A stretch of DNA of 27,722 nt, from positions 1 to 27,722 of IMG/VR virus record IMGVR_UViG_3300045135_001629; one strand, given 5' to 3'. Origin of the DNA: a virus. This document shows positions 1 to 27,722 of the stretch, in pieces. Numbering within the stretch: the stretch's first letter is position 1; every line of letters begins with the position of its first letter. Made by a program: the position numbers and the translations under genes. The notes beneath the pieces were generated by a model that saw only the letters and a list, made by a program, of their open reading frames with translations, was not told the origin of the DNA and made no database searches.

Positions 1-101
1 CTTGCAAAGGTGCTAACGATAGTCTCGTAAATATCGCCCCAACCTATACTATTATTTATTTCTCCAAAATGTGTTGTTTCGTATATCTTTCCCCAACTCA
101 T
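1..101 (-). CDS. Small phage protein, 3' part cut by window edge
   Basis: The frame opens with ATG at 101-99 and runs off the left edge without a stop, giving 33 codons. The visible part begins MSWGKIYETTHFG and contains a second similar turn, GWGDIYETI, so a short W-G-x-I-Y motif is repeated about 20 residues apart. I recall short proteins with this repeated motif from flavobacterial phages next to the head genes, but know no function for them. It overlaps the preceding 39-codon frame by 50 bases in another frame. The A/T-rich leader with no Shine-Dalgarno is like its neighbours. If the genome is circular or permuted, the rest may lie beyond the right edge. Confidence 0.6.
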   Translation of the reverse strand, partial: MSWGKIYETTHFGEINNSIGWGDIYETIVSTFA

Positions 102-171
102 TATTATTCTTTTTAAGATAACTATTTAGCTTGATTTCGTTATCTTTCTTTACTTTATACTGTTTTTTCAT
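52..171 (-). CDS. Tiny basic hypothetical protein, 39 aa
   Basis: A 39-codon frame whose ATG (171-169) overlaps the TGA of the upstream adaptor-like gene (170-168) in an ATGA arrangement, the coupling used throughout this genome. The product is Lys/Asn-rich, strongly basic and hydrophilic, starting MKKQYKVKKDNEIKL; no domain or membrane segment is visible. Its last third overlaps the next gene in another frame. The stop-start overlap is the main support; composition alone would not be enough. I do not recognise it. Confidence 0.45.
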   Translation of the reverse strand: MKKQYKVKKDNEIKLNSYLKKNNNELGKDIRNNTFWRNK

Positions 172-671
172 AAAACCCACCCAGAGTATGTGCTATCTTT
201 ATCAGGATAAATATCCTCATTGTTGTTAGTATAATATTCTGGAAACTTACTGGGAGCATTAAAACTCATATAATCAATAAACCTATCGGTATAATATTGA
301 GCATAATCTCTCTCCTTTGCAGTAAGTGAATCTATTTCTGATTTTTCTGGTTGTGTTGAATTCTCACTATTATGTTTATATATTCCTCCATTACCAATAG
401 TATATGCTGCAAAAGGTAAATACTCCGCCATAGCATAATGTATCAGCATTGGCTGAACATAGTCATTGACTAATGCTAAATAGTCTCCACTTAAATCATC
501 ATCAATAATATCTTGAGATATCTTGTTATATAAGTCAGTCCCTAGATAATTTCTCACATGGATTTCTTGAGCTAATTTTATAAACTGTAAAAACTTATCA
601 GGATCTACATTTCCGCTTAAAGCAGTATTCCTAACTAAATCAGCTCTTTTTATAAATAGTGCAGTAGCCAT
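168..671 (-). CDS. DUF6712-like head-tail adaptor candidate
   Basis: A 167-residue, mostly helical protein directly downstream of the portal gene and coupled to it by a TAATG overlap (671-673). The N-terminal part (about residues 25-75), with a K-x-A-Q-E-x-H-V-R-N-Y-L-G pattern followed by a long helix, resembles Bacteroidetes phage proteins I know as DUF6712. These sit where the head-tail adaptor (HK97 gp6 type) normally does, so an adaptor role at the portal-tail junction is plausible. The family name comes from memory and the adaptor role from position and predicted helicity. No catalytic motif is seen. Confidence 0.55.
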   Translation of the reverse strand: MATALFIKRADLVRNTALSGNVDPDKFLQFIKLAQEIHVRNYLGTDLYNKISQDIIDDDLSGDYLALVNDYVQPMLIHYAMAEYLPFAAYTIGNGGIYKHNSENSTQPEKSEIDSLTAKERDYAQYYTDRFIDYMSFNAPSKFPEYYTNNNEDIYPDKDSTYSGWVL

Positions 672-1900
672 TATTCTTGTTCTTCTATTTGTTCATCAAT
701 CGTTTCTTCAACGTCTCTCTTTACTCCAGTCTCTTTTTCTATTTCAGAATCGCTAATAGCATTTGTCAAATCAGTAAATTCTAAAGGCTGTAAAGTCTTA
801 AAGTATATATCTAAATCAATCCCATTGAAGTCTAATATTCTCTCTAATTCATCAAGTATTGTAACCTGCATAGGTCTAATAACAGTATTATCCATAAGTA
901 AAGATGCTGTCTGTAATTCTTCAGCATTATTGCCTAATCCACTATTATCTTTAATACCTACCAACATTGGAGAAACTATTCTGTGGGATACCATTACTTT
1001 CTTCATCGACTCATCAGATAAAAACTGATATTGTTGATGAGCATCATTAAGTATAATTGGATCTACAGTAGCAGCTAATTCTTTACTGTCGTTAAATGCA
1101 AGGATGAATTTACCAGCATTACTACTCCCACTAAACTTCTCATAGATTGCCCTTTCAATCATATCACGTTGCTCCTTATCTGGAGTACCATTATTGAAGT
1201 TAATCAACATACTAGGCTGAAGTCCATTCTGTATATTACTTATGTGGTAGTTTGCTATCTCTTCCTCCAATTCAGCATATTGTAATCCTCCTTGATAATC
1301 TACTGGAGAATAATAGTAGAACCCTGCTCTATAAGGTCTAATATATAATATTTCAATACCATCTTGACTCATCCCAAAAGCAGATATTCTTTTAGGTTTT
1401 TCATTCTGTTTTACCTCACTCCAATCAGGAGCATAATAATATGCCTTTATTTCGCCTTCTAAAGCCTTCTCCGCCCTTAACGTCTCTATAGGTATATGTG
1501 ATACCTCTACGATCTCTGAATGGTCTTTAGAATAGATTATTTGAAGTGCTGCTTGACCCATCATCTTATAGTCATAACAAACCTTTTTCATACAGTCTTT
1601 TGTGAATAGCTTTTTCATCTTTTCGTATTCAGCAGGTTTGCTTTCCGAATCGGTAGCTTCTAGTCCTCTCCCATATATCATTTCGGCTATCCCATTGATA
1701 GCTGCATTATTTGTTGGAGACCCATTATATCTATCTATAAGATACTTAAAATACATATTATCTTCTCCATATCCTACCCAATCATACTTTTTAGATTCAA
1801 CAACTTCTGGAGCTGTATAACTAGATAAATTTACAACGTGGATACCATCTTTTGTTTTAGGTAGCGGTTGAGGTTGTCTTTTTGGTATTCTTCTTCCCAT
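671..1900 (-). CDS. Portal protein
   Basis: A 409-residue protein with portal features. The basic Pro-rich N-terminus (residues 1-20) is followed by a W-V-x-Y-G-E-D-N-x-Y stretch (about 41-50) and an N-N-A-A-I-N-G-I-A-x-M-I-Y-G-x-G segment (about 64-80). The C-terminal half has the long helices and the L-L-M-D-N-T-V-I-R-P-M region typical of Bacteroidetes phage portals. Twelve copies would form the DNA gate at one capsid vertex, contacting terminase during packaging and the adaptor afterwards. Its ATG overlaps the previous stop (TAATG at 1898-1902). Unusually, it lies downstream of the capsid gene and far from terminase. Confidence 0.88.
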   Translation of the reverse strand: MGRRIPKRQPQPLPKTKDGIHVVNLSSYTAPEVVESKKYDWVGYGEDNMYFKYLIDRYNGSPTNNAAINGIAEMIYGRGLEATDSESKPAEYEKMKKLFTKDCMKKVCYDYKMMGQAALQIIYSKDHSEIVEVSHIPIETLRAEKALEGEIKAYYYAPDWSEVKQNEKPKRISAFGMSQDGIEILYIRPYRAGFYYYSPVDYQGGLQYAELEEEIANYHISNIQNGLQPSMLINFNNGTPDKEQRDMIERAIYEKFSGSSNAGKFILAFNDSKELAATVDPIILNDAHQQYQFLSDESMKKVMVSHRIVSPMLVGIKDNSGLGNNAEELQTASLLMDNTVIRPMQVTILDELERILDFNGIDLDIYFKTLQPLEFTDLTNAISDSEIEKETGVKRDVEETIDEQIEEQE

Positions 1901-2247
1901 TATAGTATTATAAATTCATTATCGTAACTGTCCTCTTCTGTATATACATTTTCGTTAACAAAATATTTCTCTAGATTAGATTGATTTGTAGCGAATATTA
2001 ATCCTCTATAAATTTCTTCAGTATCAGAAGCGGATACTTGTACACTATATCTATATAACGTATCCACAGTTAATGTAAATGTTCCTGTGAGAACCATATA
2101 TTGTCCTTCATCACTTTTTGTTGGAGTAACTGTAACTGTTTTGTTAGTGTCCTTATTAGTTAATTTAATAACTGGGTCACTCGCATCTTTACGAGGAATT
2201 ATTTTAAGAACTTGACTCCCTGTTGTTGGTAATATATTCATATACAA
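1900..2247 (-). CDS. Probable virion-associated beta-rich protein
   Basis: A 115-residue protein with alternating hydrophobic/polar strands and a Y-R-G-x-I-F-A-T-N-Q segment near residue 80, suggesting a small beta-sandwich. I recall similar proteins of about 110 residues beside portal genes in Bacteroidetes phages, without an assigned function. It is the first gene after an intrinsic terminator (2286-2309), so it needs read-through or its own promoter. A second ATG two codons in could equally be the start. A decoration, neck or tail-completion role is possible from context only. Confidence 0.6.
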   Translation of the reverse strand: MYMNILPTTGSQVLKIIPRKDASDPVIKLTNKDTNKTVTVTPTKSDEGQYMVLTGTFTLTVDTLYRYSVQVSASDTEEIYRGLIFATNQSNLEKYFVNENVYTEEDSYDNEFIIL

Positions 2248-2253
2248 AATAAC

Positions 2254-2281
2254 TAAACATAAGTCGTTTTGTTTTTACAAG
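2254..2281 (-). promoter_or_regulatory. Possible weak promoter for the portal segment
   Basis: On the minus strand CTTGTAAAA (2281-2273) precedes TATGTTTA (2261-2254) by a short spacer of about 16 bases. TATGTTTA differs from TAnnTTTG only at the last base. It lies between the terminator at 2286-2309 and the 115-codon gene, where a promoter would be needed. Spacing is shorter than in the better promoters here, so confidence is low. Confidence 0.25.
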
Positions 2282-2285
2282 ATAC

Positions 2286-2309
2286 AAAAAAAGGGGCATA
2301 AAGCCCCTT
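2286..2309 (-). terminator. Intrinsic terminator after the tail-tube gene
   Basis: On the minus strand a perfect 7-bp stem AAGGGGC/GCCCCTT (2309-2303 with 2297-2291) and a 5-base loop are followed at once by a run of T (2292-2286). It lies about 20 bases past the stop of the 182-residue structural gene. Confidence 0.85.
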
Positions 2310-2329
2310 AATTATACTACCCTATTTGA

Positions 2330-2878
2330 TTAGGGAGTTCGTTGCGTTGAAGGAGCATCAGTCGCACTACTCATTCCAGCGAATGGATCAGCAGCAGTAG
2401 CTCCAGAAACGAAATTAGGAGGTGTTACTTCATTTGCAGTAAGAGTCAAAGTGTATCCTTGAAGGTCTCCCATCGCAGTTCCTGTTACCATTGTTCCTCC
2501 AGTAACTTCAGCACCATGTTCTCTACCTACTAAAAGTAAGTTCCCATCAAAAGTCTCTACAAAAACGTGAGGTCTACCAAAAGCCATTAACTTTAATTCT
2601 TTGTTATCCTCTTTTGTTAGTTTATGTAGAGTTAAATTCACTACAGACTCAAAGAATGTTGTACCATTCTCTAAAGAAGTCTGAATATTAGTTTCTAAAG
2701 AAGAGTTCCCTTTTACATCATATGAGTGGTAGCTAAAAGTCCCATCCATATCTGTTACTTCGTCATCAGTTAAGGTTATAGTACCTAAATCACCGAAGTC
2801 AACAAAATGGATTTTTCTAATACCACCAACCGCATCTTTACAGGGTTTCGCTCTTCCACCAGTTAAATCACAAGCCAT
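2330..2878 (-). CDS. Probable major tail (tube) protein
   Basis: The protein is 182 residues when started at the ATG 2878-2876 (MACDLTGGRAKPC). An extension up to 2920 would lie inside the terminator hairpin of the previous gene, so I reject it. The MACDLT-x-GR-x-x-PC start, the N-G-T-T-F-F-E middle segment, and the late T-G-T-A-M-G-D-L-x-G-Y-T-L-T-L segment form a pattern I know from many Bacteroidetes phages and prophages. Abundance-type placement (next to the major capsid gene, between two strong terminators), size and beta-rich character fit a tail tube subunit. A head decoration protein is the main alternative. Confidence 0.6.
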   Translation of the reverse strand: MACDLTGGRAKPCKDAVGGIRKIHFVDFGDLGTITLTDDEVTDMDGTFSYHSYDVKGNSSLETNIQTSLENGTTFFESVVNLTLHKLTKEDNKELKLMAFGRPHVFVETFDGNLLLVGREHGAEVTGGTMVTGTAMGDLQGYTLTLTANEVTPPNFVSGATAADPFAGMSSATDAPSTQRTP

Positions 2879-2891
2879 AATTATCAGTATT

Positions 2892-2929
2892 AAAAAAGGG
2901 CAGGTAGGCACTAGGCTCACCCACCCTTT
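2892..2929 (-). terminator. Intrinsic terminator after the capsid gene
   Basis: In minus-strand RNA an 11-bp stem forms between 2929-2919 and 2905-2895, with two G.U pairs that fit only this strand, followed by T6 (2897-2892). It starts 20 bases past the capsid stop. Read-through must feed the tail-tube gene unless that gene has an unseen promoter. Confidence 0.8.
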
Positions 2930-2948
2930 AAGTTAGTCAATTAATTTA

Positions 2949-3902
2949 TTAGTTAGCAGCGTTAGTGATACCATAAGTTACGATATCCTCAACAATACCA
3001 TACTGTACACCAGCAGTAAATCTCATAATGACTCTCACATTTTGAGAACCATCAAGCTCTGCCATATCTAATACTTTTACTTCGTTATGATCAGAAAGTA
3101 GACCTGTACCAAAGAATAAGTTAGATTTTTCAGCAGCCATAGCTGTGTTGTCAGCAAGACCATTAGCAACGAATATTTTTACACCATCAAAAGATAATGC
3201 TCCATTATTCCACCATTGAGTACCTTGTGCATTAACACCATTCGCACCTAATCCAGAAGCTCCAAAACCACCTAAAGCTCTTACATAAGCTCTAGCGATG
3301 TTTTGAGAAACATATAGATATAGATCTTCAGATCCGTAAAGAGCAGAAGGAATAGCATCTACGATAGATCCTAATTCAGTAACCACGTTAGAAGATGTTA
3401 CTGTAGTTCCAGCTACTTCTTGAGCAGCAGGTAAAGCAGCATCTAAAGCGATTTGAGTAGTAAGACCATCAAACTGTCCGCTTGTAGAAGTATCTCCTGT
3501 CCAGATTGAATTTTCTGTTCTTTGTGCAACTTTAGCTGCAACGTGAGCGATTAAGAAATCACTAAATGCAGGAGGTAAGTCACTATAAGCAGAATATCCC
3601 ATTTGTACAGCTTCCCAGTCAGATACGAAATCTTTCTTACAAAGTTGTAGGTTAACTTGTTGTTCTTCTGGTTGAAGAATTCTTTCAGTAAGAGTTAATG
3701 TAGAAGTAGCAGAGAAATCACAAGAAGCATCTTTTACGATGTCGTTAGTAGATACTTTCTTGATCACTTCTTTTAACTTTACATTAGGTTTTACTGTAAT
3801 ACCACCATTAGCGATGGTAGCACCCTCTAGTAAGGCAGCAGCAATATATTGACCTGCAAACTCACCAGCATAGGTTGTAGTAATTGAAGTAGTAGTAGCC
3901 AT
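2949..3902 (-). CDS. Major capsid protein (HK97-like fold)
   Basis: A 317-residue protein rich in Ala, Gly, Thr and Val. The N-terminal region is followed by a K-V-S-T-N-D-I-V-K-D-A segment and a long helix-rich part (about 105-140: F-S-D-F-L-I-A-H-V-A-A-K-V-A-Q) like the spine helix of HK97 capsid proteins. The C-terminal part has the V-R-V-I-M-R-F-T-A-G-V-Q-Y-G pattern. It follows scaffold and protease genes and ends at a strong terminator, as expected for the most abundant virion protein. The leader upstream of the ATG is purely A/T-rich (TTTTAATAAAAATG), typical for Bacteroidetes initiation. Confidence 0.85.
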   Translation of the reverse strand: MATTTSITTTYAGEFAGQYIAAALLEGATIANGGITVKPNVKLKEVIKKVSTNDIVKDASCDFSATSTLTLTERILQPEEQQVNLQLCKKDFVSDWEAVQMGYSAYSDLPPAFSDFLIAHVAAKVAQRTENSIWTGDTSTSGQFDGLTTQIALDAALPAAQEVAGTTVTSSNVVTELGSIVDAIPSALYGSEDLYLYVSQNIARAYVRALGGFGASGLGANGVNAQGTQWWNNGALSFDGVKIFVANGLADNTAMAAEKSNLFFGTGLLSDHNEVKVLDMAELDGSQNVRVIMRFTAGVQYGIVEDIVTYGITNAAN

Positions 3903-3925
3903 TTTTATTAAAATTTAGACGTTTA

Positions 3926-4462
3926 TTATTTTTTACTTATTCTAGCCATCACACGATCAAAAGTGTTCTGGGGTTTGTTCTGTCCATATTGAAAGTCAAA
4001 TCTTCTAGAGTTTCCTTCTTCTGGATTGTGTTTGATTGCTTCAGCAGCAGGTTCTTTAGAAAGTTCTTTTACTTGCTCCGATAGAGCTTCTTTCTCTTTC
4101 TTCATATAACCCATTTCTTCATCAATCATTTTCTTAATAGCATTAATTTCAGCCTTCATAGCATCCATATCTGCCATATACTTTTCCTCCGAAACATATC
4201 CTTTTGCAAGTTCTGTTTCTTCTCCTGCCTCCAACTCATCTTCGGATGCTTCTACTTCTGAAACTTCAGGAGTTTCTTCGGTAGCGACTTCTTCAGACAA
4301 CTCGGTAGTAGCTTCTTCTTTTACTTCCTCTGTTGTCTCACTTACAGCTTCTACAACCTCCTCTTGAACTTCCGTTTCTGAAAGCTCTTGTAGATCTGGT
4401 TGCTCGTCTGATAGTTTAGACAACTTTTGGAGAATCTCATTTAAAATAGTTGTCGCACTCAT
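3926..4462 (-). CDS. Capsid scaffolding protein
   Basis: A 178-residue, very acidic protein. Residues about 20-90 are a low-complexity Glu/Val/Ser/Thr stretch. Residues about 90-135 form a heptad-like coiled coil (M-D-A-M-K-A-E-I-N-A-I-K-K-M-I-D), and the C-terminal 45 residues turn basic. An acidic coiled-coil protein with a basic tail, directly before the major capsid gene and just after the prohead protease, is the classic layout of a scaffold that guides procapsid assembly and is then degraded. The call rests on composition and position, since scaffolds share little sequence. Confidence 0.75.
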   Translation of the reverse strand: MSATTILNEILQKLSKLSDEQPDLQELSETEVQEEVVEAVSETTEEVKEEATTELSEEVATEETPEVSEVEASEDELEAGEETELAKGYVSEEKYMADMDAMKAEINAIKKMIDEEMGYMKKEKEALSEQVKELSKEPAAEAIKHNPEEGNSRRFDFQYGQNKPQNTFDRVMARISKK

Positions 4463-4515
4463 AATAATTATTAAGGTTTATAAAAGTAATTGGTTGTAAA
4501 TTAAGTGTTAGGTTT

Positions 4516-4896
4516 TTAGTTTGCTGCCGTACAAGTAGCACAATCTAAATATTGTGTTGAAAATGTATTTATATGGATTCCTTCACTTCCTGAAGTAGAT
4601 ATTATAGTATAACATTCATTATGATGATTTTCTAAAGTCAAATAATATACCTTACCGACAGTAAGTTCATAAGTGTGGAGGTGAGCATTATGTCTATGTT
4701 GATCACTACAAGATTCAATAACATAAGAATTGATAACTCCATCCACAACCTCACCTGTTATACTTCCTATTCCTTGAGCTTCTAAAGTTCCATCACAGCA
4801 TTTAGATGAGTATGTTTTACCATCTGGACAAAGACATCCTCTTTTTCCTCCTCTTGGAGATGATCTAGATACTGTAGCGTTTTTTCTTCTTCTCAT
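4516..4896 (-). CDS. Cys-rich CCDG-motif virion-associated protein
   Basis: A 126-residue protein with a very basic Arg/Lys/Ser/Gly N-terminus, then C-L-C-P-D-G-K-T-Y-S-S-K-C-C-D-G followed by A-Q-G-I-G (about residues 21-45). The rest looks beta-rich, with a His-rich patch (residues 67-74, H-R-H-N-A-H-L-H) and a final C-A-T-C. I know the C-x-C...CCDG...AQGIG block from small structural-region proteins of Bacteroidetes phages, where its function is unknown. Cys and His content suggest a metal-stabilised fold. Its ATG overlaps the protease stop (ATGA, 4893-4896), so it is coupled to capsid maturation genes. Confidence 0.6.
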   Translation of the reverse strand: MRRRKNATVSRSSPRGGKRGCLCPDGKTYSSKCCDGTLEAQGIGSITGEVVDGVINSYVIESCSDQHRHNAHLHTYELTVGKVYYLTLENHHNECYTIISTSGSEGIHINTFSTQYLDCATCTAAN

Positions 4897-5813
4897 TCTA
4901 TTTCTCCTATTTCTTTTAGTTTAGACTTTGCCCATCTAAACCCTGCTTTTCCTCCCCAAGCATCATACATCAATTTACCACACCCATCAGAATAGCTTTT
5001 AGAGGCTTCTAAATCCTTTTCGTGGCGAGCTAGGAAGCTATACATCCTCTTAATCGTGGATACTGTTAGATTGGATTTTGAGGCTAACTGGGAGGCTCTT
5101 CGCTTTCCTACGGCAGTCCCACAAGATCCCCATCCGTTTTTATCTACATATTCTAATACTCTTTTAGCGTTACTTACAACACCATCAGGATAATCGTTAT
5201 AAGTAGCTAATTTATACATCTTACTATTGAGGTAGTCTTTAAGCTCTAGAAGTATTTCATTCGCTTCGCTCTCGCTAACCTCTTCGATTTGTGCCATATT
5301 AACCTTATCAGTAAAGTATCCCTCAATCGAGAAACCCTTAACCAATCCAGTCTTAACATAATTATTCCAAACATCATCATTATTTACCTTCATTGAAACC
5401 ATCCAAGTCCCTACAGGAAGTTCCATATCATACTTTCTAGACTTGTCGTATTTCTCATCTTCTATAATCCAAGATTCAACTACTGATAAGCCGTGAAGTT
5501 CTGCTTCGTGTTCTAGAGTAGATTTGTTCTGGTTACCCCTCATAAGGAATAATTCAGAAGCTCTTCTTACAGTATCTTCAGAGAAATATATATAATATTC
5601 ATCTTCACCATCCTGTCTGTAGATGTTTTTATTAGGGATTAAAGCAGCTCCCATAAGGATACGTTTCTCTTTATCTACTTCAGCAAGTTCTATTTTGTTT
5701 TGCTCACTCAAGGCAATAAAATGTTCTTGAATCGCTGGGCGATCTACAATCGAGATAGCTTCTATTCCAGAAAGCAATTCATCTTCGTCTATTAGTAATT
5801 CTATAACTCTCAT
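4893..5813 (-). CDS. XkdF-like prohead protease with extra C-terminal domain
   Basis: A 306-residue protein. Residues about 1-185 match the XkdF-type prohead protease pattern: I-S-I-V-D-R-P-A-I, M-G-A-A-L-I-P-N-K, Y-Y-I-Y-F-S-E-D-T-V-R-R-A, then S-T-L-E-H-E (candidate active-site His), V-V-E-S-W-I-I-E-D and V-K-G-F-S-I-E-G-Y-F (candidate nucleophilic Ser). It would cleave scaffold and capsid during maturation. Residues about 200-306 are a separate domain with V-V-S-N-A-K-R-V-L, W-G-S-C-G-T-A-V-G-K-R-R-A, T-I-K-R-M-Y-S-F-L-A-R-H and M-Y-D-A-W-G-G. I have seen this domain attached to other phage head proteins but know no function for it. It lies directly upstream of scaffold and capsid. Confidence 0.8.
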   Translation of the reverse strand: MRVIELLIDEDELLSGIEAISIVDRPAIQEHFIALSEQNKIELAEVDKEKRILMGAALIPNKNIYRQDGEDEYYIYFSEDTVRRASELFLMRGNQNKSTLEHEAELHGLSVVESWIIEDEKYDKSRKYDMELPVGTWMVSMKVNNDDVWNNYVKTGLVKGFSIEGYFTDKVNMAQIEEVSESEANEILLELKDYLNSKMYKLATYNDYPDGVVSNAKRVLEYVDKNGWGSCGTAVGKRRASQLASKSNLTVSTIKRMYSFLARHEKDLEASKSYSDGCGKLMYDAWGGKAGFRWAKSKLKEIGEIE

Positions 5814-5824
5814 ATTAAAGTAAT

Positions 5825-7990
5825 TTATAACCCTGCGGTTGTTGCAATATTGCGATCAAACTCCTGTTGGTTTGTTATATCTTTTCCTACTACAAATGCT
5901 CTCAAAGGCTGCATTTGTTGTTGTGCTACAGAAGCAGCTAACTGTGATTGTGGAGATGCTCCTACAACATTAAAGTCAGGAGCTTCTACTTGTACATTAG
6001 CTCCAGCTCCGCCTCCTACTCCTCCTCCAGAAGGTTTCTTGAATGAGGATATGGTAGTTGCTAATATATTAGCTATAGCTATTCCAGCTCCTATATTGTT
6101 TCTAGCTACTTGAGCTTCACCTAAAGCAATAAAAGGTGCATTAGCAGGTGGAGGGGCTACTGCTGCTGATTGTAATCTTGTAGCTATATTAGATGCTTGT
6201 GTTTTAATAACTACATCAGCTATAGCAGCTCCCTTTTCAACTATTAAAGCAGCTTTCTGCATGGCTTCATTTTCACCAGCTATAGTTCCAAGTAATTGTG
6301 ATATGCCTTGAGCAAAAGCTACGTATTCTAAATTTATTCTAGTCTTTTCATTAGTATTATCTATTTCTTTTTGTAGAGCTAAATCTGATCGTTGATTATC
6401 TAGATTAAATATATCTTGTCGTAGCTGACTTAATTGTAATTCAGAAAAACCTATTTTTTCAGCATTATCTATAAGGCTTTGTGTTGACCCTATATCATTT
6501 TCTACTTGTGCTATTTTAGAATCATAATAAGTTTGATTAGCATCTAAAGAGAATTTAAGCCTATCTATTTCTGTATTCTCAATAGATCTATTTATCTCAT
6601 TAATCGCTCGACCTTCTTTATCTTTAAGGGATATTCTCTTTTCTATAAATGCATTTTCTATAGATAATAAAACATTTTTATGTTTAGTCTCTGCATCTAT
6701 TATAGATTCTTGGAATTCCCTTTCCGCATCAGCTATAAGCTCATTAGCATCTTTTCTGTCTTTTACCTGTTCTTTATATTCTTCTAATCTTTTGGATTCT
6801 CTCTCCTTAAAAACAGCAACTCTTCTGTCAGCTTCCTTTTTAGCAAATTCTTCATCAATATCTAGTTGGTCTTGTGCATTTATAGTCTTTTCTTTTGCTG
6901 CTGCCTGATCAAATTGTAATTGTAGTCTAGATAGGTCTATTAGTTTCTGCTTAAATCTTCTTAATTCAGCCCCAGTATCATCTTCATCTGGGGGAGTGAC
7001 AACAATACCTCTTTTACGAAGTCTAGTTACTTCTTTCTGAAATTCATCAACAGCTGTTCTTGATTCAATAATTCTTTGAGTTAAATCCTTTAGATTTAAT
7101 TCATCTTGTTTAGTAAGCTCTCCCTGACTTTTTTGTAGAATTTTATCTTGTTCTAATCTTAATTTTTTCTGTTTACTTTCCTCTCTAAATATATCAAGTA
7201 GTCTAAAAGCAATTTCTAATCTAGCATCATTAGCAATAGTTTCATCCTTTATTATTTCTGCATTTTTTACTCCTATTTCCCCAAACCTAAACGATATTTC
7301 TTGCAAAGATTTATCTGTTGACTGTAATAAATTAAGACCATTCTTAAAGTTTACTATAAAATTATCAGTAAAACTATCTGCTATTTCTTCCACCTGACCA
7401 GCAAGGAGTTTTCTTTTAGCTATATTTTTAGCCATCTCCTCATTATTCTTTCTTAATGCCTCTGTTTCTTCTTCTATAGCAGTTTTGCTTTTCTTGAACA
7501 GTTTTTCTATTTTAGGAAGGAAAGATATAAGAAGTTGGATTCCAATTAAAATACCCCCAGTACCTAACAGATCTCTACCTAGTGATTTTAGCGTAGCACC
7601 AAATCCTCCAGCGTTTTGTGCTGATATCTGAAATAAAGATACGAGCTGACCCAAGTTGTTTGCCATACCTTGAAACCCATAATTAGCATCAGAAGCTAAT
7701 CTAGATGTCTCTAAAAGTATAGCATTGTTAAGACCACTAGTTGCTTTTGCGTTTTTAGTTGCAGAAGCTACATTCATTTGTGCAGCAGCTTGAGCCTTTA
7801 AGGATGCAATTAAATTTCTTTTTTGTATGGCTGATTTTTCATCAGCTATAATTTGTTCTTTTTGTGCTTGAGTTAGAACAGTTACTTTAGAAGATAAGTT
7901 TTCAACTGAATTAGAAGTTTTATCTATAGTTGCTTTAGCTCCCTTTTCCTTAAATTCAACACTAATTATTATCTTTTTAGTATCTGCCAT
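5825..7990 (-). CDS. Tail tape measure protein
   Basis: A 721-residue protein and one of the two longest in the tail block. Residues 1-100 are a helical N-terminus rich in Ala, Lys and Gln. Around 130-165 a hydrophobic segment (G-I-L-I-G-I-Q-L-L-I-S-F-L) could cross the membrane. Residues about 165-550 are charged coiled coil, then an Ala-rich hydrophobic stretch and a Gly-rich linker (G-G-G-V-G-G-G-A-G). The C-terminal P-D-F-N-V-V-G-A-S segment recurs in tape measure proteins of Bacteroidetes phages. By the usual rule of about 1.5 Angstrom per residue, the tail would be roughly 0.1 micrometre long. Unusually, it follows the tip genes instead of directly following the chaperone. Confidence 0.8.
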   Translation of the reverse strand: MADTKKIIISVEFKEKGAKATIDKTSNSVENLSSKVTVLTQAQKEQIIADEKSAIQKRNLIASLKAQAAAQMNVASATKNAKATSGLNNAILLETSRLASDANYGFQGMANNLGQLVSLFQISAQNAGGFGATLKSLGRDLLGTGGILIGIQLLISFLPKIEKLFKKSKTAIEEETEALRKNNEEMAKNIAKRKLLAGQVEEIADSFTDNFIVNFKNGLNLLQSTDKSLQEISFRFGEIGVKNAEIIKDETIANDARLEIAFRLLDIFREESKQKKLRLEQDKILQKSQGELTKQDELNLKDLTQRIIESRTAVDEFQKEVTRLRKRGIVVTPPDEDDTGAELRRFKQKLIDLSRLQLQFDQAAAKEKTINAQDQLDIDEEFAKKEADRRVAVFKERESKRLEEYKEQVKDRKDANELIADAEREFQESIIDAETKHKNVLLSIENAFIEKRISLKDKEGRAINEINRSIENTEIDRLKFSLDANQTYYDSKIAQVENDIGSTQSLIDNAEKIGFSELQLSQLRQDIFNLDNQRSDLALQKEIDNTNEKTRINLEYVAFAQGISQLLGTIAGENEAMQKAALIVEKGAAIADVVIKTQASNIATRLQSAAVAPPPANAPFIALGEAQVARNNIGAGIAIANILATTISSFKKPSGGGVGGGAGANVQVEAPDFNVVGASPQSQLAASVAQQQMQPLRAFVVGKDITNQQEFDRNIATTAGL

Positions 7991-8126
7991 AATACACTCT
8001 CTTTAATTGTTTTTTAACGTCACTCATATTTGCACAAGCCTTGTATTTACCTTTGGCAATATCAATATTCTCTGATACTCCGTACCAGTCATTTACCGCT
8101 AATAATTCTAATATCTGTTTTATCAT
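7977..8126 (-). CDS. Small protein between tail hub and tape measure, 49 aa
   Basis: A 49-codon frame starting at ATG 8126-8124, which overlaps the TGA of the upstream tail gene (ATGA), and ending in TAA 7979-7977, 14 bases inside the tape measure gene. The product begins MIKQILELLAVNDWYGVSE and has a basic C-terminus. Overlaps at both ends fill the gap between two long tail genes exactly, which argues strongly for a real gene. Function is unknown. Its position would suit a small tape-measure partner or chaperone, but no motif shows it. Confidence 0.65.
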   Translation of the reverse strand: MIKQILELLAVNDWYGVSENIDIAKGKYKACANMSDVKKQLKRVYYGRY

Positions 8127-10363
8127 ACTATATCGTCAGAAAATATGTTATATAATTCAATCTCTGATTTACCTGTTACAAGGTTAGTTGTTATTGAATT
8201 AATCCGAAACATCTTATCTTGTATCTTTATCTGATGGTTTAATCTATAATTAACTAAAATGTTTGGGGGAAGGTAGGCTGTTATTTTAAACATTCTTCTA
8301 GCAGCATTAAAGACTCCCTCCACATAAGATTTATAGAATTTGTTGTATAATGAATTACTTGATATATGGTAGTTTATTCTATTCCATTCGTCTATCTCGT
8401 TATCATAATGTAGCTGTACTGTTGGAGGTGTGGAAGCATTACCTTCATCACTCCCATTGGAGGGTCTATAGTAACTTGTTATAGACTCCACATCTGTGGA
8501 GTTGTTTATCCAAGCTATGCCTGTAGATATAGATGTTTCTCTTACTCCATAAAATAATAATGGTTTAACTAAAAGAGTATCATAATCTGCTGTCGGAGGA
8601 TCTACGTCTGAATCTGAATTAAATTCACCACCAGCACAATACCCCCATTGAATATCTGTTATTGTACCTGCTGCTCCTGTATCTAATATTCTCTCATATT
8701 TAAAATGGGAGAAAGGTGCTTTTACTTCATATTTAGTTCCTCTGTCAATGATATCTGGAAAGTTTCTCCTAACATTAAATTCTCCATTACCAAATATTTC
8801 ACCAAATTGATTCTCATGGTTTTTCATCAAGACTGTATTGGTTTCCTCGAACCTGAAGTCTATATCAGTAAAAGGCAATGTTGATTCAACTTCATGTTCT
8901 TTTATATCAACATATTTATCTAATGTTATTGTTTGGGTTAGTTGATTATTTATAGCATCACTATAGAAATTATCTAAAGTATCCACATATATTTTATCAT
9001 AATCACTATCGGTAGGATCTTCTACATAATAAGCTGTAAGGTTAAATAACTTAAATATTCCAGTTAAGAAATCTATAACTTTCATTGTAGGGAATCTTTG
9101 ATCCATCAATAATTCAAAAGAAGTTTGAGGAGATGTAGAAATAGTATATGTGGAATTAGTTATAGTAGATCCACTACCAAATATAGCTAAACTTGTTGAA
9201 GTTGTTGCTAATGATATATTAGACAAAGTTATAGCTGTTTCTGATTTTATTTCTATTTCTATATTAGTAGTAATGTTATCTATAGGAGCTGATAATATTC
9301 TTTCACTAGAAGCATTACCTACTTTAGATACTACAGTTTCTTCTTTAGTAGTTGTATTTCTTGTTATAATATTATATTTAACAGAAGTGTCAGAAACATC
9401 AAAAGATATATCAAAAGTGTAAGAATTAGCTATTGTATTTAATGATAAAGTAGTTCCTGTTATTGGAGATGTTCCAGTATTTATTAGAGGGTTAGGACTC
9501 GATGAGGTAAACCCAGATAATTTTTTAGTGAATAGATATCCTTCATCATCATCTCTATCATTAAATTCACCTTTCTTACTATTTATCCAAAAATATAAAT
9601 TACTGAATGTAGATGAGCCAAAAAAGTCTCTAGTAAACGTAATTGCTGGGTATTGATTTTCTATAGCTTCTATTATATGGATTGCTTTTATAGCAGGTTT
9701 TAAATCGGTAAATTCTAATCCCCTGCCATAGTTATGAGGGGTGGTAGCAGTATCTCCACTATAATATAGATTACCACTAAAATCATTATTTACATTTATA
9801 CTATCTGAATTGTAAAATAATCTTTTCTTTGACGTTATAAGTGGGTATATAATTGCATCAGATTGAGATACTCCATCAACAGTAAAGTCAAGACCATTTT
9901 GAAAACCATCTTTAACATTAGTGTTTGTGTATTCGTGGTTATAGTTCTCTAGATAAGTAAGGTCTTTTAATTCATCGTCTCCAATTAAATCCTTTATAGA
10001 AACTGTTTTGCCATAAAATATAATATTATATAAATTAGGTTTATTATTTTTTAGTTTAACATGATTTATCTGGACTTTACCCTCCCTGAATCTTAAATGG
10101 TTTATTTCAATAATAGCTTCTCTTTTCTTTCTAGAGTCAAATGCTCCACCTGTAATATTGAAATTGTAGAAATGCTTGAATATTTTATTGTTATTATCGG
10201 AAGCTGGTACATTGAATGATTGAGAGAAGTCAGTAAATATCTTACCTATATCTCTTAAATCTTGTATTTTAGAAGTAAGCTCTATTGACTCATCAGAGTA
10301 TAAATCAACTCTATCATAGCTTCCGCTATCATTTTTTATGTATAGCTGTACTTTGTTCTGCAT
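8123..10363 (-). CDS. Large tail tip / hub-like protein
   Basis: A 746-residue protein, the longest in the window. The N-terminal block (about 1-130) contains I-F-T-D-F-S-Q-S-F-N-V-P-A-S and N-K-I-F-K-H-F-Y-N-F-N, then a strand-rich segment ending in F-Y-G-K-T-V-S-I-K-D-L-I-G-D. I recognise this from large tail proteins of flavobacterial phages. A Ser/Thr/Ile-rich middle (about 290-410) looks like stacked beta domains. The C-terminus, with a K-I-Q-D-K-M-F-R-I-N-S-I-T-T-N-L pattern, resembles the closing strands of tail hub domains. A hub or baseplate component at the tail tip is likely; exact equivalence to lambda gpJ or Tal is not shown. It is joined to both neighbours by stop-start overlaps. 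Confidence 0.65.
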   Translation of the reverse strand: MQNKVQLYIKNDSGSYDRVDLYSDESIELTSKIQDLRDIGKIFTDFSQSFNVPASDNNNKIFKHFYNFNITGGAFDSRKKREAIIEINHLRFREGKVQINHVKLKNNKPNLYNIIFYGKTVSIKDLIGDDELKDLTYLENYNHEYTNTNVKDGFQNGLDFTVDGVSQSDAIIYPLITSKKRLFYNSDSINVNNDFSGNLYYSGDTATTPHNYGRGLEFTDLKPAIKAIHIIEAIENQYPAITFTRDFFGSSTFSNLYFWINSKKGEFNDRDDDEGYLFTKKLSGFTSSSPNPLINTGTSPITGTTLSLNTIANSYTFDISFDVSDTSVKYNIITRNTTTKEETVVSKVGNASSERILSAPIDNITTNIEIEIKSETAITLSNISLATTSTSLAIFGSGSTITNSTYTISTSPQTSFELLMDQRFPTMKVIDFLTGIFKLFNLTAYYVEDPTDSDYDKIYVDTLDNFYSDAINNQLTQTITLDKYVDIKEHEVESTLPFTDIDFRFEETNTVLMKNHENQFGEIFGNGEFNVRRNFPDIIDRGTKYEVKAPFSHFKYERILDTGAAGTITDIQWGYCAGGEFNSDSDVDPPTADYDTLLVKPLLFYGVRETSISTGIAWINNSTDVESITSYYRPSNGSDEGNASTPPTVQLHYDNEIDEWNRINYHISSNSLYNKFYKSYVEGVFNAARRMFKITAYLPPNILVNYRLNHQIKIQDKMFRINSITTNLVTGKSEIELYNIFSDDIV

Positions 10364-11532
10364 TACCTAACATTTTGTATATAACTGTTAGCGTATTCAA
10401 ACTCCACATCAAAATTCAATAGTTTATCATTAACTTCTTTTTTGATGGTAAAAGATGAAGATATAGGTTTTACAGGTACAGGTTCTTGTGATACATTATT
10501 AACTTCGTGTATCCAACAAAATTCTGTTACCATAAGCTGTCTTATTACCTCATTATGATCTTCAGTTAAGAATCCTGTATTAAGAGTAAATGTTTCTTTT
10601 GTTGATATGTCTAATAATGATGATGTGTGGGAATGTCTATCAAAACTTACTCCTGTAGTTGATGTTGTAAGTATTGTCTTATTGTAATCCTCCCTTTCTA
10701 CACCAAACTGATCTGTACGTTTTTTAAAGAACCACAGGTCTTGCAAAGCACCGAACTTATTTATAAATGTTACTCTGAATGGAGTGAATTTACATTCCTC
10801 TATAATTTCAATAGGTATTTGTTGCTCGAAACCTTTGTGATTATCATAAGTAACAAAATTTACTTCTTGGAATTCCAATTCTTCTTTAGTTGTGGTAGTT
10901 GATGAATTATTTCTAATATGGGTCATATCAGCTCTATATTCTTGAGAAGCTCCAACATCTACATCGGCTTTTATATCATCTCTATCAGCACTAACCTTTT
11001 CTGTATTACCTCCAAGAATAACAGATTTAATAGTTGTTACATCTTTTTTATATTGAACTTTATGAACTCCATCTTGCCCATTATAAAATGGTATTCTAAT
11101 AGGTTGATCTTTTAGATGATAAATAACGCTATTACTTATAAGTATATCTTTTCCTACTGTAGGATTTATATTAGAATCATAATAAGGAGAATCTTCATAT
11201 TCATTTCTATCCTCCATTTCTCCGTAGCCTCTAAAAGCAATATATCTTAATCTATTATCAGCAGTTTCTGTATGGGTTACTTCAGTTCCGTTTCCGCAAG
11301 TTTCAGTAAATGTTCGTGTGACTTGAACATCAACCATTTTAGATATTTTAGCACTACTATAATCACCTAAAAATTCTACATCTACATAATCTTTAATAAG
11401 TTCAGATAATTCAAAGTTTATAGTTGATTCCCCTGATAATATATTTTTAGATACAGAATATTGCGGAGTTGTTGGAGGATTCCCAGAATCGTATATGTAT
11501 ATATCTATTTTTGCTGATTTTAATGTACTCAT
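10363..11532 (-). CDS. Tail tip-associated structural protein
   Basis: A 389-residue, beta-rich protein between two large tail proteins. The N-terminus (I-D-I-Y-I-Y-D-S-G-N-P-P) is followed by a segment resembling a D-Y-V-D-V-E-F motif and many Thr/Ser-rich strands. The middle has F-T-P-F-R-V-T-F-I-N-K-F-G-A-L-Q-D-L-W-F-F, a pattern common in Bacteroidetes phage tail-tip proteins. The C-terminus ends with a paired strand motif. Its stop overlaps the next ATG (TAATG at 10361-10365). I call it distal-tail-like by position; the precise role is unknown. Confidence 0.6.
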   Translation of the reverse strand: MSTLKSAKIDIYIYDSGNPPTTPQYSVSKNILSGESTINFELSELIKDYVDVEFLGDYSSAKISKMVDVQVTRTFTETCGNGTEVTHTETADNRLRYIAFRGYGEMEDRNEYEDSPYYDSNINPTVGKDILISNSVIYHLKDQPIRIPFYNGQDGVHKVQYKKDVTTIKSVILGGNTEKVSADRDDIKADVDVGASQEYRADMTHIRNNSSTTTTKEELEFQEVNFVTYDNHKGFEQQIPIEIIEECKFTPFRVTFINKFGALQDLWFFKKRTDQFGVEREDYNKTILTTSTTGVSFDRHSHTSSLLDISTKETFTLNTGFLTEDHNEVIRQLMVTEFCWIHEVNNVSQEPVPVKPISSSFTIKKEVNDKLLNFDVEFEYANSYIQNVR

Positions 11533-11539
11533 ATCTTTT

Positions 11540-12949
11540 CTATTGAATTACTTCCGCTATAGGATATACGTTATATCTATGGACTATACCTGTGCTGTAT
11601 TGTTTGAAATAATCGCCATCAGCTAATTCTATGCCAATAGGACTTGCAATATTAGAAGTTCCAGAAGATGCGCCGTGTATTAATTTTCCGCTATATTGAT
11701 CAGGTGTTATAAGTGATTCTCTTTTTTGTATAAGTGGATTATCACCGCTAAAAGTATTTCCTGTATCGTAATAAAATATTATTTTTAAAGGAGGCTTGTT
11801 ATAATAACTTTTTGATCTATAAAAAGTATCTATCGCCCTTTGCCCATAGCTAACAGTATTTACCCCCCTAGAATACCAACCTACTTTATTTCCTGCTTGA
11901 TATTTAGTATTAGGCTTTGCGTATCTCCATTGACTATTAGCATAAAGAACACCTCCCCTAAAGAATCTAAAATTATGTATAACACTACCCTGACTCGCTC
12001 CTAAATCAGGTCTTGATCTGCTATTAGAAGGAACATACAAGTCATCTAAATGCCATATAATTTCATTTACACCATCTCTGAAATATGTAGATTTATCAAA
12101 TCTTTGCGCTGATGTGTAATATGAATCACCTACTTGTGTTACCATTTCATCTGTTCCATCTGTTATACCTAAATCATTAACAGGATCATAGTCTGAAAAA
12201 TAATACAATTTATTTGTACTCATATTTTCAGCAACTGTATTACCATTTACTGTAAGTTTTATTTTGGCATTATTATTAAGTCTTTCACCTAAACCAAACA
12301 TTGGTATATTTTCAATAAGTTTACCTCCGCCTGAAGCAGGTAATACTTGTGATACAGGAGGTGTTGGATCAGGTACTATAGCTGGGGCTGCTGGACAATT
12401 AAATGTTAAAGAATAATCATCCGTAGGAAGTGGAGCTGATACAACAAACCCTACATTTTGAGGCTCTGCTGTAGATTTAGTTATGGTTAATGTTCCAGTT
12501 TGTTCTCCACTAGCTAAATTCATATTACCTGCTGAAATACCAGCATCTAATAAATCTTGCTCAAAATCACTATTTCCTACATAACCTGTATTTTGGAAGT
12601 CAGGTATTGTTTGATTCCAAAACCCAACAATACTTATTGGTACGTTTACTCTATAATTTACAGTTACAGACCCTGTTACTGTTCCTACATTGAAGTTATA
12701 TGTTTTAACTCCAATATCCTCTCCAACATTAATAGTATCTCCACAATAAACCTGTTCTGTTAGACTATTTGGTTCTAAATATTCTGTTTGTGGAGTTGGA
12801 TCATTTGTAGGAGTTGGTATTTCTATAGGAGTAGTTGAAACATCAACTGGGCAATCAACAGATAAGTCTGGTGCGCCTTCATCCGTTACTGTTATGAAGA
12901 ATGGACTCCTTACATTTATTTTCTGGGGTATGAGTTTATCTAAAGTCAT
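11540..12949 (-). CDS. Modular tail fibre/tip protein with Ig-like segments
   Basis: A 469-residue protein with clear modules. A short N-terminal anchor is followed by a Pro/Thr linker (P-T-P-T-N-D-P-T-P-Q-T), an Ig-like beta region (about 65-185), a second Pro-rich linker (P-D-P-T-P-P-V-S), and a larger C-terminal domain (about 200-469) rich in Tyr, Asn, Gly and Ser. Such an arrangement suits a surface-exposed tail fibre or receptor-binding protein; the receptor role is inferred. The Y-F-S-D-Y and W-Y-S-R-G-V segments show no enzyme motif. Its ATG overlaps the upstream stop (TAATG, 12947-12951), and the next gene follows after seven bases. Confidence 0.6.
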   Translation of the reverse strand: MTLDKLIPQKINVRSPFFITVTDEGAPDLSVDCPVDVSTTPIEIPTPTNDPTPQTEYLEPNSLTEQVYCGDTINVGEDIGVKTYNFNVGTVTGSVTVNYRVNVPISIVGFWNQTIPDFQNTGYVGNSDFEQDLLDAGISAGNMNLASGEQTGTLTITKSTAEPQNVGFVVSAPLPTDDYSLTFNCPAAPAIVPDPTPPVSQVLPASGGGKLIENIPMFGLGERLNNNAKIKLTVNGNTVAENMSTNKLYYFSDYDPVNDLGITDGTDEMVTQVGDSYYTSAQRFDKSTYFRDGVNEIIWHLDDLYVPSNSRSRPDLGASQGSVIHNFRFFRGGVLYANSQWRYAKPNTKYQAGNKVGWYSRGVNTVSYGQRAIDTFYRSKSYYNKPPLKIIFYYDTGNTFSGDNPLIQKRESLITPDQYSGKLIHGASSGTSNIASPIGIELADGDYFKQYSTGIVHRYNVYPIAEVIQ

Positions 12950-13530
12950 TACTCTTTTCTTATTTCGTAATTATCTCCCTTTTTAATATAACCTGCTTTG
13001 ACTAAAATGTCCTCTACGTTTTCCATCACATCTTGTCCTACGGAGTCTCCAAGAGCATCTAGTTTCCCCATAGAAGCCTCTAGAGCTTCTGATATAAAGT
13101 TAGTGGGTGATGTCCCATAGAAACCAATAGAACGAGCTATAACTCCAGCTAAACCATCTATCTTCTTATCATTCATCGAAACGAACTTACCATTCGCCTC
13201 TCGTAGCTTAACAGGTTTTGCTTTTATCCATTTAGCTATATCTTTTACTGGTGGAGGTCTTTTATCAGCTTTTCTTCCTTTGTCTACAGTTACTCCATAA
13301 GCTGAAGATTCTATATTAAAGGTTATCTTATCCTGTTCTAGTCTTATTGCTTGAGTCTTTACGCTATCTCTCAACTTCCCAGATGAATCAATAGGAGCTG
13401 TTATATTCTTACCTCTAGGATTCATAGATCGTCTCTTTCTAGAACGACCTATTTCTATCTTTAGTAGTTTTACAAGCTCCTGTGAGAAGTTATCTAGATA
13501 GGATTTAGTATTTTTGAATTTGTTAATCAC
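12949..13530 (-). CDS. HK97 gp10-like head-tail joining protein
   Basis: A 193-residue protein with the pattern of the HK97-gp10-like family: a basic N-terminal helix, S-G-K-L-R-D-S-V-K-T-Q, S-S-A-Y-G-V-T-V-D-K-G-R-K-A, P-P-V-K-D-I-A-K-W-I, and the late F-Y-G-T-S-P-T-N-F-I-S-E-A. Members sit at the neck or are minor tail components needed to finish the head-tail joint. The start codon is GTG (13530-13528), overlapping the upstream gene by eight bases; no nearby ATG keeps the N-terminal helix. It pairs with the following tail-completion-like gene, as in many siphoviruses. Confidence 0.7.
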   Translation of the reverse strand: MINKFKNTKSYLDNFSQELVKLLKIEIGRSRKRRSMNPRGKNITAPIDSSGKLRDSVKTQAIRLEQDKITFNIESSAYGVTVDKGRKADKRPPPVKDIAKWIKAKPVKLREANGKFVSMNDKKIDGLAGVIARSIGFYGTSPTNFISEALEASMGKLDALGDSVGQDVMENVEDILVKAGYIKKGDNYEIRKE

Positions 13531-13999
13531 AGTCCTTGAAACTTACATTGTCGTTTCTCATCTCAATACTCATAGTAAGTGACCATCCAGTTAGTAGATT
13601 CTCAAATCTATCTTCAAACTGACTAGCTGTTGGAGTCCCTGATATTTCGTAACCTTCATCATTTAACGAACCTTGACGAACAGAACCTTGAAGCCTATTT
13701 ATAACAGATAACATCGTATTTAATACATCCTGCTTGTTATCCGATAAGTATTGTGGGTTTTCAGTAGTTTGCTTACTTTCCTTGTATTCATCAACTATAT
13801 CCATCGCAATAACATTAATCGTAAAAGTCATTAATCCTTGACCAAATTCAATATCAGATATTATTAAATGGGCTAATGGGAATATTGTTTGCTTTGATAA
13901 ATCCACATCGAATATATCCCCAGAAGTTACTGTATTTATGGAGTTATCTCCTATTAGGGTGGTATATATATTATCTATTAAGTCGTAATACTCTTTCAT
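13523..13999 (-). CDS. Tail completion / terminator-like protein
   Basis: A 158-residue protein beginning with an amphipathic helix (Y-D-L-I-D-N-I-Y-T-T-L) followed by D-I-F-D-V-D-L-S-K-Q-T-I-F-P-L-A-H-L and a strand T-F-T-I-N-V-I-A-M-D-I-V-D-E. This alpha-then-beta layout and the paired placement with a gp10-like gene match tail terminator/completion proteins of siphoviruses, which cap the tail tube. It is coupled to the frameshifted chaperone product through an ATGA overlap at 13996-13999, itself evidence that translation in the -1 frame reaches 13996. Confidence 0.6.
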   Translation of the reverse strand: MKEYYDLIDNIYTTLIGDNSINTVTSGDIFDVDLSKQTIFPLAHLIISDIEFGQGLMTFTINVIAMDIVDEYKESKQTTENPQYLSDNKQDVLNTMLSVINRLQGSVRQGSLNDEGYEISGTPTASQFEDRFENLLTGWSLTMSIEMRNDNVSFKDCD

Positions 14000-14759
14000 C
14001 GTTTCATAGATTTTTTAATCATCCTTGCTTCTAATTCGTTCTTCTCTTTTTCAAATACTAAATACATTAAACACTTGTAAAGGGGTTCTGCTGTAACTTG
14101 GTCAAACTTTGTGATGTCTCCTTTAGCGAGTCCATAAATTGACTGATACCAACCCCATTTTGCGCCAAAGCCTCCTTGAGGTGAGAGGTCTTGGCTCTCC
14201 CTATCTCCATCTCCAAAAAGTTCAGGGAAGCCTTCGATAACTCGATCCCTAAATTGTAAAAAAAAACTACAGCTCCCATCACAACACTTAAAGGCATCTC
14301 CTTCATCAGTTCCTTAACTTCTTCACTCGGACTATAGGGAGCAATAGTATATTTATCTTTCTGACTGAAGTTGACAGGTCTAAACAACACAGCCATCGCC
14401 TTATGGATTTCTTGCCAGTCTCCAATAGATGATTCTACATCAACATACTCCCCTAGACTCATATCATCTAACTTTGGTATAAACCCCATATCAACGTCTA
14501 GGAGCTTAAACCTTCTGGTTAATCCCCATTTCTTCTCGAAGGCTTTCTGTATTATCGTTAATACCTTCTCGAACTCTATAATGGGTATTTGCTCCACCTC
14601 ATTAAGGTCAACATTACAAAATATCTCAATGAGCTTCTTATTTAGAAAATCATTATACTCTTCACCCTTATTCTTATCCGCAACTTTTAAGTATCGTTGA
14701 TACTGACCTAAAGTTATAGACTCCAAAGAGGATGGCACTTCTAATTCTATTTTCTTCAT
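13996..14759 (-). CDS. Long tail assembly chaperone via -1 frameshift (gpGT-like)
   Basis: Predicted product of a programmed -1 ribosomal frameshift, written as complement(join(13996..14259,14259..14759)), 254 residues. Zero-frame codons 1-167 end at TTT 14261-14259 within the T9 run. After slipping back one base the ribosome reads TTA 14259-14257 and continues for 87 codons to TGA 13998-13996. The extension contains V-I-E-G-F-P-E-L-F-G-D-G, A-K-W-G-W-Y-Q-S-I-Y-G-L, G-D-I-T-K-F-D and a helical F-E-K-E-K-N-E-L-E-A-R tail, strongly protein-like. No ATG, GTG or TTG start lies in this frame between its upstream TAA and the ATG at 14067-14065. In lambda and many siphoviruses the same trick makes gpGT from gpG to load tail subunits on the tape measure. 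The frameshift itself is inferred. Confidence 0.75.
14067..14759 (-). CDS. Tail assembly chaperone, short form (gpG-like)
   Basis: The zero-frame product has 230 residues. The first two thirds are helical with L-G-Q-Y-Q-R-Y-L, M-S-L-G-E-Y-V-D-V-E and A-M-A-V-L-F-R-P-V patterns that I know from tail-region proteins of Bacteroidetes phages. The slippery site lies at codons 165-167. The last 63 codons (14258-14067) overlap the -1 frame extension and still read as plausible helical protein with an N-G-V-G-I-S-Q-F-M segment. The stop TAA (14069-14067) overlaps ATG 14067-14065 of the other frame. The identification rests on the frameshift design and on being the first gene of the tail block. Confidence 0.7.
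   Translation of the reverse strand: MKKIELEVPSSLESITLGQYQRYLKVADKNKGEEYNDFLNKKLIEIFCNVDLNEVEQIPIIEFEKVLTIIQKAFEKKWGLTRRFKLLDVDMGFIPKLDDMSLGEYVDVESSIGDWQEIHKAMAVLFRPVNFSQKDKYTIAPYSPSEEVKELMKEMPLSVVMGAVVFFYNLGIELSKASLNFLEMEIGRAKTSHLKEALAQNGVGISQFMDSLKETSQSLTKLQQNPFTSV
14258..14266 (-). promoter_or_regulatory. T9 slippery site for -1 frameshifting
   Basis: On the coding strand codons 165-168 read GTT TTT TTT TAC, so T-TTT-TTT (14265-14259) fits the X-XXY-YYZ slippery rule in frame. No other homopolymer of this length was noticed in this gene. Downstream the -1 frame is open to 13996. Confidence 0.75.
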
Positions 14760-14782
14760 ATTTAAAGTAATTACATTCTAAA

Positions 14783-14815
14783 ATATTGTATCTAATCTTT
14801 TACAAGTGTCATAAC
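14783..14815 (-). promoter_or_regulatory. Candidate promoter of the virion operon
   Basis: On the minus strand TATGACACTTGTAAAA (14814-14799) matches the recurring element TTTGGCACTTCTAAAA seen at the ERF promoter in most positions. TACAATAT (14790-14783) lies where the -7 box is expected, although it is a poor TAnnTTTG match. It is 24 bases upstream of the chaperone ATG and would drive the whole tail-head block. Confidence 0.45.
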
Positions 14816-14827
14816 GGCAGAGAGATA

Positions 14828-14899
14828 TATATAGTTATACTGTATATAGTTACTCATATTACTGTATATAGTTATACTACCTTTAAATAAAACTATATA
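14828..14899. repeat. AT-rich TATATAGTTA repeats, probable operator region
   Basis: TATATAGTTA occurs three times (14828-14837, 14843-14852, 14865-14874), the last two inside an exact 14-base repeat ACTGTATATAGTTA (14839-14852 and 14861-14874). An inverted copy AACTATATA follows at 14891-14899, then TGCC-N5-GGCA at about 14911. The order AACTATATA...TGCC-N5-GGCAG recurs upstream of the primase gene (25870-25908). Binding by a phage regulator, or an origin-like unwinding region, would both fit. Confidence 0.55.
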
Positions 14900-14933
14900 T
14901 TATATGTGTGCCATTTCGGCAGTTCTAAACAGT

Positions 14934-15164
14934 TTATGTGCTGTATTTCAGATACATATGGCAATATAGCTCCCATATTTTAGTATCTACCTCATCCTTC
15001 TTGTATTTCTTTTCGCTTGTAGTAATATTTCCGTTGTTATTTACCTCCACAGCATATAGTTTATCAGTACTCTTCGCTGGGAGGCAATATATAGTAATGC
15101 CATTCTCAACACACCATTGGAACGCATCGTACTGCATCGTATCAAACATACCTATTAGATTCAC
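14934..15164 (-). CDS. Small phage protein of unknown function, 76 aa
   Basis: A 76-residue hydrophilic protein with M-F-D-T-M-Q-Y-D-A-F-Q-W-C-V-E-N-G-I-T-I-Y near the start, a charged middle (V-E-V-N-N-N-G-N-I-T-T), and K-I-W-E-L-Y-C-H-M-Y at the end. I recall small Bacteroidetes phage proteins with the same W-C-x-E-N-x-I...K-x-D-E...I-W-x-L-Y layout, all uncharacterised. ATGs at residues 6 and 10 are alternative starts. It stands alone in the repeat-rich region. A frame of almost the same length on the plus strand is its hydrophobic antisense shadow. Confidence 0.6.
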   Translation of the reverse strand: MNLIGMFDTMQYDAFQWCVENGITIYCLPAKSTDKLYAVEVNNNGNITTSEKKYKKDEVDTKIWELYCHMYLKYST

Positions 15165-15338
15165 AATATAAATATAAGAGATATCATCGATAGTACCGAA
15201 TTATTTCAAAAAGAATATAATATCTCTAATAAAAAATATCCAGTTTAAGAATAAACGATGATAACGATTATAACGATGATATAGTACTATTGAATTCACA
15301 TTTACCCCTATTAGATTCACAAGGGTATTAAATTCACA
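15153..15338. repeat. TATTGAATTCACA repeats, cluster 1
   Basis: Four copies of a 13-base unit are present: 15153-15165 and 15309-15321 (TATTAGATTCACA), 15288-15300 (TATTGAATTCACA) and 15326-15338 (TATTAAATTCACA). The last three are spaced 21 and 17 bases apart with CCC or GGG between them. The core TGAATTCA is palindromic. A second cluster lies at 16662-16735. The leftmost copy ends at the start codon region of the 76-residue gene. Confidence 0.6.
15251..15290. repeat. Three ATAACGAT iteron-like repeats plus palindrome
   Basis: ATAAACGATG (15251-15260), ATAACGATT (15261-15269) and ATAACGATG (15270-15278) are tandem, followed by ATATAGTACTAT (15279-15290). The last matches 12 of the 14 bases of the palindrome ATATAGTACTATAT before the primase gene (25839-25852). 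Tandem short repeats beside an AT-rich palindrome resemble iterons or operator arrays. Confidence 0.5.
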
Positions 15339-15411
15339 TTGGCAGTTCTAAAGTCAATATGTAGACAGAGTAGGTTAATTAGTATTGCCACCTTGCTTTC
15401 CGTCAGAGTCC

Positions 15412-15542
15412 ATTTAAACGCTTTAAATTGTCGCTCTGGTATGTAGATACCAAATAAATTAGAAACGAGCTGAAAAGGGGCTTAAAATCGCTCTACGGGG
15501 TTATTTAAAAGACGATCTTACCTTTTTAAACTCATTTCTAAT
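15412..15542 (-). other. Possible structured RNA or cruciform element
   Basis: Three inverted repeats stand side by side: ATTTAAA-CGC-TTTAAAT (15412-15428), TGGTAT-GTAG-ATACCA (15437-15452), and a 12-base pair of arms 15458-15469 / 15531-15542 with one mismatch that becomes a G.U pair only in minus-strand RNA. A 6-bp AAAAGG/CCTTTT pairing fits inside the long arm. No promoter was found for such a transcript, so DNA-level roles are equally possible. Confidence 0.3.
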
Positions 15543-15574
15543 GATTATCAAGCAATTACATAAAACAAGGCAAT

Positions 15575-15599
15575 AAAAAAGCCCCCTAAAAAGGAGGCT
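15575..15599 (-). terminator. Intrinsic terminator of the small-gene cassette
   Basis: Minus-strand RNA forms AGCCUCC/GGGGGCU (15599-15593 with 15586-15580, one G.U pair) with a 6-base loop, followed by T6 (15580-15575). It lies about 35 bases past the stop of the 58-residue gene and closes the cassette that starts at the 16543-16575 promoter. Confidence 0.8.
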
Positions 15600-15632
15600 A
15601 ATCTTTAAATTAACTTTAATTTATTTTATTTA

Positions 15633-15809
15633 TTACGTTCCTACTTCATCAATATAACGCTGCAAAAGGTGGTTAACTATTAATTCATTGTGTTTTATGT
15701 TGTGATATTGTTGCCCAAAATAAAGACAAGCATCTATCTTTAAGCGTTCAATTTTTCGCTGTCGTTTTGCTTTTTTTAAATTATGCTCAAATTGTATTCT
15801 GTTGCTCAT
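15633..15809 (-). CDS. Small basic protein, last gene of cassette, 58 aa
   Basis: A 58-codon frame from ATG 15809-15807 to TAA 15635-15633. The first half is very basic and helical (N-L-K-K-A-K-R-Q-R-K-I-E-R-L-K-I), the second amphipathic (N-E-L-I-V-N-H-L-L-Q-R-Y-I-D). The start lies five bases below the stop of the 95-residue gene and the stop is followed by a terminator, so it fits the operon. A basic helix followed by an amphipathic helix could bind nucleic acid or dimerise, but no known domain is recognised. Confidence 0.65.
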   Translation of the reverse strand: MSNRIQFEHNLKKAKRQRKIERLKIDACLYFGQQYHNIKHNELIVNHLLQRYIDEVGT

Positions 15810-15813
15810 GTTA

Positions 15814-16101
15814 TTATTTGTTTAGGTTTCTAGTTTTATAAGTGCCGTTTTTTATACGTTCCTCAATTTCTTTTGAGCTGATATTAACCCCTAGAAATTG
15901 CTTTAAATAGCGGAGTGTAGTTCTGGAGTAATTCCAATAATAAGGGTCTAAAATTACTTTTCCTAAAAAGCCTCTTTCCTTTTTGGCAATTGTTGAGCCG
16001 TAGCTCTGGAAAATGTAGTATTTATCCGTTTCAATTTCGTACTGATTTGCAACAGGGTTTCCGCTTCTGGGGCTTTCTAAATTGTAAACTTTGATTTTCA
16101 T
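15814..16101 (-). CDS. Small cassette protein with SGNPVANQ motif, 95 aa
   Basis: A 95-residue protein with the order S-P-R-S-G-N-P-V-A-N-Q-Y-E-I, Y-Y-I-F-Q-S-Y-G-S-T-I-A, a hydrophobic/aromatic V-I-L-D-P-Y-Y-W-N-Y-S, then a helix L-R-Y-L-K-Q-F-L-G and a charged end. I recall this layout (NPVANQ, FQSY, LDP, YS-T, FL) from small uncharacterised phage and plasmid proteins, which suggests a conserved family. No catalytic motif is evident. The ATG overlaps the upstream stop (ATGA, 16098-16101). Confidence 0.65.
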   Translation of the reverse strand: MKIKVYNLESPRSGNPVANQYEIETDKYYIFQSYGSTIAKKERGFLGKVILDPYYWNYSRTTLRYLKQFLGVNISSKEIEERIKNGTYKTRNLNK

Positions 16102-16376
16102 TGTTTTATTTGTATTTCATTATCTTCTAAAATTTTGTCTGCGATGTATTCCTCAATCTCATTAAATATATAAGAATCTGGATTTAGTTTTAAATATTGC
16201 AGTTGATCCTCACACAATAAATATTGTTCTAAAGTTTGATATATTTCTTTATTATTTAATATGTGTCCTATTAATTGTATTAATAAGTCCCTTGCCTCAA
16301 CTGGGAGCGTTTTTTCTCCCAAAATACCAAGAGGATCGTTATTAAATATTTTGTTTAATGTTTCTTGTTTTTCCAT
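16098..16376 (-). CDS. Helical cassette protein of unknown function, 92 aa
   Basis: I start it at ATG 16376-16374 (MEKQETLNKIFNND), four bases after the stop of the small membrane protein gene. A longer reading from TTG 16466 would overlap that gene almost completely. The 92-residue product is acidic and helical: A-R-D-L-L-I-Q-L-I-G-H-I-L, then L-E-Q-Y-L-L-C-E-D-Q-L-Q-Y-L, then Y-I-A-D-K-I-L-E-D-N. No family is recognised. It lies between a membrane peptide and the SGNPVANQ protein in a self-contained transcription unit. Confidence 0.6.
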   Translation of the reverse strand: MEKQETLNKIFNNDPLGILGEKTLPVEARDLLIQLIGHILNNKEIYQTLEQYLLCEDQLQYLKLNPDSYIFNEIEEYIADKILEDNEIQIKQ

Positions 16377-16380
16377 TGTT

Positions 16381-16491
16381 TTAAGCGTTTTTAATGACTT
16401 GAATAAATAACCAAGCAAAGAAAAGGACTCCGAAAACTTTTGTTGCTTTTCTGCTAAAATTGTCAATTAATGTAATAATTCTTTTTTCCAT
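16381..16491 (-). CDS. Single-span membrane peptide, 36 aa, first cassette gene
   Basis: A 36-codon frame from ATG 16491-16489 to TAA 16383-16381. A basic N-terminus (M-E-K-R-I-I-T-L-I-D-N-F-S-R-K) is followed by one hydrophobic segment with aromatic residues (V-F-G-V-L-F-F-A-W-L-F-I-Q-V-I) and a short basic tail, so it is probably an inner-membrane peptide with the N-terminus inside. The ATG sits in the same AAATACGATG context as another promoter-proximal gene here (17397). As the first gene after the promoter it may be the most expressed. Superinfection exclusion or host-envelope effects are possible but unproven. Confidence 0.65.
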   Translation of the reverse strand: MEKRIITLIDNFSRKATKVFGVLFFAWLFIQVIKNA

Positions 16492-16521
16492 CGTATTTAA
16501 GTTTTAATTAATATTTGTTTT

Positions 16522-16539
16522 TGTGTAATTGTTTACACA
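16522..16539. promoter_or_regulatory. Operator-like inverted repeat at the cassette promoter
   Basis: TGTGTAA-TTGT-TTACACA, perfect 7-base arms around four bases, begins three bases past the -7 box, so it covers the expected start of transcription. A repressor bound here would block the promoter. The site was not seen elsewhere in the window, hinting at a host or unlinked regulator. Confidence 0.6.
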
Positions 16540-16542
16540 TGA

Positions 16543-16575
16543 CAAATATAAGGCATAATTTTTTTTCTTATCAAA
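16543..16575 (-). promoter_or_regulatory. Promoter of the moron-like cassette
   Basis: On the minus strand TTTG (16575-16572), 21 bases, then TATATTTG (16550-16543), a full match to the Bacteroidetes -33/-7 consensus. The spacer contains an A8 run. Unlike the other promoters here it lacks the GGCAGTTCTAAAA extension, so it may be read by the host sigma factor alone. Confidence 0.7.
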
Positions 16576-16631
16576 TATTTTTGTGAAAAACTTGTTAATT
16601 TATATTTAGTCTAAATAAGCATAAAGCCAAT

Positions 16632-16654
16632 AAAAAAAGGGCTTCACAGCCCTT
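16632..16654 (-). terminator. Intrinsic terminator of the 17.4-16.7 kb unit
   Basis: On the minus strand AAGGGCT-GTGA-AGCCCTT (16654-16637), a perfect 7-bp stem, followed by T7 (16638-16632). It ends the unit of four small genes that starts at the 17421-17453 promoter. Confidence 0.85.
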
Positions 16655-16661
16655 CATACCC

Positions 16662-16735
16662 TATTGAATTTATGGGGGTATTGAATTCACAACCCTATTG
16701 AATTTAAAATTATTCTATAGTGTATTGAATTGCTT
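16662..16735. repeat. TATTGAATTCACA repeats, cluster 2
   Basis: Units at 16662-16674, 16679-16691 and 16696-16708 are spaced exactly 17 bases apart, with GGGG or CCC between them, and a fourth partial copy lies at 16723-16731. The middle unit is identical to the 15288-15300 copy. The cluster overlaps the end of the 36-residue Cys-rich gene and abuts a terminator. Confidence 0.6.
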
Positions 16736-16820
16736 CACAATGCTCGTAACACTCCGAGCAAATTTCTGTTTCAATCGGCACGAGTGGCGCACCGCAACAA
16801 TGACTAACTACTTGTTCCAT
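16710..16820 (-). CDS. Tiny zinc-ribbon-like protein, 36 aa
   Basis: A 36-codon frame from ATG 16820-16818 to TAA 16712-16710. The sequence includes H-C-C-G-A-P-L-V-P and I-C-S-E-C-Y-E-H-C, two Cys pairs separated by about a dozen residues, as expected for a zinc ribbon/knuckle. I know small phage proteins with this C-C-G-A-P-L-x-P...I-C-x-x-C pattern, none with a described function. It overlaps the upstream gene by 17 bases. The repeats of cluster 2 fall at its 3' end. Confidence 0.7.
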   Translation of the reverse strand: MEQVVSHCCGAPLVPIETEICSECYEHCEAIQYTIE

Positions 16821-16980
16821 TTTCTAATTGTTTTAATACTTGTTTGTCAATCTTAACTAACAAATCACTATACTCCTTTGTAGAAAGGTTATAGGTCTTT
16901 CTCTTGCCAATAGTCTGGGCTATGCAAGTCTCTAATAGGTGGAGTTCCTCTGGATTCAGTTTGAACTTATACTTATTCAT
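16804..16980 (-). CDS. Small helical protein, 58 aa
   Basis: A 58-codon frame, ATG 16980-16978 to TAG 16806-16804. Sequence layout: K-F-K-L-N-P-E-E-L-H-L-L-E-T-C-I, a basic loop (G-K-R-K-T-Y-N-L-S), then Y-S-D-L-L-V-K-I-D-K-Q-V-L-K-Q-L. It reads as two helices with a short basic linker. Both ends overlap neighbours (8 and 17 bases), as elsewhere in this tightly packed genome. No family is recognised. Confidence 0.6.
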   Translation of the reverse strand: MNKYKFKLNPEELHLLETCIAQTIGKRKTYNLSTKEYSDLLVKIDKQVLKQLENGTSS

Positions 16981-17137
16981 CTGTATCTAATTTATTGTAA
17001 AGCTCCTCCATCTCATCTACAAAACTCCAGCTCTCTGCTCTTATTAATTCTGTTTTGAAATCCCATACTAACTTCATAAGTACATCTATCTCATCGCTTG
17101 TTAGTGGTATGGAAACTGTTTTATTGTCTATTGCCAT
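16973..17137 (-). CDS. Small acidic helical protein, 54 aa
   Basis: A 54-codon frame, ATG 17137-17135 to TAA 16975-16973, two bases below the upstream stop (TAATTATG, an arrangement also used between ERF and the SSB-like gene). Sequence: V-S-I-P-L-T-S-D-E-I-D-V-L-M-K-L-V-W-D-F, then an acidic E-M-E-E-L-Y-N-K-L-D helix. The start I-P-L-T-x-x-E resembles that of the neighbouring 58-residue protein (L-N-P-E-E-L), which may hint at an old duplication. Function unknown. Confidence 0.6.
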   Translation of the reverse strand: MAIDNKTVSIPLTSDEIDVLMKLVWDFKTELIRAESWSFVDEMEELYNKLDTDE

Positions 17138-17139
17138 AA

Positions 17140-17397
17140 TTACACTCTTTGATCTAAATCCTTCTTTATATAGTCTGCTATACCTTTTAAAGTTTCTTTA
17201 TCAACCCAATGGAGGAACTGATAAGGGAGAAAGTTTAAACAATATTCGTAGCCATCATAATCTTCAACAGTTATAGTGAAAAAGGGATGGTCATGGTCTT
17301 TACCCTCTTTAGTTTTAGTCTTTTGAGGGTAACATTGATGGATAATGTCTTTTACTTCTATCCAAGTACTTTTGTTTTCTTCGTCTTTAATTGTCAT
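17140..17397 (-). CDS. Small phage protein of unknown function, 85 aa
   Basis: Started at ATG 17397-17395 in the context AAATACGATG. A longer reading from TTG 17424 would include the promoter -7 box and is rejected. The 85-residue product has W-I-E-V-K-D-I-I-H-Q-C-Y-P, a charged His/Lys stretch (D-H-D-H-P-F-F-T-I), then Y-C-L-N-F-L-P-Y-Q-F-L-H-W-V-D and a charged helical tail. No known domain is recognised. It is the first gene of a four-gene unit with its own promoter and terminator. Confidence 0.6.
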   Translation of the reverse strand: MTIKDEENKSTWIEVKDIIHQCYPQKTKTKEGKDHDHPFFTITVEDYDGYEYCLNFLPYQFLHWVDKETLKGIADYIKKDLDQRV

Positions 17398-17420
17398 CGT
17401 ATTTGATTTAAAATTATGTT

Positions 17421-17453
17421 GCAATATAATAACAATATTTTAGAACTGCCAAA
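17421..17453 (-). promoter_or_regulatory. Promoter with extended -33 element
   Basis: Minus strand: TTTGGCAGTTCTAAAA (17453-17438) then, 21 bases after TTTG, TATATTGC (17428-17421), an imperfect TAnnTTTG. The element TTTGGCAGTTCTAAAA is nearly identical to that of the ERF promoter. The predicted leader to ATG 17397 is about 20 bases. Confidence 0.6.
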
Positions 17454-17461
17454 TAAATAAC

Positions 17462-17498
17462 AAAAAAAAGAGACAAATATTTCTAAATGCCTCTCTTT
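17462..17498 (-). terminator. Intrinsic terminator after terminase
   Basis: Minus strand: AAAGAGA (17498-17492) pairs with TCTCTTT (17473-17467) around an 18-base loop, with T8 at 17469-17462. It lies about 50 bases past the large terminase stop, only nine bases before the next promoter. The long loop makes it weaker than the others. Confidence 0.65.
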
Positions 17499-17548
17499 CA
17501 ATTAACTAAAAAAAATCAAACAAAGATTATTTCTACAATATACAAAAA

Positions 17549-18766
17549 TTATCTTACAATATACATCCCCTTTGGAACTGATCGAGTAAGTAAGTATTGA
17601 ATTCCGTAACGACTAGCATCTAAAAGGTGATTGTAGGCATCAATCGGTTTTACTCCATTGACCGCCCACACATAGTTATTAAATTCTTTAATAAGGTTCT
17701 CTCCCTCCACATTTATATTGTAATCCTGCATTAACGATATACCAGTAACAATAGAACCTTTTGCTTTTATTGTTGGAGTAATATTAAGTGGGGGAGTTTT
17801 CATCTTCATTTCAGACAAAAGACGTGGTTCAGAATTATCACTTACTATTAAATTTCTACCTGCAATCCTCACACAGTAATCATATATCTGGGAGGTAACT
17901 AAACCTTTTTTATATAGATGTTCCTTTAACCAAATAATTTTCCTTTCTTTGTCAACTGCTATTTCTACAAAGGCTGTAGGATCATTGGAGAATCCGAAAT
18001 CAAGACCGAATATTGAATCTATATCGCTATTGAATTCACCTACCTGCCAATGTTTGAATATCACACCTTCTGCTCGTTGTAGCCATCCTCCCAGTATCTG
18101 ATGTTGATACTTCTCTGGTCTACGCTCCTTCATACTCTCTATTTGATCCACAAAGGATCTAGAGAGGTTAGGTAAATTGTCTAGGTAAGTTGTATGGATA
18201 TAGGTTACTCCTTCTCTAGTCCCATTAAATCCATCTGGTATAGATCTATTCTGGAAGAACCTTTGGTATATCCAATGTTCTTTTGTAGTAGGGTTCAGGA
18301 TCAATATACAGCGGTTTTTAGCCACTTTACTACGGATGGAGTAATCTATCTTATCAAAAGATAATTCATCCACCAGCTCCTCTGCTTCGTCTAATACGAA
18401 GGTGTTTATACCCTGTATAGACTTGAGCTTTGCAGTTTGATCTCCAGATGCAGTTTTTATCCCACTAAAGTATATTGAACTCCCATTGAGTTTATTGGTT
18501 ATTTCAGTCTTGGTTATTTCAAACTGGTTCTCTACTCCCATCAGTTCAAGTTTTTCCCTAAACTCTGGAATAATACTCATAGATGCAGAACTCATTGTAT
18601 AACGAGTGAATAATGTTTTGGTGTTTTCTTGGTAAGTAAGTAGTACTAGAAATGTATTAACGGCAAAAGATTTCCCAGAGCCTCTACCTCCTGTGATGAC
18701 AATATATCTGCTATCACTATTAAATAAAGATTGATACTTTGGGTTTAAATCTATTTTATTTGCCAT
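17549..18766 (-). CDS. terL: Terminase large subunit (PBSX/XtmB type)
   Basis: A 405-residue ATP-driven DNA-packaging motor and nuclease. Walker A is G-G-R-G-S-G-K-S (residues 26-33), Walker B is F-V-L-D-E-A-E-E (123-130). The C-terminal nuclease shows the three acidic positions of the Terminase_3 fold: D256 in F-G-L-D-F-G-F-S-N-D, D310 in I-V-S-D-N-S-E-P, and D383 in H-L-L-D-A-S-R-Y-G. Length is normal for the family. It binds the portal during packaging. It is the last gene of the 21.7-17.5 kb operon, 16 bases inside a tiny upstream gene, and lies far from the portal gene. Confidence 0.95.
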   Translation of the reverse strand: MANKIDLNPKYQSLFNSDSRYIVITGGRGSGKSFAVNTFLVLLTYQENTKTLFTRYTMSSASMSIIPEFREKLELMGVENQFEITKTEITNKLNGSSIYFSGIKTASGDQTAKLKSIQGINTFVLDEAEELVDELSFDKIDYSIRSKVAKNRCILILNPTTKEHWIYQRFFQNRSIPDGFNGTREGVTYIHTTYLDNLPNLSRSFVDQIESMKERRPEKYQHQILGGWLQRAEGVIFKHWQVGEFNSDIDSIFGLDFGFSNDPTAFVEIAVDKERKIIWLKEHLYKKGLVTSQIYDYCVRIAGRNLIVSDNSEPRLLSEMKMKTPPLNITPTIKAKGSIVTGISLMQDYNINVEGENLIKEFNNYVWAVNGVKPIDAYNHLLDASRYGIQYLLTRSVPKGMYIVR

Positions 18767-18876
18767 TTGCTATTATATATATCTATTATTTTTTCAGCTC
18801 TATCTTTATTCTCTTTAGAATTACTTCTCCATTTCCTTCTTCTTCTCAACCTAGAGAGTTTACCTTTTCTAGACAT
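18751..18876 (-). CDS. Tiny Arg/Lys-rich protein, 41 aa
   Basis: A 41-codon frame from ATG 18876-18874 to TAG 18753-18751. It overlaps the upstream gene by eight bases and the terminase start by 16. The N-terminal half is extremely basic (R-K-G-K-L-S-R-L-R-R-R-R-K-W-R) and the C-terminal half is an ordinary helix (A-E-K-I-I-D-I-Y-N-S-K-W). It probably contacts nucleic acid; a role in packaging is suggested only by position. It fills the gap between two genes exactly. Confidence 0.6.
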   Translation of the reverse strand: MSRKGKLSRLRRRRKWRSNSKENKDRAEKIIDIYNSKWQIK

Positions 18877-19123
18877 CTTTCATAATCTGTATCAATACCT
18901 CCCTTTGTTTGGGAGTAGGCATTTTACCTCTTTTACCCACAGACAATATAAAATCTTTTTGCCTTTTATCTGTAGTTTTTTTCAGTAAAGCCCTCAACCA
19001 TTTTACTGCCTCTTCTGTTAATGGCTGTCTACCTTTATCTCCAGCAGGTCTATAGTTTATACCATACTTATATCCACTACAGTAATTAGATCTTCTCTGG
19101 TTGCTAAATCTATCTCTCGCCAT
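18869..19123 (-). CDS. Small basic protein upstream of terminase, 84 aa
   Basis: The start is the ATG 19123-19121; a GTG directly before it adds only one residue. An Arg/Ser/Asn/Tyr-rich N-terminus (F-S-N-Q-R-R-S-N-Y-C-S-G-Y-K-Y-G) precedes L-T-E-E-A-V-K-W-L-R-A-L-L-K-K-T-T and M-P-T-P-K-Q-R-E-V-L-I-Q-I-M-K-D-V. The last part, T-P-K-Q-R-E-V-L, resembles a repeated short helical motif found in some phage helicase-associated and small DNA-binding proteins. No firm family. Confidence 0.55.
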   Translation of the reverse strand: MARDRFSNQRRSNYCSGYKYGINYRPAGDKGRQPLTEEAVKWLRALLKKTTDKRQKDFILSVGKRGKMPTPKQREVLIQIMKDV

Positions 19124-19490
19124 CACTTATTACTTTTTTAACACCCCATATTGGTTCACCTAACATATAGTTATATCCAGCAACTAAAACATCTCCTTCT
19201 ATTCCAAATTCTAAATTATCATTATATTTTTTAATGATTTCTTTAGCTTTGTTTATAATGTTCTTATTATAAGTTCTGTGTTCATAAGAAACATCCCCAC
19301 TTCCAATAAAAAATTCATCCTCTTGCCACCAACATTCTATTTCCCTACTATCTAACATCCCTTCACGATTTAACCTCGTAATTACTGCATACACTTTTTT
19401 TCTGTGGGGTAAGGCAAATCTAAATTCACCACAATGCATATAAAAAAAGTTATATCCTGTTAACATATTTTGCATATTATTTGTTTTCAT
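19110..19490 (-). CDS. Hypothetical protein, up to 126 aa
   Basis: Three ATGs are possible (19490, 19475, 19466). The one at 19475 follows the upstream TAA by one base (TAATATG) and may be the true start, giving 121 residues. The protein begins with hydrophobic/aromatic residues (G-Y-N-F-F-Y-M-H-C-G), then L-P-H-R-K-K-V-Y-A-V-I-T-R-L-N-R, E-C-W-W-Q-E-D-E-F-F-I and a charged helix (N-K-A-K-E-I-I-K-K-Y-N). No motif is recognised. Its place between the small and large terminase candidates suggests a late-packaging operon, not a defined role. Confidence 0.55.
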   Translation of the reverse strand: MKTNNMQNMLTGYNFFYMHCGEFRFALPHRKKVYAVITRLNREGMLDSREIECWWQEDEFFIGSGDVSYEHRTYNKNIINKAKEIIKKYNDNLEFGIEGDVLVAGYNYMLGEPIWGVKKVISDGER

Positions 19491-19833
19491 CTTTTATCTC
19501 CTTATGATCTACATCTACTACTTTAGGTTTACCAAAATCTATAACTGGAATATTTATATTGGTATTCACATTTAAGTCCTGCTGTTCTTTAGGTTTACCA
19601 TAACGATACTCCCATAACATCTTAACGTAATTGAAGTTCCCTTCAGAGGCTTTCTCTGCTATAAACACCCAAGCCTTCTCTTCACTCCCAAAAGCCTTTT
19701 TAAGAGCCTTTAAAGTAAGTGCATTGGTCTCTTTCTCTTTTATCTTTGGAGGTCTACCTTGACCCCTGTAGACTCCTTTAACAGCTCCATTGTTTCGTCT
19801 ACCATCAAGTTTCTTTGGCTTCTTTTCCTCCAT
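19477..19833 (-). CDS. Small terminase candidate / DUF5681-like protein
   Basis: A 118-residue protein with a very basic N-terminus (K-L-D-G-R-R-N-N-G-A, then Y-R-G-Q-G-R-P-P-K), a helix L-T-L-K-A-L-K-K-A-F-G-S-E-E-K-A-W, and N-Y-V-K-M-L-W-E-Y-R-Y-G-K-P-K-E-Q. The G-R-P-P-K and Y-R-Y-G-K-P-K motifs are typical of short proteins encoded near large terminase genes in Bacteroidetes phages, often labelled small terminase or DUF5681-like. It would recognise DNA and hand it to the motor. The role is inferred from motif and place. The gene ends 14 bases inside the next frame. Confidence 0.55.
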   Translation of the reverse strand: MEEKKPKKLDGRRNNGAVKGVYRGQGRPPKIKEKETNALTLKALKKAFGSEEKAWVFIAEKASEGNFNYVKMLWEYRYGKPKEQQDLNVNTNINIPVIDFGKPKVVDVDHKEIKDENK

Positions 19834-19837
19834 AGTA

Positions 19838-20374
19838 TTAGTTTATAACATATCCGTTCTTCTCGAAATATAATTCTCGCTCATCGGAGTATTTTTTTAA
19901 CTTCTTATATTTCTCGTTAACCTTCTCACTATCTATAACTAGAAAGTTATGCATTTCCTTTAATGCTTCATACTTATTTTTAAGTTCATTAAAGCTGGTG
20001 AGAAGATTTGAATACAATGGATTGTCAAATTCCACATCGGTGAATTTATCTGTGAGTAGTTTATCTACACAATTTAAAAATATATTGTTTATCGTTATAT
20101 AATCTATTCTTAATGAAGAATCGTACTCCATATATCCCTCTAGCTGTTTTACTGAATGGAGAACTGTCGCATGGTTCTTCTTAAAAGTATTCGCTATATT
20201 TTGGAATGACATCCCAGTATTATCTCTTAATAGTTTATAAAATATAGATCTACCTAAAACATATTCACGTTTTTGAGTTCTCCTATTAATACTGATGTTA
20301 AAGTAATTGTTTACTGTTGTTAATGCTAATTTTTTTGTTTGCTTATTCAGCTCTATTTTCTCTATCGAATTCAT
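19838..20374 (-). CDS. DnaA domain-IV-like DNA-binding protein
   Basis: A 178-residue protein. Residues about 15-95 match the C-terminal DNA-binding domain of DnaA: Y-V-L-G-R-S-I-F-Y-K-L-L-R-D (helices before the HTH), M-S-F-Q-N-I-A-N-T-F-K-K-N-H-A-T-V-L-H-S-V (residues 55-75, where N-H-A-T-V-L-H mirrors the D-H-T-T-V-L-H of DnaA). No AAA+ domain is present. Residues about 95-178 are helical and charged, ending in a coiled-coil-like E-K-V-N-E-K-Y-K-K-L-K-K. It may bind DnaA-box-like sites, as an origin binder, a decoy for host DnaA, or a regulator. It overlaps the previous gene by 32 bases. Confidence 0.7.
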   Translation of the reverse strand: MNSIEKIELNKQTKKLALTTVNNYFNISINRRTQKREYVLGRSIFYKLLRDNTGMSFQNIANTFKKNHATVLHSVKQLEGYMEYDSSLRIDYITINNIFLNCVDKLLTDKFTDVEFDNPLYSNLLTSFNELKNKYEALKEMHNFLVIDSEKVNEKYKKLKKYSDERELYFEKNGYVIN

Positions 20375-20543
20375 AATTTTTACTTCTGTAATCTTTATAT
20401 GCTTTTGCTATCCCACTACAACATTCGTAGTGTTCTATATCTTTGTAGTAATTAAGAAGGTGAGCGACCTCCTCCTCCCCAAGTAGTCCTAAACACAAGG
20501 AGAGGTAAGTGTCATCGTAACATTCTTCTTTACTAAAGTACAT
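20343..20543 (-). CDS. Small acidic hypothetical protein, 66 aa
   Basis: A 66-residue acidic protein beginning M-Y-F-S-K-E-E-C-Y-D-D, with L-L-G-E-E-E-V-A-H-L-L-N-Y-Y and a Cys pair (Y-E-C-C-S-G). The C-terminus turns charged (R-S-K-N-Y-E-F-D-R-E-N). It starts in the TACGATG context seen for several genes here and overlaps both the exonuclease stop (by 11 bases) and the DnaA-like start (by 32). Function unknown; translational coupling to the DnaA-like protein is likely. Confidence 0.55.
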   Translation of the reverse strand: MYFSKEECYDDTYLSLCLGLLGEEEVAHLLNYYKDIEHYECCSGIAKAYKDYRSKNYEFDRENRAE

Positions 20544-21312
20544 CGTATATATAAAATTCCCCTACAGGTTTTTTCTTCTCTATAAAGAAGGATTTGTATA
20601 TATTAATTGCTTGTTGAGTTTTATGTTTACCTGATTCATAAAAGTCCTTACTACATTCAAATACACCCAAAGCCTTACTGAATTTATCCACTACAACAAA
20701 TGTAAAGTTTTTATAGGATATATCGAATAACGTACAGTAGATATACATTTGCATATCATAATTCCATTTATCAGCACTCCATCTAAACTTTTGGAGATCA
20801 CCTGAAGTAGTTTTTAAATCTACAATATAATCACCTCCCAGAACATCTGCTTTAGCTCTAAAAGGAATATCAAATATTTCTCCTATTGCTGGAACTTCTG
20901 TCCTTGCTCCCCTCAACATATCAACGCATTTACTATTGCTTAATACGATCTCCGATAAATCTTCAGCATTAAACTTCTCCTTCAAAGTAAATACTTTATC
21001 ATGGGTGGACAATGCTTCCTTATAGACCTTACTAGCCTTACTAGCTACATCTACAAAATATATATCCTTCCATTTTTCAGGTTCTAATATCTTACAATGG
21101 AATAGCCATCCATCTCTCAATGGTTGACTTTCTCCACCTCGTTCATTTAGGCTATCTAAATATCTCTTTGGAGATTCAAGTAACTTGGAACAGCTAGAGC
21201 TTGACAAAGCGTTACTTCCTAAATACTGATAGTAAAATTCATCATCCATCATATTTGTCAGTAGCTCTTGCTTATTCCAAAACTTACCATCAAATGTTGT
21301 TATAGTACTCAT
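20533..21312 (-). CDS. RecE/YqaJ-like PD-(D/E)XK exonuclease
   Basis: I use ATG 21312-21310, coupled by ATGA to the previous 53-residue gene, giving 259 residues; a start at 21384 would overlap that gene. Motifs: L-S-S-S-S-C-S-K-L-L-E-S-P (36-48), W-L-F-H-C-K-I-L-E-P (69-78, His72), A-K-A-D-V-L (153-158, Asp156), I-V-D-L-K-T-T-S (163-170, Asp165 and Lys167), M-Q-M-Y-I-Y (187-192, Gln188). This is the RecE-type (DUF3799-like) nuclease core that resects 5' ends so that an annealing protein can pair strands. Its partner is probably the ERF protein at 26499-27050, encoded in a different operon. Confidence 0.85.
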   Translation of the reverse strand: MSTITTFDGKFWNKQELLTNMMDDEFYYQYLGSNALSSSSCSKLLESPKRYLDSLNERGGESQPLRDGWLFHCKILEPEKWKDIYFVDVASKASKVYKEALSTHDKVFTLKEKFNAEDLSEIVLSNSKCVDMLRGARTEVPAIGEIFDIPFRAKADVLGGDYIVDLKTTSGDLQKFRWSADKWNYDMQMYIYCTLFDISYKNFTFVVVDKFSKALGVFECSKDFYESGKHKTQQAINIYKSFFIEKKKPVGEFYIYDVL

Positions 21313-21470
21313 GATAGTATAGCTTTTAATATTATTCTCTTCATAGACTCTGGAACATCTGGATCTGCTAAATCCTCTTGACATTCCCTTAAAAGTTCTA
21401 AACGGCTATATAATTCAATAGCGTTTTGTTCGTGGTTAAAATTTGCGAATAAATCTTTTGTTCTTCCCAT
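21309..21470 (-). CDS. Small acidic helical protein, 53 aa
   Basis: A 53-codon frame from ATG 21470-21468 to TGA 21311-21309. The TGA overlaps the exonuclease ATG, and the start overlaps the upstream membrane protein gene by 35 bases. The product is helical and acidic: I-E-L-Y-S-R-L-E-L-L-R-E-C-Q-E-D-L-A-D, then S-M-K-R-I-I-L-K-A-I-L. No family is recognised. Coupling suggests that it is made with the exonuclease, possibly as a partner. Confidence 0.65.
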   Translation of the reverse strand: MGRTKDLFANFNHEQNAIELYSRLELLRECQEDLADPDVPESMKRIILKAILS

Positions 21471-21645
21471 TGTTGTGTTGAATTAAGTTTAACATTATTT
21501 TAATTAGCCCTTCTATTCTGTCAACGACAAAAGCGAAAGGAGTTATCAAAACATATAGGATGAAGTCTATTAGGAATAATATAGCTATACCTAAAAATAA
21601 GATAAGATTTCTGGGGGTATGTAATATTAGTTTTAATATCTTCAT
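21436..21645 (-). CDS. Small two-span membrane protein, 69 aa
   Basis: A 69-residue protein with a basic start (M-K-I-L-K-L-I-L-H-T-P-R-N), a long hydrophobic region (residues about 14-42: L-I-L-F-L-G-I-A-I-L-F-L-I, then D-F-I-L-Y-V-L-I-T-P-F-A-F-V-V) that could form one long or two short spans, and a very basic C-terminus (N-N-G-K-N-K-R-F-I-R-K-F). It is the first gene after a strong promoter at 21660-21690. A role as membrane anchor, exclusion factor or host-takeover peptide is possible; nothing in the sequence decides. Confidence 0.6.
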   Translation of the reverse strand: MKILKLILHTPRNLILFLGIAILFLIDFILYVLITPFAFVVDRIEGLIKIMLNLIQHNNGKNKRFIRKF

Positions 21646-21659
21646 CGTTATGTTTTCAA

Positions 21660-21690
21660 CAAAGATATAACAATTTTTGAACTGACAAAA
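21660..21690 (-). promoter_or_regulatory. Promoter of the exonuclease-terminase operon
   Basis: Minus strand: TTTTGTCAGTTCAAAA (21690-21675), a variant of the recurring -33 element, 18 bases after TTTG then TATCTTTG (21667-21660), a full TAnnTTTG match. The ATG follows 14 bases later (21645). It lies directly beyond the stop of the 51-residue gene. Confidence 0.65.
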
Positions 21691-21846
21691 TTATTTTTTA
21701 GGAGTGAACTGGTCTTTCCATATTGTTTGGCAAACTGCAAACCTTTGGTCTCTGTCTTTATATTCAGCTCCCATCTTTGCGTTCCCCATACATCTCCTAG
21801 TGAAATCTTTATTCGTCTCGTACTTCTTCGGTTTTAAAAGTGGCAT
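21691..21846 (-). CDS. Small conserved phage protein, 51 aa
   Basis: A 51-codon frame, ATG 21846-21844 to TAA 21693-21691. Sequence starts M-P-L-L-K-P-K-K-Y-E-T, then F-T-R-R-C-M-G-N-A-K-M, Y-K-D-R-D-Q-R-F-A-V-C-Q-T-I-W. I recognise this M-P-x-P-K...R-C-M...D-Q-R-x-A-V-C pattern from many phage genomes as a tiny uncharacterised protein. The two Cys may bind metal. It overlaps the upstream 43-residue frame by 38 bases in another frame. It ends the replication operon before the next promoter. Confidence 0.7.
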   Translation of the reverse strand: MPLLKPKKYETNKDFTRRCMGNAKMGAEYKDRDQRFAVCQTIWKDQFTPKK

Positions 21847-21940
21847 CCTCTAATCTTTTAATTTTTTCTAATGCTACGACAAGAGCTTGTTGAGTAATTT
21901 TAATGTCGTGCTTCATTTTAAATAACTCCGATTCTTTCAT
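21809..21940 (-). CDS. Tiny helical protein, 43 aa
   Basis: A 43-codon frame from ATG 21940-21938, which overlaps the nuclease-like TGA (ATGA), to TAA 21811-21809. One amphipathic, coiled-coil-like helix: F-K-M-K-H-D-I-K-I-T-Q-Q-A-L-V-V-A-L-E-K-I. The acidic tail ends T-E-E-V-R-D-E. Position and overlap support it; no family is recognised. It could help the adjacent nuclease-like protein oligomerise. Confidence 0.6.
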   Translation of the reverse strand: MKESELFKMKHDIKITQQALVVALEKIKRLEDATFKTEEVRDE

Positions 21941-22440
21941 TTGTTTACACTATATAATTTATAATTCTCAATCTCCCAGTTATCAGCATCCAATTCAAAA
22001 GAGCTTCCATCATCTCTAGTCCTAATAAATCCTTTCTTATAAAGTTTAGCTTCATTAAGAAATTCTACTTTAGTTATCCAACCACAAACCCATAGCTTTT
22101 TGGTTCTAGTATTAACAGAACAAAACATAAAAGCATCTGCTTTATGGTTTCTTTGGTAATCTACAAAGTTATTGACGTAATGAGGTTTTGGATTTACTTT
22201 TCTCTCCATAGCCTTAACATCTACTTTATACCCATTCCATTCAATATCATACCCTCCATCAAATCCATTAACCATAATAGGTCTATGACCAAAATATTTT
22301 CTAACGACATTCTCTGAAAGTACTCCGATAAATTGCTGTCTTGGAGTCCCATCATATTTACCTCTCCTGCCGAAGTTTTTATTCCTAATTAACTTCTTGG
22401 AGTAGTCTATTATATTTTGATCTATAGGGAGTTCAATCAC
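21937..22440 (-). CDS. PD-(D/E)XK nuclease-like protein
   Basis: A 167-residue protein that starts at GTG 22440-22438, overlapping the previous stop as GTGA; no suitable ATG lies nearby. Core motifs: F-I-G-V-L-S-E-N-V-V-R-K-Y-F-G (helix with Glu), F-D-G-G-Y-D-I-E-W-N-G (candidate catalytic Asp), Y-K-V-D-V-K-A-M-E-R (D-x-K), a PD-(D/E)XK arrangement. Then A-D-A-F-M-F-C-S-V and L-W-V-C-G-W-I-T-K. Similar small nuclease-like proteins occur in phage replication regions, where branch resolution or host DNA damage have been proposed. Its substrate is unknown. RusA lies in the same operon. Confidence 0.7.
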   Translation of the reverse strand: MIELPIDQNIIDYSKKLIRNKNFGRRGKYDGTPRQQFIGVLSENVVRKYFGHRPIMVNGFDGGYDIEWNGYKVDVKAMERKVNPKPHYVNNFVDYQRNHKADAFMFCSVNTRTKKLWVCGWITKVEFLNEAKLYKKGFIRTRDDGSSFELDADNWEIENYKLYSVNK

Positions 22441-22700
22441 TTGTTTAAATTCTTCATTTTCTCAATATACAATATTGCATCCATTAGCTCTTCTTGGAGG
22501 TGGTTTAACCAGCTATAGAATCCATCAGGGGAATCCTGTAAAGTAGTGCCGTATTTTACTATTCCATCTCTACTACGTTCCCTCATTGTACTAATAACCT
22601 TTTCCACTATAATGTCTCTATATCTATCTTGGTAGGTGCTGTCCATTGTCCATCTATCTCCAAACTGCATCTCTACCCATTTTTTTAAACTATCACTCAT
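22437..22700 (-). CDS. MazG-like nucleotide pyrophosphohydrolase candidate
   Basis: An 87-residue all-helical protein. After a D-S-T-Y-Q-D-R-Y-R-D-I-I-V-E start come R-E-R-S-R-D-G-I-V-K-Y-G-T-T-L (about 40-54) and W-L-N-H-L-Q-E-E-L-M-D-A-I-L-Y-I (about 64-79). The K-Y-G-T-T-L followed by an E-E-L-x-D-A helix is characteristic of phage MazG-like/dUTPase-like NTP pyrophosphohydrolases, whose acidic residues bind Mg2+. Such enzymes may lower (p)ppGpp or clean nucleotide pools; the substrate here is not known. It overlaps both neighbours by a few bases. Confidence 0.6.
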   Translation of the reverse strand: MSDSLKKWVEMQFGDRWTMDSTYQDRYRDIIVEKVISTMRERSRDGIVKYGTTLQDSPDGFYSWLNHLQEELMDAILYIEKMKNLNK

Positions 22701-23118
22701 TGTCGTATTCTTTATAGACTCGTTCTAGCTTCTTATATACGTTATTTAAGAAACAACTACTACAGGAGGTCATCTCTACATTATCCTTAAATATCCTATT
22801 ATACACATCTAATAGTGCTGATTGCTCATTAGGTAGTATTCTGTTATGGGGGGTTTCAAAGAACTTTGATAGGAAGTTATATTCTTTCTCGTTTAAACAT
22901 TCTGGTTTCTGATAAGGAAAAACCTTATTTAAAACTTCACGTCTGTCGGAGCAGCCACAGTCCTCCCCAGCTACAAACTTCACCGCCTTGTCTATTCCTA
23001 CAGCTTTAAAAACTTTCTCTACTGTATCTCCTAAACCTGTAGACTTAACTTTTTGTTTTGGATTTGAGGTACTTCCTGTATTCTTCAATCGCACCCTCCC
23101 TGATTTTCTGTTTGCCAT
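22693..23118 (-). CDS. Cys-rich conserved phage protein (GLGDTVEKVF type)
   Basis: A 141-residue protein. A basic, Ser/Thr/Lys-rich N-terminus (1-27) precedes G-L-G-D-T-V-E-K-V-F-K-A-V-G-I-D-K-A-V (28-46), then A-G-E-D-C-G-C-S-D-R-R-E (50-61), F-P-Y-Q-K-P-E-C and S-C-S-S-C-F-L-N-N-V-Y-K-K-L (117-130). The G-L-G-D-T-V-E-K...C-G-C pattern is one I know from many Bacteroidetes phages without a function. The Cys pairs could form a zinc site. The first 74 bases of the gene lie inside the end of the sigma-like gene in another frame. Start ATG 23118 seems firm because no later ATG keeps the conserved block. Confidence 0.65.
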   Translation of the reverse strand: MANRKSGRVRLKNTGSTSNPKQKVKSTGLGDTVEKVFKAVGIDKAVKFVAGEDCGCSDRREVLNKVFPYQKPECLNEKEYNFLSKFFETPHNRILPNEQSALLDVYNRIFKDNVEMTSCSSCFLNNVYKKLERVYKEYDNE

Positions 23119-23593
23119 TACTTAATGTATTAAAAATTGAACTTAAACTTATTTTAGTCTCCCTAGAAATCTTCCTCATACTCATTTGATTATAAAAATG
23201 AATATTGAATATTTTCTTATCATACCAATACCAATCTTCAGTTATCTTGTCTATCTTTTCAAATATTTTGTCAAAGTATATTTTCTGTTGCTCCACACTT
23301 TCTGGGAGTAATATATTATCTATATCTTTTTGCTCCTCCAAATAAACAGTATTCTTTCCAATTTGATAGTGTCTAGATAAATATAGATTACGGAGCGTTA
23401 CATAGACGTAGTAAGTATTTACTTCTGTATCGTTATATAATATCTTTTTAGGATCTCCTACATAATCTGTAATTCTGATATACATCTGTTGAACTAATTC
23501 GTTAGCATCCTCTGGAGAGACTCCGAACGATTTAGCCATATTAATCCAATCATTGTGCTTTTCAGCTAATATATCTATTACTCTTATCTCCAA
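23045..23593 (-). CDS. RNA polymerase sigma-like / HTH regulator
   Basis: A 182-residue protein when started at TTG 23593; the next ATG (23539) would remove 18 residues of what looks like the first conserved helix. Residues about 25-50 (V-S-P-E-D-A-N-E-L-V-Q-Q-M-Y-I-R-I) resemble sigma region 2, and residues about 135-168 (M-S-M-R-K-I-S-R-E-T-K-I-S-L-S-S-I-F-N) are a helix-turn-helix like sigma region 4. Small sigma-like proteins in phage replication regions may redirect host RNA polymerase. Conserved extended -33 elements in this window would be natural targets, but this is inference. Confidence 0.6.
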   Translation of the reverse strand: MEIRVIDILAEKHNDWINMAKSFGVSPEDANELVQQMYIRITDYVGDPKKILYNDTEVNTYYVYVTLRNLYLSRHYQIGKNTVYLEEQKDIDNILLPESVEQQKIYFDKIFEKIDKITEDWYWYDKKIFNIHFYNQMSMRKISRETKISLSSIFNTLSNGKQKIREGAIEEYRKYLKSKTKS

Positions 23594-23733
23594 ACGTGAA
23601 ATGATATTCCTATTATACCTAAAAGGATTTGAAATAAATGTTCTGTCTCATCAGATTCTATATCATCCATCTTTGAATTCCAATAGTTAAATCCAACGCT
23701 AAACCCATAAATGGGGAAAAATTGTAAATACAT
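23584..23733 (-). CDS. Small membrane-like protein, 49 aa
   Basis: A 49-codon frame from ATG 23733-23731 to TAA 23586-23584, one base after the RusA stop and ending 10 bases inside the next gene. Hydrophobic start (Y-L-Q-F-F-P-I-Y-G-F-S-V-G-F-N-Y-W), an acidic middle (M-D-D-I-E-S-D-E-T-E) and a hydrophobic end (I-L-L-G-I-I-G-I-S-F-H-V-W). I recall tiny phage proteins with the same G-x-x-x-G-x-N-Y...D-x-x...Q-I...G-I-I-G-I layout. Membrane association is likely. Function unknown. Confidence 0.65.
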   Translation of the reverse strand: MYLQFFPIYGFSVGFNYWNSKMDDIESDETEHLFQILLGIIGISFHVWR

Positions 23734-23734
23734 A

Positions 23735-24124
23735 TTATAATTTAGTTATCATTACATCTAGTCTAGGATATTCTTTATCAATCCCCATATAACAAGAATT
23801 AACCTCCACAACAGTAGATAAGTCATCAGATTCAATACAGCCTCTATCAACCATAGCATCTTGAAAAAACTTATCTATAACCGATATCACATTCATTAGG
23901 TCTCTTGTTCTTTTATCAGGAGCAAAGTAAAAGTATTCTATCTTTACCTTACCCTTAATCTTAAAATCTAATTTATCAAATACTTCACTTTTAAATCTAC
24001 GTTTTATATCATTACTAACTTGGTAATGCCAATTACGATAATTGTTTAAAGTTAACCATTTTCTTCTATTGCTCCGATTCGTTATGAATAATGGGAGCGA
24101 CAATGTTATTATTTCTTTCTTCAT
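23735..24124 (-). CDS. rusA: RusA-like Holliday junction resolvase
   Basis: A 129-residue protein, normal for RusA. Motifs: L-T-L-N-N-Y-R-N-W-H-Y (25-34), Y-F-Y-F-A-P-D-K-R-T-R-D-L-M-N-V (64-79), I-D-K-F-F-Q-D-A-M-V (83-92) and I-E-S-D-D-L-S-T-V-V (97-106). The acidic residues (candidates Asp70, Asp75, Asp84, Asp100/101) match the acidic positions that bind Mg2+ in RusA enzymes, although the usual D-x-D-N is relaxed to D-L-M-N. It would cut four-way junctions made during recombination and replication before packaging. The start overlaps the primase gene end by 59 bases. Confidence 0.8.
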   Translation of the reverse strand: MKKEIITLSLPLFITNRSNRRKWLTLNNYRNWHYQVSNDIKRRFKSEVFDKLDFKIKGKVKIEYFYFAPDKRTRDLMNVISVIDKFFQDAMVDRGCIESDDLSTVVEVNSCYMGIDKEYPRLDVMITKL

Positions 24125-25823
24125 CTATTTCTGTAAAAGGGGTTTTGTTATTAAAGTAATAACGCTGCTCCTTTATGTTGAATTCGATGTTCCTTACATC
24201 TTGAGGATAACCTACTAATTTCTGTTTCTTAATCTTCTGTGAACCAAAGATAACTGATTTATCTGAAAAGTCAACTGCCCTATTAGGTCTCCAAACATAT
24301 AATAGATTATCACACTTATTGGCGAACTCACTCCCTCCCTTAACATAGTTAACATCTGGCTTGGGATACCTACCAGTTTCATCTCTTCTGGGAGTAATTT
24401 GATGGGCTACTAAATGAACAGATACATTGTTGTCTACTGCAAATCTTTTTAGCTCCGCCATGAATCTAGATATATATAAATCTTCACGCTCCCCATTCAT
24501 TATCTTATGGTGGACTGTATTATATGGGTCTATGATTAAACTGTTAATTCCTCTAGATCTAACAAGATATTTAGCTCTATCAAATATAGTATCTAGTAAA
24601 AAATGCTTATTAGGGTATATTAAGTAAAAATGTTTTCTAACAAACTTCATCCCTTCATTGAATTGATCTAAAGACATCTGGTGGGAGTATTTTGGATTTG
24701 TTGATTTACCAATATACATCTCTATTAAATCATTATAGAAATCAGTCATAGGCATATTCTCTGGGGAGAAAATAGCAAACTTATAATTCTCTTTAGCAGC
24801 CTTTATAACACATAATTGATTCAAAAATAAACTCTTACCTTCATTCTGGTAACCTGTCCAAACATTAACCTCTTTATTCCTCCAAGTCCAAGCAGCATCA
24901 ACCTGTGGGATATAAGTAGTTGTCCCCATATCCTGACCATTATGAAAACCATCTAAAAGATCCTCCTCAACATCATCTAGTGAAAAGATACCCTCTACTT
25001 TGGGTATTATAGCCATTTGGAGACGTTTTAAGAGACTTTCTTTGCCTTCTTGGAGTAATACCTCATTTGCATCCTTAAAAGGGCTAAAATCGACTAATTT
25101 GCATTTCTCTACTCCAATACGTCTAATTAGTTCTTTCTCTAAATATCTACCATTATCATCATTATCAACAGCTATATACACACATTTAGCTGATTCAAAC
25201 ACCTCATAACAGTTATCTATACATTCTAATTTCTTACTGATATTTTTATCAGCAGTATTAGGCGCACCCATATTTACAGATGTATGGGTTGTTACACCAG
25301 CAACCTCCCAAGACAAAGAATCTAACTCCCCTTCACATATCACTATTGGAGTTTTATTTATTACTCCATCATAGTTATATATAATTGGCTCTGCATCTTT
25401 AGATTGAGTAAAGAATTTACCATCTATACCTCTTGTTTTATAGTTTACTATCTCTCCATCACGATAATAGGGAAATACAATTAGATCTCCATGCTTTGTA
25501 GTTTTGAGTCTATTGTTTCGTATTACTTCATCTGTAATACCTCTAGAATTTAAGTATTCTTTACCCTTCTTATTTAATGGTTGAAGTAAACTTGGATTTG
25601 GGAGCTTATAAATCTTTTGTTCATCCATTGGTTTATTTTGTTTTAGGTTTCCTTTATACCCACATTTATGACAAAGAAATACTCCCTTATCAATATTAAC
25701 TGCTAAACACTTATCGTTATAGTGGGTTTTACCTATCCTAATGCAATTAGGACATTTCACTTTTACTTCTGTTTTATTAGTGTTTGGTAATACTATTCCG
25801 TATTCGTTTAATTTATCTAACAT
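24066..25823 (-). CDS. Primase-helicase (T7 gp4-like)
   Basis: A 585-residue bifunctional replication protein. The N-terminal zinc ribbon is C24-P-N-C27 ... C51-H-K-C54. A TOPRIM-type primase core has I-V-I-C-E-G-E-L-D-S-L-S (Glu/Asp metal site) and V-Y-I-A-V-D-N-D-D-N-G. The C-terminal RecA-like helicase has Walker A G-Y-Q-N-E-G-K-S, Walker B L-I-I-D-P-Y-N-T-V, and V-H-L-V-A-H-Q. It would unwind DNA and prime the lagging strand as a ring hexamer. It follows an AT-rich palindromic region (25824-25889), and its last 59 bases overlap rusA. Confidence 0.9.
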   Translation of the reverse strand: MLDKLNEYGIVLPNTNKTEVKVKCPNCIRIGKTHYNDKCLAVNIDKGVFLCHKCGYKGNLKQNKPMDEQKIYKLPNPSLLQPLNKKGKEYLNSRGITDEVIRNNRLKTTKHGDLIVFPYYRDGEIVNYKTRGIDGKFFTQSKDAEPIIYNYDGVINKTPIVICEGELDSLSWEVAGVTTHTSVNMGAPNTADKNISKKLECIDNCYEVFESAKCVYIAVDNDDNGRYLEKELIRRIGVEKCKLVDFSPFKDANEVLLQEGKESLLKRLQMAIIPKVEGIFSLDDVEEDLLDGFHNGQDMGTTTYIPQVDAAWTWRNKEVNVWTGYQNEGKSLFLNQLCVIKAAKENYKFAIFSPENMPMTDFYNDLIEMYIGKSTNPKYSHQMSLDQFNEGMKFVRKHFYLIYPNKHFLLDTIFDRAKYLVRSRGINSLIIDPYNTVHHKIMNGEREDLYISRFMAELKRFAVDNNVSVHLVAHQITPRRDETGRYPKPDVNYVKGGSEFANKCDNLLYVWRPNRAVDFSDKSVIFGSQKIKKQKLVGYPQDVRNIEFNIKEQRYYFNNKTPFTEIDEERNNNIVAPIIHNESEQ

Positions 25824-25838
25824 ATAGTTTTATTTAGC

Positions 25839-25908
25839 ATATAGTACTATATACAATACTTATATACAACTATATATAATATATTACTATTATATATCTG
25901 CCGTTTTG
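25839..25908. promoter_or_regulatory. Palindromic AT-rich control region before primase
   Basis: Contains the 14-base perfect palindrome ATATAGTACTATAT (25839-25852), several TATATAC/CTATATA units, and CTGCC-GTTTT-GGCAG (about 25897-25911). The order AACTATATA...TGCC-N5-GGCAG matches the element near 14891-14924. The palindrome also appears with one changed arm end at 15279-15290. It lies between the winged-helix regulator and the primase gene, so autoregulation or an origin role is plausible. Confidence 0.5.
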
Positions 25909-26183
25909 GCAGGTGTAAGTACTCTAATAGTTCTAAATTTACCATGACCTCTACCAGAGGCTTTTGTTTCTCGTTTTATTAAGTTCTTGTTTTCTAAATC
26001 GTTAAGAATTCTATATAGCGTTCTCTCGCTTACATTAAGCGTTTCTGCTAAAGAATTACTACTTGCAAAACAATATGGTTTAACACCTTTACATAATGAT
26101 TTTATGTGGGAGAAAACCATAAGTTCGTTATTGGTAAGTCCTTTCACTTTTAAATCTATATTAACATATTTAACTTTACTCAT
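25890..26183 (-). CDS. Winged-helix transcriptional regulator
   Basis: A 97-residue protein started at ATG 26183-26181; an upstream GTG (26213) lies inside the terminator hairpin and is rejected. Residues about 15-75 form a winged HTH: L-T-N-N-E-L-M-V-F-S-H-I-K-S-L, then S-S-N-S-L-A-E-T-L-N-V-S-E-R-T-L-Y-R-I-L-N-D-L-E (recognition helix) and K-N-L-I-K-R-E-T. The tail is basic (S-G-R-G-H-G-K-F-R-T-I-R). It resembles phage replication-initiation/helix-turn-helix proteins of the DnaD/RepA-N type in size and place. Likely operators: the palindromic region directly downstream, and its counterpart at 14.8-14.9 kb. Confidence 0.7.
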   Translation of the reverse strand: MSKVKYVNIDLKVKGLTNNELMVFSHIKSLCKGVKPYCFASSNSLAETLNVSERTLYRILNDLENKNLIKRETKASGRGHGKFRTIRVLTPAKTADI

Positions 26184-26195
26184 AATTAGAAAATT

Positions 26196-26220
26196 AAAGG
26201 GGGCTTTTAACACCCCCTTT
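26196..26220 (-). terminator. Stem-loop after the SSB-like gene
   Basis: AAAGGGGG/CCCCCTTT, a perfect 8-bp stem with a 9-base loop, 10 bases past the SSB-like stop. The following minus strand is T-rich but interrupted (TTTAATTTT), so termination may be partial and allow read-through into the regulator and primase genes. Confidence 0.65.
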
Positions 26221-26229
26221 TAAAGTTGA

Positions 26230-26496
26230 TTAAAATGGTAAATCTACCTCTTCAACATTACTGTCAGCTTTAGCTTTTGCTTTAGCAGGATCTGGCTTGT
26301 AATCGTTAATCCATACGCTATGGGTTTTCCCATACTGATCAGTTTCTTTTAAACTACCTACAGTTAACTTAACATAATGCTCCCCATTATATTCAAACCA
26401 ATTACCTTCTAATTGGCTCTTCTTAATAGAGATGTTAATCATATCATAGTTTCCAACTTTTTTGCCGTTACCGACATACTTTCTGTCTTTACTCAT
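26230..26496 (-). CDS. Single-stranded DNA-binding-like protein
   Basis: An 88-residue protein: V-G-N-G-K-K-V-G-N-Y-D-M-I-N-I-S-I, W-F-E-Y-N-G-E-H-Y-V-K-L-T-V, D-Q-Y-G-K-T-H-S-V-W-I-N-D-Y, a Lys/Ala linker, and an acidic end E-E-V-D-L-P-F. The short OB-like strand pattern together with a D-L-P-F tip, which in bacterial SSB proteins docks partner proteins, supports an ssDNA-binding role. The linker A-K-A-K-A-K-A is unusual. It lies two bases after the ERF gene (TAATTATG), fitting a recombination pair. Confidence 0.6.
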   Translation of the reverse strand: MSKDRKYVGNGKKVGNYDMINISIKKSQLEGNWFEYNGEHYVKLTVGSLKETDQYGKTHSVWINDYKPDPAKAKAKADSNVEEVDLPF

Positions 26497-26498
26497 AA

Positions 26499-27050
26499 TT
26501 AAGATTCTAATAATTTAGCTACTTCTTTACTAACTTTATACTTCTTTCTGATATCAGTCAAGGAGAAGCCCTCTTGCATCGCTTTTTTAGCATTGTTAAA
26601 CTGAACAGAATCTTTCTGCAACCAAGCCTTGTTATCCTCAACAATTTTTGTTGGAGCATCATGAGTATTAGTTGCATCAGCATCTTTAGTGTCATCAATC
26701 AAGAATAACCCATTTAAAGCGTATTTTCTAGCATAACTACTAGAAGCTCCAAAGGCTTGAGCGATGTCCATTCCCTTCTTATTAGGATTTATACCAGCCT
26801 GCGCTTTAACGTGGATAGTTTTTTCACCATCTGAAATTACAGCAGTAGCCTGAATAAAATATAAATCTCCTAATTGAATAGTCTCATCCGTAAGATTTAC
26901 TGTAAGATTATGTTCCATTAATAATGGCTTTACAGCTTCTAGGATGTCCTCACAACTCCGATAATTGTAATTACCAAAGCTGTTCCTTTGATTTTTCGGT
27001 GCTTTCAGTCTCCCCTGAATATTCACCAGTTTGTCGTTTAGTGTTTTCAT
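26499..27050 (-). CDS. erf: ERF-family single-strand annealing protein
   Basis: A 183-residue recombinase that anneals complementary single strands. ERF signatures: S-F-G-N-Y-N-Y-R-S-C-E-D-I-L (24-37), A-V-K-P-L-L, V-K-A-Q-A-G-I-N, and G-M-D-I-A-Q-A-F-G-A-S-S-S-Y-A-R-K-Y-A-L followed by N-G-L-F-L-I-D-D-T-K-D-A-D. The C-terminal part (about 140-183) looks like a helical end. The ATG is about five bases past the -7 box of its promoter, so the mRNA is predicted to be leaderless or nearly so. It probably works with the RecE-like exonuclease at 20533-21312. Confidence 0.9.
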   Translation of the reverse strand: MKTLNDKLVNIQGRLKAPKNQRNSFGNYNYRSCEDILEAVKPLLMEHNLTVNLTDETIQLGDLYFIQATAVISDGEKTIHVKAQAGINPNKKGMDIAQAFGASSSYARKYALNGLFLIDDTKDADATNTHDAPTKIVEDNKAWLQKDSVQFNNAKKAMQEGFSLTDIRKKYKVSKEVAKLLES

Positions 27051-27055
27051 ATTGA

Positions 27056-27087
27056 CAAATATACACTTAATTTTAGAAGTGCCAAAA
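27056..27087 (-). promoter_or_regulatory. Strong promoter of the ERF operon, near-leaderless
   Basis: Minus strand: TTTTTGGCACTTCTAAAA (27087-27070), 19 bases after TTTG then TATATTTG (27063-27056), a full consensus match. Only five bases separate the box from the ERF ATG, less than or about equal to the expected distance to the start of transcription. The TTTTT part is shared with the terminator tail just upstream. Confidence 0.75.
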
Positions 27088-27117
27088 AAAAAGAGGGAAT
27101 GTTATATCCCCTCCTTT
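27084..27117 (-). terminator. Intrinsic terminator upstream of the ERF promoter
   Basis: Minus strand: AAAGGAGGG pairs with CCCTCTTT with one bulged G around an 11-base loop, then T9 (27092-27084). The T run directly forms the first bases of the -33 element of the ERF promoter, so the lysis-side transcript ends exactly where the next begins. Confidence 0.7.
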
Positions 27118-27210
27118 AAAACAAATACTTAAAAACAAAAACAAACAATGAATTAAGGTAAAAAGACCAAAAAACTAATTGCTATAGCAAATATATAATA
27201 TTTTAAGATA

Positions 27211-27345
27211 TTATCTACCTTGACCTCGATATTTTTTTCTATAATTTTTGGAGGATTTAAGTCTAGATGTTTTAGACTTACTGTGGGTATCAGGTCGTTT
27301 AACCTTCTTTTTCTCCCTATAAACAAATACATTACCTCTAGCCAT
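27211..27345 (-). CDS. Small basic conserved phage protein, 44 aa
   Basis: A 44-codon frame, ATG 27345-27343 to TAA 27213-27211. Start M-A-R-G-N-V-F-V-Y-R, then K-K-V-K-R-P, S-K-S-K-T-S-R-L-K-S-S-K-N-Y and end Y-R-G-Q-G-R. I recognise this layout (G-N-V-x-V-Y-R...K-T-S-x-L-K-x-S-K-N-Y...Y-R-G-Q-G-R) from many Bacteroidetes phages; the function is unknown, but the very basic Ser/Lys composition suggests nucleic-acid or virion DNA contact. Its ATG overlaps the holin-like stop (TAATG). Confidence 0.7.
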   Translation of the reverse strand: MARGNVFVYREKKKVKRPDTHSKSKTSRLKSSKNYRKKYRGQGR

Positions 27346-27722
27346 TATTTATGTTTATTATTACCGAATACTTTCTCTACTCCCCTAGAACCAAAATATC
27401 CACCTATAACTATAGATAATAAACCTGTGATTGAATCTAATGGATATCCCATATACCATCCAACCACATAAGAAATAGTTAGAAAAATCAAGACTAATGG
27501 GCGAACATTAGATGCCAACCATGATCCTGATCTAGCATCAGCTACCCATCGTCTAGTTGTACCATCTATTTCCGCTCTTTCCAGTCTTAATTTCTCTAAC
27601 GCAATTTCTTTATCTTCATCCGCCATATCAGACCCACCTATAATAGCCTGTATTACATTACCTGCTAGAGTATCACCTGCTACAGCTCCTACAATATTAG
27701 GTATCTTGTCTAGCAGAAACTG
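27345..27722 (-). CDS. Holin-like 3-TM protein, N-terminus beyond window
   Basis: The reading frame is open from the right edge to TAA 27347-27345 (125 codons visible). A shorter form starting at ATG 27626 would lose a hydrophobic, conserved-looking part (F-L-L-D-K-I-P-N-I-V-G-A-V-A-G-D-T-L-A), so the true start lies outside. Next come a charged linker (A-D-E-D-K-E-I-A-L-E-K-L-R-L-E), R-R-W-V-A-D-A-R-S-G-S-W-L-A-S-N-V-R-P, and two hydrophobic spans (L-V-L-I-F-L-T-I-S-Y-V-V-G-W-Y-M and I-T-G-L-L-S-I-V-I-G-G-Y-F-G). This matches the three-TM holin/GTA-holin type. It would open the inner membrane for lysis; no lysin is visible here. Confidence 0.75.
   Translation of the reverse strand, partial: QFLLDKIPNIVGAVAGDTLAGNVIQAIIGGSDMADEDKEIALEKLRLERAEIDGTTRRWVADARSGSWLASNVRPLVLIFLTISYVVGWYMGYPLDSITGLLSIVIGGYFGSRGVEKVFGNNKHK

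Follow-up and report, generated by a model that had tools for sequence, protein, structure and literature searches.

Introduction

The tail assembly chaperones gpG and gpGT of phage lambda are made by a ribosomal -1 frameshift (PMC5009743), and the published coordinates of the SPP1 pair 17.5/17.5*, with 173 aa of which 112 are shared, imply that about 61 codons of the zero frame overlap (PMC6316719). Papers on frameshifting in tail genes of Flavobacterium phages were not found in the open-access literature.

Transcriptional slippage genes, such as mxiE and dnaX of some species, change frame on T9 or A9 runs. Slippage of the E. coli RNA polymerase occurs on T runs of 7 or more, with T preferred (PMC6260861). 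The locus described here lies in the viral record IMGVR_UViG_3300045135_001629, of which the whole stretch of 27,722 nucleotides that was analysed is called the window, and for which a first-pass annotation had proposed a programmed -1 frameshift at a T9 run of a tail assembly chaperone gene with a long dual-coded tail.

Results

Anatomy of the T9 locus

The zero-frame ORF (14067..14759, minus strand) encodes 230 aa, a putative gpG-like short product, whose residues 6-175 match phrog_32199 at 5.8e-18. The T9 run at 14258..14266 of the same strand, the predicted slip site, is read in this ORF as GTT TTT TTT TAC and contains the in-phase heptamer T_TTT_TTT at 14265-14259, as the first-pass annotation had stated. 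The -1 frame, whose last upstream stop is a TAA at about 14316-14314 and which has no upstream start codon in the window, is open down to a TGA at 13998-13996. The resulting extension (13996..14265, minus strand), a candidate C-terminus of a long product, has 89 codons plus TGA including the two slip-site Phe codons, and hence the 87 codons counted earlier beyond them; it carries a KWGWY...FEKEK motif and translates as FFLQFRDRVIEGFPELFGDGDRESQDLSPQGGFGAKWGWYQSIYGLAKGDITKFDQVTAEPLYKCLMYLVFEKEKNELEARMIKKSMKR. Residues 1-167 are common to the zero-frame product and the predicted frameshift product. An ATG situated 23 codons before the end of the -1 frame is indeed the first, but not the only one as had been claimed, since ATGs occur at codons 67, 83 and 87. 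Also in agreement with the first-pass annotation, the -1 frame ORF is missing from the ordinary ORF list of the window.

The zero frame, for which a continuation of 63 codons had been reported, runs on past T9 for about 62 codons (65 in the comparison with lambda, P2 and HK97), and ~190 bases are open in both frames, with the putative dual-coded stretch at 14070..14257 on the minus strand. The stop of the -1 frame overlaps as ATGA the ATG of the next gene (13523..13999, minus strand; 158 aa, phrog_30964, unknown function), as had been seen at first reading, and this arrangement is present in 146 of the 166 loci having an identified next gene. Only shifted ribosomes would terminate at this stop, and the shift might thus also influence translation of the next gene.

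Conservation of the T9 run and of both frames

Clear named relatives obtained by tblastn are only the Nonlabens phages P12024L and P12024S, and searches of IMG/VR gave hundreds more. The first 159 sequences compared, with the window included, all match both the zero-frame and the -1 queries in equal relative phase, and further searches enlarged this set to 381 loci, 284 of them distinct. A search of genome contigs added one relative on a Bacteroidetes MAG contig, which leaves the host unfixed. Among the distinct loci the run at the equivalent place is T9 in 275 and T10 in seven, and T9 by inspection in the last two, with T_TTT_TTT in phase in all 284. One apparent exception (L234) proved to be a contig that breaks off within the gene but contains T9, while in another locus (L124) T9 is present and the -1 frame meets a stop before the W motif, due either to mutation or to error; otherwise both frames are open in the related loci. 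Examination of relatives for loss of the slippery run or of one frame, as had been proposed, hence revealed that T9 and both frames are kept, and the programmed -1 shift at T9 is supported by this conservation.

The -1 extension has 82-95 codons across relatives, and the zero-frame tail has 9-92 codons from the slip heptamer, mostly 48-92, with 18-27 in P12024-type phages. In 75 representatives neither the T's of the run nor the TTTA at +12 to +15 vary, and the flanking coding sequence, 69,909 bases (69.9 kb) in all, is devoid of any other T run of at least 7. The extension had been described as resembling a conserved protein, which is borne out by its invariant residues F1, F2, L3, F5, F33, W37, Y40 and L69, with conservation beginning at the slip codons and FFL..F invariant from the slip site onwards. 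In 169 of 178 loci the -1 frame has no ATG ahead of the W motif, which argues against a separate start.

As regards possible stimulators, downstream RNA structure showed nothing unusual in pseudoknot-free folding (mean z -0.3 to 0.1), and a purine-rich, Shine-Dalgarno-like motif upstream of the slip site is present in few loci.

Selection in both frames

When one protein was kept, its codons resampled and the other frame scored for staying open, the mean probability of reaching the observed length was 0.014 for the zero frame with the -1 protein kept and 0.007 for the -1 frame with the zero-frame protein kept, and the third frame acquired 6.2 stops on average. Both frames are thus open far beyond chance.

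Fourfold third positions of -1 codons coincide with second positions of zero-frame codons, and the synonymous-site comparison suggested by the first-pass annotation could be carried out on 71 independent pairs. The difference at such sites is 0.096 in the overlap, against 0.310 upstream (0.10 and 0.31 when rounded); the part of the extension past the overlap gives 0.238 and the next gene 0.298. With the first ten codons left out the overlap value is 0.105. It is then lower than upstream for 66 of the 71 pairs (sign p 1e-14), and every fourfold amino acid shows the drop. Sites that are unable to create a zero-frame stop give 0.104, hence a likewise threefold suppression, and stop avoidance is therefore not its cause. 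Constraint is highest near the slip site and weaker towards the end of the overlap, and beyond codon 70 members with long tails are barely more constrained than short-tailed ones at equal columns, indicating that the proximal zero-frame tail is under selection and that its distal part is looser. Genuine dual coding of ~190 bases, with selection acting on both frames, is supported by the fourfold-site suppression together with the 284 distinct loci, in line with the dual-coded tail proposed initially.

Putative function of the two products

By its anatomy, with short and long putative products having one N-terminus and a -1 shift, the locus has a chaperone-type architecture, and its neighbourhood is a morphogenesis module with genes for terminase, portal and head protease. 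A 721-aa ORF at 5825-7990 with a single TM-like stretch likely encodes the tape measure protein; five genes lie between it and the frameshift gene, which is thus not directly upstream, unlike its counterparts in lambda, P2 and HK97, a point against the chaperone role. The common part belongs to phrog_32199 and, in some members, the extension to phrog_38404, both being families of unknown function, and Pfam and PHROGs searches named no function for either part, with Phage_TAC_7 touched by only one member (E 0.17). In the AlphaFold model the domain common to both products is confident (overall pLDDT 82), and the zero-frame tail forms long helices of lower confidence (about 59-67 per block). Fold searches against PDB retrieved only generic helical bundles, and nothing for the extension, whose model is weak (pLDDT 68). 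Foldseek against viral models retrieved many uncharacterised proteins and one named tail assembly chaperone as a weak match (E 0.23).

From the position in the morphogenesis module, this viral-model match and the analogy with lambda gpG/gpGT (PMC5009743), a pair of gpG/gpGT-type tail assembly chaperones appears quite likely. The designation given in the first-pass annotation therefore fits anatomy and gene position, but is not accompanied by a firm family or fold match, and is one that we infer. By the same analogy, the tape measure protein would be bound through the common part, and recruitment of the tail tube protein would fall to the extension.

Other features of the window

About 2.8 kb (14760-17548) with few small ORFs separate the terminase from the frameshift gene and contain two terminator-like hairpins, at 15599-15580 and 16655-16636; in P12024, unlike in the window, the two genes are adjacent. 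The motif TTGGCA[C/G]TTCTAAAAT occurs with 0-2 mismatches outside main ORFs at 17437-17452, 27070-27085 and 21673-21688 on the minus strand and at 15339-15354 on the plus strand, both perfect copies lying a short way after a T8 or T9 run. With three mismatches allowed, nine matches are found against 2.8 expected, and the motif may be a phage promoter element.

Discussion

Proposed mechanism

Considered as a whole, the locus is probably best explained by two products from one start, generated by a -1 slip at T9 and forming a tail assembly chaperone pair. Most ribosomes would pass T9 in the zero frame and make the 230-aa protein, while a minority would slip back by one base on T_TTT_TTT, with two Phe-tRNAs re-pairing with identical UUU codons, giving a product of ~256 aa composed of the 167 common residues and the -1 frame C-terminus. 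In most members the zero frame is not closed soon after the slip site but continues for 48-92 codons, encoding a C-terminal end of its own that is under weaker constraint and probably helical, and the slip site would hence select between two C-terminal ends. The layout of the locus, its conservation and the selection on both frames are established here, while the occurrence of slippage, its rate, the ribosome as its agent and the chaperone role are what we infer.

Alternative explanations

Two simpler accounts of the second frame can be set against this. If the -1 frame were an independent gene that has a start of its own, or if there were just one gene and T9 reflected an indel from sequencing or assembly, the annotation of the P12024L second half as a separate gene would be understandable, and homopolymers are known to be error-prone in some sequencing methods. 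Such an account is highly improbable, given the recurrence of T9 with both frames across 284 distinct loci as well as two isolated phages, the rarity of an ATG before the W motif and the invariant FFL..F starting at the slip site; moreover, an indel would not leave the zero frame open for 48-92 codons. A one-base error at T9, named in the first-pass annotation as the observation that would overturn it, fails since T9 is present in every related phage, and an assembly or sequencing artefact at the homopolymer is thereby ruled out. It could also be argued that the zero-frame tail is a passenger merely kept open, and that past the slip the -1 extension is the one part of importance. Several features would suit this explanation: the zero-frame stop moves freely (9-92 codons past the slip, 18-27 among P12024-type phages), constraint declines with distance, and long-tailed members gain little constraint past codon 70. 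However, fourfold sites that cannot make a zero-frame stop are still suppressed threefold, and the suppression persists without the first ten codons and in nearly all pairs. As stop avoidance alone would not suppress such sites, the passenger explanation is disfavoured and seems rather improbable, although less so than a separate gene or an indel.

A stronger challenge concerns the agent of the slip, since the T9 locus poses the question whether an invariant T9 serves the ribosome or the RNA polymerase. RNA polymerase could stutter on the A9 template and add one U, and U10 mRNAs would then be read normally in the -1 frame, with products and their roles unchanged. A homopolymer of at least 8-9 bases where the frame changes, as in transcriptional slippage genes, is present throughout as T9 or T10 and never falls below nine, within the range of T runs of at least 7 on which the E. 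coli RNA polymerase slips (PMC6260861), and no RNA stimulator was detected. In addition, a C at the final heptamer position would leave both proteins unchanged (Phe TTC; Leu CTA/CTG), but this base is T in 75 of 75 representatives, while TTC makes up 32% of Phe codons nearby; a naive guide to such invariance is 0.677^27 = 3e-5, with 27 groups at 72% identity treated as independent. A terminal C is no obvious bar to ribosomal slippage either, as SPP1 is predicted to slip on UUUUUUC (PMC6316719). On the other hand, UUU may simply be slipperier than UUC, and the flanking Ts at both ends of T9 occupy positions at which any substitution is non-synonymous in one or both frames, and protein constraint can therefore account for part of the run. 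Because known tail chaperone pairs use the ribosome, ribosomal slippage is considered likelier than RNA-polymerase slippage. Polymerase slippage is thus a less likely possibility, though one to be taken more seriously than the passenger tail, and the same standing is given to a chaperone pair whose ratio would be set by RNA-polymerase slippage on the invariant T9, with two alternative C-terminal domains both under selection.

Implications

A frameshift gene can be named in a large marine group of viruses with kinship to flavobacterial phages, in which the two halves of the gene are listed as hypothetical proteins with no link between them (P12024L is an example) or the second half is missed. 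Hundreds of natural variants with two C-terminal ends on ~190 bases make it possible to study what dual coding costs and how the zero-frame stop drifts.

Comparison with known systems

The genes for lambda gpG/gpGT, P2 E/E+E' and HK97 gp13/gp14 are alike to the T9 gene in having an in-phase -1 slippery heptamer in the morphogenesis region and two products with one N-terminus, the longer one arising via the shift, which is predicted in the present case. They differ in lying directly before the tape measure gene and in that the zero frame after the slip has 7 codons in lambda, 8 in P2 and at most 16 remaining in HK97, compared with 65 in the T9 gene, and no sequence relation to the latter is detectable. 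Closer in layout are gp17.5/gp17.5* of SPP1, for which -1 slippage at a T-rich heptamer (UUUUUUC) is predicted and an overlap of ~61 codons implied (PMC6316719), although that site ends in C and is not T9, and the likeness considered is one of architecture. The long dual-coded tail, considered unusual in the first-pass annotation, is so with respect to lambda, P2 and HK97, but given SPP1 it is not unprecedented, hence unusual rather than new. Direct homologues are found in gp40/gp41 and gp38/gp39 of P12024L and P12024S with 28-33% identity, T9 in equal phase and a -1 extension of 83 codons; their zero-frame tail has only 27 codons, and in the annotation the large terminase is followed by two separate hypothetical proteins in place of a frameshift pair. 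With transcriptional slippage genes such as mxiE and dnaX the locus shares a conserved 9-base homopolymer at the point of frame change, but its heptamer fits ribosomal slippage too. To these systems the T9 locus adds a family that is large and unannotated, a T9 run that does not vary, and evidence for selection in both frames.
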